NCBI RefSeq assembly: GCF_009649175.1
Contig: NZ_WJPO01000012.1
Coordinates: 1 to 64,000 of the forward strand
Direction of reading: 5' to 3'
Source of the DNA: Rhodovulum strictum
GTDB taxonomy: Bacteria > Pseudomonadota > Alphaproteobacteria > Rhodobacterales > Rhodobacteraceae
Length of the DNA: 64,000 nucleotides
Both the position numbers and the translations under genes were made by a program. The notes under the pieces were generated by a model that saw nothing but the letters and a program-made list of their open reading frames with translations, had not been told where the DNA came from and did no database searches. Shown one piece after another: positions 1-64,000 of the stretch. Each line of letters begins with the position of its first letter. Within the stretch, counting starts at the first letter, position 1.

Positions 1-54
1 AAGACCTTCCTTTCCGCCATCGCCCTCGCCGCAACCGTCCTGTTCTGGCTTTGA
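1..54 (+). pseudogene. Possible truncated secretory gene, signal-peptide remnant
   Basis: Read in frame from the first base, the left edge encodes KTFLSAIALAATVLFWL followed by TGA at 52-54. This is the shape of a Sec signal peptide (Lys, then a hydrophobic core), needing only a Met codon just left of the window, but no cleavage motif or mature domain follows. The bases are GC-rich like the rest of the genome, and AT-rich DNA begins directly after. The likely reading is a native exported-protein gene cut off by the incoming FRG-gene DNA. It could also be the chance tail of an unrelated gene, because the 5' part lies outside the window. Confidence 0.3.
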
Positions 55-109
55 CGATCAATGAGTCTGGAGCCTAGTAGACAACATCTCAGAATATCTT
101 GGTGTCGTT

Positions 110-922
110 TTGAAGGATCAACCGCAAGAAAAGGTTGTCGCTTACCGCGGGCACTCAGACCACACCTTCAAACTTCAGCCAAGGGTGTTTCGGCACAAAA
201 AATCAAAGCAGCATGAGGAACGCATTCTATCCGAACTCCTCACGGAGTCTCCAGACGACTTTAAGGACGACCGGACAGTATTTGAGCAGTTGGTCAGAGC
301 ACAGCACTACGATCTACCGACACGTCTGCTCGACGTAACACTAAACCCCCTAGTTGCACTCTACTTTGCGACGCGAGAAAGTATTCATTCTGGCAATGAT
401 GGCGAAGTAATCCAATTTATTATTTCGCCGGAGAGAGCAAAGCTATTCGATAGCGATACGGTGAGCTGCATTTCGAACGTTGCTCGCCTCTCCTACGACG
501 AAAAGAATGAGCTATTTAAGTTCCTTAACGCCGCTTCAGGAAAGGGCGGAATATCAGCCTTAGACATAAATGACTTCAACAAAAGGGATGACGTAAAACG
601 CCTTGTTCAATTCATACGCGTCGAAAAACCATACTTTCAAAACACAGTGCGCCCGATAGACCTTCGTCGCTTCATATTCGTGACGCCGAAAAGAAACAAC
701 AAGCGCGTTTTGGCGCAAAGTGGAGCATTCATCATCGCAGGTCTACTTAGAAGTGTGGGCGATGAAAGCTCAAGAGCGCTTGAGATTAACAGAATCAGAA
801 TAAACAGCCAGCACAAAGATGAAATACTGAGGGATTTGGACAAACTAAACATAAATGAGCGGACGATGTTCCCAGAAGTTGAGAACGCGGCGCGCTATAT
901 CACAAAAAAAATCACAAGCTAG
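110..922 (+). CDS. FRG-domain protein (possibly 5'-truncated)
   Basis: The FRG family is named for a Phe-Arg-Gly motif; its biochemical role is unsettled and members are often found in accessory DNA. Visible motifs are YRGHSD at residues 12-17 (the FRG signature), the hallmark block from Q65 to F87 containing HYDLPTRLLD and ALYFA, and a C-terminal RVLAQSGAFIIAGL segment. The start given is a TTG at 110. The frame stays open back to a TGA at 62-64, and the codons before the TTG read WSLVDNISEYLGVVLKDQ, which looks like the usual N-terminal lead-in of FRG proteins, so the true start may be lost or shifted. Codon use is AT-rich, with A and T runs and codons such as ATA and AGA, unlike the neighbours. 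The stop codon touches the lepA stop with no gap. The pattern suggests horizontal acquisition. Confidence 0.75.
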   Translation: MKDQPQEKVVAYRGHSDHTFKLQPRVFRHKKSKQHEERILSELLTESPDDFKDDRTVFEQLVRAQHYDLPTRLLDVTLNPLVALYFATRESIHSGNDGEVIQFIISPERAKLFDSDTVSCISNVARLSYDEKNELFKFLNAASGKGGISALDINDFNKRDDVKRLVQFIRVEKPYFQNTVRPIDLRRFIFVTPKRNNKRVLAQSGAFIIAGLLRSVGDESSRALEINRIRINSQHKDEILRDLDKLNINERTMFPEVENAARYITKKITS

Positions 923-2725
923 TCATCCATCCATCTTCAGCGCATTGATGAACGCCTGCTGCGGGATCTCGACCTTGCCGAACTGGCGCATCTTCTTCTT
1001 ACCCGCCTTCTGCTTGTCCAGCAACTTGCGTTTGCGCGTCGCGTCGCCGCCATAGCATTTCGCGGTCACGTCCTTGCGCAGTGCCGCGATGGTCTCGCGC
1101 GCTATGACGCGGCCGCCGATGGCGGCCTGGACGGGGATCTTGAACATGTGGCGGGGGATCAGATCCTTGAGCTTCTCGACCATGGCGCGGCCGCGGGTTT
1201 CGGCACGGTCGCGGTGGACCATGACCGACAGCGCGTCCACCGGCTCGTCATTGACGAGGATCTGCATCTTGACCAGGAAATCCTGTCGATAGCCCGCCAT
1301 CTGGTAATCGAAGCTGGCATAGCCCTTGGTCACCGATTTCAGGCGGTCGTAGAAATCGAACACCACCTCGTTCAGCGGCAGGTCATAGACCACCATCGCG
1401 CGCGAGCCGGCATAGGTCAGGTCAAGCTGTTCGCCGCGCCGGTCCTGGCAGAGTTTCAGCACATCGCCCAGGAATTCGTCGGGCACCATGATCGTGGCCT
1501 TGATGCGCGGTTCTTCCAGGTGGTCGACATGGGTCAGGTCGGGCATGTCGGCGGGGTTGTGCAGTTCCAGCATCGTACCGTCGCGCATGTAGACATGATA
1601 GACCACCGAGGGCGCGGTGGTGATCAGGTCGATGCCGTATTCGCGTTCCAGCCGGTCGCGCACCACTTCGAGATGCAGAAGCCCCAGGAACCCGCAGCGA
1701 AAACCAAAGCCCAGCGCGGCCGAGGTTTCCATTTCAGAGGTGAAGCTGGCATCGTTCAGCGCCAGTTTCTCGATGGCGTCGCGCAGATCCTCGAATTCGT
1801 TCGCATCGACCGGGAACAGGCCGCAGAACACCACCGGGATCGAGGGCTTGAAGCCCGGCAGCGGCGTTTCGACGCCCTTTCGTTCCGTGGTGATCGTGTC
1901 GCCGACGCGGGTATCTCGGACCTGCTTGATCGATGCGGTCAGAAAGCCGATCTCGCCCGGACCCAGCTCCGCGATGTCCTGCATGGCGGGGCGGAAGACG
2001 CCGATGCGGTCGACCTGATAGGCGCCCCCCGTCCGCATCATCTTGATCCGGTCGCCCTTGCGCAACACGCCATCCATGATGCGCACCAGCACGACAACCC
2101 CGAGGTAGGGATCGTAATAGCTGTCGACCAGCAGCGCCTTGAGCGGCTTTGCCGGGTCGCCCTCATGCGGGGGGGGCAGGCGGGTGACGATGGCCTCCAG
2201 CACATCCGGTATCCCGAGGCCGGTCTTGGCGGAGATCTGGATGGCGTTGGAGGCGTCGATGCCGATCACATCCTCGATCTGGGCGGCGATACGCTCGGGT
2301 TCGGCGGCGGGCAGGTCGATCTTGTTCAGGACGGGGACGATCTCGTGATCGGCGTCCAGCGCGGTGTAGACATTGGCCAGCGTCTGCGCCTCGACCCCCT
2401 GGGTGGCATCGACCACCAGCAGCGAGCCCTCGACCGCGCGCATGGAACGCGAGACCTCATAGGCGAAGTCGACATGGCCGGGTGTGTCGATCAGGTTCAG
2501 GACATAGGTCTTGCCGTCCTTCGCGGGGTATTCGATGCGGACGGTGTTGGCCTTGATGGTGATGCCGCGCTCGCGCTCGATATCCATGGCGTCGAGCAAC
2601 TGCTCTTTCATGTCGCGCTCGGCGACGGTGCCGGTCATCTGGATCAGACGGTCGGCGAGGGTGGATTTGCCGTGGTCGATATGAGCCACGATCGAGAAGT
2701 TGCGGATTTGTGCGAGCTCGGTCAT
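923..2725 (-). CDS. lepA: Elongation factor 4 (LepA)
   Basis: Ribosome-associated translational GTPase that acts on stalled elongating ribosomes and in initiation or assembly; cytoplasm and inner membrane. The 600-residue length is normal for the family. G motifs are clear: AHIDHGKST (G1), DTPGHVDF (G3) and NKIDLP (G4), followed by the EF-G-like domains and the Lys/Arg-rich LepA C-terminal domain ([18 protein letters not shown]). The start chosen is ATG at 2725 ([18 protein letters not shown]), which matches the family N-terminus. The frame stays open for 30 codons upstream, but that stretch has no conserved character. Transcribed alone on the minus strand. Confidence 0.97.
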
Positions 2726-2889
2726 GCGCGGGATATGCGGCGGTTTCGGGGGCCGGTCAAGCGGCGGCGCATTGTGGGGCAACGGATTCTGCGGCAGGGC
2801 GCAGGACCGGGTCAACGGCCTTGTTTTTCAGGGCCGGGACGGGCGGCAGGCAATATTGCGGAGCGCCTGCGGCGCAAGACGAGTCCCGG

Positions 2890-2942
2890 GCGGCCCGTTC
2901 CGGGCCGCGTTCGGGTATTTGGACCAGGAAGAAGACGCGGGC
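2890..2942 (+). repeat. Dispersed intergenic element, copy A (hairpin + GGGTATTTGGACCAGGAAGAAG)
   Basis: A GC hairpin (CGGCCCG / CGGGCCG around 2892-2909) is followed by GGGTATTTGG-ACCAGGAAGAAG. The same tail occurs at 25498-25522 on the plus strand and at 41127-41152 on the minus strand. Here it lies between two minus-strand genes but points in the plus direction, so it is not simply the terminator of an adjacent gene. Seen directly by comparing the three sites. The function is unknown. Confidence 0.6.
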
Positions 2943-2947
2943 GCGGG

Positions 2948-3403
2948 TCAGCGGCGGGCGATCTCGGCCAGAAGCCCGCGGGCGGCATCCTCGACCAGAT
3001 CCAGCACCAGATCGAAGCCGCCCTCGTAATAGGGGTCGGGCACCTCGTCGCGGGGGCTGTCGGCATAGTCGAGGAACAGCCGGACGGGGGTGGCATTGCC
3101 GGGCGGGCGGATCCTTTCCAGATCGGCAAGGTTGCTGCGATCCATCGCGAGGATCAGGTCGAAACCGTCGAAATCCGCGGCGCGCACCTGCCGGGCGCGC
3201 AGCACCGAAAGGTCGTAGCCGCGCCGTGCCGCCTCGCGCGTGGCGCGGGAATCGGGCGGATCGCCCGCATGCCAGCCCCCGGTTCCGGCGCTGTCGATCT
3301 GGACCGGCAGGCGGGCGGCCTCGGCCATCTGCGCGACGACCCCGTGGGCGGTGGGCGAGCGGCAGATATTGCCGAGGCAGACGAACAGGATGCGGGTGGT
3401 CAT
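2948..3403 (-). CDS. Low-molecular-weight protein-tyrosine phosphatase
   Basis: Cytoplasmic LMW-PTP family enzyme that dephosphorylates phosphotyrosine; the physiological substrate cannot be told from sequence. The catalytic P-loop CLGNICRS supplies nucleophile Cys9 and Arg15, and the general-acid Asp lies in VPDPYYEG (Asp123). The 151-residue length is typical. The start at 3403 (MTTRILFVCLGNICRSP) places the P-loop where the family has it. The gene is divergent from the sirtuin gene, with about 40 bases between the two starts, so the promoters must overlap. Confidence 0.93.
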   Translation of the reverse strand: MTTRILFVCLGNICRSPTAHGVVAQMAEAARLPVQIDSAGTGGWHAGDPPDSRATREAARRGYDLSVLRARQVRAADFDGFDLILAMDRSNLADLERIRPPGNATPVRLFLDYADSPRDEVPDPYYEGGFDLVLDLVEDAARGLLAEIARR

Positions 3404-3444
3404 GGGCCTCTCCTTTCGGCATTGTGATAGCGGAGGGGCGGGCG

Positions 3445-4146
3445 ATGACCAAGATCGTGATTCTGACCGGGGCGGGAATTTCGGCCGAAAGCGGGCTGGG
3501 CACGTTCCGCGACAAGGACGGCATCTGGACGCGCTACGATCTGGCCGAGGTCGCGACCCCCGAGGGCTTTGCCCGCGACCCCGCTTTGGTGCACGAATTC
3601 TACAATGCGCGGCGCCGCAATGCCGCCGAGGCGATCCCGAATGCGGCCCATGCGGCGCTGGCGCGGCTGGAACATGCCCTGCCGGGCGAGGTGCGGATCG
3701 TCACCCAGAATATCGACGATCTGCACGAGCGCGCGGGCAGCCGGGCGGTCTGGCACATGCACGGGCAGATCACGCGCGCCCGCTGTGCCGCCTGTGGCGA
3801 GACCTGGACCGCGCCGATGACGATGCGCGCGGACGATCCCTGCCCGTCCTGTGCCGCCCCGGCGACGCGGCCCGATATCGTCTGGTTCGGCGAGTTTCCC
3901 TATCACATGGACGCGATCTGGGACGTGCTGCGCGCGGCCGAGCTGTTCGTGGCGATCGGCACCTCGGGCAGCGTCTATCCGGCCGCCGCCTTCGTGCAGG
4001 ATGCGGCGCGCGCGGGCGCGCGGACGCTGGAGTTGAACCTGGAGCCGTCCGAAACCGTGGGCGATTTCGCCGAGGCCCGGCATGGTCCGGCCAGCGAGAT
4101 CGTGCCCGCCTGGGTGGACGAGATCCTGCGCAGGCGGGGTCAGTAG
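3445..4146 (+). CDS. cobB: NAD-dependent protein deacylase, sirtuin family (CobB-like)
   Basis: Removes acyl groups from protein lysines using NAD+. The 233-residue protein shows the NAD-binding GAGISAESGLGTFR block, TQNIDDLH, catalytic His106 in WHMHGQ, and a zinc ribbon (Cys114, Cys117, Cys133, Cys136). The Y-x-x-R pair at Tyr53/Arg56 (EFYNARR) is the marker of class III sirtuins, which prefer succinyl and malonyl lysine; desuccinylase activity is therefore inferred. Start ATG at 3445 follows a strong GGAGGGG ribosome-binding site. The 3' end overlaps the convergent CIA30 gene by seven bases. Confidence 0.93.
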   Translation: MTKIVILTGAGISAESGLGTFRDKDGIWTRYDLAEVATPEGFARDPALVHEFYNARRRNAAEAIPNAAHAALARLEHALPGEVRIVTQNIDDLHERAGSRAVWHMHGQITRARCAACGETWTAPMTMRADDPCPSCAAPATRPDIVWFGEFPYHMDAIWDVLRAAELFVAIGTSGSVYPAAAFVQDAARAGARTLELNLEPSETVGDFAEARHGPASEIVPAWVDEILRRRGQ

Positions 4147-4664
4147 ACGCCGAACCCGGCCAGCGCGATATCGGCCCGCTGGTCGCGGCCATAGGCGGCG
4201 ATGCCGAGGCTGTCGACCGTTTCGGGGTGCAGACTTGCGGCGGCCCCGCCCCGGGGCTGGAAATCGCTCAGCGGGATGCGGATCTCGCGCCAGTCGGGGG
4301 TGGTGTCGAACCCGGCCTGATGGAATTGCCAGGGTCGCGTGGCGGCGCTGCGCAGATGGATGAAATAGCGCTGCCCGTCGCCGCGCACATGCAGCACGAT
4401 GCCTTGCGCATCGGGGGGCAGGGTGACGGGTCGGCGCATCTGGACGAAACCGCCGCGATTGGCGGTGCTGACCATGCCGGTCAGGTGCAGGAAGCCCCTG
4501 CCCTGTTCCTCGGCATAGGCGGCGGCGCCGGTCGAAACGCCGCCCATCACCCGGTCGGACAGAAAGGACCAGGCGCGCGCGGTTTCGGGGGTGATGGGCT
4601 CGATCATCTCAGCCGCGGCCGGGGCGGCCAGCACAAGGGCAAGGGCCAGCCATGGCCGGATCAT
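4140..4664 (-). CDS. Secreted CIA30-family protein
   Basis: Belongs to the CIA30 / complex I intermediate-associated protein 30 fold, a galactose-binding-like beta-sandwich whose bacterial role is unknown. Residues 1-19 form a Sec signal peptide ([19 protein letters not shown]). The family blocks [38 protein letters not shown] and [10 protein letters not shown] are present. Start ATG at 4664 overlaps the stop of the upstream thioredoxin gene in an ATGA, so the two are probably translationally coupled. A periplasmic role together with the thioredoxin is inference. Confidence 0.82.
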
Positions 4665-5218
4665 CCCCCATTCATCAGCGCGGCGACGATGGCCTTGGCG
4701 CTGTCGCTGTCCCATTCGGCATCGCCCTGCATCCGGGCAATCTCCTGTCCTTCGGGGTTCAGGATCACGGTCACGGGCAGGCCCATCACCCCCATCTGCC
4801 GGGCCAGCCCCGAATCCGGGTCGCGCCATTTCGGCAGGGTGGCGATGGACAGATCCGAGAACAGCCGGTCGATGCCCTGGGGCGAATTGCGCCCGGTCGC
4901 CACCGTGACCACCGCAAAGCCCGCGCCGCCGAATTCGGCATTCAGCCGGTCGAGCGCGGGCATTTCATGGCGGCAGGGCGGGCACCAGGTTGCCCAGAAA
5001 TTCAGCACCACCCAGCGGCCGCGATGTTCGCCCAGCGCGCGGGGCGCCTCGGCCTCGTCGATCAGGGCGATTGCGGGCACGGGTTTCGGCGCGGCATGGA
5101 AGACGAGCTTGCGCATGTCGCCTTCGCGCAGCCCGTTCAGCGCGGCGGGATCGGCGGCGGCGGCATTTGCACCCAGCGCAAGGGCCGTGTAGAGGACGAG
5201 CGACCTGACGAACGACAT
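4661..5218 (-). CDS. TlpA/DsbE-type thiol-disulfide oxidoreductase
   Basis: Periplasmic thioredoxin-fold protein of 185 residues. The N-terminal signal peptide is [22 protein letters not shown]. The active site is WCPPC (Cys79, Cys82) in the context [20 protein letters not shown], and the cis-Pro segment is [12 protein letters not shown]. TlpA and DsbE relatives reduce disulfides during cytochrome c or oxidase maturation; no such genes are adjacent, so the substrate is open. Start ATG at 5218 faces argH across only 24 bases, so promoter elements must overlap gene ends. Confidence 0.9.
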
Positions 5219-5242
5219 TTTTCCCTCCGAAGGGCCGTGACG

Positions 5243-6634
5243 ATGACCAACGACCAGTCCAACGCGATGTGGGGCGGGCGGTTCGCCGCCGGGCCGGACG
5301 CGATCATGGAGGCGATCAATGCCTCGATCTCGTTCGACCAGCGGCTGGCAGCCCAGGACATCGCCGGTTCCCGCGCCCATGCCGCCATGCTGGCAGCCAC
5401 GGGCATCATAAGCGATACGGATTCGCAGGCGATCCGGGAAGGGCTGCTCACGGTCTTGTCAGAGATCGAAGGCGGGCGCTTCGCGTTTTCCACCGCGCTC
5501 GAAGACATCCACATGAATGTCGAGGCGCGGCTGAAAGAGGTGATCGGCGAACCGGCGGGACGGCTGCACACCGCGCGCAGCCGCAACGATCAGGTGGCAA
5601 CCGATTTCCGGCTCTGGGTGCGCGACCAGATCGACGCCGCGCTGGCGGGGCTTGAGGCGCTGATCCGCGCGCTGCTGGCGCAGGCCGAGGCGGGGGCCGA
5701 CTGGGTGATGCCGGGCTTCACCCATCTGCAAACCGCCCAGCCGGTGACATGGGGCCACTACATGATGGCCTATGTCGAGATGTTCGCCCGCGACATGGGC
5801 CGCTTTGCCGATGCCCGCGCGCGGATGAACGAATGTCCCCTTGGTGCGGCGGCGCTGGCGGGCACGTCCTTTCCCATCGACCGGCACATGACGGCGGCGG
5901 CGCTGGGCTTCGACCGGCCGATGGCCAACAGCCTTGACGCGGTCAGCGACCGGGATTTCGCGCTGGAATTTCTGGGCGCCGCGTCGATCTGCGCGATGCA
6001 CCTGTCGCGTTTTGCCGAGGAACTGGTGATCTGGTCCTCGGCGCAGTTCCGCTTCGTCACCCTCAGCGACCGCTTCTCGACCGGTTCCTCGATCATGCCG
6101 CAGAAGAAGAACCCCGATGCGGCCGAACTGATCCGGGCCAAGATCGGGCGGATCATGGGGGCGAATGTCGCGCTGATGATGGTGATGAAGGGGCTGCCCT
6201 TGGCCTATTCCAAGGACATGCAGGAAGACAAGGAACAGGTCTTCGACGCCGCCGACAGCCTGATGCTGGCGCTGGCCGCGATGGAGGGCATGGTGCGCGA
6301 CATGCACGCGAACCGCCCCGCGCTGGAGGCGGCGGCAGCCAGCGGTTTTTCCACCGCGACCGATCTGGCCGACTGGCTGGTGCGGGCGCTGGGCATGCCG
6401 TTTCGCGACGCCCACCATGTCACCGGGCGGCTGGTCGCGCTGGCCGAGGCCAAGGGCTGCGATCTGCCCGACCTGACGCTTGCCGACATGCAGGGCGTGC
6501 ATGCGGGCATCGGGGCGGCGGTGTTCGACGTTCTGGGCGTGCACAATTCGGTCGCGAGTCGGGTAAGCTATGGCGGCACCGCGCCCGATCAGGTGCGGGC
6601 ACAGGTGGCGCGCTGGAAGGAACGGTTGGGATGA
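5243..6634 (+). CDS. argH: Argininosuccinate lyase
   Basis: Last step of arginine synthesis: argininosuccinate to arginine and fumarate. The 463-residue length is normal. The fumarase/aspartase superfamily signature [12 protein letters not shown] lies near residue 280, and the substrate-binding [14 protein letters not shown] and [11 protein letters not shown] blocks are intact. The start at 5243 ([14 protein letters not shown]) matches the family; the frame upstream is only the antisense of tlpA. It is the first gene of the operon argH - lipoprotein - LptM-like - DUF2834 - lysA - TIGR02302, whose members overlap or nearly touch. Confidence 0.97.
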
Positions 6635-6912
6635 CACGGCTTGCCGCGCTGGGGCTGATCCTGCTCGCGGGCTGCGCCGCGCCCTCGGGGCAGGTTGCGG
6701 TCACGCCGGACGGGCAGGCCTCGGGGCGGGTGGCCAGCGGGCCGGTGACGGTCTCGGGCGGGCCGGGCGGACCCGGGGCGTCGGTCCGGGTGGTGCAGAC
6801 GGGGACAAGTGCGGTGCGGGTCGGCACGGATGGGGCGGCGGTGTCGGTGCGGCCCGCCGGATTGCCGGTGCGGATCGGCGCGGGGACTGGAGGGGTAAGC
6901 CTTGGCTTCTAG
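6631..6912 (+). CDS. Small lipoprotein, Gly/Val-rich
   Basis: 93 residues with a lipoprotein signal peptide and lipobox LLAGC (lipidated Cys15). The mature part is low in complexity, made of Gly, Val, Ser and Thr with repeating VSGGP/VRV strands, possibly a short beta-rich tether. Its ATG overlaps the argH stop (ATGA at 6631-6634), so it is translationally coupled to argH. I do not recognise a named family. It overlaps the start of the next lipoprotein by 11 bases. Confidence 0.7.
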
Positions 6913-7033
6913 ATGGATATGGGCCGCCGTCCTGGTGCTGGCCGGTTGCGGGGTCGACGGACCGCCGGAGCGGCCCCAGACCAGCGTGACGGTTGGCGGC
7001 ACGGTCGAATTCGGCGTGAAGGGAGGCCATTGA
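6902..7033 (+). CDS. lptM: LptM-like mini-lipoprotein (43 residues)
   Basis: A short reading frame with TTG start at 6902, preceded by a strong GGAGGGG ribosome-binding site at 6889-6895. It encodes a signal peptide ([16 protein letters not shown]) with lipidated Cys16, then CGVDGPPERP, close to the CG-x-x-GP-x-x-P motif of LptM/YifL. LptM helps oxidative maturation of the LptD-LptE LPS translocon in the outer membrane. Genes of this type usually sit just upstream of lysA or dapF, and here lysA follows after one gene. The stop overlaps the next ATG (TGATG). Family assignment rests on a short motif plus gene position. Confidence 0.72.
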   Translation: MASRWIWAAVLVLAGCGVDGPPERPQTSVTVGGTVEFGVKGGH

Positions 7034-7359
7034 TGACGCCCCTGCGAATGATCTTTCTGGCGCTTGCGATCTGGGGCGCCATTCACCCGATGTATTATTT
7101 CCTGAGCTGGTATTTCGCCAACGGCCAGGATTTCATGGGCATGATCGACGCCTGGTATGTCAATGACAGCACCACGGGTCTGGTCTGGGATCTGACGATC
7201 GCGGCCATCGCGCTGGCGATCTGGATCGTTGCCGACAGCATCCAGCGCCGCGACTGGCTGGGGCCGGTGGCGGTTCTGGCCATCGGCATCGGCGTGTCCT
7301 GCGCGCTGCCGCTTTACCTGTTCCTGCGCTCGCGCCCGCGCGACGCCAAGACGGCCTGA
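7033..7359 (+). CDS. DUF2834 membrane protein
   Basis: 108 residues, mostly hydrophobic, with three predicted membrane helices (about residues 5-25, 43-65 and 73-95). The pattern matches DUF2834: an HPMYYFLSWY segment after the first helix and a short cytoplasmic tail rich in Arg and Asp. Function is unknown. ATG at 7033 shares bases with the preceding TGA, and lysA starts seven bases after its stop, so it is part of the argH-lysA operon. Confidence 0.75.
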   Translation: MTPLRMIFLALAIWGAIHPMYYFLSWYFANGQDFMGMIDAWYVNDSTTGLVWDLTIAAIALAIWIVADSIQRRDWLGPVAVLAIGIGVSCALPLYLFLRSRPRDAKTA

Positions 7360-7366
7360 GCCCGGA

Positions 7367-8632
7367 ATGGATCATTTCCTCTATCGCGACGGCGTGCTGC
7401 ATGCCGAGGATGTCCCCCTGCCCGAGATCGCGGCGCAGGTCGGAACGCCGTTCTACTGCTATTCGGTCGCCACGCTGACCCGGCATTACCGCCTGTTCCA
7501 GGAGGCGCTGGCGGGCATGGATCACCTGATCTGCTATGCGGTGAAGGCCAATTCCAACCAGGCCGTGCTGAAGCTGATGGGCGATCTGGGGGCGGGCGTC
7601 GATGTCGTCTCGGGCGGGGAATACCGCCGGGCACGGGCGGCGGGCATTCCGGGCGAACGGATCGTGTTCTCGGGCGTCGGCAAGACGCGCGAGGAGATGC
7701 GGCTGGCGCTGGAGGGCGGGATCCGGCAGTTCAACGTCGAATCCGAACCCGAAATGGCGGCGCTGAACGAGGTGGCGCTGTCCATGGGCGTCGTGGCCCC
7801 CATCGCGGTGCGGGTGAATCCCGACGTCGATGCCCAGACGCATGAGAAGATCGCCACCGGCAAGGCCGAGAACAAGTTCGGCATCCCGATCGCCAGGGCG
7901 CGCGCCGTCTATGCACACGCCGCCAGCCTGCCGGGCCTGCGCGTCATCGGCATCGACGTGCATATCGGCAGCCAGTTGACCGCGCTCGAACCGTTCGAGG
8001 CCGCCTATTCCAAGGTCGCCGACCTGACCCGCGCGCTGCGTCAGGACGGGCATGAAATCATCCGGCTCGATCTGGGCGGGGGGCTTGGCATCCCCTATGA
8101 ACGCTCGAACGCCGCGCCCCCCCTGCCGCTGGAATATGGCGCCATGGTCAAGCGCGTGGTCGGCGATCTGGGCTGCGAGATCGAGATCGAGCCGGGCCGC
8201 CTGATCGCGGGCAATGCCGGGATCCTGGTCGCGCAGGCGATCTATGTGAAGGAGGGTGAGGGGCGGAATTTCCTGATCCTCGATGCCGCGATGAACGATC
8301 TGGTGCGGCCCGCGATGTATTCGGCCCATCACGACATCGTGCCGGTGATCGAACCCGCGCCGGGCACCGAACAGGCGCCCATCGACATCGTCGGGCCGGT
8401 CTGCGAGACGGGCGATACCTTCGCGAAAAGCCGGATGATGCCGCCCGTTGCCCCCGGCGATCTGGTCGCCTTTCGCTCGGCAGGCGCCTATGGCGCAGTG
8501 ATGGCCTCGGAATACAACACCCGCCCGCTGGTGCCCGAGGTGCTGGTCAGCGGGGATCACGTGGCCGTCATTCGGCACAGGCCATCCTTTGACGAGATCA
8601 TAAACCGCGATACCATCCCCGAGTGGCTTTGA
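7367..8632 (+). CDS. lysA: Diaminopimelate decarboxylase
   Basis: PLP enzyme that decarboxylates meso-diaminopimelate to L-lysine, the last step of lysine synthesis. 421 residues. The Schiff-base Lys60 lies in CYAVKANSN, the Gly-rich PLP phosphate loop is LDLGGGLGIPY, and the substrate-binding Cys lies in PVCETGDTFAK near residue 345. Start ATG at 7367 (MDHFLYRDG) matches the family and is preceded by GCCCGGA. The 3' end overlaps the next gene by 10 bases. Confidence 0.97.
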   Translation: MDHFLYRDGVLHAEDVPLPEIAAQVGTPFYCYSVATLTRHYRLFQEALAGMDHLICYAVKANSNQAVLKLMGDLGAGVDVVSGGEYRRARAAGIPGERIVFSGVGKTREEMRLALEGGIRQFNVESEPEMAALNEVALSMGVVAPIAVRVNPDVDAQTHEKIATGKAENKFGIPIARARAVYAHAASLPGLRVIGIDVHIGSQLTALEPFEAAYSKVADLTRALRQDGHEIIRLDLGGGLGIPYERSNAAPPLPLEYGAMVKRVVGDLGCEIEIEPGRLIAGNAGILVAQAIYVKEGEGRNFLILDAAMNDLVRPAMYSAHHDIVPVIEPAPGTEQAPIDIVGPVCETGDTFAKSRMMPPVAPGDLVAFRSAGAYGAVMASEYNTRPLVPEVLVSGDHVAVIRHRPSFDEIINRDTIPEWL

Positions 8633-11232
8633 CCGGCACTCCCGCCGGGATGCCGCGGGATGGCAGGATGACCGAGCCGAAAACGCCCCAAGGCGATGCC
8701 CTGAACGCACTGCGCTGGCCCTTGCGGCTGACGCGGGCGGGGATGGTGGCCGAACGGCTGACGCGCGCCTTCTGGCCGCTCGCTAGCCTTGTGCTGGCGG
8801 TTGCGGCGGTGCTGTCCTTCGGCCTGCACGAAATGGTCTCGCGCGGCTGGGCGCTGGTCGTGCTGGCGCTGGCCGGGGCGGCGATGATCGCCGCTTTCGC
8901 GATGGGACTGCGCCGCTTCCGCTGGCCCTCGCGCGCCGAGGCGCTGGACCGGCTGGACCGCACATTGCCGGGCCGCCCGATCACGGCGCTGCGCGACCAT
9001 CAGGCGGTGGGCGCGGGCGACGCGGCCTCCGAGGCGGTGTGGCGGGTGCATGTCGCACGGATGGCAGACCGCGCCCGGACGGCGCGGGCGGTGCCGCCCG
9101 ATCTGCGGGTGGCCGCACGCGATCCCTATGCGCTGCGCTATGTTGCGCTGACGGCGTTTGTCGTGGCGCTGGCCTTCGGCTCGCTCTGGCGGGTGGCAAG
9201 CGTCGGCGATCTGGCTGGGGATGGCGGGGCGGCGCTGGCCGCCGGGCCGACATGGGAGGGCTGGATCGAACCGCCCGCCCATACCGCCAAGCCCAGCCTC
9301 TATCTGAACGAAATCCGCGCCGAAACGCTGAGCGTGCCGCATGGCAGCCGGTTGAGCCTGCGGCTTTACGGCGAGGTCGGCGCGCTGGAACTGCGCGAAA
9401 CCGTCTCGGCCCGGCCGGTCGAGGGCACTACCCCCCAAGGCGCGGATGCGATGGCGCAAAGCTTCGAGATGGTCCGCCCCGGCGAGGTCGCGATCGAGGG
9501 GCCGGGCGGGCGAAGCTGGCAGATCGTCCTGACCCCCGACACCCCCCCCGCGATCGAGGCGGACGGCCCGCCCGAGGTGCAGGCCAACGGGCAGATGGCG
9601 CAGGGCTTCACGGCGCGCGACGATTACGGCGTGGTGGCGGGCCGCGCGGTGGTGACGCTGGATGCGGGGGCCGTGGACCGGCGCTACGGGCTGCTGCCAG
9701 ACCCCGACCCGCGCGAACCGCTGGTCCTCGATCTGCCGATGACGATCACCGGCGACCGGCGCGACTTTTCCGAAACGCTGATCGAGAACCTGTCGCAACA
9801 CCCCTGGGCCGGGCTGCCGGTCGAGATGGTTCTGATCGCGCAGGATGCGCTGGGTCAGGAAGGGACCAGCCCGCCCGAGGCGATGATTCTGCCCGGGCGG
9901 CGCTTCTTTGACCCGCTGGCGCGCGCCGTTGTGGAACAGCGCCGCGACCTGCTCTGGACCCGCGCGAATGGCGCACAGGTGGCGCAGATGCTGCGCGCGG
10001 TCAGCCATGAACCGGACGGACTGTTTCGCACCGAACGCGCCTATCTGCAATTGCGCGTGGCGATCCGGCGGCTGGAGGCCGGGGTTGCCGCCGGTCTGAG
10101 TGCCGAGACCCAGGACGAGATCGCCGCCGCGCTATGGGACATCGCCGTTCTGATCGAGGAGGGCGACCTGTCGGATGCGGCCGAACGGCTGCGCCGCGCG
10201 CAGGAACGCCTGTCCGAGGCGATGCGCAATGGCGCGAGCAACGAGGAAATCGCCGAACTGATGCGCGAATTGCGCGAGGCGATGCAGGATTACATGCGCC
10301 AGCTTTCCCAGCAGCAATCCCAGGACGGCCAGCAACAGGCGCAGAACCAGCAGGACATGCAGGAAATCACCGGCGACCAGTTGGAACAGATGCTGGAGCG
10401 GTTGCAGCAACTGATGGAAGAAGGCCGGATGGACGAGGCGCAGCAGCTTCTGGAAATGCTGCGCCAGATGATGGAGAACATGCAGATCACGCAAGGTCAG
10501 GGCGGCCAGCAAAGCCCAGGCCAGCAGGCGATGGAAGGTCTGGCAGAGACCCTGCGCCAGCAACAGGGCCTGAGCGACGAGGCGTTCCGGGGGCTTCAGG
10601 ACCAGTTCAACCCCGGCCAGCAGGGGCAGGACGGTCAGGGTCAGCAGGGCGACGGCCAGCAATTCGGCGAGGGTCAGGGGCAAGGCCAGGGTCAGGGCCA
10701 GCAGCCCGGCGCAGGCGGGGACGGGGGCGATCTGGGCCAGCAGCTTGCCGACCGCCAGCGCGCGCTGCAACGCGAGCTTGACCGCCAGCGCGAGGGCCTG
10801 CCGGGCATGGGCGGCTCGCCCGAGGGCGAGGCCGCGCGCGAGGCGCTGGACCGCGCAGGCCGCGCGATGGGCCGGGCCGAGGATGCACTGCGCGGCGACG
10901 ATCTGGCCGGCGCGCTCGACAATCAGGCCGAGGCGATGGAGGCGCTGCGCGAGGGCATGCGCAATCTGGGCGAGGCGCTGGCGCAGAACCAGCAGCCGGG
11001 CCAGCAAGGTCAGGGCATGGGGCAGGCGCAGGCAGGCGGCGACCGCCGCGATCCGCTGGGCCGCGATCAGGGCGCGATGGGCCGGGTCGGCACGGATGAG
11101 GAAATGCTGCGCGGCGAGGATGGGCACGGCCGCGCGCGCCAGTTGCTGGACGAGATCCGCCGCCGCTCGGGCGAACAGGAACGCCCCGAGATCGAACTGG
11201 ACTACCTGCGGCGGTTGCTGGACCGGTTCTGA
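8623..11232 (+). CDS. TIGR02302 / DUF4175 family membrane protein
   Basis: A large (869-residue) protein of a family typical of alphaproteobacteria; function unknown. Three hydrophobic helices lie near the N-terminus (about residues 45-65, 80-100 and 170-190), followed by a periplasmic domain with beta-strand character. A long segment of about residues 530-800 is very rich in Gln, Gly, Met and Glu (QQQ runs, LLQMLEQMM-like helices) and should form coiled coil and disorder. GTG at 8623 overlaps lysA; ATG at 8650 or 8668 are alternative starts. As the last gene of the argH-lysA operon it may be cotranscribed. Confidence 0.85.
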   Translation: MALTGTPAGMPRDGRMTEPKTPQGDALNALRWPLRLTRAGMVAERLTRAFWPLASLVLAVAAVLSFGLHEMVSRGWALVVLALAGAAMIAAFAMGLRRFRWPSRAEALDRLDRTLPGRPITALRDHQAVGAGDAASEAVWRVHVARMADRARTARAVPPDLRVAARDPYALRYVALTAFVVALAFGSLWRVASVGDLAGDGGAALAAGPTWEGWIEPPAHTAKPSLYLNEIRAETLSVPHGSRLSLRLYGEVGALELRETVSARPVEGTTPQGADAMAQSFEMVRPGEVAIEGPGGRSWQIVLTPDTPPAIEADGPPEVQANGQMAQGFTARDDYGVVAGRAVVTLDAGAVDRRYGLLPDPDPREPLVLDLPMTITGDRRDFSETLIENLSQHPWAGLPVEMVLIAQDALGQEGTSPPEAMILPGRRFFDPLARAVVEQRRDLLWTRANGAQVAQMLRAVSHEPDGLFRTERAYLQLRVAIRRLEAGVAAGLSAETQDEIAAALWDIAVLIEEGDLSDAAERLRRAQERLSEAMRNGASNEEIAELMRELREAMQDYMRQLSQQQSQDGQQQAQNQQDMQEITGDQLEQMLERLQQLMEEGRMDEAQQLLEMLRQMMENMQITQGQGGQQSPGQQAMEGLAETLRQQQGLSDEAFRGLQDQFNPGQQGQDGQGQQGDGQQFGEGQGQGQGQGQQPGAGGDGGDLGQQLADRQRALQRELDRQREGLPGMGGSPEGEAAREALDRAGRAMGRAEDALRGDDLAGALDNQAEAMEALREGMRNLGEALAQNQQPGQQGQGMGQAQAGGDRRDPLGRDQGAMGRVGTDEEMLRGEDGHGRARQLLDEIRRRSGEQERPEIELDYLRRLLDRF

Positions 11233-11250
11233 GCCCGCCTTGGCGCGGCC

Positions 11251-12006
11251 TCAGCCCCCTGCCGATTGCGGCAGCAGCGCATGCAGCCACAGCCGCAGCC
11301 CGTCGACCGCCGCGGCATAGCCCTCCATAGGCGCCTCAAGCGCGGGATGCAGCGCGCCGATTTCGGGCGCCATCAGATAGGCCCCCAGCGCCACCGCGGC
11401 GACCAGCAGGACAAGGACAAAGCCCAGCCGGAAGCCGCTGCGCTCGGCCCTGGCCTCGGCCTCGGCGGTCACGATGCTGTCGGCACCGCGGTCGGAACTG
11501 GCGTCGAGGCTTGCGTTGATCTCTGCTAGGTCCGGCAGCAGGTCACGGCCAGCGGCCGCCGCCCCGCCATCCGGCCCGGGCGCAGGCGCCGGGGCCGAAA
11601 CGGCCGCCATGACCGCATCCGCAGCGGGCGCGGCGCGGCGCGGCGGCGCGCTGTCGAGCCCCAGATCGGGCTGCGAGGAAAACGTCTCGGTCGCCGCCTC
11701 CTGCTCGCGCACGCGCTGTTCGCGCGCGGCCTCCTCCTGAAGGATGTTCAGCACCGAGGCATCTAGTGCGCGCCGCGCGGCGGCGGATGGACCCGGCTCT
11801 GGCGCGGGGGCCTGCGGCGCCGTGGTCTCGCCATGCCAGCCGATATCCTCGGCTTCCGGCACGGGCGGCGCGACGGCTGCGGCCCGGGCCGCATGCTGGA
11901 ACCAGGTATGGCCGCAATTCGAACATTGGACGTCGCGCCCCTCATCGGGGATCACTGCGTCGTCAACCTCGTACTGGGCGTCGCAGTTCGGGCAAATCAG
12001 TCGCAT
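11251..12006 (-). CDS. MJ0042-type zinc-ribbon membrane protein
   Basis: 251 residues. The N-terminal zinc ribbon has Cys5-x2-Cys8 and Cys28-x2-Cys31 (ICPNCDAQYEVDDAVIP ... CSNCGHTWF), a form common in alphaproteobacterial proteins and often next to ftsEX. A long Ala/Pro/Glu-rich linker follows, then one membrane helix near residues 195-218 and a short periplasmic tail. Start ATG at 12006 puts Met next to the ribbon; the longer upstream frame has no conserved content. The gene is divergent from ftsE and convergent with the TIGR02302 gene. Function is unknown. Confidence 0.8.
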   Translation of the reverse strand: MRLICPNCDAQYEVDDAVIPDEGRDVQCSNCGHTWFQHAARAAAVAPPVPEAEDIGWHGETTAPQAPAPEPGPSAAARRALDASVLNILQEEAAREQRVREQEAATETFSSQPDLGLDSAPPRRAAPAADAVMAAVSAPAPAPGPDGGAAAAGRDLLPDLAEINASLDASSDRGADSIVTAEAEARAERSGFRLGFVLVLLVAAVALGAYLMAPEIGALHPALEAPMEGYAAAVDGLRLWLHALLPQSAGG

Positions 12007-12170
12007 TCCGCACCCTGCCTCGACCCGTCGCTGCGCGCGGGCCCTGCCTGTCATTTTGCGGCATGTTGTATCAGCCCCGGCGGAAATTCAAAGGCTTTGA
12101 GGGCGCGGCCGATTGAAACCGGGGCGGCTGTCGGGCAATAGGGAAGCCGTAGCAGCGGCGGAGCGGTCCC

Positions 12171-12848
12171 GTGATCGAGCTGGAAGACGTGTCCCACAGC
12201 TATGGCGGAGCCGAGCTTCTGTCGGGCATTTCGCTGCGGCTTCAGCCCGGATCGTTCCATTTCCTGACCGGCCCCTCGGGTGCGGGCAAGACCACGCTGC
12301 TGAAACTGTGCTATGCCGAGCTTCGGCCCACACGCGGGCGGGTGCGCCTTTTTGGCGCAGAGCTTGGCGGGATGGATCGCGACGCCGTGGCGCGCACGCG
12401 GCGGCGGATCGGCGTGGTGCATCAGGATTGCCAGTTCCTGGACCATCTGCCGCTGACCGACAATGTCAGCCTGCCGCTTCTGGCAGCGGGGCGCGACATG
12501 GCGGCCGCAGCCGCGAACCTGCGCGAATTGCTGGCCTGGGTGGGGTTGCAGGCGCATACCGACGCGCTGCCGCCGCAGCTTTCGGGGGGCGAGCGTCAGC
12601 GCGCGGCGCTGGCCCGCGCGCTGATCATGGACCCCGACGTGATCCTGGCCGACGAACCGACCGGCAATGTCGATTGGGAAATGTCCTTGCGCATCCTGCA
12701 ATTGCTGGTCGAACTGAACCGCATGGGCAAGGCGATCCTGGTGGCGACGCATGATCTGAACCTGATCCGCGCGGCCAAGGCGCAGCTTTCGGCGCGGGTG
12801 TTGCGGATCAAGGGGCGGCAGGTGCAGCTTGCGGGGGCGGATCTGTGA
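12171..12848 (+). CDS. ftsE: Cell-division ATP-binding protein FtsE
   Basis: ABC ATPase partner of FtsX at the divisome, coupling ATP hydrolysis to activation of cell-wall hydrolases. 225 residues with Walker A GPSGAGKTT (34-42), signature LSGGERQRAALARAL, Walker B ILADEPTGNVD and switch His in LVATHD. Start GTG at 12171 (MIELEDVSHSYGG). The stop overlaps the ftsX start (GTGA), so the pair is coupled. Confidence 0.95.
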   Translation: MIELEDVSHSYGGAELLSGISLRLQPGSFHFLTGPSGAGKTTLLKLCYAELRPTRGRVRLFGAELGGMDRDAVARTRRRIGVVHQDCQFLDHLPLTDNVSLPLLAAGRDMAAAAANLRELLAWVGLQAHTDALPPQLSGGERQRAALARALIMDPDVILADEPTGNVDWEMSLRILQLLVELNRMGKAILVATHDLNLIRAAKAQLSARVLRIKGRQVQLAGADL

Positions 12849-13747
12849 GGCGTCTGCCGGACCTTGCCGCGGCGCTGGCGGGCGATGCGCGCGCCGACCG
12901 GGTGGTGCCGCCCTCGGGCTTTACCGCGCATCTGACCCAGTTCACCGCGGCGGCGATGGCGTTCCTGGCGGTCTTTGCGCTGGCGCTGTCGCTGGCGGCG
13001 GGACGGCTGGCCGACCATTGGGACGAGGCGATGGCGCGCACGGCCACGGTGCGGCTGTCAGCCCCCGAGGGGCAGATGGCCGCCCAGACCGAGGCCGTGC
13101 TCGAGGTGCTGCGCACGACCCCCGGCATCGCCTCGGCCCGGACGATCCCAGACGAGGAACAGCGCGCGCTTCTCGCGCCGTGGTTCGGCCCCGATCTGCC
13201 GGTCGACACCCTGCCCCTGCCCCGGCTGATCGAGATCACCGAAACCGCCGCGGGCATGGATGCCGACGCGCTGCGCTTTCGGCTGGCGGGCGAGGCGCCG
13301 GGCGCGGTGCTGGACGATCACACCCGCTGGCGCCGCCCGCTGATCGAGGCGGCGGGGCGGCTGCGCCTGCTGGGCTGGCTGTCGATCGGGCTGATCGGGG
13401 CGGCAATGGCCGCGATGATTGCGCTCTCGGCCCATGCCGCCCTTGCCGCCAATGCCCGCGTGATCGAGGTACTGCGGCTGGTGGGCGCGCGCGACGCCTT
13501 TATCGCGCGGGCCTTCGTGCGCCGCTTTACCCGCCGGGCGCTGGAGGGCGCCGCCGCCGGAACGGCGCTGGGCATGCTCGCCCTGGCGCTGTTGCCGCGG
13601 GCCGATGCCGCGGCGGGGGTGCTGGCGGGCCTGGGGTTTCGCGGCGCCGACTGGCTGGTGCCGCTGCTGTTGCCGCCCATCGCCGCCGCCGTGGCCCTTG
13701 TTGCCACGCGGGTCACCGCGATGCGGGTTCTGAAAGGGATCACCTAG
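12845..13747 (+). CDS. ftsX: Cell-division protein FtsX
   Basis: Inner-membrane partner of FtsE. 300 residues: a first helix around 38-58 (TAAAMAFLAVFALALSLAAG), a periplasmic domain of about 110 residues, and three C-terminal helices, the FtsX permease topology. GTG at 12845 overlaps the ftsE stop. The stop TAG is followed at once by the plsC start, so ftsE-ftsX-plsC form one operon. Confidence 0.93.
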   Translation: MRRLPDLAAALAGDARADRVVPPSGFTAHLTQFTAAAMAFLAVFALALSLAAGRLADHWDEAMARTATVRLSAPEGQMAAQTEAVLEVLRTTPGIASARTIPDEEQRALLAPWFGPDLPVDTLPLPRLIEITETAAGMDADALRFRLAGEAPGAVLDDHTRWRRPLIEAAGRLRLLGWLSIGLIGAAMAAMIALSAHAALAANARVIEVLRLVGARDAFIARAFVRRFTRRALEGAAAGTALGMLALALLPRADAAAGVLAGLGFRGADWLVPLLLPPIAAAVALVATRVTAMRVLKGIT

Positions 13748-13748
13748 G

Positions 13749-14483
13749 ATGCGCCATGCCGTGCAATATCTGCGCTCGCTGGTCTTTGTCGGGCAGATGT
13801 ACCTGGCCATGCCGGTCATCGGTCTGATCTACGCGCTGCCGACGCTGTTCTCGCGCAGGTTTGCCTTTCGCGCCATCCACGATTATGCCCGCTGGGTGCG
13901 CTGGACCGCGCATTGGATGGTCGGGCTGCGTTCCGAAGTGCGGGGCGAGGTGCCGGTGGACGAGGTGCTGATCGCCTGCAAGCACCAGTCCTTCTTCGAC
14001 ATCCTGCTGCTGGTCAGCGTGGTGCCGCGGCCGCGCTTCATCATGAAGGAATCGCTGAAACGGGCGCCGGTACTGGGCTGGTACGCGATGCGCATCGGCT
14101 GCGTGCCGGTTGACCGGGGCAAGCGCGGGCAGGCCATATCGGCCATGGTCGAGGGCGTGGCGAGCGGGCGGCATGAGCCCGGCCAGCTCATCATCTATCC
14201 GCAGGGCACCCGCGTCGCGCCGGGCGTCAGCCGACCCTACAAGGTGGGGGCCGGGGTGCTATACCAGCAGTTCAACCATGATTGCGTGCCCGCCGCCACC
14301 AATGTCGGCGTGTTCTGGCCGCGCACCGGCATCTACCGCAAGCCCGGCCTTGCCGTGGTCGAGTTCCTACCGCGGATCCCGGCAGGCAAGCCCATCGGCG
14401 CCTTCATGTCAGAGCTGGAAACGGCGGTCGAACAGGCATCGAACCGGTTGATGGACGAGGCCGGGTTCCGGCCGGGCGGCTGA
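13749..14483 (+). CDS. plsC: 1-acyl-sn-glycerol-3-phosphate acyltransferase
   Basis: Makes phosphatidic acid from lysophosphatidic acid at the inner membrane. 244 residues. The catalytic H-x4-D is KHQSFFD (His79, Asp84), and the acceptor-binding motif appears as YPQGTR, with Gln in place of the usual Glu of P-E-G-T-R. An N-terminal hydrophobic helix (residues 10-33) anchors it. ATG at 13749 lies one base after the ftsX stop. Confidence 0.92.
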   Translation: MRHAVQYLRSLVFVGQMYLAMPVIGLIYALPTLFSRRFAFRAIHDYARWVRWTAHWMVGLRSEVRGEVPVDEVLIACKHQSFFDILLLVSVVPRPRFIMKESLKRAPVLGWYAMRIGCVPVDRGKRGQAISAMVEGVASGRHEPGQLIIYPQGTRVAPGVSRPYKVGAGVLYQQFNHDCVPAATNVGVFWPRTGIYRKPGLAVVEFLPRIPAGKPIGAFMSELETAVEQASNRLMDEAGFRPGG

Positions 14484-14513
14484 CCCGCCCGGTGCCGGAG
14501 TACCGCCCCGCCC

Positions 14514-14924
14514 CTAACCGGCGATGGCGGGCGCGGGCTGATGGATGTCCAGCGTCGGGCGCAGCTTGCGCACCTTGCGCGGACCGTCCGAGGTGCTGAC
14601 CCGGCGCGGCTGAACCGTGATCTCGATCGGATCGTCATAGCGCGGCGCGGCCCGTTCCGGCGTGGCCATGCGCTCCTGCATCCGGTCAAGCCGGGACTCG
14701 CGGGCGCGGCGGAATACCAGAACGCGGCGCTCGGCACTGCGCGCAAAGGGCCAGCGGCCCACCCGGCAGGGCACGCTTTCGACGCCCGCGAAATCCCATC
14801 CGGCAACGCCCATCTCGTTCATGATCTCGGTCAGGGCCGCAGAAAACGTCTCGTCCCCGCGCATCGGACCGTTCCGAAGAACCCTGGCCGGCGCCGGCAA
14901 AACCGCAAACTCGAACTGCTGCAT
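14514..14924 (-). CDS. DUF4177 domain protein
   Basis: 136 residues from ATG at 14924 (MQQFEFAVLPAPAR), the start that fits DUF4177, whose members begin with M-x-x-(Y/F)-E-(Y/F). Later blocks are FSAALTEIMNEMGVAGWDF and RRVLVFRR. A basic, likely disordered C-terminal tail follows (VQPRRVSTSDGPRKVRKLR). Seven extra codons are possible from 14945. Role unknown. It is convergent with plsC. Confidence 0.75.
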   Translation of the reverse strand: MQQFEFAVLPAPARVLRNGPMRGDETFSAALTEIMNEMGVAGWDFAGVESVPCRVGRWPFARSAERRVLVFRRARESRLDRMQERMATPERAAPRYDDPIEITVQPRRVSTSDGPRKVRKLRPTLDIHQPAPAIAG

Positions 14925-15074
14925 CACAATCACCACAATGCCCACTGGGCCCCCACATGGCGATCAAACCCGAACCGGATGCCACGATCAAGCCACAGAG
15001 CGGCGGGCCGCCGGCAAAACTGTGTCCACAATATGGCAACGTCCGCCACAATTGCGGCAGCGGCCCGGGCGGGC

Positions 15075-16034
15075 TCAGGCAGCCAGCCCCTTCGAGCCGA
15101 TATCGAGGAACTTGCGCCGCCGCTCGGTCACAAGCGCGGCACGGTCCATCCCCTCAAGCTCGGTCAGCATGACGCGCAGGTTGCGCCCGACCGCAGCGAC
15201 GGTCTGCTCGCGCCCGCGCTGGGCACCGCCCAGCGGCTCCGCGATGATCCGGTCGATCACGCCCAGCTTCAGCAGATCCTGCGCGGTCAGGCGCAGCGCC
15301 TCGGCCGCCTCGCGCATCTTCTCGGCATCCTTCCAAAGGATCGAGGCACACCCCTCGGGCGAGATCACCGAATAGACCGAATGTTCCAGCATCGCGACCC
15401 GGTTGGCCGTGGCGAACGCGACAGCGCCACCCGATCCGCCCTCGCCGATCACCACCGAGATCAGCGGCACCCCGATCTGAAGACATTTCTCGGTCGAGCG
15501 CGCGATCGCCTCGGACTGGCCGCGCTCCTCGGCGCCCTTGCCGGGATAGGCGCCGGGGGTGTCGACCAGCGTGATGACCGGCATCCCGAACCGGTCGGCC
15601 AGATCCATCAGCCGCACCGCCTTGCGATAGCCCTCGGGCCGGGCCATGCCGAAATTGCGTTCAAGCCGGGTCTTGGTGTCAAAGCCCTTTTCATGCCCGA
15701 TCACCACCACCGGCCGGTCGTCAAACCGCGCGATGCCGCCCATCACGGCATTGTCCTCGGCAAAGTTCCGGTCGCCCGCCAGCGGCGTGAACTCGGTGAA
15801 CAGCGCCTCGATGTAATCCTTGCAATGCGGCCGGTCGGGGTGGCGGGCGACCTGGCATTTGCGCCAGGGCGTGAGGTTCTTGTAGAGATCCTGCAAGAGC
15901 GTCGCGGCCTTGCGGTCGAGCGCGGCGGCCTCCTGCTCGACATCCATTTCGGGATTGGCCCGGGCCATCGCCCGCAATTCCTCGGCCTTGCCCTCGATCT
16001 CGGCCAGCGGCTTTTCGAATTCGAGATAGTTCAT
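15075..16034 (-). CDS. accA: Acetyl-CoA carboxylase carboxyltransferase subunit alpha
   Basis: Carboxyltransferase alpha subunit, the first committed step of fatty-acid synthesis (malonyl-CoA). 319 residues; crotonase-fold blocks [24 protein letters not shown] and [22 protein letters not shown] are intact. Start ATG at 16034 ([20 protein letters not shown]) matches the family; the frame extends 22 codons upstream without homology. It is divergent from pyc, with about 200 bases between them. Confidence 0.96.
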
Positions 16035-16233
16035 CGGCGGCCCCTCTTGTGGATGGCGGCTATATGACCGCGGCGTGCAGCTTTTGCAACATGACAGCAT
16101 GGCGCCGGCCTGCGCGGCGGCACTAGCGCGCAGCGCGCCTTCCCCTTGCCAGCATGCCGCACCACCGTATACCGATTAGCACAGGCGCGCGTCATGCACG
16201 CGCAGCAAGGACATCCCGAAGGAGGCCGTGCCC

Positions 16234-19200
16234 TTGACCGAATTCAAGAAAATCCTCGTCGCCAACCGCGGTGAAATCGCCATCCGGGTGATGCGCGCCG
16301 CCAACGAGTTGGGCAAGCTCACCGTCGCCGTCTATGCCGAGGAGGACAAGCTGGGCCTGCACCGCTTCAAGGCGGACGAGGCCTATCAGATCGGCGAGGG
16401 GCTTGGCCCCGTGCAGGCCTATCTGGCCATCGACGAGATCGTGCGCGTGGCGAAGATGTGCGGCGCCGATGCGATCCATCCGGGCTACGGGCTTCTGTCC
16501 GAGAACCCCGCCTTTGTCGAAGCCTGCGCAGCGGCGGGCATCGCCTTCATCGGACCCAGGGCCGAAACCATGCGCGCGCTGGGCGACAAGGCTTCGGCGC
16601 GCAAGGTGGCGATGGCGGCGGGCGTTCCGGTGATCCCGGCAACCGAGGTTCTGGGCGAGGACATGGACGCGATCCGGGCCGAGGCCGCCGAGATCGGCTA
16701 TCCGCTGATGCTGAAAGCCAGCTGGGGCGGCGGCGGGCGGGGCATGCGGCCGATCAACGGCCCCGACGAGCTTGAGGACAAGGTGCGCGAAGGCCGGCGC
16801 GAGGCCGAGGCCGCCTTCGGCAATGGCGAAGGCTATCTGGAAAAGATGATCCTGCGCGCCCGCCATGTCGAGGTGCAGATCCTCGGCGACAGTCACGGCA
16901 ACATCTATCACCTGTGGGAGCGCGACTGTTCGGTGCAGCGGCGCAACCAGAAGGTCGTTGAACGCGCCCCCGCCCCCTATCTCAGCCATGCCCAGCGCGA
17001 GCATCTGTGCAATCTGGGCAAGAAGATCGCCGAACAGGTCGGCTATCAGAACGCCGGCACCGTCGAATTCCTGATGGATATGGAGACGGGCGCCTTCTAC
17101 TTCATCGAGGTGAACCCCCGCATCCAGGTCGAGCATACCGTGACCGAGGAGGTCACGGGCATCGACATCGTGCGCGCCCAGATCCTGATCGCCGAGGGCA
17201 AGTCGCTGGTCGAGGCAACCGGCATCGCCTCGCAATACGATGTGGAGCTGACCGGGCACGCGCTGCAATGCCGGATCACGACCGAGGATCCGCTGAACAA
17301 CTTCATCCCAGATTACGGCCGCATCACCGCCTATCGCGGCGCGACGGGCATGGGGATCCGGCTCGATGGCGGCACCGCCTATTCCGGCGCGGTCATCACG
17401 CGCTATTACGACAGCCTGCTGGAAAAGGTCACCGCCTGGGCCCCCACCCCCGAAGCCGCCATCGCGCGGATGGACCGGGCACTGCGCGAGTTCCGCATCC
17501 GCGGGGTGTCGACGAACATCGCCTTTGTCGAGAACCTGCTCAAGCACCCGACCTTCCTGAACAACGAATACCACACCAAGTTCATCGACCAGACGCCCGA
17601 GCTGTTCCAGTTCGAGAAGCGGCGCGACCGGGCGACGCGGCTCCTGACCTTCGTCGCCGATGTCACCGTGAACGGAAACCCCGAGACCGAGGGCCGCCCG
17701 CGCCCGCCCGCCGATATCCGTACCCCCCGCCCGCCCGAGAACCGGCACGAAAGCTTTCTGCCCGGCACGCGGCAGATCCTGGATGAACAGGGGCCGCAGG
17801 CGGTCGCCGACTGGATGGCCGCGCAGAAACGGCTGTTGCTGACCGACACGACGATGCGCGATGGCCACCAGTCGCTGCTGGCCACAAGGATGCGCTCGAT
17901 CGACATGGTGCGCGTGGCGCCTGCCTATGCCCATAACCTGCCGCAGCTTTTCAGCGTGGAATGCTGGGGCGGCGCCACCTTCGACGTGGCCTATCGCTTC
18001 CTTCAGGAATGCCCCTGGCAACGGCTGCGCGACATCCGCGCGCGGATGCCGAACCTGCTGACCCAGATGCTTCTGCGCGGCGCGAACGGGGTGGGCTACA
18101 CCACCTATCCCGACAATGTCGTGCAGGGCTTCGTCCGGCAGGCGGCCGAAACCGGGGTCGATGTCTTCCGCGTGTTCGACAGCCTGAACTGGGTCGAGAA
18201 CATGCGCGTGGCGATGGATGCGGTACTGGACACCGGCAAGGTTCTGGAGGGCGCGATCTGCTACACGGGCGACATCCTCGACCCGAACCGCGCGAAATAC
18301 GACCTGACCTACTACGTCGAGATGGCCCGGCAGCTCAAGGCCGCGGGCTGTCATGTGCTGGGGCTCAAGGACATGGCGGGCCTTCTGAAACCCGCATCCG
18401 CCAGCGTGCTGTTCAAGGCGCTGAAAGAGGAAATCGGGCTGCCGATCCATTTCCACACCCATGACACCAGCGGCATCGCGGGCGCCACGATCCTGGCCGC
18501 GGCCGAGGCGGGCGTGGATGCGGTGGACGCGGCGATGGACGCGTTCTCGGGTGGCACCTCGCAGCCCTGTCTGGGCTCGATCGTCGAGGCGCTGCGCAAC
18601 ACGCCCCGCGATACCGGCATCGACATCGAGGCGGTGCGCGAGATCTCGGATTACTGGGGGCAGGTGCGCGCGCAATATGCCGCCTTCGAATCGGGGCTGA
18701 TGGCCCCCGCCTCCGAGGTCTATCTGCACGAGATGCCGGGCGGCCAGTTCACCAACCTCAAGGCGCAGGCCCGCAGCCTGGGGCTGGAAGACCGCTGGTC
18801 CGAGGTTGCCCGGACCTATGCCGACGTGAACAGGATGTTCGGCGATATCGTCAAGGTCACGCCCAGTTCCAAGGTGGTGGGCGACATGGCGCTGATGATG
18901 GTCAGCCAGGGGCTGAGCCGCGCAGATGTCGAGAATCCCGACCGCGAGGTGGCCTTTCCCGATTCCGTGATCGACATGATGCGCGGCAATCTGGGCCAGC
19001 CGCCCGGCGGCTTCCCCGAGGCGATCACCCGCAAGGTGCTGAAGGGCGAAACGCCCCTGACCGAACGTCCCGGCGCCAGCGTGCCGCCCGCCGATCTGGA
19101 CAGGCTGCGCGCCGAGCTTGAGGCACAGTTCGACGGGCTGAAATTCGATGACGAGGATTTCAACGGATACCTGATGTATCCCAAGGTCTTCACCGACTAC

Positions 19201-19677
19201 ACCCATCGCCACCAGCTGTACGGCCCGGTGCGCACCCTGCCCACGCGCACCTTCTTCTACGGGATGGAACCGGGCGAGGAGATCACCGCCGAGATCGACC
19301 CCGGCAAGACGCTGGAAATCCGGCTCTCCGCCATCGGCGAGACCACCGAGGAGGGCGAGGTGCGCGTCTTCTTCGAACTGAACGGCCAGCCGCGGGTGAT
19401 CCGCGTGCCGAACCGCAAGGCCAAGGCCACGGTCGCCAAGCGGCCCAAGGTGGAACTGGGCAATCCCGCCCATGTCGGCGCACCGATGCCGGGCGCCGTG
19501 GCCTCGGTGGTGGTCGTGGCGGGCCAGAAGGTCAAGCTGGGCGATCTGCTGCTGACCATCGAGGCGATGAAGATGGAAACCGGCCTTCATGCCGAACGCG
19601 ACGGCACGGTGAAGGCGGTGCATGTCACTCCGGGCGCGCAGATCGACGCCAAGGATCTGCTGGTCGAGTTCGAATAG
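16234..19677 (+). CDS. pyc: Pyruvate carboxylase
   Basis: Biotin enzyme that carboxylates pyruvate to oxaloacetate, an anaplerotic step. Domain order: biotin carboxylase (about 1-455), HMG-CoA-lyase-like carboxyltransferase (about 535-815, with DTTMRDGHQSLLATR), PYC/OADA domain, C-terminal biotinyl domain with biotinyl Lys near residue 1113 in EAMKMET. Start: the GGAGG at 16221-16225 is eight bases from TTG at 16234 but only two bases from GTG at 16228. The TTG also gives MTEFKKILVANRGEIA, which fits family N-termini best, so it is preferred; the GTG would add two residues. Three hairpins follow the stop. Confidence 0.95.
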   Translation: MTEFKKILVANRGEIAIRVMRAANELGKLTVAVYAEEDKLGLHRFKADEAYQIGEGLGPVQAYLAIDEIVRVAKMCGADAIHPGYGLLSENPAFVEACAAAGIAFIGPRAETMRALGDKASARKVAMAAGVPVIPATEVLGEDMDAIRAEAAEIGYPLMLKASWGGGGRGMRPINGPDELEDKVREGRREAEAAFGNGEGYLEKMILRARHVEVQILGDSHGNIYHLWERDCSVQRRNQKVVERAPAPYLSHAQREHLCNLGKKIAEQVGYQNAGTVEFLMDMETGAFYFIEVNPRIQVEHTVTEEVTGIDIVRAQILIAEGKSLVEATGIASQYDVELTGHALQCRITTEDPLNNFIPDYGRITAYRGATGMGIRLDGGTAYSGAVITRYYDSLLEKVTAWAPTPEAAIARMDRALREFRIRGVSTNIAFVENLLKHPTFLNNEYHTKFIDQTPELFQFEKRRDRATRLLTFVADVTVNGNPETEGRPRPPADIRTPRPPENRHESFLPGTRQILDEQGPQAVADWMAAQKRLLLTDTTMRDGHQSLLATRMRSIDMVRVAPAYAHNLPQLFSVECWGGATFDVAYRFLQECPWQRLRDIRARMPNLLTQMLLRGANGVGYTTYPDNVVQGFVRQAAETGVDVFRVFDSLNWVENMRVAMDAVLDTGKVLEGAICYTGDILDPNRAKYDLTYYVEMARQLKAAGCHVLGLKDMAGLLKPASASVLFKALKEEIGLPIHFHTHDTSGIAGATILAAAEAGVDAVDAAMDAFSGGTSQPCLGSIVEALRNTPRDTGIDIEAVREISDYWGQVRAQYAAFESGLMAPASEVYLHEMPGGQFTNLKAQARSLGLEDRWSEVARTYADVNRMFGDIVKVTPSSKVVGDMALMMVSQGLSRADVENPDREVAFPDSVIDMMRGNLGQPPGGFPEAITRKVLKGETPLTERPGASVPPADLDRLRAELEAQFDGLKFDDEDFNGYLMYPKVFTDYTHRHQLYGPVRTLPTRTFFYGMEPGEEITAEIDPGKTLEIRLSAIGETTEEGEVRVFFELNGQPRVIRVPNRKAKATVAKRPKVELGNPAHVGAPMPGAVASVVVVAGQKVKLGDLLLTIEAMKMETGLHAERDGTVKAVHVTPGAQIDAKDLLVEFE

Positions 19678-19692
19678 GGCGCCCCCCTGTTC

Positions 19693-19760
19693 CGGCCCGG
19701 TCCGGCCAGCGCCGCCGGGCCGTACAGGAAAAATTCCTGCAAGCGAGATTTTCCGCTTGC
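19693..19760 (+). terminator. Hairpin cluster after pyc
   Basis: Three stem-loops follow one another: CGGCCCGG / CCGGGCCG (19693-19722), CAGGAA / TTCCTG (19725-19739), and GCAAGCG / CGCTTGC (19739-19760). There is no long T run. Likely the pyc transcript end, insulating the tRNA gene. Confidence 0.5.
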
Positions 19761-19783
19761 AGCCCCCCGACGGAGTTTATAAA
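19757..19783 (+). promoter_or_regulatory. Candidate promoter of tRNA-Gly
   Basis: A TATAAA hexamer at 19778-19783 lies about 20 bases before the tRNA 5' end, with TTGCAG at 19757-19762 as a weak -35 (spacer of 15). The TATAAAT block stands out in this GC-rich DNA. Inferred from spacing only. Confidence 0.35.
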
Positions 19784-19803
19784 TCACGCCTCACCCAATG
19801 GAT

Positions 19804-19879
19804 GCGGGCGTAGCTCAGGGGTAGAGCATTACCTTGCCAAGGTAAGGGTCGTGAGTTCGAATCTCATCGCCCGCTCCAA
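19804..19879 (+). tRNA. tRNA-Gly (GCC)
   Basis: A full cloverleaf can be folded: acceptor stem GCGGGCG / CGCCCGC (19804-19810 with 19869-19875), D arm with TAGCTCAGGGGTAGAGCA, anticodon stem TTACC / GGTAA with loop TTGCCAA and anticodon GCC at 19836-19838, and a T arm with GTTCGAATC. The discriminator is T at 19876 and CCA is encoded at 19877-19879. It reads glycine codons GGC and GGU, the main Gly codons in this genome. Confidence 0.97.
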
Positions 19880-20037
19880 AAAAACTCAATGACATGATGG
19901 AAATAGCCCCCTTCGGGGCCATTCCCTTCGGGCGCACCGATGCCGTATCGCCGGGCCGCACGCCCTGCCCGATGCCGAACAGGCAGGGGCGGCCAGCCCG
20001 CTTTGGTCAGGCCGCCCGCCCGTTTCGGCGCCGCGCC

Positions 20038-21120
20038 TCAGCCCAGCCGGTAACCCGGCGTCGAGGCGGAAATCGCGCGTTCCTCGTCGTCCATGTCCTC
20101 GGGGATGGTCTCGAACAGGGGCGTCGACAGGTAACGCTCGCCGGTATCGGGCAGCATCGCCAGGATCACCGAACCCGGTTCCGCACGCTCTGCCACCTGC
20201 AAGGCAACCGCGAAACTCGCACCGCCCGAGATACCGGTCAGGATGCCCTCCTTGCGCGCCAGCTCCTGCGCCCATCGGACCCCCTCGGCCCCGGCCACGG
20301 GCACAAGCTCATCATAGAAGCCCTTGTCCAGCGTCTCTTGCAGCACCAGCGGGATGAAATCGGGCGTCCAGCCCTGGATCGGGTGCGGCTCGAAGGCGGG
20401 GTGGCTGGCCGCGGGCTCGCCTTCGGAATTGCGCGCCTGCCCCTGCCCCGAGCCGATCAGCCCGGCATTGGCGGGTTCGCTCAGGATGATCCGGGTCTCG
20501 GGCCGTTCACGGCGCAGCACCCGGCCCAGCCCCGTCACCGTGCCGCCCGTGCCATAGCCCGTGACGACGTAATCCAGCCGCTGCCCCGCGAAATCGGCCA
20601 GCACCTCGCGCGCGGTCGTGGCCTCGTGGATATCGGCATTGGCCTCGGTCTCGAACTGGTGGGCCAGGAACCAGCCATTCGTCGCGGCCAGTTCCTGCGC
20701 CTTGCGGACCATGCCCATCGCCTTGTCGGCCTTGGGCGTCAGCACGACCTTGGCGCCCAGCATGCGCATCAGCCGGCGGCGTTCGACCGAGAATGTCTCG
20801 ACCATGGTGATGACCAGCGGATAGCCCTTCTGTGCGCAGACCATCGCCAGCCCGATGCCGGTATTGCCGCTGGTCGCCTCGACCACGGTCTGGCCGGGTT
20901 TCAGCGCGCCCGACCGCTCGGCGGCCTCGATGATGTTCACCGCCAGCCGGTCCTTGACCGAACCTGCCGGGTTGAACGCCTCGGCCTTGACGTAGATCGT
21001 CACGTCCTTCGGGCCCAGATTGTTGATGCGGATCGCGGGCGTGTCCCCGATCGTGTCGAGCACGCTGTCGAAAAGCCGCCCGCGCCCTGCGGTGGTCCGG
21101 ATGCCGGCAAGATCGGCCAT
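20038..21120 (-). CDS. cysK: Cysteine synthase A
   Basis: PLP enzyme making L-cysteine from O-acetylserine and sulfide. 360 residues from ATG at 21120. Schiff-base Lys56 lies in NPAGSVKDRLA, with TSGNTGIGLA and the PLP phosphate loop GTGGTVTG. It is longer than the classic form of about 310 residues because of an insert after the phosphate loop (SEPANAGLIGSGQ ... GWTPDFIPLV) and a C-terminal extension, as seen in other alphaproteobacterial CysK proteins. Monocistronic by its surroundings. Confidence 0.93.
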   Translation of the reverse strand: MADLAGIRTTAGRGRLFDSVLDTIGDTPAIRINNLGPKDVTIYVKAEAFNPAGSVKDRLAVNIIEAAERSGALKPGQTVVEATSGNTGIGLAMVCAQKGYPLVITMVETFSVERRRLMRMLGAKVVLTPKADKAMGMVRKAQELAATNGWFLAHQFETEANADIHEATTAREVLADFAGQRLDYVVTGYGTGGTVTGLGRVLRRERPETRIILSEPANAGLIGSGQGQARNSEGEPAASHPAFEPHPIQGWTPDFIPLVLQETLDKGFYDELVPVAGAEGVRWAQELARKEGILTGISGGASFAVALQVAERAEPGSVILAMLPDTGERYLSTPLFETIPEDMDDEERAISASTPGYRLG

Positions 21121-21276
21121 TCTAGTCTCCCTGTCTGGTGTCGCGGATCGGCGCGACCATAGCAGAAAGGGCGGCGGGCGCACGGGGGGCGGGCCATGCG
21201 GGCGACAAAAGGGAGGCTGTCGGCCCCTGCCCCGCGCGGGCCGGACGGCGTTCCGCCGGGGCCGGGGCAGACAGGA

Positions 21277-21300
21277 AAACGGGGCCTTGCGGCCCCGTTT
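21277..21300 (-). terminator. Rho-independent terminator of the malyl-CoA lyase gene
   Basis: A perfect 10-bp stem AAACGGGGCC / GGCCCCGTTT with a TTGC loop lies 25 bases past the stop codon. Read on the minus strand the stem is followed by a short T run. A related hairpin follows rplY. Confidence 0.8.
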
Positions 21301-21324
21301 CGTGGTGTCGGCGTTCGCGCGGCA

Positions 21325-22284
21325 TTACTTTCCGGCGATCATCTCGGCCTGCTTGACGATCACCTCGGCCTGCTTGATCGAGGCGATATCGACCAGACGG
21401 CCCTTGTAGACGGTCGCGCCCGCGCCTTCGGCCTTGGCCTTTTCCATCGCGGCCAGAATCTCGCGCGCTTCGGTCACGGCTGCTTCCGACGGCGTGAACA
21501 CCTCGTTGGCCAGCGCCACCTGCTTGGGATGGATCGCCCATTTGCCGACCATGCCCAGCGTGGCCGAGCGCCGCGCCTGGGCATAGAACCCCTCGTCATC
21601 CGAGAAATCACCAAACGGCCCATCGACCGGCAGCACGCCATGGGTGCGGCAGGCGGCGACGATGCTGGCCTGCGCCCAGTGCCAGGGATCGGACCAGTAT
21701 TTCGCGCCCGCATGGTGCATGTAATAGTTTTCCTGCGTGCCGCCGATGCCGGTGGTCTGCATCCCCATCGAGGCGGCGAAATCGGCCGCGCCCAGCGACA
21801 TCGCCTGAAGCCGGGGGCTGGCGGCGGCGATTTCCTCGACATGGGAAATCCCGGCGGCCGATTCGATGATGACCTCGAAGCCCAGCGGCTTGGTGCGGCC
21901 CATCGCCCGCTCGACCGAGGTAACCAGCGCATCGACGGCATAGATATCGGCCGCGCAGCCCGCCTTGGGGATCATGATCAGGTCAAGCCGGTCAGAGGCC
22001 TGTTCCAGCAGGTCGACCACATCGCGATACCAGAACCCCGAATCGAGCCCGTTGATCCGCACGCTCAGCGTCTTGTTGCCCCAGTCGATATCGCCGATGG
22101 CCTGGATCACGTTCTTGCGGGCCTGCGCCTTGTCGTCGGGGGCGACCGAATCCTCGAGATCGAGGTTGATCACGTCCGCGGCGCTGGTCGCCATCTTGGC
22201 GAACAGTTCGGGCCGCGAACCGGGGCCGAAAAGCTGGCAGCGGTTCGGGCGCGCGACGGGGGTGGGCTGGATGCGAAAGCTCAT
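21325..22284 (-). CDS. mcl1: L-malyl-CoA / beta-methylmalyl-CoA lyase
   Basis: CitE-like aldolase that reversibly cleaves malyl-CoA and methylmalyl-CoA. In Rhodobacter the enzyme serves the ethylmalonyl-CoA pathway for acetyl-CoA assimilation and related carbon routes. 319 residues, the length of the Rhodobacter enzyme. Visible blocks are INLDLEDSVAPDDK (metal/CoA site), VRINGLDSG, IMIPKAG, EVIIESAAGI and GKWAIHPKQ. Start ATG at 22284 (MSFRIQPTPVARPNRCQLF); upstream codons in the same frame lack homology. A terminator follows. It is divergent from dgcN over a 293-base region. Confidence 0.93.
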   Translation of the reverse strand: MSFRIQPTPVARPNRCQLFGPGSRPELFAKMATSAADVINLDLEDSVAPDDKAQARKNVIQAIGDIDWGNKTLSVRINGLDSGFWYRDVVDLLEQASDRLDLIMIPKAGCAADIYAVDALVTSVERAMGRTKPLGFEVIIESAAGISHVEEIAAASPRLQAMSLGAADFAASMGMQTTGIGGTQENYYMHHAGAKYWSDPWHWAQASIVAACRTHGVLPVDGPFGDFSDDEGFYAQARRSATLGMVGKWAIHPKQVALANEVFTPSEAAVTEAREILAAMEKAKAEGAGATVYKGRLVDIASIKQAEVIVKQAEMIAGK

Positions 22285-22426
22285 GGTCGGGTCTCCTTGA
22301 AAGGATCTGTCCGGTCGTTCGCGTCCGGGGATAGAAAACTGCGCCCGGCTCGGCAAGGGATTTCGCCGCGCCGCAGCGTCAAGCCCCGCGATTCTGCGGA
22401 TCGGGCGGCCCGAACGGGGGATGGTT

Positions 22427-22462
22427 CGCACAATTCCGCAATCTGTCGAATATTCTTGTGCG
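22427..22462. promoter_or_regulatory. Inverted repeat in the mcl1-dgcN divergent region
   Basis: CGCACAA at 22427-22433 is repeated inverted as TTGTGCG at 22456-22462, with a 22-base spacer that holds the palindrome GAATATTC (22448-22455). The site is AT-rich against its surroundings and lies between divergent genes, as expected of an operator or promoter region. No regulator gene is adjacent. The rest of the 293-base region shows nothing else I can name. Confidence 0.4.
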
Positions 22463-22577
22463 TCACGGCCATTCACAGCGGGAACCTTCACGCCGCAGGC
22501 GCATTCCCGGCACAGATCGGCAGGACATCCCCGCGCCGCTCGCTAGGCTCTGGCCGACAAACGCATGGAGCCCCGCG

Positions 22578-23579
22578 ATGATCCGGACCCCCTATCTGCT
22601 GTTCCTGGGCGACGCGCCCGATCCGCTGGCCGCCAAGGTCGCGCAGGGCATCCGCGACTGGCGGCCCGAAAACGCGCTGGGCCAGTTCCGGATGGCGGGT
22701 TGCAAGGCCGATCTGCGCCTGCCCGACATGACGCTGACCGAGGCGCGCGATGCGGGCGCCAGAACGCTGGTGGTCGGCGTCGCGAACCGCGGCGGGGTCA
22801 TCAGCCCGGCCTGGAAAAAGGTACTGGTGGCCGCGCTGGAAGAAGGTTTCGATCTGGCCAGCGGGCTGCACAACCTTTTACGCGACGAACCCGATCTGGC
22901 CGCGGTCGCCGCCGCCTGCGGGCGGCAATTGCATGACGTGCGGGTGCCCACGGTCGCCTATCCCATTGCCAACGGGGTCAAGCGCAGCGGCAAGCGGTGC
23001 CTCGCGGTCGGCACCGATTGTTCGGTCGGCAAGATGTATACCGCACTGGCCATGGATCGCGAGATGCAGGCGCGCGGGATGAAGGCGACTTTCCGCCCGA
23101 CCGGACAGACCGGGATTCTGATTACCGGGGACGGCGTGCCGCTGGATGCGGTGGTGGCCGATTTCATGGCCGGTGCCGTGGAATGGCTGACCCCCGACAA
23201 CGACCCCGACCATTGGGATCTGATCGAGGGGCAGGGCAGCCTGTTCCACCCCTCCTATTCCGGGGTCACGCTGGCGCTGATCCATGGCGGGCAACCCGAT
23301 GCGCTGATCCTCAGCCATGAACCCACGCGCGCCCATATGCGCGGGCTGCCGCACTTTGCCCTGCCCCCGCTGGAGGCGCTGCGCGACCTGTCGCTGGCCA
23401 TGGCCCGGATGGTCAACCCTGCGGTCCAGGTGGTCGGCATCTCGATCAACACCGCCGCCATGGGCGAGGACGAGGCGCTGGCGCATCTGGAAAGTGTCGA
23501 GCGGCAGATGGGGCTGCCCACGGTCGATCCGTTCCGGCAGGGCGCGGGGCGTCTGGTGGACGCGCTGGCGGCGCTGTAG
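22578..23579 (+). CDS. dgcN: N-acetyltransferase DgcN (DUF1611 family)
   Basis: 333 residues. DUF1611 proteins have a P-loop-like domain; the member named DgcN acetylates D-glutamate in a D-glutamate catabolic route in which DgcA then racemises N-acetyl-D-glutamate. Visible here are GTDCSVGKMYTALAMD (P-loop-like, near residue 145), RPTGQTGILITG, and EGQGSLFHPSYSGVTLALIHG. Start ATG at 22578 (MIRTPYLLFLGDAPDPLAAK) fits the family; the frame upstream is not conserved. The dgcA start lies nine bases after the stop. Substrate is by family knowledge. Confidence 0.85.
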   Translation: MIRTPYLLFLGDAPDPLAAKVAQGIRDWRPENALGQFRMAGCKADLRLPDMTLTEARDAGARTLVVGVANRGGVISPAWKKVLVAALEEGFDLASGLHNLLRDEPDLAAVAAACGRQLHDVRVPTVAYPIANGVKRSGKRCLAVGTDCSVGKMYTALAMDREMQARGMKATFRPTGQTGILITGDGVPLDAVVADFMAGAVEWLTPDNDPDHWDLIEGQGSLFHPSYSGVTLALIHGGQPDALILSHEPTRAHMRGLPHFALPPLEALRDLSLAMARMVNPAVQVVGISINTAAMGEDEALAHLESVERQMGLPTVDPFRQGAGRLVDALAAL

Positions 23580-23588
23580 GCTGCGCCC

Positions 23589-24554
23589 ATGCAGATCGTC
23601 GTCACACCCGAAAGCTTCGCCCTGAAAGAACCCTTCGCCATCTCTCGCGGCAGCCGAACCGCGGCCGAGGTGCTGACCGTGCGCATCGCCGCCAATGGCG
23701 CGATGGTCTGGGGCGAATGCGTGCCCTATGCCCGCTATGGCGAATCGCCCGACAGCGTCGCCGCCCAGATCGCGGGTTTGCCCGACCGCCTTGACCGCGC
23801 GGCCTTGCAGGATCTGCTGCCGCCGGGTGCTGCCCGCAATGCCGTCGATTGCGCGCTGTGGGATCTGGCAGCCAAGCGGGCCGACCGGCGGGTGTGGCAA
23901 CTGGCGGGCCTGCCCGCGCCGAAACCCGTCATCACGGCCTTCACCCTGTCGCTGGACGCGCCCGAAAACATGCGCGCGGCGGCCGAGCGCAACGCGCAGC
24001 GCCCGCTGCTGAAGGTCAAGCTCGGCACCGAAGACGACATGGCCCGGATCGAGGCGGTGCGCGCAGGTGCGCCGAAATCGCGGATCATCGTCGATGCGAA
24101 CGAGGGCTGGACGCCCGAGATCTATACCGAGCTTGCGCCGCATCTGGTGCGGCTGGGGGTCGAGATGGTGGAACAGCCCCTGCCCGCCGGGTCCGACGAC
24201 ATGCTGGCCGAGATCGCCCGCCCCCTGCCCGTCTGCGCCGATGAAAGCTGCCATGACCGCGCCTCGCTGCCGGGGCTCAAGGGCAAGTACGACATGGTCA
24301 ACATCAAGCTCGACAAGACCGGCGGGCTGACCGAGGCGCTGGCCCTGAAAAAGGCCGCCCGGGCCGAAGGCTTCGGGATCATGGTGGGCTGCATGGTCGG
24401 CACCAGCCTTGCGATGGCGCCCGCCGTGGTGCTGGCCCAGGGCGCGGCGGTGACGGATCTTGACGGCCCGCTGCTTCTGGCCGAAGACCGCCCCAATGCG
24501 CTGCGCTACGACGCAAAGGGCGTGCATCCGCCCGATGCGTTCCTGTGGGGCTGA
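23589..24554 (+). CDS. dgcA: Dipeptide-epimerase-like racemase DgcA (enolase superfamily)
   Basis: 321 residues. Enolase-superfamily active site: the KxK motif in LLKVKLG, metal ligands Asp in VDANEGW, Glu in EMVEQPL and Asp in CADESCHD, and the second catalytic Lys in VNIKLDKTGG. By sequence alone it is an L-Ala-D/L-Glu-type epimerase; next to dgcN the role N-acetyl-D-glutamate racemase is favoured. ATG at 23589. The operon continues to the transaminase gene 32 bases downstream. Confidence 0.85.
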   Translation: MQIVVTPESFALKEPFAISRGSRTAAEVLTVRIAANGAMVWGECVPYARYGESPDSVAAQIAGLPDRLDRAALQDLLPPGAARNAVDCALWDLAAKRADRRVWQLAGLPAPKPVITAFTLSLDAPENMRAAAERNAQRPLLKVKLGTEDDMARIEAVRAGAPKSRIIVDANEGWTPEIYTELAPHLVRLGVEMVEQPLPAGSDDMLAEIARPLPVCADESCHDRASLPGLKGKYDMVNIKLDKTGGLTEALALKKAARAEGFGIMVGCMVGTSLAMAPAVVLAQGAAVTDLDGPLLLAEDRPNALRYDAKGVHPPDAFLWG

Positions 24555-24586
24555 CGCCGGGCCGCAAGAGCGAAAGGACCAGAGCG

Positions 24587-25447
24587 ATGAGCCGGATCGT
24601 CTATGTCAATGGCGAGTATCTGCCCGAAGATCAGGCCAGGGTCTCGGTCTTCGACCGCGGCTTCCTGTTCGCCGACGGCGTCTACGAGGTGACCAGCGTC
24701 ATCGACGGCAAGCTGGTCGATTTCCCCGGCCATGCCGCGCGGCTGGAACGCTCGCTGGCCGAACTGGACATGCCCTCGCCGATGACATCGGGCGAGTTGC
24801 TGGCGATCCATCGCGAACTGGTGGCGCGCAACGATGTGACCGAAGGGATGGTCTATCTTCAGATCACCCGCGGCGCCCCCGCGGACCGCGATTTCGTCTT
24901 CCCCGATCCGGCCGAGACGCCGCAGACCGTGGTGCTGTTCACCCAGTCCAAGGGGCTGGTCGACAGCCCCGCGGCGCAGACCGGGCTCAAGGTGATCTCG
25001 ATCCCCGATATCCGCTGGGGCCGGCGCGACATCAAGACCGTGCAACTGCTCTACCCGTCGGTCGGCAAGATGATGGCCAGGCGCGCGGGCGCGGACGATG
25101 CCTGGATGGTCGAGGACGGTTTCGTGACCGAAGGGACCAGCAACAACGCCTATATCGTCAAGGATGGCCGGATCATCACGCGCCAACTGGGCAACGAGAT
25201 CCTGCACGGGATCACCCGCGCCGCCGTTCTGGCCTTTGCCCGCGAGGCGCAGATGCAGGTCGAGGAACGCCCCTTCACCATCGAGGAGGCACAGGCCGCG
25301 GACGAGGCGTTCATCACCTCGGCCTCGACCTTCGTGATGCCGGTGGTGTCGGTCGACGGCGTGGCGCTGGGGGACGGCAAGCCGGGTCCGGTCGCGCGGC
25401 GGCTGCGCGAGATCTATATCGAGCAAAGCCGCAAGGCCGCGGTCTGA
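24587..25447 (+). CDS. D-amino-acid transaminase (class IV aminotransferase)
   Basis: Fold-type IV PLP enzyme, 286 residues. The Schiff-base Lys150 lies in RRDIKTVQLL, the D-AAT pattern, with DRGFLFADGVYEV at 22-35, EGTSNNAYIV, and ITSAS near the C-terminus. It moves amino groups between D-amino acids (D-Ala, D-Glu) and 2-oxo acids. Start ATG at 24587, preceded by GAAAGGA. It closes the dgcN-dgcA operon, supporting a shared role in D-amino-acid use. D-selectivity over branched-chain use is inferred. Confidence 0.88.
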   Translation: MSRIVYVNGEYLPEDQARVSVFDRGFLFADGVYEVTSVIDGKLVDFPGHAARLERSLAELDMPSPMTSGELLAIHRELVARNDVTEGMVYLQITRGAPADRDFVFPDPAETPQTVVLFTQSKGLVDSPAAQTGLKVISIPDIRWGRRDIKTVQLLYPSVGKMMARRAGADDAWMVEDGFVTEGTSNNAYIVKDGRIITRQLGNEILHGITRAAVLAFAREAQMQVEERPFTIEEAQAADEAFITSASTFVMPVVSVDGVALGDGKPGPVARRLREIYIEQSRKAAV

Positions 25448-25460
25448 GACGGCACCGGCG

Positions 25461-25522
25461 CGGGGGGGCGCTGCCCCCCGTCCTTGCGGACTCCCCCCGG
25501 GGTATTTTTGCCAAGAAGAAGG
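25461..25522 (+). terminator. Terminator-like hairpin plus dispersed element, copy B
   Basis: CGGGGGG / CCCCCCG (25461-25480) forms a hairpin just after the transaminase stop, followed by CTCCCCCCGGGGTATTTTTGCCAAGAAGAAG. The GGTATTT...CCAAGAAGAAG tail matches copies A and C. The T run suits transcript termination here. Confidence 0.6.
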
Positions 25523-25599
25523 CAGATCGCGCGGGACTTGCTGCGCGGGCCTGCCGATCCCCGCTTCACTCCGGCCGCTTTGCGCTTTAGGCAGGCGGC

Positions 25600-26715
25600 A
25601 TGGAAAGCCAAGCCGATCCGGAGATCTTTCTGGCCGCCCCCCCGGGACTGGAGGAGGCGCTGGCCGACGAGGCGCGCGCGCTGGGCTTTCGCGGCGTCGC
25701 GCCCTGCCCGGGCGGCGTCGCGCTTTGCGGCGGCTGGCCCGAGATCCGGCGCGCGAATCTTTGGCTGCGCGGTGCGGGGCGGGTGCTGGTACGCATTGCC
25801 GCCTTTCGCGCGCTGCACCTGGCGCAACTGGACAAGCGCGCGCGGCGCGTGCCTTGGGCCGATATTCTGCGCCCCGACCGCCCGGTGAGGGTCGAGGCCA
25901 GTTGCCGGGGATCGCGCATCTATCATGCGGGGGCAGCGGCGCAGCGGATCGAGCGCGCCATCGCCGAAACGCTGGGCGCGCCCATTGCCGACGATGCGCC
26001 GATCCGGGTGCTGGTGCGGATCGAGGATGACCTGTGCACGATCAGCCTGGACAGTTCGGGCGAGCCGCTGCACCGGCGCGGCCACAAGCAGGAAGTGGGC
26101 AAGGCGCCGCTGCGCGAGACGCTGGCCGCGCTGTTCCTGCGCCAATGCGGCTATTCGGGCCGCGAGCCGGTGGTCGATCCGATGTGCGGCTCGGGCACCT
26201 TCGTGATCGAGGCGGCCGAGATCGCGGCGGGGCTGGCGCCGGGCCGCGGGCGCGGCTTTGCCTTCGAGGAATTCGCGGGCTTCGATCCGGCCGCGTGGGG
26301 CGCGATGCGGGCGGTGCCCGCCCCTGCCCTGCCCGATCTGCGGTTTCACGGCTTCGACCGCGATCAGGGCGCCATCGCCGCCAGCCGGGCCAATGCGGAA
26401 CGGGCGGGCGTCGGCGCGCTGACCAGCTTCACCTGCCAGCCCATCGCCGCGCTGACCCCGCCCGATGGCCCGCCCGGGCTGGTGATGGTGAACCCGCCCT
26501 ATGGCGGGCGGATCGGTAATGCCCGCGCGCTTTATCCGCTATACGGAACGCTGGGCGAGGTGCTGAGGACGCGGTTTGCGGGCTGGCGGGTCGGGATCGT
26601 GACCAGCGAACCGCAGCTTGCCCGCGCGACCGGGTTGCCCTTTGGCCCGGACGGGCCGCCAATCCCGCATGGCGGGCTGAAGATCCGGCTCTATCGGACC
26701 GGCCCGCTGGGATGA
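25600..26715 (+). CDS. THUMP-domain class I RNA methyltransferase (RlmL-like)
   Basis: 371 residues: an N-terminal THUMP/ferredoxin-like RNA-binding part (about 1-160) and a SAM-dependent N6/N2-methyltransferase domain with VVDPMCGSGTFVIEAAEIA (SAM motif I) and catalytic NPPYGGR near residue 298. Closest to the N-terminal half of RlmKL, which modifies 23S rRNA G2445; the target in this organism is inferred. Start ATG at 25600 (MESQADPEIFLAAPPGLEEAL). It is convergent with the glucanase gene. Confidence 0.88.
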   Translation: MESQADPEIFLAAPPGLEEALADEARALGFRGVAPCPGGVALCGGWPEIRRANLWLRGAGRVLVRIAAFRALHLAQLDKRARRVPWADILRPDRPVRVEASCRGSRIYHAGAAAQRIERAIAETLGAPIADDAPIRVLVRIEDDLCTISLDSSGEPLHRRGHKQEVGKAPLRETLAALFLRQCGYSGREPVVDPMCGSGTFVIEAAEIAAGLAPGRGRGFAFEEFAGFDPAAWGAMRAVPAPALPDLRFHGFDRDQGAIAASRANAERAGVGALTSFTCQPIAALTPPDGPPGLVMVNPPYGGRIGNARALYPLYGTLGEVLRTRFAGWRVGIVTSEPQLARATGLPFGPDGPPIPHGGLKIRLYRTGPLG

Positions 26716-26746
26716 CCGCGCCCGTTGCCGGACGCGGCCCGCGCGC

Positions 26747-27592
26747 TTACTCGGCGCTGGCAACCTCGACGCTGGCGAAGGCGGCCATCATCTGTTCATA
26801 GGCCTTGCCCACCGGCGTCGGTTTCAGCCGGTCATCGACCAGGTTGATCCTGGGTGCGCTTCCGCCCCAGGGATAGGGATTGGCCGCGAACCAGGCATAG
26901 CGTTCGACAAAGGGCAGTTCCTCCATCATCTGCATCGCGGACGCGGCAAAGGCGGCGTTGCGTTCATAGCTGGCCGCGCGCGGGCGGTTCCAGTCGATAT
27001 AGGCGAATTCGGTCACCCAGATCGGCCTGCGATATTCCCGATGCACCTGGATCAGCCAGCGGCGGAACGCCTCGACATCGCCATCGGTCGTGTAATAGTG
27101 CACCGCCATGAAATCGACCCGCATGCCGCGCCGCTCGATTTCTGTCATGAAGCGGCGCTGCCAGGAATTCGGCCCCAGCGTCTGGTCGCGCGTCGTTGCC
27201 GGGCTGCCAAGCCGAAGCCCGCGCGCCTGAAGCTTGGGCCAGAGCGCAATGGCCTCGGCCACCGTCATTCCCGCCTGATGATCGCCGCCATAGCCGTCGG
27301 GCTCGTTGAAGCCCAGGAGCGTCGTGACCCGCCGTTCCGACTGGATCGGCTTGTTCACCTCGCGGGCGTTATGGATCATCGGCACGAATTCGACATCGCG
27401 CCGATGTTTCTGGCGCGACCAGATCTGATCCGCCCGCCAGTTGTAATACCAGCCAAGCCCCGGCGCATCCTCGATCCAGCGGATCATGGTATAGCTCGGG
27501 TTTTCCCAAGCCCCCACACCCGCCTTCTGAGCCATGCCAGGAGCCGCCGACAAGAATACCCCCACCACGATTAGGATGAGCTTCCCGATCAT
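26747..27592 (-). CDS. Secreted GH128-like glycoside hydrolase
   Basis: 281 residues with a Sec signal peptide (residues 1-21, ending PGMAQ). The TIM-barrel of asl1-like / GH128 enzymes (beta-1,3-glucanases) is seen in WYYNWRAD, FVPMIHN, the acid-base Glu97 in GFNEPDGY, the HYYTTDG strand and the nucleophile Glu195 in WVTEFAYIDW. Such enzymes are best known in fungi and plants-associated bacteria. Start ATG at 27592. Substrate not provable from sequence. Confidence 0.82.
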   Translation of the reverse strand: MIGKLILIVVGVFLSAAPGMAQKAGVGAWENPSYTMIRWIEDAPGLGWYYNWRADQIWSRQKHRRDVEFVPMIHNAREVNKPIQSERRVTTLLGFNEPDGYGGDHQAGMTVAEAIALWPKLQARGLRLGSPATTRDQTLGPNSWQRRFMTEIERRGMRVDFMAVHYYTTDGDVEAFRRWLIQVHREYRRPIWVTEFAYIDWNRPRAASYERNAAFAASAMQMMEELPFVERYAWFAANPYPWGGSAPRINLVDDRLKPTPVGKAYEQMMAAFASVEVASAE

Positions 27593-27806
27593 GATAATAC
27601 CTCACACACCAAGGATGAGGCTAGGCGGGGTATTGGGTAGGAATTTGTTCGGAATCGTGAATAAGCGTGATGCGGGTCAGGCAGGAACAAGGCTCAACCC
27701 AGGGTGATTGCGCCGGGATCGTGTCCACCGCCCGACCGCGCCAAGGGCGTTGCGAGCCTGCGGCCCGATTGGTAAAGCGCCTTGACCAATGTCAGGGAGT
27801 CGCAGA

Positions 27807-28970
27807 ATGCCCGTGATCACCACCATCGAGGACCTGCGCCGCATCCATGCCCGCCGCGCGCCGCGGATGTTCTACGATTATTGCGAGTCGGGAAGCTGGA
27901 CCGAGCAGACCTTTCGCGACAATATCTCGGATTTCGCTCAGATCCGGCTGCGCCAGCGCGTCGCGGTGGACATGGCGGGGCGGTCGACCGCCGCGCGCAT
28001 GATCGGGCAGGATGTGGCGATGCCGGTGGCGCTGGCGCCGGTCGGGCTGACGGGCATGCAATCGGCCGATGGCGAGATCAAGGCCGCGCGTGCAGCCGAG
28101 AAATTCGGCGTGCCCTTCACACTCTCCACCATGTCGATCTGTTCCATCGAGGATGTGGCAGCGCACACGACCAAGCCCTTCTGGTTCCAGCTTTACGTCA
28201 TGCGCGACGAGGATTTCGTGGCCCGCATCCTGCAACGCGCCAAGGATGCACGCTGTTCGGCGCTGGTGCTGACGCTGGATCTGCAAATCCTCGGCCAGCG
28301 GCACAAGGATCTGAAGAACGGGCTGTCCGCCCCGCCCAAGCCGACGCTGCGGACGATGGCGAACCTGGCGACGAAATGGCGCTGGGGGCTGGAGATGCTG
28401 GGCACCAAGCGGCGCTTCTTCGGCAATATCGTGGGCCATGCCAGGGGCGTCAGCGATGCCTCGTCGCTGACCGACTGGACGGCCGAGCAATTCGACCACT
28501 CGCTTGACTGGGACAAGGTGCGCAAGCTCAAGGAGCAATGGGGAGGCAAGCTGATCCTCAAGGGCATTCTGGACGCCGAGGATGCCCGGCGTGCGGTCGA
28601 TGTGGGCGCCGATGCGATCGTGGTGTCGAACCATGGTGGGCGGCAGCTTGACGGGGCGTTGTCCTCGATCCGCGCGCTGCCCGGCATCGTGCGCGCCGTG
28701 GGCGATCAGGTCGAGGTGCATTTCGATGGCGGCATCCGCTCGGGCCAGGATGTGCTCAAGGCGCTGGCGCTGGGGGCCAGGGGCACCTATATCGGCCGCG
28801 CCTTCGTCTACGGGCTGGGCGCGATGGGCGAGGCGGGCGTCACCCGCGCGCTGGAGGTGATCCACAAGGAGCTGGACACCACCATGGCGCTCTGCGGGCG
28901 CAGGTCGGTCGCGGCGCTGGACCGCGACATCCTGCTGGTGCCGTCGGATTTCGAGGGCAACTGGGCCTGA
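27807..28970 (+). CDS. lldD: FMN-dependent alpha-hydroxy-acid dehydrogenase (LldD-like)
   Basis: Oxidises an L-2-hydroxy acid, most likely L-lactate, to the 2-oxo acid with FMN. 387 residues. The catalytic His lies in SNHGGRQLDG (about residue 276), with FMN-binding blocks MPVALAPVGLTGM, LYVMRDEDF, LILKGI and FDGGIRSGQDVLKALALGA. Start ATG at 27807 (MPVITTIEDLRRIHARRAP), seven bases after AGGGAG; a longer start at 27789 would swallow that ribosome-binding site. Single gene; the 213 bases before it hold its presumed promoter. Confidence 0.92.
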   Translation: MPVITTIEDLRRIHARRAPRMFYDYCESGSWTEQTFRDNISDFAQIRLRQRVAVDMAGRSTAARMIGQDVAMPVALAPVGLTGMQSADGEIKAARAAEKFGVPFTLSTMSICSIEDVAAHTTKPFWFQLYVMRDEDFVARILQRAKDARCSALVLTLDLQILGQRHKDLKNGLSAPPKPTLRTMANLATKWRWGLEMLGTKRRFFGNIVGHARGVSDASSLTDWTAEQFDHSLDWDKVRKLKEQWGGKLILKGILDAEDARRAVDVGADAIVVSNHGGRQLDGALSSIRALPGIVRAVGDQVEVHFDGGIRSGQDVLKALALGARGTYIGRAFVYGLGAMGEAGVTRALEVIHKELDTTMALCGRRSVAALDRDILLVPSDFEGNWA

Positions 28971-29073
28971 GCGCCCGGATTCGCCCTTCCCAAGCGGCGC
29001 CGTCTCGGCTAAGGGCACGGCTTCAACCGGGCATACACCCTTGGAGGATGCCCAGAACCTAGGAGAATGACCA

Positions 29074-29685
29074 ATGGCTGGTGAGATTCCGGATCTCTTC
29101 GCCACGGAACGGACGGGGACAGGCAAGGGGGCCGCTCGTCAAGCTCGCCGCGAGCAACTCGTTCCGGGCATCGTCTATGGCGGCGGCGCCGAGCCCCTGC
29201 CGATCAACCTGAAATACAACGAACTGCTCAAGCGCCTCAAGGCGGGCCGCTTCCTGTCCACGCTGTTCAACCTCAAGGTCGAAGGCCAGGAGGATGTGCG
29301 CGTGATCTGCCGCGGCGTGCAGCGCGATGTGGTCAAGGATCTGCCGATCCATGTCGACCTGATGCGCCTGCGCCGAACCTCGCGGATCAATCTGTTCATC
29401 CCGGTCGAGTTCGTTGGCCACGAGAAATCCCCGGGCCTCAAGCGCGGCGGCGTGCTGACCGTAGTGCGCCCCGAGGTCGAACTGATGGTGACCGCGGGCG
29501 AGATCCCCGAAAAGCTGATCGTGGATCTGAGCGGCCTGAACGTGGGCGACATCGTTCACATTTCGGACGTCGCGCTGCCCGAAGGCACGCGCCCCACGAT
29601 CACCGACCGCGATTTCGTGATCGCGAACATCTCGGCGCCGTCGGGCCTGCGCTCGGCCGACAGCGAGGAAGGCGAAGAGGGCTGA
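29074..29685 (+). CDS. rplY: 50S ribosomal protein L25 / general stress protein Ctc
   Basis: Binds 5S rRNA in the large subunit. 203 residues: the long (Ctc/TL5) form with an N-terminal L25 domain ([18 protein letters not shown]) and a C-terminal beta domain ([20 protein letters not shown]). An acidic tail ([10 protein letters not shown]) ends the protein. ATG at 29074 after AGGAGAATGACCA. A clear terminator follows. Pth, its usual partner, lies about 1.1 kb downstream after two minus-strand genes. Confidence 0.95.
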
Positions 29686-29709
29686 TCGCCCCCGCCTGCC
29701 ACAGACAGG

Positions 29710-29735
29710 AACGGGGCCCTGCGGGGCCCCGTTTC
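29710..29735 (+). terminator. Rho-independent terminator of rplY
   Basis: A 10-bp stem AACGGGGCCC / GGGCCCCGTT with a short TGCG loop, then TTTCC, 25 bases past the rplY stop. Confidence 0.8.
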
Positions 29736-29760
29736 CGTTCGCAAGGGGGCAATGCCGCCC

Positions 29761-30288
29761 TCAGAATCCCGGCGGCGCGTCGGGGGTGATCGTTCCCAGA
29801 AGACCCGGCAGGCCGGTGCAGAAACGGTGCATGCGCATCGCCGCCGCGCTGCCCGCCTCTGTGCGCACGCCATCGGGCCACCAGAGGGCCAGCAGGTCGG
29901 TCTGGCTGGCGGCGTCGATCACCGGGCGCACCTGCTGCGCCTCGAATTCCTCGACCCAACCGGCCTGCATCCAGAGTTGCTGACGCGCCCGCGACCAGGT
30001 GCCCGGCCCGTCCAGCGCGTCGAGCACGCGCCAATGCTGCGCGATCATGTCCCGCGCCCAGGCAACGCACAGGATCCCGGCCTTGAGCCGGGCGGTATCG
30101 GACAGATCGGCCTCGCCCGCCGCAATCGCCAGCGGCGCCAGTTCGGCCAGCGCCGCCTCGGGATCGAAGGGTGCCTCGCCGGCCCTCGCGGCGGTGCCGA
30201 TATTCAGCGCCATGGCCAGCGCACAGGCCGCAACCGCGCCCCTGCCCCGCCGCAGCGCCCCGAAAAGCCGGAAAAGGAAATGCAACAT
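29761..30288 (-). CDS. Secreted hypothetical protein
   Basis: 175 residues from ATG at 30288, chosen because a GAGG motif precedes it and it opens a signal peptide (basic FRLFGALRRGRG, then a hydrophobic AVAACALAMALNIGTAARA). A longer frame from 30354 would put 22 residues before it. The mature part is helical, rich in Ala and Trp, with two Cys (LCVAWARD, HRFCTGLPG). No family recognised. It points away from its neighbours, between the rplY terminator and a monooxygenase gene. Confidence 0.6.
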   Translation of the reverse strand: MLHFLFRLFGALRRGRGAVAACALAMALNIGTAARAGEAPFDPEAALAELAPLAIAAGEADLSDTARLKAGILCVAWARDMIAQHWRVLDALDGPGTWSRARQQLWMQAGWVEEFEAQQVRPVIDAASQTDLLALWWPDGVRTEAGSAAAMRMHRFCTGLPGLLGTITPDAPPGF

Positions 30289-30430
30289 GCGCGTCGCCTC
30301 GCTTTTGCACAAGACTAGCGGCGGCGGGGTTTCCAATTCCTTGTCCCGGCGCACGCGCGCAACGCGGCCCGGGGGGGCGCGCCCGATTCACAGGCATTTG
30401 CCGTCAGATTGCGCAGAAACGCGGCGGTTC

Positions 30431-30742
30431 TCAGGCCAGATGCTGCACCGACTCGAACAGTTCCAGCTCGGGCGGCTCGACATACAGATCGGACGGCCCC
30501 CTGGCCCCCTTATGCGCGGCCCGGAACGCCTCGGATTTCGTCCAGGCGGCAAACGCGGCCTCGCTGTCCCAGAAGGTATGCGAGGCGTAAAGGCGATAGC
30601 CCGCCTTCTCGGGGCCTTTCAGCAGGTGAAACGCGACAAAGCCCGGCACCGATTTCAGATGGCTGTCGCGGCTCTTCCAGACTGCCTCGAACGCCTCTTC
30701 GCTGCCCGGTTTCACCTTGAAACGGTTCATCGTCAGATACAT
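30431..30742 (-). CDS. ABM-domain (antibiotic biosynthesis monooxygenase-like) protein
   Basis: 103 residues from ATG at 30742 ([22 protein letters not shown]), a ferredoxin-like alpha-beta barrel of the ABM superfamily. Segments [20 protein letters not shown] and [22 protein letters not shown] are typical. Members include heme-degrading IsdG-type enzymes and quinol monooxygenases; an IsdG-like role is possible but the substrate is unknown. It is divergent from pth. Confidence 0.8.
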
Positions 30743-30827
30743 TGCGCGTGCCTCCCGGTCTTGCCGCTCTGGAATCCGCGGCCAGTTCACGGCATCAAGG
30801 GCAAAGGTTCAAGCAGGGAGAGCGCGC

Positions 30828-31502
30828 ATGCGCCTGTTCGTGGGGCTCGGCAATCCGGGTGCGAAATATGCGGGCAACCGGCACAATATCGGCTTCATGG
30901 CCGTCGACCGGATCGCCGCCGATCACGGCTTTGCGCCCTGGCGCGCGAAATTCCTGGGCCAACTGGCCGAGGGGCGGCTGGGGCGCGAAAAGGTCGTGCT
31001 GCTGAAGCCCGAAACCTTCATGAACCGCTCGGGCGATTCGGTGCAGGCGGCGATGCAGTTCTTCAAGCTCACCCCGGCCGATCTGACCGTGTTCCATGAC
31101 GAGCTTGACCTTGCGCCCGGCAAATGCCGGCTCAAGCAGGGCGGCGGGCATGCGGGGCATAACGGGCTGCGCTCGATCCAGTCCCATATCGGGCCGGATT
31201 TCGAGCGGGTGCGACTGGGCATCGGGCATCCGGGCCACAAGGACCGGGTTTCGGCCTATGTCCTCAGCGATTTCGCCAAACCCGAGCAGGAGTGGCTGGC
31301 GGATCTGCTGCGCGGGATCTCCGATGGCGCGGCGGCGCTGGCCGAGGGGGACGGGGCGCGGTTCCTGAACGCGGTCGCGCTGCGCACCGCCCCGCCGCGC
31401 AATGCCGGGCGCGAGGCCGCGGCCCAGCCCGCGCCGGTGGCGGAGCCTGCGCCCGCCGACAGCCGCTCGGCGCTACAGAAACTGGTGGACCGCTTCAGAT
31501 AG
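30828..31502 (+). CDS. pth: Peptidyl-tRNA hydrolase
   Basis: Cleaves peptidyl-tRNA released from ribosomes. 224 residues. The catalytic His lies in NRHNIGF, with the start [17 protein letters not shown] and downstream [28 protein letters not shown] split by the usual strand-loop. A C-terminal tail of about 40 residues (Ala/Pro-rich) extends past the core. Start ATG at 30828 after GGGAG. A DUF2237 gene follows 10 bases after the stop. Confidence 0.96.
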
Positions 31503-31512
31503 GAGACGAACG

Positions 31513-31890
31513 ATGGCGATGCAAAGGGCCCCTTCGGTCAATGTTCTGGGCGGACCGCTTGCCCCCTGTTCCACCACGCCGCTGACCGGGTTCTTTCGCA
31601 ACGGCTGCTGCGACACCGGCCCCGACGACCGCGGCAGCCATACCGTCTGCGCGGTGATGACGGCCGAATTCCTGGCCTATTCCAAATATGTCGGCAACGA
31701 CCTGTCGACCCCGCGCCCGGAATGGGGCTTTCCGGGGCTGAAACCGGGCGATCGCTGGTGCCTGTGCGCAGGCCGCTTCCTGCAAGCCCATGACGAAGGC
31801 TGCGCGCCGCGGGTGGATCTCAGCGCGACGCACAGGGCCGCGCTGGAAATCGTGCCGCTCGACGTTCTGGAACGCCACGCCCTGCCCTGA
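31513..31890 (+). CDS. DUF2237 family protein
   Basis: 125 residues, all in the compact DUF2237 fold: NVLGGPLAPCSTTPLTGFFRNGCC, DDRGSHTVCAVMTAEFLAYSK, NDLSTPRPEWGFPGLKPGDRWCLCA. Six conserved Cys and several His suggest metal or redox chemistry, but the function is unknown. ATG at 31513 follows AGGAGA at 31501-31506. It is cotranscribed with pth and convergent with trpB, six bases apart. Confidence 0.85.
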   Translation: MAMQRAPSVNVLGGPLAPCSTTPLTGFFRNGCCDTGPDDRGSHTVCAVMTAEFLAYSKYVGNDLSTPRPEWGFPGLKPGDRWCLCAGRFLQAHDEGCAPRVDLSATHRAALEIVPLDVLERHALP

Positions 31891-31896
31891 GCGCCG

Positions 31897-33126
<1,230 letters not shown>

Positions 33127-33219
33127 CTCGCGCGCTCCTCCTCGGTCGAGCCTCTGTCTATCGCGTGTCCCCGACGCGGTAAAGCCAGCCCCTCGCCCGG
33201 TCGCGCATGGGCCGGGCCG

Positions 33220-33558
33220 TCACCGCTCGGTGCAGAAGATGCGGGTAAGGGCCCCGATGCAACTGGCGCTTTCGGCATTGCCCAGCCGGACCTCGGCGCG
33301 CGAGAACAGCACCTTGTCCTCATATTCCAGCGCGATCAGCGAGCGGATCAGTTGTGCGCATTGCGCCCGGCCCAGCTTGCAGGTGGTGAGCAGGATCGCC
33401 TCGACCGGATCGGCCGCCGCCTCGGGATCGGCGGCGTCGATCCGCGCAAGAAGCCGGGCTTCGAGCTGGGCCTCGAAAGCCGCCTGGGTGGGCTTGGTAA
33501 AGGCCATGGCCAGCGCGCCAAGCGCCAGCACCGCGATCAGTCCGGCAAGCCCCTTCAT
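33220..33558 (-). CDS. Small secreted four-Cys protein between trpF and trpB
   Basis: 112 residues with a signal peptide ([20 protein letters not shown]). The mature part has a helix ([16 protein letters not shown]), then four Cys in [13 protein letters not shown] ... [14 protein letters not shown], compatible with two disulfides in the periplasm. Its ATG overlaps the trpF stop (ATGA at 33555-33558), so it is translationally coupled to trpF. No named family recognised (a DUF4359-like resemblance is weak). Confidence 0.65.
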
Positions 33559-34211
33559 TGCGTCTCCTCCCCGCGCGCGGCCGCCACGAACCGCGCGATC
33601 AGCGCCGCATCCTTGACCCCCGGCGCGGATTCCACGCCGGAAGACACATCGACCTGCCGCGCGCCGGTCAGCCGGATCGCCTCGGCCACGTTTTCGGGCG
33701 TCAGCCCGCCCGCCAGCATCCACGGCACCGGCCAGCGCCGGTTCGCGATCAGCCGCCAGTCGAAGCTGAGCCCATTGCCGCCGGGCAGCACGGCATCCCG
33801 TGGCGGCTTTGCATCCACCAGAAGCTGGTCGGCCACCCGGGCGTATTCGGCAAGCCCGGGCAGATCGCCTGCATCGGCCACGCCCACCGCCTTGATCACT
33901 GGCAGCCCGAACCGCGCACGGATCTCGGCCACGCGCGCGGGACTTTCATGGCCATGCAGTTGCAGCATGTCGATCGGCACCCGATCCAGCATCGCGGCCA
34001 GCGTGGAATCATCGGCATCGACCGTCAGCGCCACCTTGGCGATCCCCGGCGGCACCTCGGCGGCAAGCGTGCGGGCGGCCTCGATCTCCAGATGCCGCGG
34101 CGATTTCGGAAAGAACACGAAGCCCAGATAGGCCGCACCCGCGCCCACCGCCGCGGCCACCGCCGCAGAATCCGTCAACCCGCAGATCTTGACCCTGATA
34201 TCGGACGACAT
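33555..34211 (-). CDS. trpF: Phosphoribosylanthranilate isomerase
   Basis: Third step of tryptophan synthesis from chorismate. 218 residues, TIM barrel: catalytic Cys in VKICGLTD, Asp in DADDS / [14 protein letters not shown], and the phosphate loops [10 protein letters not shown] and DVSSGVE. ATG at 34211 lies nine bases past the lapA-like stop. First trp gene of the run trpF-(secreted)-trpB. Confidence 0.95.
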
Positions 34212-34219
34212 GACGCCGC

Positions 34220-34585
34220 CTAGCCGGTCTTGCCGCTTGCCTCAAGCAGCGCCAGCACCTCGTCGCGCCCCTCGGTCTTGTGCTTGTCGGCCTTGACCTT
34301 GTCGAGTTCGCGCTTGAGCCGGGCCGCCTCGCGGCGCTGCCGGCTGGCCTGCGAACGATACTTGGTCTCGCGCAGCCATTCCCAGAAGAAGCCCAGCAGA
34401 ACCCCCGCCAGAAGCCCGCCGAACCCGACGACGTAAAGCGGCAACCCGATCGACCAGGCAATCCCCGAAAAGGCGGCCAGTTCGTCGGGCAAGAGGTTCA
34501 GCGTCACCACCTGACGGTTCGCCATGGCGACGACGACAAGGCAGATCGCAAGAAGCAGCAGAAAGAGGTAGCGGATGGCGCGCAT
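34220..34585 (-). CDS. LapA-family (DUF1049) inner-membrane protein
   Basis: 121 residues: two N-terminal membrane helices (about 4-24 and 45-68) and a long charged cytoplasmic tail ([20 protein letters not shown]). LapA proteins act in LPS assembly with LapB in enterobacteria; alphaproteobacterial copies lie next to ihfB or trpF as here. ATG at 34585. Short spacing to ihfB (12 bases) and trpF (8 bases) suggests one transcript. Confidence 0.85.
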
Positions 34586-34597
34586 GGTCTGACTCGG

Positions 34598-34879
34598 TCA
34601 TTTTCCGTTCAGGCGATCGCGTAGCAGCTTCCCCGTCTTGAAGAAAGGCACGCATTTCTCGGACACATCCACCGACTCGCCGGTGCGCGGGTTGCGCCCG
34701 GTGCGCGCGTCCCGCTTCTTGACCGAGAACGCACCGAATCCGCGCAGTTCCACCCGGTCGCCCCGCGCCATGGCGGCGATGATTTCCTCGAAAATCGTAT
34801 TCACGATGCGTTCGACATCGCGCTGGTAGAGATGCGGGTTATCTTCCGAAATCTTCTGGATCAATTCGGATCGGATCAT
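34598..34879 (-). CDS. ihfB: Integration host factor subunit beta
   Basis: DNA-bending HU/IHF protein of 93 residues; binds and bends specific DNA as the IhfA-IhfB dimer. The signature is [22 protein letters not shown] (split: [18 protein letters not shown] is the DNA-binding arm). ATG at 34879 ([19 protein letters not shown]) matches the family; a longer frame upstream has no homology. It follows rpsA after that gene's strong terminator, so it should have its own promoter in 34880-35090. Confidence 0.96.
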
Positions 34880-35094
34880 TGCTCTGTCCCTGTTCTGCGC
34901 CTTTCTGGCCTGCACGGCAGAGGCTTGCGGAATATAGGCATGTTTTGCCCTTCGGAGAAACAGAAAGCCTTTGAAATCCGTGGGGGAAGCGGCGGAAAGA
35001 CGCGTCACGCAGGCCCGGTGCCCACGGTTTCGGGCGCTGTGCAGGGCTTGCGGCCCCGATAGGCGGGCTCGCGAATTCGTGATTCGGTCAACGG

Positions 35095-35124
35095 AAAACG
35101 GCCCCGCAATTGCTTGCGGGGCCG
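35095..35124 (-). terminator. Rho-independent terminator of rpsA
   Basis: An 11-bp perfect stem CGGCCCCGCAA / TTGCGGGGCCG with a four-base loop. Read on the minus strand it ends in TTTT. It lies 28 bases past the rpsA stop and separates rpsA from ihfB. Confidence 0.85.
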
Positions 35125-35151
35125 CGATACGGCCGGCGGGGCCGGTCCCTG

Positions 35152-36834
35152 TTACCTGCCTTCGCCTTTCAGCGCGGCACCAAGGATGTCGCCCAGCGAG
35201 GCACCCGAATCCGAGCTGCCATACTGTTCGACCGCCTCTTTCTCCTCGGCGATCTCGCGGGCCTTGATCGACAGGCCCAGACGACGCGACTTGGAGTCGA
35301 TGTTGGTCACGCGCACATCGACCTTGTCGCCGACCTGGAACCGCTCGGGGCGCTGTTCCGACCGGTCACGCGACAGATCCGAGCGGCGGATGAAGGACTT
35401 CATGCCCTCATACTCCACCTCGATCCCGCCTTCCTCGATCATGGTCACGGTCACGGTGATGATCGAGCCGCGCTTCACGCCGCCCACGGCATCGGCGAAC
35501 GGGTCGCCTTCAAGCGCCTTGACCGACAGCGAGATGCGCTCCTTGTCGGTGTCGACCTCGGTCACGACCGCCTTGACCATGTCGCCCTTGCGGTAGTCCT
35601 GGATCGCCTCTTCGCCGCGCTGGTCCCAGCTCAGGTCAGACAGGTGCACCATGCCGTCGATGTCGTTGTCCAGGCCGATGAACAGACCGAATTCGGTGAT
35701 GTTCTTGACCTCGCCCTCGACCTCGGTGCCGACCGGGTGCGTCTCGGCAAAGACTTCCCAGGGGTTGCGCATGCACTGCTTGAGACCCAGCGAAACGCGC
35801 CGCTTGGCGGTGTCGATCTCCAGCACCATGACGTCGACTTCCTGGCTGGTCGAGACGATCTTGCCGGGGTGGACGTTCTTCTTGGTCCAGGACATTTCGG
35901 ACACGTGGACCAGACCCTCTACGCCCGGCTCCAGTTCCACGAAGGCGCCGTAATCGGTGATGTTGGTCACGCGGCCCTTGTGAACCGAACCCAGCGGGAA
36001 CTTGGCCTCGACCGAATCCCACGGATCTTCCTGAAGCTGCTTCATGCCCAGGCTGATGCGGTGGGTGTCCTTGTTGATCTTGATGACCTGAACCTTCAGG
36101 GTCTCGCCGATCGACAGGATTTCCGAGGGGTGGTTGACGCGGCGCCAGGCCATGTCGGTGACGTGCAGCAGGCCGTCCACACCGCCCAGATCGACGAAGG
36201 CGCCGTATTCGGTGATGTTCTTGACCACACCATCCACGGCATCGCCCTCGGCCAGCTTGCCGATGATCTCGGCGCGCTGTTCGGCGCGGGATTCTTCAAG
36301 GATGGCACGGCGGCTGACCACGATATTGCCGCGGCGGCGGTCCATCTTCAGGATCTGGAACGGCTGCTTCAGCCCCATCAGCGGACCGGCATCGCGCACG
36401 GGGCGCACATCGACCTGGCTGCCCGGCAGGAACGCCACGGCGCCGCCCAGATCGACGGTGAAGCCGCCCTTGACCCGGCCAAAGATCGCGCCGTCGACGC
36501 GGGCATCCTCGGCATAGGCTTTCTCCAGCCGGTCCCATGCCTCTTCGCGGCGGGCCTTGTCACGGCTGATGACTGCCTCTCCGCGGGCATTCTCGACCCG
36601 GTCCAGATAGACCTCGACCTCATCGCCCACGGCGATGTCCGGGGCCTCGCCCGGATTGGTGAATTCCTTCAGATCGACGCGGCCTTCCATCTTGTAGCCG
36701 ACGTCGATGATGGCCTGGCCCGCCTCGATGGCGATGACCTTGCCCCTGACGACACTACCCTCGGCGGGCGTGTCGATCTCGAAGCTCTCCTTCAGAAGGG
36801 CTTCGAATTCTTCCATAGCGTTCTTGGCGCACAT
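35152..36834 (-). CDS. rpsA: 30S ribosomal protein S1
   Basis: mRNA-binding S1 protein of 560 residues with six OB-fold S1 repeats; repeated signatures GAFVDLGG / GAFVELEPG and VKVxxID-like strands are seen through the length. ATG at 36834 ([21 protein letters not shown]); a start six codons later (MEEFEA) is also possible. cmk, its usual upstream neighbour, is displaced by a receptor gene on the other strand. The 245 bases between rpsA and that gene hold two divergent promoters; I see no other feature there. Confidence 0.97.
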
Positions 36835-37079
36835 ATGCAGTTGGTCCTTTTCAGATGTTTTCCGGCCAGGCGGTTGGATCCGCCGGTCTTTGATGGCCCC
36901 GGTCAGACATGACGCCTATGCCCGGGGATTCCGGGTCAGGGCGACTCGTCTCAAGGATGGGGGCCTATAGCCCGAACGCCCCTCGCTGACAAGCATTCCG
37001 GCCACGCACCGCTTAGGGAATTCGCAATATCTGATGCCTATTCCCAAGGCAGTTTGCGAACCAGGCGAGAGGACACCCC

Positions 37080-39071
37080 ATGTTCGGCAGCGCGCGCATC
37101 CGCATCGTCTCGGGCCTGATGCTGGCCCTTGCCGCTGCTGCGGTCGGCTACATGATCTTCAGCGCAACCCGGATGGGGCAGGCCAACGAGGCGGTGCGCG
37201 ACGCCTGGGCAGACCGCTACCAGTCCTACCTGCTGGCCGACGAGTTCAGGCAATCCAGCGACGACCTCACGCGCCTGGCCCGGACCTATGTGCTGACCGG
37301 CGATGACCGCTACGAAACGCAGTACATGGACATCCTCGCCATCCGCAACGGCCAGCAGGAACGGCCCGCCGCCTACCATCGCATCTACTGGGATTTTCTT
37401 GCCGCCGACCGGCCCGCCTCGGGTGGCAGCGGCGTGACCCGCCCGCTTGCCGACCTGATGAAGGATGCTGGCTTCACCGAGGCCGAATTCGCCCTTCTGG
37501 CGCAGGCCCAGGCCAATTCCGACGGGCTGGTGGGGCTGGAGGTGCGGGCGATGAACGCGGTCAAGGGCATCTTTGCCGATACCGCGGGCGCCTACACCGT
37601 GCGGGGCGCGCCCGATGCGGCGCTTGCCGCCGGGCTGCTGCATTCGCGCGACTACCATGCGTTCAAGGCCGACATCATGGCTCCGGTGAACGAGTTCCTC
37701 GCCACGATGGAACAACGCTTCGACACCCGCATCGCCGCCCTTCAGGCCGGGGCCGACCGGGCGCGGACCCATGTCATCGGTGCGGCCATCCTGCTGGCCG
37801 GGGTCACGGCTGCCCTTGCCGCAATGCTGGCCGTGATGATCCTGCACCCGCTCAGCCGGCTCAGCCGGACCATGGCCGCGGTCGCCCGCGACGAACCTGT
37901 GGACCAGGTGCCCTGTATCGGCCAATCCGACGAATTCGGCCTGCTCGCGCGCGAGATTGCCGCCGCCATCGCCACGGGCGCGGCCAACCGGGCGATGGTA
38001 TCCGATGTGGCAATGCTGGTCGACGCGGCGCGCGAGGGCGATTTCAGCCGCACGATCCCGAACCGCCCGGGGCGCGAGGATCTGCAACGCATCTGCGACG
38101 GGCTGAACCAGATGATGGCCGCGCTGGACCGCGCCTTTGCAACCATCCTGAACGCGATGCGGGGTCTGGCCGAGGGCGACCTGACCCGGCCCATCGACAG
38201 CCGCCTGCCCGGCCGTCTGGGCGAGGTGCTTGCCAATGCCGAAGCCGCACGATCCGGGCTGGCCGAACTGATCCGGCAATCCCGCGACGGCACGCGCGAA
38301 CTGTCCGGCCGGATCGGCGACATGTCGCATGCCATCGACCAGCTTCAACACCGAACCGAAAGCTCGGCCGCCGCGCTGGAGGAAACCTCGGCCGCGCTGC
38401 TCGAACTGTCCTCCTCGGTCTCCGAGGCCAGCAAGCGCGCCACCGATGCCGACCGCATCGCCGACAACGCGCGGCGAACCGCCGGCCACGGCCTTGAGGT
38501 CATGGGCGAAGTGACGGCGGCGATGCAGGACATCCGCGGCTCCGCGAACGAGATCACCGCAATCGTCGACATGATCGGCTCGATCGCCTTCCAGACCAAC
38601 CTTCTGGCGCTGAACGCGCGGGTCGAGGCGGCGCGGGCGGGCGAGGCAGGCAAGGGCTTCGCCGTCGTCGCCTCCGAGGTCAGCGCACTGGCGCTGCGCG
38701 CCTCCGAAGCCACCGAATCGATCGGCGCGCTGATCGGCAAGTCGGGCGAACAGGTCGAACGCGGCGCGACCCTGATCGACAGCGCCGCCGGAACGATCAA
38801 CGAGATCTCGGCCGCCATCGGCGAGATCAGCGACCTGGCCGCGGTCATCGCCGCCGCGATGCGCGAACAGTCTGTTGGCCTGGAAGAGGTGACAACGGCC
38901 GTCGGCGAACTCGACCGCTCGACGCAGCAGAATTCCAGCATGGTCTCGTCAACCACCGCCGAAACCGAGGCGCTGCGCAGCGTCGCTGCCGACCTGACCT
39001 CGGGGATGGACCGGTTCCGGCTGGCCGAGACCGGCCCGGGCGGGCAGGCGGATTACCGGCTGGCATCCTGA
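37080..39071 (+). CDS. Methyl-accepting chemotaxis protein
   Basis: 663 residues. Membrane helix 1 (about 8-30), a helical periplasmic sensor domain of about 190 residues ([20 protein letters not shown]), helix 2 (about 225-248), HAMP-type linkers (NPLSRL-like [12 protein letters not shown], then a second unit with [13 protein letters not shown]), and a cytoplasmic signalling domain with hairpin tip [18 protein letters not shown]. The tip has Arg where most receptors have Ala (NAAVEAA), as in many alphaproteobacterial MCPs. No CheR-tethering pentapeptide is seen at the end. Ligand unknown. No other che gene lies nearby. Confidence 0.92.
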
Positions 39072-39083
39072 ACGGGCGGCGCG

Positions 39084-39692
39084 CTAGCGCGCCGCCTTTC
39101 CGGCAAGCCGCGCCGCGACATGGGCACAGGCCGCCGCAACCGCCCCGTCGATATCCAGGGCGGTCGTGTCGATCAGAACCGCATCCCCGGCTGCCTTGAG
39201 CGGCGCATCCTCCCGGCCCGTGTCGCGCGCATCGCGCGCATGCACATCGGCCAGAACCTGCGCCGCGTCGCCGCCCTCTTCCAGCCAGCGCCGATGCGCC
39301 CGCACCTCGGGGCTGGCGGTGACGTAAAGCTTCACCTCCGCCTCCGGGCAGATCACCGTCCCGATATCGCGCCCGTCCAGCACCGCGCCCCCCGCCTGCC
39401 GGGCAAAACCCCGCTGGAACGCCACAAGTGCCGCCCGCACCTCGGGGATCGCGGCAACCTCGCTGGCCGCCCGGGCGACATCGGCCGCGCGCAGGTCGGA
39501 CCGGGCCAGATCCGCCGGGGCCAGCCCGCGCGCCGCCGCGACCGGATCGGCGCCCTCCAGCATCCGCGCCCCCACCGCACGGTAAAGAAGCCCGGTATCG
39601 AGATGGGCGAACCCGAACCGCGCCGCCACCGCCCGCGCGATCGTGCCCTTCCCCGCCGCGGCGGGGCCGTCGATGGCAACGGTAAAGCTCAT
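39084..39692 (-). CDS. cmk: Cytidylate kinase
   Basis: Phosphorylates CMP and dCMP. 202 residues with P-loop [23 protein letters not shown], and [25 protein letters not shown] at 39692 overlaps the aroA stop (ATGA), so it is coupled to aroA. It is convergent with the chemotaxis gene, 12 bases away. Confidence 0.95.
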
Positions 39693-41041
39693 GCGCCCAC
39701 CCGGGCAAAGACCGCGCCCAGCCGCTCCATCAACGGCTCGAACACCGGAAAGGACGTGGCAATGGGCCCGGCATCATCCACCGTCACCGGATGCTGCGCC
39801 GCCATCCCGGCGCAGAGAAACGACATCGCGATCCGGTGGTCCAGATGCGTGGCGCAGGTCGCGCCCCCCGGCAACCCGCCCGGCCCCCTGCCGGTCACCG
39901 CCATCCAGTCCGCCCCCTCCTCGACCATGGCACCGCAGGCCCGCAAGCCCGCCGCCATCGCCGCGATCCGGTCGCTTTCCTTGACCCGCAATTCCCCGAT
40001 CCCCGGCATCCGTGTGACGCCTTCGGCAAAGGCCGCGACCACGGCCAGGATCGGGTATTCGTCGATCATGCTCGGCGCCCGCTCGGCCGGCACCTCGATG
40101 CCCTTCATCGCGGGCGAAAACCGCGCGCGCAGATCGGCAACCGGCTCGCCGCCCTCCTCGCGCGGGTTCTCATAGCTCAGATCGGCCCCCATCTCGATCA
40201 GCGTCGTGAACAGCCCCGCCCGCGTCGGGTTCAGCCCGATCCCCGGCACCAGCACGTCCGAGCCCTCGACGATCAGCGCCGCACAGACCGGAAAGGCCGC
40301 GGAACTGGGATCGCGTGGCACCGCGATGCTTTGCGGCCGCAATTCCGGCTGGCCCGTCAGCACGATGACCCGGCCCTCGTCCGTCTGCTCGATACGCAGC
40401 GACGCCCCGAACCCCGCCAGCATCCGCTCGGTATGATCGCGCGTCGGCTCGCGCTCTTTCACCACTGTCTCGCCCGGCGCATTCAGCCCCGCCAGCAACA
40501 CCGCCGATTTCACCTGTGCGGACGGCACCGGCACCGCATAGCGCACCGGCACCGGCTCGACCGCGCCCACCACCGTCATCGGCAGCCGCCCGCCCGCGCG
40601 CCCATAGGCCGCCGCCCCGAACAGCGCCAGCGGCTCGGTCACCCGCCCCATCGGCCGCGCCCGCAACGAGGCATCGCCGGTAAAGGTCGCGGTGATCGGC
40701 GAGCTTGCCATCGCCCCCATGATCAGCCGCACGCCGGTTCCCGAATTGCCGCAATCGATCACGTCGGCGGGCTCGGCAAACCCGCCCACGCCGACCCCGT
40801 TCACCACCCATTCGCCCGGGCCCAGATGCGCGACATCGGCCCCGAAGGCCCGCATCGCGCGCGCGGTGTCCAGAACGTCCTGCCCTTCCAGCAGCCCCGT
40901 GATCCGGGTCTCGCCCACGCTCAGCGCACCCAGGATCAGCGCCCGATGGCTGATCGACTTGTCACCGGGCACCTCGGCCACACCGCTCAGCGGGCCGGCC
41001 CGGCGGGCACTCATCGGGATCGGGTCGCCATGGGCGGACAT
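39689..41041 (-). CDS. aroA: 3-phosphoshikimate 1-carboxyvinyltransferase (EPSP synthase)
   Basis: Shikimate-pathway step making EPSP from shikimate-3-phosphate and PEP. 450 residues; [40 protein letters not shown] and the ESDRI motif in [12 protein letters not shown] are intact. The active-site LMGAMAS form (Ala after Gly) resembles class II EPSP synthases, which tolerate glyphosate in known members; that is inference. Start ATG at 41041; a Met nine codons later is an alternative. Operon aroA-cmk. Confidence 0.95.
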
Positions 41042-41126
41042 GCGGGGGCTCCTCTCGCAGCGGATCGCGCCCGGCCGGATTAGCGAAAGCGGCGCGGCCC
41101 GTCCAGCAGCCCGGCACACGCCCCCC

Positions 41127-41165
41127 TGCTTCTTCTTGGTCCAAATACCCAATTCCGACGCCCGC
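41127..41165 (-). repeat. Dispersed intergenic element, copy C
   Basis: On the minus strand: GGGTATTTGGACCAAGAAGAAG, preceded by GC-rich inverted bases past the trmB stop. Matches copies A and B. It lies between trmB and aroA, both on this strand, so here it could act at the trmB transcript end. Confidence 0.6.
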
Positions 41166-41193
41166 CCCCCGGCGCACCGCCCGGGGCAGTGCC

Positions 41194-41916
41194 TCAGCGG
41201 CGGCGGAAGGTCAGGTAATGCGGCACCCGCCCCTCGCGCAGCGCCTTCTGCTCGTAGCGGGTGGACAGCCAGTCGCCCCAGGGCTGGCGCCAGTCGCCCG
41301 GCCCCTCGGCCAGCCAGTCGAACCCGGCCTTCGGCACCTCGATCAGGGTCTGGCGCACATAATCGGGAATGTCGGTCGCCACGCGCAACTCGGCCCCGGG
41401 GCGCATCACCCGCGCCAGCGGCTCCAGGAAATCCGGCGTCACGAAGCGGCGTCGATGATGGCGCTTCTTCGGCCAAGGATCGGGATAAAGCAGGAAGGCG
41501 CGCGCGATCCCGGCCTCGGGCAACACGTCGAACAGGTCGCGCACATCGCCCGGATGGACGGCGACATTCTCGACACCGGCTGCGCGGATCTTGCCCAGCA
41601 GCATCGCCACGCCGTTGATGAAGGGCTCGCAGCCGATGATCCCCACATCCGGGCGATGCGCGGCCTGGTGGACCATGTGCTCGCCCCCGCCAAAGCCGAT
41701 CTCCAGCCAGACCTCGCGCCCGCCGAAACGCGCGGCCAGATCCAGCGGCTGCCGCTCGGGGTTGACATCCCAGCCGACCGGACCGGGCGACAGCGCCGCA
41801 AGATCGGCGTCGAGATATTCCCGTTGCCGGTCGCGCAGGGTCTTGCCATGCCGACGGCCATAGAAATTGCGCCATTCCCGGCGCGGGCCTTGGGGGTCTG
41901 GGGGCGGCTCGCTCAT
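41194..41916 (-). CDS. trmB: tRNA (guanine-N7)-methyltransferase
   Basis: Makes m7G46 in tRNA with SAM. 240 residues: SAM motif [11 protein letters not shown], then [14 protein letters not shown], and the family motif [18 protein letters not shown]. Start ATG at 41916 ([21 protein letters not shown]). It lies downstream of metK, a SAM-making enzyme, on the same strand with 137 bases between. Confidence 0.95.
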
Positions 41917-42053
41917 GGTCCGCGCCCTAATCCGGACCGCCCCGCCCGTCAAGGCCAACCGCCCGGCCCGAACACCCGCTCCGAACGCCAAGGGGGCGCG
42001 CGCCGCAAGGCGCGCGCCCCCCCGGGCGACGGGCGTCAGCCCGGCGCAATCTC

Positions 42054-43220
42054 TCAGACAGCGGCCTTCAGTTCCGCGGCCAGATCGACCCGTTCCCAGC
42101 TGAACCCGCCATCGGCCTCGGGCGCACGCCCGAAATGGCCATAGGCCGCGGTGCGCGAATAGATCGGCCGGTTCAGCGTCAGATGTTCGCGGATGCCGCG
42201 CGGGGTCAGGTCCATCACCTGCGAGACCGCGCGCTCGATCACCTCGTCGGGCACCTCGCCCGTGCCATAGGTGTCGACATAGATCGACAGCGGCTTGGCC
42301 ACCCCGATCGCATAGGACACCTGAAGGCAGCAGCGCCGCGCAAGCCCGGCCGCGACCACGTTCTTCGCCAGATAGCGCGCCGCATAGGCCGCCGAGCGGT
42401 CCACCTTGGTCGGATCCTTGCCCGAGAAGGCCCCGCCGCCATGCGGCGCCGCGCCGCCATAGGTATCTACGATGATCTTGCGCCCGGTCAGCCCCGCATC
42501 GCCATCGGGCCCCCCGATCACGAAGGTGCCCGTGGGGTTCACGTGCCACTCGGTCTTGTCGTGGATCCAGCCCTCGGGCAGCACCTCGCGGATATAGGGC
42601 TCCACGATCTGGCGGATGTCATGCGAGGTCTGGCTTTCAAGCTCGTGCTGGGTCGACAGCACGATCGAATCGACCGCCACCGGCTTGCCGCCCTCATAGC
42701 GTACGGTCAGCTGCGACTTGGCATCGGGGCGCAGCGTCGGCTCGGCGCCGGATTTGCGCGCTTCGGCCAGGCGGCGCAGGATCGCATGGGCATACTGGAT
42801 CGGCGCGGGCATCAGTTCCGGCGTCTCGTCGGTCGCATAGCCGAACATGATGCCCTGGTCCCCCGCCCCGTCGCGGTCGACACCCTGGGCGATATGGGCC
42901 GACTGCTCGTGCAGGAAGTTCAGCACATGGCAGGTATTCCAGTGGAACTTCTCCTGCTCGTAGCCGATATCGCGGATGCAATCGCGCGCGATCTCGCCGA
43001 TCCGGCCCATGTAGTTCTTCAGCCGCTCGCGGTCGGTCAGCCCCACCTCGCCGCCGATCACCACCATGCCGGTTGTGGCGAAGGTCTCGCAGGCGACACG
43101 GGCGTTCGCCTCCTCTGCGAGGAAGGCGTCGAGAACGGCATCGGAAATCCGGTCGCAGACCTTGTCGGGGTGCCCCTCCGAAACGGATTCGGAGGTGAAA
43201 AGGTAGTTCTGGCGCGTCAT
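42054..43220 (-). CDS. metK: S-adenosylmethionine synthase
   Basis: Makes SAM from methionine and ATP. 388 residues: [34 protein letters not shown], the [24 protein letters not shown] loop region, and [13 protein letters not shown] at 43220 ([16 protein letters not shown]). The 5' leader folds as a SAM/SAH riboswitch that covers the ribosome-binding site, so translation is likely shut off by SAM. An inverted upstream frame of 31 codons lies in the leader and is not coding. Confidence 0.97.
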
Positions 43221-43227
43221 ATGGAAG

Positions 43228-43274
43228 TGCTCCGTTGGGTCAATCCCCGCCACGCCAGGAAGCCGTTGTGGCGG
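43228..43274 (-). ncRNA. SAM/SAH riboswitch of metK
   Basis: Read on the minus strand: hairpin CCGCCACAACGGCTTCCTGG-CGTGGCGG (43247-43274), with stem CCGCCA(C) / (G)TGGCGG, followed 13 bases later by GGAGCA (43228-43233). The loop GCTTCC pairs with GGAGC to form the pseudoknot. CACAACGGCTTCCTG and GGAGCA are the conserved bases of the SAM/SAH riboswitch found upstream of metK in Rhodobacterales. GGAG is also the metK ribosome-binding site, nine bases before ATG, so ligand binding should mask it. Confidence 0.9.
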
Positions 43275-43316
43275 TCCGACGCCCGACTTACGCCGCGCCC
43301 CCAGCGGAATCAATGG

Positions 43317-44831
43317 CTATTTCCGGCGCCGGGCTGCGACCATTCCAGACAGCGCGGCAACCAGCACCAGCAGAACCGGCCAGTCGCCACTCTGCGCATA
43401 GGGCGTGGGCGGCAGGGCGGGGGGCAGCGGCGCGGTCACCTGGCCCGCCGTGTTCAGGGGCAGGCTGTGGGTGATCCGCCCGCGCGCGTCGATCACCGCC
43501 GAAACGCCGGTATTCGCCGAACGCAGCAGCGGCAGGCCCTGTTCGACCGCGCGCAGCCGGGCAAGCGCCAGATGCTGATAGGGGCCGGTCCAGTCGCCGA
43601 ACCAGGAATCGTTGGTCAGCTGGGCGATCCAGCGCGGCCGCTCCGGCACCCGCAAACCCTGGGGAAACACCGCCTCGTAGCAGATCAGCGGCAGCGCGGT
43701 GCCCAGCCGCGGTCCCAGATCCAGCACCACCGGCCCCGGCCCCGCGCCATAGCCCCAGACATCCTGCGCGGCAAGCCCGCGGATGCCGAACCGGCCCAGC
43801 ACCTCGCCGAAGGGGATGTATTCGCCAAAGGGGACGAGGTGATGCTTGTCATAGACATGGGCAACCGCGCCGCCCGGCCCGATCACCGCAAGGCTGTTGA
43901 AGACCGCGTTTCCTTCGCCGCGCTGGATGCCCATCATCACCGGCACGCCGCCCGACACATCCGCGATCAGCGCCAGCGCCCCGCCAGAGCGTTCCAGCAG
44001 CCAGGGCACCGCGGTTTCGGGCCAGAGGATCAGCTCGGGCACCGGGTCCGAGGGTTCGGCACTCAGGTCAAGCAGCCGTTCCCAGAACAGTTGCTGCATG
44101 TCGGGCCGCCATTTCAGATGCTGCGCCGCATTGGGCTGGACCAGCCGGATCTGCGGCGGATCGGGGTCGGCGGGCATCGGTGCCTCCAGCCGCAGCGCGC
44201 CCCAGACCCCCGCCCCCGTGACCATCAGCGCCGCCAGAACCGCGCCCGCCGACCGGCCGGGACCAAGCGGCAGCAGAAGCGGCAGCGCCGCGACCAGCGT
44301 GGTGAACAGCGTCAGCCCGTTCTGCCCGAACAGGGCCGCCAACTGCATCTGCGGCGCCCCGATCCAGACATGCCCCGGCAGCGCCCAGGGAAAGCCGGTC
44401 AGCACATGACCGCGCGCCAGTTCCACCGCGGCCAGCGCCAGCGCAAAGCCCAGCGCCCGGCGGCGCAGCCCCTGCCCCGCCCAGCCCGCAAAGCCCCCCG
44501 CCGCGCCCCAGAACAGCGCCAGCCCCCCGGCCATGCCGACCATCGCAAAGGGCGCCATCCAGCCATGGGCATGCAGGTCGATCAGAAAGGGTTCGACGAT
44601 CCACGCCAGCGCCAGCGCGAAATGCCCCACGCCCCCGGCCCAGCCGACCAGCGCCGCCTGTCGCGGCCCCGGCGCACGCGCCACCAGCCAGGTCAGCCCC
44701 GCCAGCGCCACAAGTGCGACGGGCCAAAGCCCGAAGGGCGCCTGCCCCGTTGCCGCCAGCGCGCCCAGCCCCAGCGCCGCCACCGGCGCGCGCGCCAGCG
44801 CCTGCACGATCCGGGGCCGGTGGGCGGTCAT
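43317..44831 (-). CDS. lnt: Apolipoprotein N-acyltransferase
   Basis: Inner-membrane enzyme adding the third acyl chain to lipoproteins. 504 residues: several N-terminal helices and a nitrilase-like periplasmic domain with the triad Glu in LWPETAVPW, Lys in YDKHHLVPFGEYIPF and Cys in LICYEAVFP. ATG at 44831, four bases after the corC stop. The two lipoproteins near argH are likely substrates. Confidence 0.96.
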   Translation of the reverse strand: MTAHRPRIVQALARAPVAALGLGALAATGQAPFGLWPVALVALAGLTWLVARAPGPRQAALVGWAGGVGHFALALAWIVEPFLIDLHAHGWMAPFAMVGMAGGLALFWGAAGGFAGWAGQGLRRRALGFALALAAVELARGHVLTGFPWALPGHVWIGAPQMQLAALFGQNGLTLFTTLVAALPLLLPLGPGRSAGAVLAALMVTGAGVWGALRLEAPMPADPDPPQIRLVQPNAAQHLKWRPDMQQLFWERLLDLSAEPSDPVPELILWPETAVPWLLERSGGALALIADVSGGVPVMMGIQRGEGNAVFNSLAVIGPGGAVAHVYDKHHLVPFGEYIPFGEVLGRFGIRGLAAQDVWGYGAGPGPVVLDLGPRLGTALPLICYEAVFPQGLRVPERPRWIAQLTNDSWFGDWTGPYQHLALARLRAVEQGLPLLRSANTGVSAVIDARGRITHSLPLNTAGQVTAPLPPALPPTPYAQSGDWPVLLVLVAALSGMVAARRRK

Positions 44832-44835
44832 GGTC

Positions 44836-45717
44836 TCAGCCGGCCATCACCGGCAGCCGCACCCGCAGCCGCTTGATCCGGCGCGGATCGGCATCGACCA
44901 CCTCGAACTCGGTGCCGCTTTCGTGGCGGATCACCTCGCCGCGCGCGGGCACCCGGCCGATCATCATGAAGACCAGCCCGCCCAGCGTATCCACTTCCTC
45001 GATATCCTCGCCCTCGACCAGCCTCAGCCCGATCTCGGTCTCGAACTCGTCCAGCGGCGCGCGCGCCTGGGCCAGATAGACACCGGGCTTTTCCAGCGTC
45101 CACAGCGCGGCTTCCTCGGTGTCGTGCTCGTCCTCGATCTCGCCCACGACCTGCTCGATCAGATCCTCGATCGTCACCAGCCCGTCGACCCCGCCATATT
45201 CGTCGATCACCAGCGCCATGTGCATCCGCTGGGTCTGCATCTTCTGCAACAGCACCCCGATCGGCATCGAGGGCGGCGCGTAAAGCAGCGGGCGCACCAT
45301 GTCGTTCAGCGCAAAATCCGTGCCCTTGCCGTTGAAGCCGTAGCGCAGCGCGAAATCCTTGAGGTGGATCATGCCCACCGGCGAATCGAGCGTGCCGTCA
45401 TAGACCGGCAGCCGGGTCATCCCCGTCTCGCGGAACACCCGCACCAGATCGTCGCGTGAAATGTCCAGCGGCACCGCCTCGATCTCGGCCTTGGGGATGG
45501 CCACATCCTCGATGCGCAAGCGGCTGAGATTGCCGATGCCAAGGGGCACCTGCGGCCGCGCCGCGGTGCCATTCACCCCCTGTTCGTCCGAATCATCCCC
45601 GGCAGCAGGCCTGATCGCCGCCACAAGCCGACCCAGAATGCCCCGGCTTTCCAGATTGTCGGTCTCAAGCGCGCCTTGCGCAGCGCTAGACGACCCGTCC
45701 GTCTCGTCGCCCATCAA
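44836..45717 (-). CDS. corC: CorC/HlyC-family CBS-domain protein
   Basis: 293 residues: an N-terminal variable part, a CBS pair (about 70-195, [20 protein letters not shown] and [24 protein letters not shown]) and a C-terminal CorC_HlyC transporter-associated domain. Linked to magnesium/cobalt efflux in enterobacteria. Start ATG at 45717; a second Met is adjacent. Usual phoH-ybeY-corC-lnt order. Confidence 0.93.
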
Positions 45718-45751
45718 TCCTTACCAGAATGCGCGGGCTCTCGGCCCGCCT

Positions 45752-46252
45752 TCAGCCATATGGGTCAGCCACCCCGAGTTTTGCAAGTATTTCCACCTCC
45801 AGCCCCTCCATCAGGGCGGCATCTTGCGGACGGATGTGGTCGTAACCCAACAGATGCAGGCATCCATGTACCACAAGATGCGTGACATGATGGTTAAACG
45901 AAATCCCCTGCTCGCAGGCTTCCCGCGCGCAGGTCTCATAGGCGATGGCGATATCGCCCAGTTCGGTCGGCATGCCTTCGGGCGGCTGCTCGGGGGGATG
46001 GGGCGCATCGCCATCCTCCTCGGCCGCCAGATCCTCGGCCGGCCAGGACAGGACGTTGGTGGGCGCGGGCTTGCCGCGAAACTCGGCGTTCAACCCGGCG
46101 ATGCGGGCATCGTCGCAGGCCAGCAGGCTGATCTCGCAGGTCTCGGGATCAAGGCCCAGATGCGCCAGCGCGGCGGCACAGGCTGCCTCGGCCAGCGGGG
46201 CCAGACCCGCCGCGTCCCAGCGGTCATCCTCGAAAACGATCTCGACACTCAT
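45752..46252 (-). CDS. ybeY: Endoribonuclease YbeY
   Basis: Zinc-dependent rRNA-maturation and quality-control RNase. 166 residues; the zinc motif is HLVVHGCLHLLGYDH, with the NVLSWPAED and GDIAIAYETC blocks. ATG at 46252 (MSVEIVFEDDRWD). The usual partner phoH is upstream but a GFA-family gene intervenes. Confidence 0.95.
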   Translation of the reverse strand: MSVEIVFEDDRWDAAGLAPLAEAACAAALAHLGLDPETCEISLLACDDARIAGLNAEFRGKPAPTNVLSWPAEDLAAEEDGDAPHPPEQPPEGMPTELGDIAIAYETCAREACEQGISFNHHVTHLVVHGCLHLLGYDHIRPQDAALMEGLEVEILAKLGVADPYG

Positions 46253-46419
46253 GGCCGGGATCTATCCGGGATCGCCGCCCGGCGTAAGGGGAAACGCATC
46301 CCCAAGTGGGGTCCGCAGGACCGGAGCATCCTGCGGACCCGGGTTCCGCGCCCGGTGCGGGGGCAGGCGGCCCTTGGTCGGCAGAGGGCCGCGCGGAACC
46401 ATCTCTCGGGCGCGGGCGG

Positions 46420-46857
46420 TCAGGATCCCGCGGGCCAGGCGAATTCCGGACGCAAGCCTTCGTAGACGGGGCGGCCGTCATTCGGTTTGGGCACGCCGGT
46501 CTTGGGATCGTAGAAGGCGTGATAGGTCGCCTCCAGCCCGCGCGACTGATAGCCCATCAGGTTCGGCACGATCACCCGGATGCGGTGCTGCTTGTCGTCC
46601 AGCATGATCGGCGCACCGCAGGTCTTGCAGGTACACAGCTCCAGCGGCCCGCCGGGGTTCTCGCTGTTGAAGGGCTGGCGGTTCATGTTGTGCTCGTTCG
46701 CGGCGCTCAGGTCGCCATGCTTGAAGAACACGACATGCGTTGTCGGCTGGCCGGTCACGCGCTTGCAGACCGAACAGTGACAGGTGTGGTTGTCGATCGG
46801 ATCGTGATCGGCCCAGGTGCGCACATGCTCGCACCCGCCGACATATTTGTGAGACAT
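46420..46857 (-). CDS. GFA / CENP-V domain protein
   Basis: 145 residues of the glutathione-dependent formaldehyde-activating (GFA/CENP-V) fold, a zinc protein with Cys clusters CHCSVC and CTCKTCG. Members range from formaldehyde-glutathione condensing enzymes to unknown proteins, so the substrate is open. Extra C-terminal segment (YHAFYDPKTGVPKPNDG). ATG at 46857 after GGGAGAAACC. It sits inside the normally continuous phoH-ybeY pair. Confidence 0.8.
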   Translation of the reverse strand: MSHKYVGGCEHVRTWADHDPIDNHTCHCSVCKRVTGQPTTHVVFFKHGDLSAANEHNMNRQPFNSENPGGPLELCTCKTCGAPIMLDDKQHRIRVIVPNLMGYQSRGLEATYHAFYDPKTGVPKPNDGRPVYEGLRPEFAWPAGS

Positions 46858-47051
46858 GGTTTCTCCCTCCCTCGGGCAACAAGGCCGCCCGCCACCCGGA
46901 CGGGAATGGCCCGGGCAAGGAAAGGATAACGCCCGAATCGCGGGCCGGTCGATCTAGACTTCCGTCTGCGGTGGGGGGCGGGCCTGCCACGCGGCCGTCG
47001 TTTTCCGGCCCACAGGAACGGGCCGCCCGGGACGGGTCGGGGCGCGGTTCG

Positions 47052-48077
47052 CTACCGCCCCTCGCCCCGCTCCTGATCCGCGTCATAGGCTTCGATGATC
47101 CGGGCCACCAGCGGGTGACGGACCACGTCCTTGGCGGTGAAATAGCTGAACGAGATGTTGGGGATGCCCTGCAACAGCCGTTCCGCATCGGCCAGCCCGC
47201 TGGCCACCCCGCGCGGCAGATCGACCTGGCTGCGGTCGCCGGTGATGACCATGCGCGAGCCTTCGCCAAGGCGCGTCAGGAACATCTTCATCTGCATCGT
47301 CGTGGCATTCTGCGCCTCGTCCAGCACCACGAAGGCATTGGCCAGCGTGCGGCCGCGCATGAAGGCAAGCGGCGCGATCTCGATGCGCTTTTCCTCGATC
47401 AGCTTGGCGGTCTGCTTGCCCGGCAAGAAATCGTTCAGCGCGTCGTAAAGCGGCTGCATGTAGGGATCGACCTTTTCCTTCATGTCGCCGGGCAGGAAAC
47501 CCAGCCGCTCGCCCGCCTCGACGGCGGGGCGGCTCAGCACGATGCGGTCGACATGGCCGCCGATGAACATGTTCACCGCCACCGCGACCGCCAGATAGGT
47601 CTTGCCGGTGCCCGCAGGCCCGATGCCAAAGCACATCTCGTTCTCGTAAAGCGCGCGGACATAGGCTTTCTGTGCCTCGGTGCGCGGCTCGATCAGCTTG
47701 CGCCGGGTATGGATCTCGACCCGGCCGCGCTGGAACATCTCAAGCTGGTCGCCCGGCTGCGTGCCGGTGCCCAGGGCGGACTCGCCCAGCCGGATCGCGC
47801 CGTCGATATCGCCCGCCTCGACCCCCTTGCCGGTTTCCAGCCGGGTGTAAAGCTGCCGAAGCACCTGGGCCGCCTGGCCCCGCGGCCCGCCCTCGCCCAC
47901 CACGGCCAGACGGTTGCCGCGGCGCAGGATATGCACGCCAAGCTTGTGCTCGATCTGGGCAAGGTTGCGGTCGAATTCGCCGCAAAGGTCGATCAGAAGG
48001 CGATTGTCAGGGAACTCCACGAGCGTCTCGTGAAGCTCGCTCGAGTCCGTCGGGGGGGTCAGGGCGCTGATTCCCAA
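47052..48077 (-). CDS. phoH: PhoH-family ATPase
   Basis: 341 residues; P-loop GPAGTGKTYLAVAVAV, DEAQNAT (Walker B), GDRSQVDLPRG. Probably an RNA-linked NTPase acting with YbeY. Start chosen: TTG at 48077 (LGISALTPPTDSSELHET), the family N-terminus, with GGAG seven bases ahead; a longer frame to 48206 is not conserved. Confidence 0.92.
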   Translation of the reverse strand: MGISALTPPTDSSELHETLVEFPDNRLLIDLCGEFDRNLAQIEHKLGVHILRRGNRLAVVGEGGPRGQAAQVLRQLYTRLETGKGVEAGDIDGAIRLGESALGTGTQPGDQLEMFQRGRVEIHTRRKLIEPRTEAQKAYVRALYENEMCFGIGPAGTGKTYLAVAVAVNMFIGGHVDRIVLSRPAVEAGERLGFLPGDMKEKVDPYMQPLYDALNDFLPGKQTAKLIEEKRIEIAPLAFMRGRTLANAFVVLDEAQNATTMQMKMFLTRLGEGSRMVITGDRSQVDLPRGVASGLADAERLLQGIPNISFSYFTAKDVVRHPLVARIIEAYDADQERGEGR

Positions 48078-48246
48078 GAACGACTCCGTTGGCTGAAGGT
48101 CGCACAAATATGGTGCCAACCGCGTGCCCGCATCGCAAGCGATAGCTGCGTCATTCGGCCCGATTGATGTAAAATTCACATTAAGGCGCCGAACCGATGC
48201 CCGCAAAACGGCAGCGCAGGGGATCGCCGGGCCCCGCCAGCCGGGG

Positions 48247-48720
48247 TCAGGACGCCTTTCTCAGCGCCCTGATCTCGGGCCGTTTGCGCGGCTTGTCGGC
48301 CAGTTCCAGCAGCAGCGCGGCCAGATCGGGTTCGTCGACACGGCGCGCGGCCGCCCTTGCCTTGAACCAGCGCCGCTTGCGCTGGCGGCGTTCCTTCCAG
48401 TCGCGCTTGAGCCGCTCGACCAGCATCGGAAAGACCTCGACCACGCAGGGCAGCGCGGTGCCGTTGTCCAGGATCTTGTCATAGCGATAGCGCCCGATCG
48501 GCGCGGTGCCGACCCGTCCCAGCGCGCCGGCCTCCTCCAGCGCCTCGATCTCGGCGGTGCGCCAGGGTTTCTTGACATCCATCCGCCAGCCCTTGGGCAT
48601 GATCCAGCGCCCGGTCCCGCGCGAGGTGACCATCAGCACGCGCAACGCCCCCTTGTCGTCCCAGCGCAAGGGCAAGGCGGCAATCTGCACGCCTGTCGCG
48701 GTTCTGGTGTCCTCGGTCAT
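48247..48720 (-). CDS. Nudix hydrolase
   Basis: 157 residues from ATG at 48720 (MTEDTRTATGVQIAALPLRW). The Nudix segment is KPWRTAEIEALEEAGALG with REU-x-EE-x-G read as IEALEEAG, so the first Glu/Arg of the box is changed from the canonical GX5EX7REUXEEXGU; activity may be altered. A very basic C-terminal half (RDWKERRQRKRRW) could bind nucleic acid or polyphosphate. Similar to diphosphoinositol/diadenosine polyphosphate hydrolases. The frame continues upstream to 48828. Confidence 0.82.
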   Translation of the reverse strand: MTEDTRTATGVQIAALPLRWDDKGALRVLMVTSRGTGRWIMPKGWRMDVKKPWRTAEIEALEEAGALGRVGTAPIGRYRYDKILDNGTALPCVVEVFPMLVERLKRDWKERRQRKRRWFKARAAARRVDEPDLAALLLELADKPRKRPEIRALRKAS

Positions 48721-48911
48721 CTCGGGCCTGCTCGCCGGGCTTTGGCTGCCCGTTCGGTCGGGTTGCGCGCGGGGTGTTCGGGTCTCCGGGTCGATATGGA
48801 CCCCCGCGACATTATCGCCAGAGTCCATAGTATTTCGTTGACTCTGACAACATAATTCCGGTGTCAGGCCATTCTTTTCACGACCGGCGGGCCGTCCTGC
48901 GCCGGAAAATC

Positions 48912-50240
48912 TCAGCCCGCAGCCAGCCGCCCGGCCAGCGAATTGGGCGCCGCCGCCAGGATCTCGACCGGCGCGATCCGGCCCAGCCAGTCCTCGCCCG
49001 CCTCGACATGCACCGCTTGCAGATGGTCGGACTTGCCCACCACCTGCCCCTGCATCCGGCCCGGCTTTTCGAACAGCACGCCGACCACGCGCCCCACCAT
49101 GGCCTGTTGCGCCGCCTGCTGCTGGGCGTCAAGCAGCGCCTGCAACCGCGCCAGCCGGTCGGATTTCACGTCCTCGGGCACCTGCCCCTCACGCTCGGCC
49201 GCCGGGGTGCCGGGGCGGGGCGAATACTTGAAGGAATAGCACTGGCCATAGCCCACCGCCCGCACCAGCGCCATCGTCGCCTCGAAATCGGCCTCGGTCT
49301 CGCCGGGGAAACCGACGATGAAATCGCCCGAGATCAGGATATCGGGCCGCGCGGCACGGATGCGCGCGATCAGCGCAAGGTATTGCTCGGCGCTGTGCTT
49401 GCGGTTCATCGCCTTGAGGATGCGGTCAGACCCCGACTGCACCGGCAGATGCAGATAGGGCATCAGTTCCCGACAATCGCCATGCGCGGCGATCAGGTCA
49501 TCCTCCATGTCGTTCGGATGCGAGGTGGTATAGCGGATGCGGTCCAGCCCCTCGATCCGCGCCAGTTCGCGGATCAGCCGCGCCAGCCCCCAGGCCCCGT
49601 CCTGCCCCTCGCCGTGATAGGCATTGACGTTCTGGCCCAGCAACGTGATCTCGCGCACCCCGCGCGCGACCAGATCGCGCGCCTCGTCCAGCACCCGCGC
49701 GGCGGGGCGGCTGACCTCGGCGCCGCGGGTATAGGGCACGACGCAGAAGGCACAGAACTTGTCGCAGCCCTCCTGCACCGTCAGGAACGCGGTCGGCCCG
49801 CGCTGCGCCTTGGGCCGCCCGCCCAGCCGGTCGAACTTGTCTTCCTCGGGGAAATCGGTGTCGAGCGCCCTGCCCCCCGCCCGCGCGCGCGCCTCAAGCT
49901 CGGGCAGGCGGTGATAGCTTTGCGGCCCCACCACCAGATCGACCAGCGGCTGACGGCGCAGGATCTCCTCGCCCTCGGCCTGCGCGACACAGCCCGCCAC
50001 GCCGATCTTCAGATCCGGGTTCGCCGCCTTCAGCCCCTTCAGCCGGCCAAGCTCGGAATAGACCTTCTCGGCGGCCTTCTCGCGGATATGGCAGGTGTTC
50101 AGCAGGATCATGTCCGCCGTCTCGGCGGTATCGGTCACGACATAGCCCGCGGCACCCAGCGCCTCGGCCATCCGCTCGCTGTCATAGACGTTCATCTGAC
50201 AGCCATAGGTCTTGATGAATAGCTTTCTGGGCGTGGTCAT
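48912..50240 (-). CDS. miaB: tRNA-2-methylthio-N6-dimethylallyladenosine synthase
   Basis: Radical-SAM methylthiotransferase acting on tRNA A37. 442 residues: MTTase domain with Cys in [24 protein letters not shown] and AGCVAQ; radical-SAM CDKFCAFC; C-terminal TRAM domain. ATG at 50240 ([15 protein letters not shown]). Divergent from the hypothetical at 50367. Confidence 0.96.
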
Positions 50241-50366
50241 GGCGCGTTCCCGACGATCTGACGGGCGTCCTACACGAAAGCGCCCCCCTGCCGCAACGCT
50301 TGCATGGGCGGCGGGTTTGTCGGAACGTGGCGCACAACCCCAAGAGGTGGCAGGAAGCGGCCCACG

Positions 50367-51242
50367 ATGGCAGAGCGGTATCAGGGCCTGGACGATTTCC
50401 TGAAACGCGGGCGCACGGCGCTGGCGCAGGGGCCGGTCGCGCTGATCTTCGTCGAGGACCGGGCCGAGGTGGACAGCACCATCCGCCACCATGCCGGGCT
50501 CGGCTTTCGCGCGCTGGTGCTGTTCGCCCCGGACGAGTTGGACCTTGCCCCCGACGCTACCGCGCTGGTCCATCGCGTGCGCCATGCGCCCTGCGATGCG
50601 GGCGCGGTGCCCGCCGCGGTCAACCGGGTGATCGCCGCCGCGCCAGGGCTCTGGCTTTATTACTGCTACAATGCCGAATACCTGTTCTTCCCGTTCTGCG
50701 AGACGCGCAGCGTGGGCGAGATGCTGGCCTTTCATGCCGAGGAACGGCGCGACGCGATGCTGACCTATGTGATCGACCTTTACGCGGGCGATCTGGGCCG
50801 CTTTCCCGATGCCGTCTCGCGCGAGACGGCGATGCTGGACCGCACGGGCTATTACGCACTGGCCCGGCCCGATCCGGCAAACCACGGCCACCCCAAGGAA
50901 CGGCAACTCGATTTCTTCGGCGGGCTCAGGTGGCGGTTCGAACAGCATGTCCCCGAGGCGCGGCGCCGGATCGACCGGATCGCGCTGTTCCGGGCAAAGC
51001 GGGGGCTGCATCTGCTGGACGGGCATCTGTTCGATGACGAGGAATACAACACCTATGCCTGCCCCTGGCATCACAACCTGACCGCCGCGATCTGTTCCTT
51101 CCGCGCGGCCAAGGCGCTGAAGACCAATGCGGGCTCGACCTTCGACATCCCCGATTTCCGCTGGCGGGGCTCGGTGCCGTTCGAGTGGAATTCGCAGCAA
51201 CTGATGGATCTGGGGCTGATGGAGCCCGGGCAATGGTTCTGA
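50367..51242 (+). CDS. Conserved hypothetical protein (possible glycosyltransferase-like)
   Basis: 291 residues. N-terminal Rossmann-like stretch ([35 protein letters not shown]), then [21 protein letters not shown], a charged middle, and a conserved-looking C-terminal part ([35 protein letters not shown]). The fold start resembles a GT2-like family but no DxD motif stands out, so function is open. ATG at 50367 ([12 protein letters not shown]). The DUF2238 gene follows 10 bases on, so they are likely cotranscribed. Confidence 0.72.
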
Positions 51243-51252
51243 GGAGCACCAT

Positions 51253-51849
51253 ATGAGGATCGAACGCCGGGAGTGGGCCGTGTTCTGGTTCACCATGGCC
51301 TATGTCGCGGGCTTCACCATCTGGTTCTTCTCGCGCGGGAATTACGAGTTCATCTGGTACGTGCTGACCATGATGGGCATGATCGCGCTGGCCGCCCTCG
51401 GCCTGCGCAAGGCCGAGTTTCCGGCCGCGCTCCTCTGGGCGCTCAGCCTTTGGGGGCTGGCCCATATGGCGGGCGGCGGCGTGCCGGTGGGCGGCAGCGT
51501 CCTTTACAACTGGATGATCTGGCATGTCGGCGGCGAGGGCGAGCTTGCCATCCTGAAATACGACCAGGCGGTGCATGCCTATGGCTTTGGTGTGACGGCC
51601 TGGATGCTGTGGCACCTGATGGTGCGCCACTACCCCGCCACCGCCGGAAGCTGGACGGCGCTGACCTACCCGGCCTTCGGCGCGATGGGGCTGGGGGCGC
51701 TGAACGAGATCATCGAGTTCGTCGCGGTGCTGTCGATCCCCGACACCAATGTTGGCGGCTATCTCAATACCGGGCTGGATCTGGTCTTCAACGCCATCGG
51801 CGCGACCGTCGCTGTGCTGACGATCGCGCTGGTCCGTACGGTTCGCTAG
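51253..51849 (+). CDS. DUF2238 (YjdF-like) membrane protein
   Basis: 198 residues, five to six predicted membrane helices. Family marks: [13 protein letters not shown] and GALNEIIEF. Role unknown. ATG at 51253 after GAGGAGCACC. It is convergent with irr, whose stop is three bases away. Confidence 0.8.
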
Positions 51850-51852
51850 CGG

Positions 51853-52293
51853 TCAGATCCGGCGCAGCCGGATCACGACATCAACCTTCGAAATCTCCGA
51901 GCCGGGCGGCGCCTCGGGCAGGCGCGAGATCTCGATCGAGCCATGGGGGGCATCGGTCAGCCGACCCTCGTCCTCCCAGAAGAAATGCGGGTGGTCGTCG
52001 ACCCGCGTATCGAAATAGCTTTTCGTGCCGTCGACCATGACTTCCTGCATCAGGCCCGCATCGCAGAAGGCCCGCAGCGTGTTGTAGACGGTCGCCAGCG
52101 ACACCCGCTCGCCGGTCTCGCAGGACGCGGCATACAGGGTCTCGGCCGTCACGTGACGGTTCATCCCGTCGCCGATCAGCAAGGCGGCGAGACTGACGCG
52201 CTGGCGCGTGGGACGCAGACCGGCCTTGGACAGCCAGCGGCTGCTGCGCTCGATCGCGTCAGGATGGGTGGGGTTGTCATTCAGCTTTGCCAT
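51853..52293 (-). CDS. irr: Iron-response regulator Irr (Fur family)
   Basis: 146 residues from ATG at 52293 (MAKLNDNPTHPDAIERSSRWL). Fur-type winged helix LRPTRQRVSLAALL and RVSLATVYNTLRAFCDAG; the regulatory DDHPHFFWEDEG segment. Irr senses heme or iron status in alphaproteobacteria and represses heme or iron genes. Divergent from fabA across 154 bases, which hold both promoters; I could not place a convincing ICE box. Confidence 0.85.
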   Translation of the reverse strand: MAKLNDNPTHPDAIERSSRWLSKAGLRPTRQRVSLAALLIGDGMNRHVTAETLYAASCETGERVSLATVYNTLRAFCDAGLMQEVMVDGTKSYFDTRVDDHPHFFWEDEGRLTDAPHGSIEISRLPEAPPGSEISKVDVVIRLRRI

Positions 52294-52447
52294 ACGAAAG
52301 TATATGGTCCCGCCCAGTCGAGAATTCAAATGATTCCGAATTGCAGCGTCGCTTTGGCGCGGCATAAGCGCACTATTGCCACTCGGCGAGGCCGGGTGCT
52401 ACAGGGGGCCGATTGCAAAAACGCCTGAGGCAGGGGGCTGCGCCCGT

Positions 52448-52957
52448 ATGACCGACTATCCCACAAGCTTCGACCGGGACGAGCTTCTGAAATGCGCAAG
52501 GGGGGAACTGTTCGGCCCCGGCAACGCGCAACTGCCCGAACCGCCGATGCTGATGATGGACCGGATCACCGAGATCAGCGCCGATGGCGGCGCCCATGGC
52601 AAGGGTCATGTGGTGGCCGAATTCGACATCCACCCCGACCTGTGGTTCTTTTCCTGCCACTTCCCCGGCAACCCGATCATGCCGGGCTGTCTGGGGCTGG
52701 ACGGGCTGTGGCAGCTGACCGGCTTCAACCTGGGCTGGCGCGGCTGGCCGGGGCGGGGCTATGCGCTGGGCGTGGGCGAGGTGAAGCTGACCGGCATGGT
52801 CCGCCCCGACCGCAAGATGCTGCGCTACTTCGTCGATTTCACCAAGGCCGTGCAGACAAGGCGGCTGACCATGGGTGTGGCCGATGGCCGGGTCGAAGCC
52901 GATGGCGAAACGATCTATCATGTCAGGGACATGAAGGTGGCTCTGTCCGAGAGCTAG
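52448..52957 (+). CDS. fabA: 3-hydroxyacyl-ACP dehydratase / trans-2-decenoyl-ACP isomerase
   Basis: Introduces the double bond of unsaturated fatty acids. 169 residues; active His in [16 protein letters not shown] and the downstream Asp. ATG at 52448 ([14 protein letters not shown]). In its ancestral order the operon is fabA-fabB-fabI; a yfbU-like gene now lies right after it. The AGGAGG at 52956-52961 overlaps the stop. Confidence 0.96.
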
Positions 52958-52967
52958 GAGGTGCAGG

Positions 52968-53474
52968 ATGCGAAAGTTATCCAACTTTGAGAGGCTTATG
53001 ATCCTCGTGACCGCGAGCCAAGGTCGGAAGGATCCGTGGGTAGATGTAGACCTCGTTGCCGAACTGGTGGCTCGTGGTGACGAGTGGGCGCTCAACTGGG
53101 AATATGAGTGGCTAGACGAGGAGTACCACCCAAAGCAGCCTATCGTTGATGAGACCGTCAAGATCTTCGAGATGATGCAGCACGCTAGGCGGAGTGCGGA
53201 AGAACTCGGAAAGCCAGAGTTGTTCGCAGCCCTCGGGTTCGAGGGCTTCGACTTGAACAACGATGACCACTATGGCGTCGCCAAGGTACTAGTCGAGAAA
53301 CTGAACCGTTTCACTGATCTTCCCAATGCTTCTGCCAACTCACACTCAGTCGCTTCACTCCCCCGCTACAGGCAGCTCTTGGAACGTTATGAACCGATCC
53401 GGAGGACACTCTTGGCTGGCAGCAACTACGGCCTCATGAGCGAGGATCAACTGAAAGAACTGGCAGGAGTCTGA
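52968..53474 (+). CDS. YfbU-family protein inserted in the fab operon
   Basis: 168 residues. Matches YfbU (UPF0304): [83 protein letters not shown] and a C-terminal SEDQLKEL. YfbU function is unknown, though cell-death links are reported in E. coli. Codon use is AT-richer than neighbours (TTA, CTA, GTA, AGG). It uses the AGGAGG at 52956-52961 which would serve fabB if the gene were absent. ATGCG occurs both at its start and at the fabB start. Likely a late insertion. Confidence 0.82.
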
Positions 53475-53476
53475 AT

Positions 53477-54706
53477 ATGCGCCGCGTCGTCATCACGGGG
53501 CTGGGCATTGTCTCGCCCATCGGCAACAACGCCGCAGAGGTCGAGGCCAGCCTGCGTGCCGGCCGCTCGGGCATCCGGTTCGAGCCCGCCTATGCCGAAA
53601 ACGGGTTCCGCAGCCAGGTCGCGGGCATCCCGCAGATCGACCTGGAGGCCGCCATCGACAAGCGCAACCTGCGCTTCATGGGGCCGGGGGCGGCCTACAA
53701 CTTCATCGCCATGGAACAGGCCATCGCCGATTCCGGCCTGGAGGCGGGCGATGTGTCGAACGAACGCACCGGCCTTGTGATGGGCTCCGGCGGGCCGTCG
53801 ACCTCGAACCTGTTCGCCGCCCATGCCATCGTGCGCGAAAAGGGCAGCCCCAAGCGCATGGGCCCGTTCATGGTGACGCGCTGCATGTCGTCGACCAACT
53901 CGGCCTGTCTTGCGACGCCGTTCCGCATCAAGGGCGTGAACTACTCGATCACCTCGGCCTGTTCGACCAGCGCCCATTGCGTCGGCAATGCCGCGGAACT
54001 GATCCAGATGGGCAAGCAGGACATCGTCTTTGCCGGTGGCGGCGAAGAAGTGGACTGGACGCTCTCCTGCCTGTTCGACGCGATGAACGCGATGTCGTCC
54101 AAGTACAACGACACCCCCGAAACCGCCTCGCGCCCGTTCGACGCCACGCGCGACGGCTTCGTGATCGCGGGCGGCGGCGGCGTTCTGGTGCTCGAGGAGC
54201 TTGAGCACGCGAAGGCGCGCGGCGCGAAGATCTATGCCGAGGTCACGGGCTATGGCGCCACCTCGGACGGGCATGACATGGTCGCGCCTTCGGGCGAGGG
54301 CGGCGAACGGTCGATGCGGCTGGCGCTCTCCACCCTGCCCGCGGGGCGCAGGATCGACTACATCAACGCGCACGGCACCTCGACCGTGGCGGGCGACGTG
54401 ACCGAGGTGCAGGCGATCCGCCGCATCTTCGGCGAGGGCAACATGCCCCCCATTGCGTCCACCAAGTCGCTGACCGGCCATTCGCTGGGCGCAACCGGGG
54501 TGCACGAGGCGATCTATTCGCTCATCATGATGGACAAGGGCTTCATCGCGGCCTCGGCCAATGTGACCGAACTGGACCCCGAGATCCTGCCGGGCGAGAT
54601 CTGCACCGAACTGCGCGAGGGTGTCGAGATCGACAGCGCGCTGTCCAACAGCTTCGGCTTCGGCGGCACCAACGCCACGCTCGTTTTCAGCAAGTTTCAC
54701 GGATAA
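53477..54706 (+). CDS. fabB: 3-oxoacyl-ACP synthase I
   Basis: Elongates unsaturated acyl-ACP. 409 residues; Cys-His-His: [16 protein letters not shown] and [11 protein letters not shown] at 53477 ([18 protein letters not shown]) with its own AGGAG (53465-53469) inside the yfbU-like gene's end, so cotranslation remains. fabI follows after six bases. Confidence 0.96.
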
Positions 54707-54712
54707 GCGTCC

Positions 54713-55501
54713 ATGCCTGAACTGATGAAGGGAAAGCGCGGCCTGATCATGGGCGTCGCGAATGACCGCTCGATCGCCTGGGGCATTGCCAAGGCCATGG
54801 CCGACGAGGGCGCCGAGCTTGCCTTTACCCATCAGGGCGAGGCGTTCGGCAAGCGGCTGCAACCGCTGGCCGAACGCGTGGGCTCGTCCTTCATGGTCGA
54901 TGTCGACGTGACCGACGACGCCTCGATGGACCACGCCTTTCAGCGGCTGGCAACCGAATGGGGCACACTGGATTTCGTGGTCCACGCCATCGCCTATTCC
55001 GACAAGAACGAGCTGACCGGGCGCTTCATCAACACCACACGCGACAACTTCAAGAATTCGCTGGCGATTTCCTGCTATTCGCTGATCGACGTGGCGCGGC
55101 GCGCGCAACCCTTGATGCCCAATGGCGGCACGATCCTGACGCTGACCTATCAGGGCTCGAACCGGGTGACGCCGTTCTACAACGCGATGGGCGTGGCCAA
55201 GGCGGCGCTGGAATCGGCGGTGCGCTATCTGGCGTCCGATCTGGGGCCCGAAGGGATCCGGGTGAACGCGATCAGCCCCGGCCCGATGAAGACGCTGGCG
55301 GGCGCGGCCATCGCAGGCGGGCGCAAGACCTTCCGCCATACCGAGATGAACGCCCCGCTTCAGGCCAATGCGTCGCTGGAATGTATCGGCGGAACAGCGG
55401 TCTACCTGGCCTCGGATTTCGGCGCCTGCACCACGGGAGAGATCATCACCGTGGATGGCGGCTATCACGTCCTCGGCATGCCGCGCTTCGAGAATATCTG
55501 A
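54713..55501 (+). CDS. fabI: Enoyl-ACP reductase
   Basis: NADH-dependent last step of elongation. 262 residues; short-chain dehydrogenase with cofactor site GVANDRSIAWGIAKAM and the Y-x6-K pair in FYNAMGVAKAAL, substrate loop ISPGPMKTLAGAAI. ATG at 54713. A hairpin follows the stop. Confidence 0.95.
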   Translation: MPELMKGKRGLIMGVANDRSIAWGIAKAMADEGAELAFTHQGEAFGKRLQPLAERVGSSFMVDVDVTDDASMDHAFQRLATEWGTLDFVVHAIAYSDKNELTGRFINTTRDNFKNSLAISCYSLIDVARRAQPLMPNGGTILTLTYQGSNRVTPFYNAMGVAKAALESAVRYLASDLGPEGIRVNAISPGPMKTLAGAAIAGGRKTFRHTEMNAPLQANASLECIGGTAVYLASDFGACTTGEIITVDGGYHVLGMPRFENI

Positions 55502-55520
55502 GGCACCCGAAATCGCTCCA

Positions 55521-55541
55521 GCCCCGGCCTTGTGCCGGGGC
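55521..55541. terminator. Hairpin between fabI and gltX
   Basis: GCCCCGGC / GCCGGGGC, 8 bp with a CTTGT loop, between the convergent fabI and gltX genes. No T run, so it may end both transcripts weakly or with Rho. Confidence 0.45.
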
Positions 55542-55561
55542 GGGCTTGCCGCGCCGCCGCC

Positions 55562-56881
55562 TCAGCCCGGCTTCTTCTGCAACAGCGGCATCAGGTCGGC
55601 CATTTCGGGGCCGCTCGCCCGGCCCGTGACGGCCTTGCGCAGCGGCAGGAACAGCCCCCTGCCCTTGCGGCCGGTCCGTTCCTTGACCGCGGCGGTCCAT
55701 TCGCCCCAGCTTGCCGCCGTGTAGGGCGGCTCCCCCAGCAGCGCCAGCGCCTCGGCCACGAAGTCGCGGTCTTCGTCGTCCACCAGCGGCGCAGCACCGT
55801 CACGGCACAGCGCCCACCATTCGGCGATCCCGGCGCGGGTCTCGATGTTTTCGCGGATCACCGACCAGAACCCTTCGGCCAGCGCGTCCGGCACGCCCAG
55901 CGCCGCAAGCTCGCCCTGCACCGCCGCAAGCGGCAGCCCATGCAGGTAACGCGCGGTCAGCGGGAACAGGTCGGCCGGGTTGAAGCTGGTCGGCGCGGCG
56001 CCGAACTGGCCGAGATCGAAGCCCGCCGCCAGTTCCTCGATGCTGCCCGCCAGTTCCACCGGCTGCGAGGATCCAAGCCGCGCCATCAGCGACAACAGCG
56101 CCATCGGTTCCACCCCCTGCGCACGCAGATCGCGCAGCGACAGGGTGCCAAGTCGTTTCGACAGCGCCTCGCCCTGCGCGCCGGTCAGCAGCGAATGATG
56201 GGCAAAACCGGGCGCCGTTCCGCCCAGCGCCGCGATGATCTGGATCTGGGTGGCGGTATTGGTCACATGGTCGGCGCCGCGCACGATATGGGTAACGCCC
56301 ATCTCGATATCGTCCACCACCGAGGCCAGCGTATACAGCACCTGCCCGTCGCCGCGGATCAGCACCGGGTCCGAGATGCTGCCGGAGTCGATGGAGATCT
56401 CGCCCAGGATGCCGTCGGTCCATTCGATCCGCTGCTGGTCGAGCAGAAACCGCCAGTGGCCGGGGCGTTCGGCGCGCAGCCGGGCGCGCTCCTCGTCCGA
56501 CAGCGCAAGTGCTGCACGGTCATAGACGGGCGGCTTGCCCATGTTCAGCAGTTTCTTGCGCTTCAGATCCAGTTCGGTCGGTGTCTCGAAACACTCATAG
56601 AACCGCCCCGCCGCGCGCAATTCATCGGCCGCCGCATGATAACGGTCCAGCCGGGCCGATTGGCGTTCCAGCCGGTCCCAGCGCAGCCCCAGCCAGTCGA
56701 GATCCTGCATGATCCCGTCGGCATATTCCTGCGTCGAGCGTTCGGTATCGGTATCGTCGAGGCGCAGGATGAACTGCCCGCCGGTCTTGCGCGCGATCAG
56801 ATAGTTGAACAGCGCCGTGCGCAGGTTGCCCACATGCAGGAAACCGGTGGGCGAAGGGGCAAAGCGGGTGACGGTGGTCAT
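55562..56881 (-). CDS. gltX: Glutamate-tRNA ligase
   Basis: Charges tRNA-Glu. 439 residues; HIGH-like motif in PSPTGFLHVGNLRT, KMSKS-like motif in EALSKRLGTLSL. ATG at 56881 (MTTVTRFAPSPTG); a Met two codons upstream (56887) is possible. Alphaproteobacteria often carry two gltX genes, so it may be one of a pair; specificity is not decidable here. Confidence 0.94.
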   Translation of the reverse strand: MTTVTRFAPSPTGFLHVGNLRTALFNYLIARKTGGQFILRLDDTDTERSTQEYADGIMQDLDWLGLRWDRLERQSARLDRYHAAADELRAAGRFYECFETPTELDLKRKKLLNMGKPPVYDRAALALSDEERARLRAERPGHWRFLLDQQRIEWTDGILGEISIDSGSISDPVLIRGDGQVLYTLASVVDDIEMGVTHIVRGADHVTNTATQIQIIAALGGTAPGFAHHSLLTGAQGEALSKRLGTLSLRDLRAQGVEPMALLSLMARLGSSQPVELAGSIEELAAGFDLGQFGAAPTSFNPADLFPLTARYLHGLPLAAVQGELAALGVPDALAEGFWSVIRENIETRAGIAEWWALCRDGAAPLVDDEDRDFVAEALALLGEPPYTAASWGEWTAAVKERTGRKGRGLFLPLRKAVTGRASGPEMADLMPLLQKKPG

Positions 56882-56962
56882 GGGCATACTCCTGGGACGC
56901 CGTCGCTCTTTCACAGAAGCGGGCTTTTGTCCATATGAGGGCCAGCGAGAGAGGACCGCCCG

Positions 56963-57373
56963 ATGACCGAGTTGCGCGTGCTGACCACCCCCCCGAGCCT
57001 GGACGAGATCGCCGCACTGGCGCATGAGGCGCGCGAAACCCTGCCCGAGCCGTTTCGCGGCCCCGCGCTGGCGGTGGCGATCCGGGTCGAGGATTTCGCC
57101 CCGGACGACATCCTGGACGAAATGGAAATCGACGATCCCTTTGAGTTGACCGGCCTTTATGACGGGATCCCGCTGACCGAGAAATCGGTGATGGACCAGC
57201 CCGACCGGCCCGACACGATCTGGCTGTTCCGCCGGCCGATCCTGGACGAATGGATCGAGCGCGAGGATGTCGACCTGCCCGCGCTGGTCGCGCATGTGCT
57301 GGTGCATGAATTCGCCCATCATTTCGGCTGGTCGGATGACGATATCGCCGCGATCGACCGCTGGTGGGAATGA
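56963..57373 (+). CDS. Zincin-like metallopeptidase family protein
   Basis: 136 residues with the zinc motif HEFAHHFGWSDDD (HExxH plus third ligand region), of the DUF1025-like bacterial minimal zincin family. No signal peptide, so cytosolic. Target unknown. ATG at 56963 after GAGAGG. The gene is divergent from gltX, 81 bases. Confidence 0.85.
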   Translation: MTELRVLTTPPSLDEIAALAHEARETLPEPFRGPALAVAIRVEDFAPDDILDEMEIDDPFELTGLYDGIPLTEKSVMDQPDRPDTIWLFRRPILDEWIEREDVDLPALVAHVLVHEFAHHFGWSDDDIAAIDRWWE

Positions 57374-57452
57374 CGCCCTCGCGGTCTCGTGACATGGACG
57401 GGGGGGCGGTCGGGGCTATCCTTGCGCCCTGACGCCACAAGGGAGAGAGCCG

Positions 57453-58379
57453 ATGACCGCACCCAGATTGACCCGCCGCCACGCGCTGATGGCCGGGGCC
57501 GCCCTGCCGCTGGCCGCCGCAACCGCCGGAACCGCACGCGCCGCAGCCCCGATGCTGGGCGCCGCGATGGCGCCATTCCACCGCTTCACGCTCGGCGGTT
57601 TCGAGGTCACGACGCTGCTCGCGGGAACCCGGACGGTCGAGGATCCGCAGACCATCTTCGGCATGAATGTCGCGCCCGAGGAATTCGCCGAAGTGTCTGC
57701 CGCGCACCGGATCCCGACCGACAAGGCGCAGTTCTTCTTTACCCCCACCGTGGTCAATACCGGGTCCGAGCTGATCCTGTTCGATACCGGCCTGAACCCC
57801 GAGGGGATCACCGGCGCGCTGGCGGCAGCGGGCTATTCCGCCGATCAGGTCGACAAGGTGGTGATCACCCACATGCATGGCGATCATGTCGGCGGCCTGA
57901 TGGGCGCGGGCGGCGAGACCTTTGGCAATGCCGCCTATTATACCGGTCAGGTCGAGTTCGATGCCTGGAACACCGCGGGCGACGAGAATTTCGAAGCCAA
58001 GGTCCGGCCGCTGGCCGAGAAGATGACGTTCCTGGACGATGGCGGCAGCCCCGCCTCGGGCATCACGGCGATGGCGGCCTTCGGGCATACGCCGGGGCAT
58101 ATGGTCTACATGCTGGAAAGCGAGGGGCGGCAGATCGTGATCGCGGCGGATTTCGCCAATCACTATGTCTGGTCGGTCGGCCATCCCGACTGGGAAGTGC
58201 GCTTTGACCGCGACAAGGAGGCCGCCGCCGCGACGCGGCGGCGATTGCTGGGGATGATGGCCGCCGACGGGGTGCCGTTCATCGGCTATCACATGCCCTT
58301 CCCCGGCTTCGGCTATGTCGAGACGCAGGGCGAGGGGTTCCGCTATGTGCCCGCAAGCTACCAGATGATGCTGGGCTGA
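57453..58379 (+). CDS. Tat-exported MBL-fold hydrolase
   Basis: 308 residues. N-terminal twin-arginine signal (LTRRHALMAGAALPL, then ATAGTARAA). Metallo-beta-lactamase core with HMHGDHVGG zinc motif, GHTPGHMVY and a final His in GYHMPFPG. Resembles AHL-lactonase-like or other periplasmic hydrolases of this fold; substrate unknown. ATG at 57453 after GGGAGAGAGCC. Confidence 0.88.
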   Translation: MTAPRLTRRHALMAGAALPLAAATAGTARAAAPMLGAAMAPFHRFTLGGFEVTTLLAGTRTVEDPQTIFGMNVAPEEFAEVSAAHRIPTDKAQFFFTPTVVNTGSELILFDTGLNPEGITGALAAAGYSADQVDKVVITHMHGDHVGGLMGAGGETFGNAAYYTGQVEFDAWNTAGDENFEAKVRPLAEKMTFLDDGGSPASGITAMAAFGHTPGHMVYMLESEGRQIVIAADFANHYVWSVGHPDWEVRFDRDKEAAAATRRRLLGMMAADGVPFIGYHMPFPGFGYVETQGEGFRYVPASYQMMLG

Positions 58380-58472
58380 TCGGCGCGGGCGGGGTGCGGC
58401 CCGATATGGGCTTGGCGGCGGCGGTCCGGGGTGGCACTCTCGCCCGGAAGTTGACAACTGGTGCCGCGCCCG

Positions 58473-59429
58473 ATGCCGGAAATCCTGACCGTCACGCTGA
58501 ACCCGACCGTGGATCTGTCGACCTCGGTCGATCATGTCGTTCCGGGCGAAAAGCTGCGCTGCACCGCCCCGGTGGTCGATCCGGGCGGCGGCGGCATCAA
58601 CGTGGCCCGCGCGATCCGGCTTCTGGGCGGCGAAAGCCGGGCGCTGGTCGCGCTGGGCGGGCATAATGGCGACAAGTTGCGCTGCCTTCTGGAACGCGAA
58701 GGGATCCGGCTGATCCCGCTACAGGCCCCGGGCGAGACGCGACTGAGCCTTGCGGTGATGGAAGAGGCGACCGGCCAGCAATTCCGCTTCGTGCTGCCGG
58801 GGCCGGAATGGAACGCGGCGGGGCTCAAGGCGGTGCTGGCCGCGATCACGACAGCAGTTCCCGACGAGGGATATGTGGTCCTGTCGGGCAGTGTACCCAG
58901 CGGGTTGCCCGATGATATCGCCTGCTGCATCGGCGCCAAGCTGGCCACCCGCGGCGCGCGGCTGATCGTGGACACCTCGGGCCCGGCGCTGACCCGGCTG
59001 GCCGAGGGGGACGGGGCGCCGCCCTACCTGCTGCGGATGGATCAGGCAGAGGCGCAGGCCCTTGCCGGCCACCGGCTTGAAACCCGCGCCGACAGCGCCG
59101 CCTTTGCCGCCGGTCTGGTGGCGCGCGGCGTTGCGCCGGTGGTGGTGCTGGGGCGCGGCTCGGACGGCTCGGTTCTGGCGGCCGAGGGGATGCGGCTGCA
59201 TGCGGCAACGCCGCCGGTGCCGGTGCGTTCCAAGGTGGGGGCGGGCGACAGTTTCCTGGGCGCCTTTGCCCTGTCGCTGAGCCGGGGCGAGGATCTGGAA
59301 ACCGCCCTGCGCTGGGGCGTGGCGGCGGCAAGCGCGGCGGTGATGACCGATGCGACGGGGCTCTGCACCCGCGAGGATACCGAAGCACTGTTCGGCCATT
59401 GCAGCGCAACCAGCTTGCCCCCGGTCTGA
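58473..59429 (+). CDS. PfkB-family 1-phosphofructokinase-like hexose kinase
   Basis: 318 residues from ATG at 58473 (MPEILTVTLNPTVDLS); a GTG at 58461 would add four residues. Ribokinase-fold: PGGGGINVARAIRLLGG, the GAGDSFLGAFALSL anion hole with catalytic Asp. Could phosphorylate fructose-1- or 6-phosphate, or tagatose-6-phosphate. No PTS genes nearby. Confidence 0.85.
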   Translation: MPEILTVTLNPTVDLSTSVDHVVPGEKLRCTAPVVDPGGGGINVARAIRLLGGESRALVALGGHNGDKLRCLLEREGIRLIPLQAPGETRLSLAVMEEATGQQFRFVLPGPEWNAAGLKAVLAAITTAVPDEGYVVLSGSVPSGLPDDIACCIGAKLATRGARLIVDTSGPALTRLAEGDGAPPYLLRMDQAEAQALAGHRLETRADSAAFAAGLVARGVAPVVVLGRGSDGSVLAAEGMRLHAATPPVPVRSKVGAGDSFLGAFALSLSRGEDLETALRWGVAAASAAVMTDATGLCTREDTEALFGHCSATSLPPV

Positions 59430-59503
59430 CGCGGAATTTCCGGCCCATTATCGCGCAGGCACAATGCGGCGGGAAATGCCGTCCGAATAGGCGACAATGG
59501 AAC

Positions 59504-59513
59504 AATTGCAATT
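59504..59513. promoter_or_regulatory. Palindrome AATTGCAATT before the hypothetical at 59591
   Basis: A perfect 10-base palindrome, 78 bases before the next start, in an AT-richer upstream stretch (59430-59590). A candidate operator; chance is not excluded. Confidence 0.25.
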
Positions 59514-59590
59514 CCAGAATGTGCCCATTGGCCCGAATCAGCTTCATCGGAGGACTGATTCACGATAAGTTCATTCTGGGGCATTTCATT

Positions 59591-60046
59591 ATGAACGAGT
59601 GCGATTTCGACGACCCGATCGAGGTCTGGCTTGCCGCCGAGGGTGATTCCTCAGCCCTCGTGGTTGTTTTATCGAGCAACCTTGTTCTATCCCGCCGCAT
59701 GCGGGATGCTCTTGCGGCATGGCTGTCCGGCGCATTCGACGCCGAACCCACGATCAGAAGAAACCATGATCCGCCGCCGCTGACACCCGACAGCATCAGG
59801 CTTCTGAACGCGGCCGAAGACTATCTGCGGGTTGCCGACTGGGTCGCAGAGCGCGGCTTCGATATCGACGCCAACAGCCTGCTGACCCAGGTCGCGCAGA
59901 TGTGGCACCTCAGCACCCCGACCCTGAACGCTGCCGTCGCCAACCTGCGCAGGACCGGACGGCGCAATCCCCTGCGGATCGAGGCGCAGGCCTTCCGCAA
60001 CTGGCAGCAACAGGGCCGCCCCGGCAAAGGCAGAACCAAGGTCTGA
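59591..60046 (+). CDS. Hypothetical protein, AT-richer
   Basis: 151 residues from ATG at 59591 (MNECDFDDPIEVWLAAEG). The frame is open upstream to 59399 but those codons look non-coding (Cys/Arg-rich). A hydrophobic stretch (SSALVVVLSSNLVLSRRMRDALAAWL), then WHLSTPTLNAAVANLRRTGRRNPLRI, which could be a helix-turn-helix-like or DNA-binding tail. No family recognised. Convergent with nadE (16 bases). Confidence 0.5.
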   Translation: MNECDFDDPIEVWLAAEGDSSALVVVLSSNLVLSRRMRDALAAWLSGAFDAEPTIRRNHDPPPLTPDSIRLLNAAEDYLRVADWVAERGFDIDANSLLTQVAQMWHLSTPTLNAAVANLRRTGRRNPLRIEAQAFRNWQQQGRPGKGRTKV

Positions 60047-60062
60047 CGCGGCGGGAACGGGT

Positions 60063-61721
60063 TCAGCCCGGATCGCGCCAGCGGTTGACGATGGGATAGC
60101 GGCGATCCAGCCAGAACGCGCGCGGCGTCAGGCGCGCGCCGGGGGCGGACTGGAAACGTTTGTATTCGCTCAGATAGATCAGCCGCTCCACCCGCTTCAC
60201 GGTATCGCGGTCGAAGCCTTCGGCAACCAGATCGGCAATGGCGCAATCGCGGTCGATCAACCCTTCGAGGATCGCGTCGAGCACCGGATAGGGCGGCAGG
60301 CTGTCCTCGTCCTTCTGATCGGGGCGCAGCTCGGCGCTGGGCGGCTTGTCGATCACGCGCGGCGGGATCACCTCGCCCGCCGGGCCCTGCATCCAGTCGC
60401 GGTGGTTATCGTTGCGCCACCGGCAGGTCTGGAACACGCGCGTCTTGTAGAGATCCTTGATCGGATTGTAGCCGCCCGCCATGTCGCCATAGATCGTGGC
60501 ATAGCCCACCGCCACCTCGGACTTGTTGCCCGTGGTCAGCAGCATCGCGCCGAACTTGTTGGACAGCGCCATCAGGATCAGCCCGCGCAGGCGGGACTGG
60601 ATGTTTTCCTCGGTGATGTCGGGGGCGGTGCCCGCGAAAAGCGGCGCCAGCGCCTGCGTGACGGCGGCGCGCGGCCCGTCGATCGGCACCTCGTCCAGAC
60701 GGCAGCCCAGCGCGCGGGCCACGGCGGCGGCGTCCTCCAGCGACTCGGGCGAGGTATATTCCGAGGGCAGCATCACGCAATGGACATTGCCGGGGCCGAT
60801 GGCATCGGCGGCAATCGCCGCCACCAGCGCCGAGTCGACGCCGCCCGACAGCCCCAGCAGCACGCGGGAAAACCCGCTTTTCGCGAGGTAATCGCCCAGC
60901 GCCACGACCATCGCCCGGTAATCCTGTTCCCATTCGTCGGGATGAACCGCGCGCGCCCCGGTTTCGGCCCGCCAGCCCCGGTCGGTGCGGGTGAAATCGA
61001 CATGGATCATGGCCTCGTCGAAAACCGGGGCCTGCACCGCCAGTTCCCCGCCCGGGTTCAGCACGAAGGACCCGCCGTCGAACACCTGATCGTCCTGCCC
61101 GCCGACAAGGTTCAGATAGGCCAGCGGCAAGCCGGTCTCGACCACGCGGGCGACCATGTGCGACAGCCGCAGATCGGCCTTGCTCCGGTGATAGGGCGAA
61201 CCGTTGGGCACCAGCAGGATCCCGGCCCCGGTCTCGGCCAGCGCCTCGGCCACATCCTCGAACCAGGCATCCTCGCAGATCGGGGTGCCGATGCGGACCG
61301 GCCCGACCGTGTAGGGGCCGTTGATCGGGCCGCTGTCATAGACGCGCTGTTCGTCGAACACGCCGTCATTGGGCAGGTGATGCTTGAAGATCCGCGCCGT
61401 GACCGCACCGTTCTGGCAGATGTAATAGGCATTGTAGAGATGCCCATGCGCGGCAAAGGGCGCCCCGATCCCCAGCGCGGGGCCTTGCGCACACTCTCGC
61501 GCCAGCGCCTCGACCTGCGCCATGGCATCGGCGGTAAAGGCGGGTTTCAGCACCAGATCCTGCACCTGATAGCCCGCAAGGAACATCTCGGGCAGCGCCA
61601 CCATGTCGGCGCCCGCGCGGCGCCCCTCCTCCCAGGCGGCGCGGGCCTTGGCGGCGTTCTCGGCCAGCGCCCCGGTGGTGGGGTTCAACTGGGCCAGTGT
61701 CAGGCGAAACCTCTCTTCCAT
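60063..61721 (-). CDS. nadE: Glutamine-dependent NAD+ synthetase
   Basis: Last step of NAD synthesis. 552 residues: N-terminal nitrilase-fold amidase (Glu in ALPEMFLAGY, Lys in FKHHLPNDGVFDE, Cys in PICEDAW) and C-terminal synthetase with PP-loop LGLSGGVDSALVAA. ATG at 61721 (MEERFRLTLAQLNP). Divergent from the MORN gene across 141 bases. Confidence 0.95.
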   Translation of the reverse strand: MEERFRLTLAQLNPTTGALAENAAKARAAWEEGRRAGADMVALPEMFLAGYQVQDLVLKPAFTADAMAQVEALARECAQGPALGIGAPFAAHGHLYNAYYICQNGAVTARIFKHHLPNDGVFDEQRVYDSGPINGPYTVGPVRIGTPICEDAWFEDVAEALAETGAGILLVPNGSPYHRSKADLRLSHMVARVVETGLPLAYLNLVGGQDDQVFDGGSFVLNPGGELAVQAPVFDEAMIHVDFTRTDRGWRAETGARAVHPDEWEQDYRAMVVALGDYLAKSGFSRVLLGLSGGVDSALVAAIAADAIGPGNVHCVMLPSEYTSPESLEDAAAVARALGCRLDEVPIDGPRAAVTQALAPLFAGTAPDITEENIQSRLRGLILMALSNKFGAMLLTTGNKSEVAVGYATIYGDMAGGYNPIKDLYKTRVFQTCRWRNDNHRDWMQGPAGEVIPPRVIDKPPSAELRPDQKDEDSLPPYPVLDAILEGLIDRDCAIADLVAEGFDRDTVKRVERLIYLSEYKRFQSAPGARLTPRAFWLDRRYPIVNRWRDPG

Positions 61722-61862
61722 GGGCGTTCCCTTGATGCCTGTCCGTGACTTAGCAGACTGACGCGCAAGTGAAAGCAGGCAGAGGGCGAAAACCGTTGTA
61801 AGCCCCGCCCCGCTCAATTACGGTTTGGGCGCTTTCACAAGATCGGGGCAAAGGGGGCTCGG

Positions 61863-63290
61863 GTGCACAAGGCTGGCAAGGCACTGGCACGTCTGGCAAT
61901 GACAGGCGTCCTTCTGGGTGCAGGCGCTGCGGCGGCCCAGACCGGGGGCGATGTCGTCACCCGGCAATATGACGATGGCGGCATCTACGAGGGCACCTTT
62001 CGCGACGGCAAGCAGCACGGGCGCGGCACCTACCGGCTGCCCAACGGCTACGAATATACCGGCGACTGGATCGAGGGCCGGATCGAGGGCGAAGGCACCG
62101 CGCGTCTGGTCAACGGCTCGGTCTACGAGGGCCAGTTCCTCGACGGCAAGCCGCATGGCGTCGGCAAGATCATCTTTGCCGATGGCGGCACCTACGAGGG
62201 CGAGTGGGAAGACGGCAAGATCACCGGCACCGGCATCGCGATCTATGCCAACGGCGTGCGCTACGAGGGCGAGTTCCGCAATGCCGTGCATCACGGCGTC
62301 GGCACCATGCAAAGCCCCAACGGCTATGTCTACGAAGGCACCTGGATCAACGGCATCAAGGAGGGCAAGGGGCGCATCACCTATCCCGGCGGGCGCTTCT
62401 ACGAGGGAGAGATGAAGGGCAACCAGCGCGCCGGCAAGGGTACGCTGACCACGCCCGAGGGTCTTGTCTATTCCGGCGCCTGGAAGGATGGCGAGATGAA
62501 CGGGCTCGGCACGCTGACCCAGCCCAATGGCGACATCTACGAGGGGCTGTTCCTGAACGGCGAACGGCACGGCACCGGCAAGGTCACCTATGCCAATGGC
62601 GATGTCTACGAGGGCGACTATCGCGCCGACAAGCGCCACGGCAAGGGCGTGTTCCGCGGCGCGGACGGCTATCTCTACGAAGGCGACTGGGTCGCGGGTC
62701 GGATCGAGGGCACGGGCCGACTGACCTATCCCGACGGCTCGGTCTATGAAGGAACCTTCCGCGAGGATCTGCCCGACGGCACCGGCAAGGTCACCTATGC
62801 CGACGGGGCCACCTATGAAGGCGCCTGGAAGGCCGGCGTGATCGAGGGCCAGGGCCGCGCCACCTTCCCCAACGGGCTGACCTACGAGGGCATGTTCAAG
62901 GACGCCGCCTATGACGGCGAGGGCACGATGACCCATGAGGGCGGCTATGCCTATACCGGGCAATGGCAGAACGGGCTGCGCCACGGCCAGGGCTCGGCCA
63001 GCTATGCCGACGGGTCGGTCTATTCGGGCAGCTTCGTCAAGGGCCAGCGCGAAGGCCAGGGCACCATCACCATGCCCGACGGCTTCAGCTATTCGGGCGG
63101 CTGGCAGGACGGCAAGTTCCACGGCCAGGGCACGGCCACCTATGCCAATGGCGACGTCTACGAAGGCACCTTCTCGATGGGCAAATACGAGGGCGAAGGC
63201 GTGATGCGTTATGCCGACGGCGAAATCCGCTCGGGCACCTGGCGCAACGGCGTCCTGACCACCGGCACCGCACCCGCCCAGCCCGAATAA
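61863..63290 (+). CDS. Secreted MORN-repeat protein (19 units)
   Basis: 475 residues. A Sec signal peptide (MHKAGKALARLAMTGVLLGAGAAAAQ), then from residue 39 to the last residue nineteen units of exactly 23 residues (G-x-x-YEG-x-(F/W)-x-x-G-x-x-x-G-x-G-x-x-x-(Y/F)-x-(N/D)), the last one degenerate (lacking the Tyr). MORN sheets form rigid beta-sheet rods that may bind lipids or proteins; role in this organism unknown. GTG start at 61863 after AAAGGGGG. Convergent with the regulator gene. Confidence 0.92.
   Translation: MHKAGKALARLAMTGVLLGAGAAAAQTGGDVVTRQYDDGGIYEGTFRDGKQHGRGTYRLPNGYEYTGDWIEGRIEGEGTARLVNGSVYEGQFLDGKPHGVGKIIFADGGTYEGEWEDGKITGTGIAIYANGVRYEGEFRNAVHHGVGTMQSPNGYVYEGTWINGIKEGKGRITYPGGRFYEGEMKGNQRAGKGTLTTPEGLVYSGAWKDGEMNGLGTLTQPNGDIYEGLFLNGERHGTGKVTYANGDVYEGDYRADKRHGKGVFRGADGYLYEGDWVAGRIEGTGRLTYPDGSVYEGTFREDLPDGTGKVTYADGATYEGAWKAGVIEGQGRATFPNGLTYEGMFKDAAYDGEGTMTHEGGYAYTGQWQNGLRHGQGSASYADGSVYSGSFVKGQREGQGTITMPDGFSYSGGWQDGKFHGQGTATYANGDVYEGTFSMGKYEGEGVMRYADGEIRSGTWRNGVLTTGTAPAQPE
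61977..63287 (+). repeat. Nineteen 69-bp MORN coding repeats
   Basis: Tandem repeat at strict 69-base period from 61977 to 63287 (19 x 69 = 1311 bases) with no insertion or deletion, inside the gene above. Sequence identity between units is at the protein motif level, not the DNA level. Confidence 0.9.
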
Positions 63291-63355
63291 GGGCGCGGCC
63301 CGGACCTGCGCGCGGGCGGGCGGTGGGTTGGCACCGACCCTGCGGGCCGCACCCC

Positions 63356-64000
63356 TCAGTCGCCCTGGCTGGCGCGTTGCAGCTTGACCGGTTCACTGCG
63401 GGCAAGCCGGATGAAATGGGCGATATAGGGCCGCGCTGCGTCCTCGGTGCGGGTGGCGGCATAGATGCGTTTGGTCAGGCCCGGTTCGGTCACCCGGCGG
63501 ATCGCCAGATCGGCCGCGCCCCGCGCATCGCGCACCACCCAGTCGGGCAGCACCGTGACCCCGCGCCCCGAAGCCACCAGCATCAGGATCACCGCCGTCA
63601 GTTCCACCACCCGCACCGCCAGCGGTTCGACCCGCGCGGGCCCCAGAAGCCCGGTAAAGATATCCAGCCGGCTGCGGTCCACCGGATAGGTGATAAGCGT
63701 CTGGTCGCGGAAATCCTCGGCCTCGACAAAGGGTTTCGCGGCCAGCGGATGGGTGGCGGCACAGACGAAGACGGGTTCGTAGTCGAAAAGCGGCGCAAAG
63801 GTCAGGTCGTCGTGATCCTCGGGGTCCGACGAGATCACCAGATCGACCTCCTCGCGGGCCAGCGCGGGCAGCGCGTCAAAGGACAGGCCGGGGCGGATAT
63901 CGACATCGACCTCGGGCCAGACCTTGCGAAAGGATTCGAGCACCGGCAGCAGCCAGTCATAGCAGGCATGGCATTCCAGCGTGATATGCAGCCGCCCCGA
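63356..64000 (-). CDS. MetR-like LysR-family regulator (3' part, runs off the window)
   Basis: Only the C-terminal effector domain lies inside the window. The last in-window codons read SGRLHITLECHACYDWLLPV, the MetR-type opening of the effector domain, then LPALAREEVDLVISSDPED and VASGRGVTVLPDWVV. The DNA-binding domain and start are outside. MetR controls methionine and methyltetrahydrofolate genes with homocysteine as coactivator; the assignment is by resemblance. Stop at 63356. Confidence 0.8.
   Translation of the reverse strand, partial: SGRLHITLECHACYDWLLPVLESFRKVWPEVDVDIRPGLSFDALPALAREEVDLVISSDPEDHDDLTFAPLFDYEPVFVCAATHPLAAKPFVEAEDFRDQTLITYPVDRSRLDIFTGLLGPARVEPLAVRVVELTAVILMLVASGRGVTVLPDWVVRDARGAADLAIRRVTEPGLTKRIYAATRTEDAARPYIAHFIRLARSEPVKLQRASQGD

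Follow-up and report, generated by a model that had tools for sequence, protein, structure and literature searches.

The 64,000-nucleotide stretch of DNA analysed (the window) probably carries a D-amino-acid utilisation operon of a form typical of its family, a group of purple and marine bacteria, dgcN-dgcA-dat, served by an array of phased boxes for a predicted transcription factor, with the divergent gene mcl1 under separate control. In the mechanism proposed, the factor would bind an array of nearly palindromic 14-bp boxes on one face of the helix and thereby set transcription of dgcN; comparison of loci shows that mcl1 has its own, distinct conserved element, and the often retained adjacency of the two genes would involve no common switch. 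The enzymes encoded by dgcN, dgcA and dat are already known. The phased operator array is apparently undescribed, no description of it having been found in the literature searched. Bacterial cell walls contain D-Glu as a building block, and in the sea it is a source of organic nitrogen that is used slowly. Marine dgcN genes come mostly from Alphaproteobacteria, according to the part of the report considered here (PMC12363236).

Three predicted enzyme genes in an operon-like row

All three genes lie on the forward strand. The first, dgcN (22578-23579; 333 aa), encodes a predicted D-glutamate N-acetyltransferase scoring 553.7 bits against a curated equivalog cut-off of 480 (NCBIfam NF041892); its closest solved sequence is PDB 7xrj (E 1.3e-171), deposited as a putative NAD-dependent epimerase/dehydratase family protein. 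The second, dgcA (23589-24554; 321 aa), encodes a predicted N-acetyl-D-glutamate racemase of the enolase superfamily (510.5 bits, curated equivalog cut-off 400, NF042940; PDB 4gfi and 1jpd), which may also act as a dipeptide epimerase. The third, dat (24587-25447; 286 aa), encodes a predicted class IV D-amino-acid transaminase. Dat scores 385 bits against the curated D-amino-acid transaminase cut-off of 320 (NF005209), and falls below that of a further D-amino-acid transaminase model, TIGR01121 (233.3 against 277.45 bits). In alignments with PDB 1daa (E 1.7e-47) assessed by eye, Tyr33 and Arg101 align with Bacillus-type residues and Phe103 stands in place of His100; the carboxylate trap of the Bacillus-type enzyme consists of Tyr31, Arg98 and His100.

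Gaps calculated from the coordinates are 9 bp between dgcN and dgcA and 32 bp between dgcA and dat. The original prediction had named these three genes, called the row a compact operon and reported that neither a regulator nor a deacetylase gene adjoins it. The family-model scores confirm the names, the gaps agree with operon-like spacing, and the flanking ORFs, judged by eye, bear out the absence of both neighbours.

Family membership suggests that DgcN would acetylate D-Glu, that DgcA would racemise N-acetyl-D-Glu to N-acetyl-L-Glu, and that ArgE or ArgJ, encoded elsewhere, would remove or pass on the acetyl group; argJ and argE both score over cut-off elsewhere in the same genome. Dat would transfer amino groups from D-amino acids to 2-oxo acids and back, a second way to form or consume D-Glu and D-Ala. 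That the cell wall draws its D-Glu from Dat alone was rejected for the window's genome, in which murI has a match (139.5 bits, under the curated cut-off of 146.65; E 1.8e-40).

Distribution of the arrangement

A survey of 149 genera of the family, with one genome per genus, found dgcN in 114, dgcA in 127, dat in 143 and mcl1 in 130. Before counting, distant paralogues of dgcN, with E above 1e-100, were dropped (116 to 114 genomes), as were dgcA matches below 51% identity (128 to 127) and, among the matches listed, mcl1 matches below 68% identity (135 to 130). The row is well kept: dgcA lies at most 300 bp downstream of dgcN in 109 of 114 genomes, and dat at most 2 kb downstream of dgcA in 121 of 127. 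In 29 of the 127 genomes having both, dgcA and dat are not within 300 bp of each other, so in some cases dat may be transcribed apart from dgcA. Divergent placement of dgcN and mcl1, at most 700 bp apart, was observed in 81 of the 106 genera having both. Among 20 dgcN loci outside the family, by comparison, dat adjoins in one and mcl1 in none. Thus the dgcN-dgcA-dat arrangement with mcl1 is common in the family and rare outside it. Outer neighbours are poorly kept (cysK in 6 and rlmL in none of 80 named loci, covering up to 3 kb per side) in comparison with mcl1 (61 of 80).

Loci in which the genes are apart were collected for the comparisons below. These comprised 22 of the 29 dgcN genes that are not divergent from mcl1 within 1.6 kb, 17 of 28 lone mcl1 genes, and, among 15 loci where mcl1 adjoins dgcA or dat in the absence of dgcN, 13; the remaining two, excluded, have more than 1 kb between genes. 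For the 4 of 85 linked upstream regions with 1.1-1.5 kb between genes, the last 400 bp were taken. A Pfam scan of 20 ORFs lying in the dgcA-dat interval or 5' of unlinked dgcN returned no regulator and no deacetylase (11 with a family, 9 without). A GST-like gene recurs 5' of mcl1-unlinked dgcN in 5 of 22 loci.

Phased boxes upstream of dgcN

Upstream of dgcN, 14-bp boxes of about the form CGAAGAATCTTGCG recur at spacings that are often 20-21, 30-32 or 40-42 bp, equivalent to two, three or four helix turns. Their usual places are some 130 and 100 bp ahead of the dgcN start. In the window, box A (22427-22440) scores 9.4 bits as a symmetric 14-mer and only 3.3 bits by the 22-column matrix, and box B (22447-22460) scores 9.5 bits as a symmetric 14-mer. 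The two form a phased pair with a spacing of 20; just two phased pairs occur in the 64 kb, both at this locus. A weak box C (22477-22490; 5.0 bits) lies 30 bp beyond box B, at a place typical for the family, about -100 from the dgcN ATG, and a weak extra box core (22385-22398; 7.6 bits) precedes box A by 42 bp.

The EM log-likelihood ratio was 458.9 with 80 start words, compared with 144.6 for a single shuffled set given 40. In 5-fold cross-validation, 68 of 85 held-out upstream regions were detected, compared with 1 of 85 in the shuffled control, and a matrix trained without the window matched it at 22440-22461 on the forward strand with 18.4 bits, a score reached in 0 of 1000 shuffles; the start words for both kinds of matrix had been derived with the window and the test sequences among the input. 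Phasing was evident too: 112 of 149 secondary sites fall on helix-turn multiples (at most 27 in 200 runs with shuffled flanks), as do 16 of 20 secondary sites in 12 upstream regions of mcl1-unlinked dgcN on which the matrix had not been trained (at most 7 when shuffled). A phased pair is present upstream in 64 of 80 named relatives, the shuffled mean being 3.9 and the maximum 9. With a strictly palindromic 16-mer matrix, the window scored 8.8 bits, equalled in 241 of 1000 shuffles and hence not significant; the dgc box is therefore only nearly symmetric. A regulon search of the genome returned one exact site, that of the window, and three with one mismatch. Within the window, a lone 22-mer match of 14.3 bits lies in a coding region at 28408.

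The original prediction had placed a candidate operator in this stretch in the form of an inverted repeat, CGCACAA-N22-TTGTGCG (22427-22462). The repeat is present as described, with arms at 22427-22433 and 22456-22462 and a 22-bp spacer, and boxes A and B support the stretch as an operator candidate. As a conserved operator unit, the repeat was dismissed on account of its chance-level frequency and lack of conservation. The 64 kb hold 220 exact 7-bp inverted repeats with spacers of 10-30, and at least one such repeat arose in 46% of 300 first-order Markov shuffles of the 293-bp intergenic region. None of 80 named loci contains the exact repeat, the window itself is the only one of 85 genus-level upstream regions to do so, and neither arm occurs within 300 bp 5' of dgcN in six Rhodovulum loci, including R. 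tesquicola. Given the positions of boxes A and B, the arms sit on the outer parts of two boxes, CGCACAA within box A and TTGTGCG overlapping box B, and do not form one repeat.

Candidate regulators

The predicted box-binding factor is most likely of the Lrp/AsnC or LysR type. Octameric Lrp proteins suit arrays of phased sites, and LysR-type factors suit a 30-bp spacing. One version of this, which we hold only tentatively, assigns the boxes to an Lrp/AsnC protein that some genera repeatedly encode next to the cluster. The gene was found in 8 of 250 family loci, with three copies cut by the locus end, 68-74% identity among the five full ones and Pfam AsnC_trans_reg in all three scanned; it lies on the 3' side of mcl1 in seven and directly 5' of an mcl1-unlinked dgcN in the other (L130). 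LysR proteins of the kind that precede dgcN elsewhere matched, by tblastn of the 250 loci, only L051 and, weakly, L050, both without dgcN. Against this, eight loci are few, many of the others having short flanks, and two AraC-type pattern matches occur in Celeribacter loci. The spacing fits a LysR factor too, and in 5 of the 20 loci from other families dgcN is preceded by a LysR gene. For the Lrp candidate, autoregulation was rejected, a box being present in only one of five of its own promoters. The Lrp/AsnC gene is a weak candidate for the regulator.

Two other candidates were set aside. The best match in the window's own genome to the LysR type adjoining dgcN in other families has only 23% identity, no close match being found there, and that to the RpiR protein of locus L186 only 18%.

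Substrate range of DgcA

dgcA occurs without dgcN in 13 of 127 genera, whereas dgcN occurs without dgcA in none of 114, and DgcA therefore probably has a second role. Its C-terminal DxD motif is present (DLDGP) and aligns with those of 1jpd and 4gfi; in L-Ala-D/L-Glu epimerase this motif presumably binds the amino group of the dipeptide. Given that the motif is common to the E. coli epimerase and that dgcA is kept without dgcN in these genera, a dipeptide or other second substrate is likely for DgcA in some members of the family at least. The motif is not discriminating, since it is present in all 59 DgcA rows.

A wider proposal is that the cluster acts as a balance device for D-Glu, in which Dat would make or use D-Glu, DgcA would act on wall dipeptides as well as N-acetyl-D-Glu, DgcN would commit D-Glu to degradation and an Lrp-type amino-acid sensor would act through the phased boxes. 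This is speculative and rather doubtful; if true, loss of dgcN alone would turn degradation into a recycling route, seemingly several times.

It is unlikely that DgcA works chiefly as an L-Ala-D/L-Glu epimerase in the recycling of peptidoglycan, with the cluster serving wall turnover and not D-Glu catabolism. Such a role would fit the one-sided occurrence of dgcA and a score of 330.1 bits, just under the PRK15129 (L-Ala-D/L-Glu epimerase) cut-off of 343, with the E. coli protein 1jpd as the second closest solved sequence. A tree of 59 proteins requires at least five label changes by well-supported branches. Lys142, Lys144, Asp169, Glu195, Asp218, Lys240 and Asp290/Asp292 are all retained in 12 of 12 dgcN-less DgcA sequences (12 of the 13 from dgcA-only genomes were analysed, G008 being left out). 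However, these residues are equally retained in DgcA beside dgcN and so do not tell substrates apart, dgcN accompanies dgcA in 114 of 127 genera, and the DgcA-specific model is far above its cut-off.

Probable separate control of mcl1 and dgcN

The divergent neighbour, mcl1 (21325-22284, reverse strand), encodes a predicted L-malyl-CoA/beta-methylmalyl-CoA lyase (PF03328, E 2.1e-39); its closest solved structure is the malyl-CoA lyase 4l9y (E 7.6e-186), a close match, and the product reaches no NCBIfam cut-off. Alignment of 115 upstream regions, 85 with and 30 without dgcN beside mcl1, revealed a conserved element on the mcl1 side (22300-22378, reverse strand). It consists of a leader, AAGGA..TT.CG (~22300-22312), and the tract G.TA..A.ATTGCGC N8 GCAAG .. 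TT.TGC .. GCAGC (~22327-22378). Its best matrix match in the window (22336-22355) is degenerate, at 12.7 bits (p 0.008, trained without the window). The matrix replaced a first hand-written pattern, which had matched 22 of 85 linked, 6 of 13 dgcN-less, 4 of 17 lone mcl1 and 0 of 22 dgcN-only regions.

The two elements mostly part with their genes. The mcl1 element is present in 24 of 30 mcl1 loci without adjoining dgcN, next to dat or dgcA alone as well as with lone mcl1, compared with 1 of 22 dgcN loci away from mcl1 (p 3e-8, kinship ignored). The dgc box is present in 10 of those 22 dgcN loci compared with 4 of the 30 mcl1-only loci (p 0.013, kinship likewise ignored). Tracking of the dgc box with dgcN is imperfect, given that it reaches only 10 of 22 unlinked dgcN genes and yet persists in 3 of 13 loci beside mcl1 that lack dgcN.

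The original prediction also suggested that D-amino-acid use and malyl-CoA metabolism may share a switch. One factor bound in the divergent region and acting on mcl1 as well as the dgc genes would account for the close divergent adjacency kept in 81 of 106 genera while cysK and rlmL are not kept. Since each element tends to go with its gene at loci where the two genes are separated, such a shared switch is not supported and appears improbable. Interference between the mcl1 and dgcN promoters may occur. Least probable of all is that the boxes are a promoter part or a DNA-bending signal and not an operator: the box core is A+T-richer within G+C-rich DNA and its position relative to dgcN is fairly fixed, but the sites are nearly palindromic and are split between the strands (49 and 29 of 78), and the aligned flanks, judged by eye, have no strongly conserved -10 following the boxes.

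Comparison with known systems

A DgcN-DgcA pathway for D-glutamate has reportedly been described in Pseudoalteromonas sp. CF6-2, together with a regulator, DgcR. The present cluster is alike in that both enzymes are members by curated models; it differs in having no adjoining regulator gene, in being followed by dat, in the divergent mcl1 and in the predicted phased operator array. The 23% own-genome match given above was obtained with a dgcN-preceding LysR as the query, not with DgcR itself. A defined candidate operator makes the regulator of the dgc route testable in this family, whose dgc loci showed no DgcR-like neighbour; the list of dgcA-only genera does the same for the role of DgcA without DgcN. 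DgcA shares with the E. coli L-Ala-D/L-Glu epimerase 1jpd the enolase-superfamily fold, the catalytic motifs and, in alignment, the C-terminal DxD, and differs from such epimerases in scoring beneath the PRK15129 cut-off.

Within the Rhodobacteraceae, strain LCG007 has a D-amino-acid transaminase, EC 2.3.1.312 and EC 5.1.1.25, and grows on D-Glu, D-Ala, D-Phe, D-Lys and D-Ser; the portion of that account considered here gives the genes by function only, without operon or operator (PMC11747546). For mcl1, the malyl-CoA lyase gene of R. sphaeroides belongs to a predicted central-carbon gene cluster sharing an inverted-repeat motif, according to the excerpted report (PMC4344238). In Paracoccus, the excerpted description of RamB/ScfR gives two near-identical boxes, with an 18-bp spacer, in the promoter of an acetyl-CoA assimilation operon (PMC10370305); it is the mcl1 element, and not the dgc boxes, that may be compared with these operators, through its TTGC/GCAA half-sites.

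Results

Forward-strand ORFs for dgcN (22578-23579), dgcA (23589-24554) and dat (24587-25447) lie in a row in the window, and the gaps of 9 bp (dgcN/dgcA) and 32 bp (dgcA/dat) are operon-like. All three proteins passed the cut-offs of curated NCBIfam models, confirming the gene row of the original prediction. The closest solved sequences were 7xrj for DgcN (E 1.3e-171), 4gfi and 1jpd (the E. coli epimerase) for DgcA, and D-amino-acid aminotransferases, e.g. 1daa, for Dat. Upstream of dgcN, the divergent gene is mcl1. The nearest of the named relatives was Rhodovulum tesquicola, with 94% DgcN identity over residues 1-328, and on this basis the locus was assigned to the Rhodobacteraceae. Directly 3' of dat, at 25462-25479, a G+C-rich hairpin, GGGGGGGCGCTGCCCCCC, was noted by eye as a possible terminator. 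The G+C content at window positions 1-2000 was 0.55, compared with 0.62-0.71 in the remaining 2-kb steps; this stretch is perhaps foreign or RNA-coding.

The arrangement was surveyed in 149 genera of the Rhodobacteraceae, one genome each, of which 132 genomes were ≥90% complete with ≤5% contamination. Of these genera, 114 carried dgcN, 127 dgcA, 143 dat and 130 mcl1. The dgcA gene lay ≤300 bp 3' of dgcN in 109 of 114 genera, dat followed dgcA within 300 bp in 98 of 127, a count that rose to 121 when up to 2 kb was allowed, and a divergent mcl1-dgcN pair ≤700 bp apart was observed in 81 of the 106 genomes having both. At dgcN-less loci, mcl1 was divergent from dgcA in 7 cases and, where dgcA was also missing, from dat in 8. 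One of these 8, locus L049 (genome G077), carries a 64-residue C-terminal dgcA remnant between dat and mcl1, and dgcA has therefore been lost there. In 80 named loci, dgcA was next after dgcN in 77, dat was seen in 55 (3-kb flank) and mcl1 was divergent from dgcN in 60 of 79; the outer neighbors of the cluster in the window recurred in 6/80 (cysK) and 0/80 (rlmL). A GST-like gene was repeatedly found upstream of mcl1-unlinked dgcN (L112, L124, L125, L131 and L147).

Across the phylum, DgcN matches at E 1e-60 were obtained in 68 of 398 genomes, 63 of them over the cut-off. Of the 20 outside-family loci, 18 had dgcA after dgcN, one had dat and none had mcl1. The single locus with dat, L190 (genome G307; same phylum, other class), holds dgcN, dgcA and dat all together, a three-gene form possibly acquired by transfer.

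Motif discovery by expectation maximization on 85 upstreams with dgcN divergent from mcl1 gave a log-likelihood ratio of 458.9 (80 start words), as against 144.6 for one shuffled set (40 start words). Cross-validation recovered the motif in 68 of 85 held-out upstreams and 1 of 85 controls, with the start word taken from the full set. Sites over 9 bits were present in 78/85 upstreams, on both strands and mostly 97-147 bp 5' of the dgcN start. By a 22-column matrix retrained with the window omitted, aatTtgccGAAGAaTcTTGCg, positions 22440-22461 scored 18.4 bits, and 0 of 1000 shuffles scored as high. A 16-column matrix gave 16.4 bits (1/1000 shuffles) and a strictly palindromic matrix only 8.8 bits (241/1000).

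In family upstreams, further copies of the 14-bp core lie at distances of 20-21, 30-32 and 40-42 bp from the top-scoring site; 112 of 149 secondary sites were in phase, compared with ≤27 in shuffled flanks. For unlinked dgcN, outside the training set, the figure was 16 of 20 versus ≤7 shuffled, 12 of 22 upstreams having a site. At spacings of 20, 21 and 30-32 bp, the boxes starting at 22427, 22447 and 22477 form the only phased pairs (22427/22447 and 22447/22477) in the entire 64-kb window; the next-best single 22-mer, at 28408, scored 14.3 bits and is in a coding region. With spacings of 40-42 bp also allowed, a phased pair occurred in 64 of 80 named loci, which overlap partly with the training genera (shuffled mean 3.9, maximum 9). 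The operator proposed in the original prediction, CGCACAA-N22-TTGTGCG, does exist in the window, but as a repeat it is at chance level (46% of 300 shuffles). It was found in 0/80 named loci, and both arms are altered in R. tesquicola.

Alignment of 115 mcl1 upstreams revealed a second conserved element adjoining mcl1. The gene beside mcl1 was dgcN in 85 of these and dgcA or dat in 13, and in the other 17 mcl1 stood alone. The window copy (22336-22355) is degenerate yet detectable (matrix match p 0.008). A matrix for this element, trained on the linked set, matched 24/30 mcl1-only loci versus 1/22 dgcN-only loci; the corresponding values for the dgc box were 4/30 and 10/22. Given that the elements differ and mostly part with their own genes, the suggestion that mcl1 and the dgc operon share a switch was not upheld, and these distributions argue for an mcl1-dgcN intergenic region made up of two control regions back to back. 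In a published network model (PMC4344238), a single inverted-repeat motif, assigned to a putative factor, is shared by icd, the citrate synthase and nuo genes and the malyl-CoA lyase gene of R. sphaeroides (RSP_1771).

As predicted, no regulator gene adjoins the window locus. A same-strand LysR gene precedes dgcN in 5 of the 20 outside-family loci (L177, L187, L188, L193 and L194), and in L175, another such locus, a LysR gene is divergent from dgcN by eye. No close match to the L194 protein was found in the window's genome (best, 23% identical), and among 250 family loci the dgcN-preceding LysR proteins matched only L051 and, weakly, L050, both without dgcN. One Lrp/AsnC protein occurs in 8 of the 250 family loci, as five full copies (68-74% identical; L036, L130, L239, L245 and L262) and three truncated where the locus sequence stops (L255, L013 and L028). 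Its gene lies 3' of mcl1 in 7 and directly before unlinked dgcN in L130, and only 1 of 5 has a dgc box in its own promoter. The protein is only a candidate for the dgc-box regulator. In L186 (same class, other family), an RpiR-type regulator gene was noted by eye at 4959-5831, between dgcN and dgcA.

dgcN occurred without dgcA in 0/114 genera and dgcA without dgcN in 13/127. In the 12 of 13 dgcN-less DgcA proteins fetched, Lys142, Lys144, Asp169, Asn171, Glu195, Asp218, Glu219, Lys240 and Asp290/Asp292 (window numbering) were all kept. On a tree of 59 DgcA proteins, which took in 29 of the 114 family rows with dgcN, the dgcN-absence label needed 9 parsimony changes compared with a shuffled mean of 11.1; well-supported branches give ≥5 changes, the bootstrap not having settled. 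Retention of dgcA fits a second DgcA substrate, for which L-Ala-D/L-Glu is the natural candidate.

Of the 132 good-quality genomes, 131 have dat at E 1e-40, and 126 give a match to the glutamate racemase model TIGR00067 when every score at E 1e-3 is counted, fragments among them. The six racemase-less genomes (G001, G015, G083, G090, G101 and G136) all have dat, and G085, which alone lacks dat, has the racemase. Thus none of the good-quality genomes is without a possible D-Glu source.

Discussion

In the proposed route, D-Glu would be converted to N-acetyl-D-Glu and then to N-acetyl-L-Glu, which may enter L-Glu or arginine precursors via ArgE/ArgJ; argE and argJ are both over the cut-off in the window's genome. 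Dat would transaminate D-Ala and other D-amino acids. Control would involve a putative factor binding cooperatively along one helix face.

The enzymes are reportedly described in the main DgcN paper. In a mostly open-access literature search, no description of the dgc operator array or of mcl1 adjacency was found among the best matches. The enzymes and their presence in Rhodobacteraceae are already known, and a Rhodobacteraceae strain with these activities has been reported to grow on D-Glu and D-Ala (PMC11747546).
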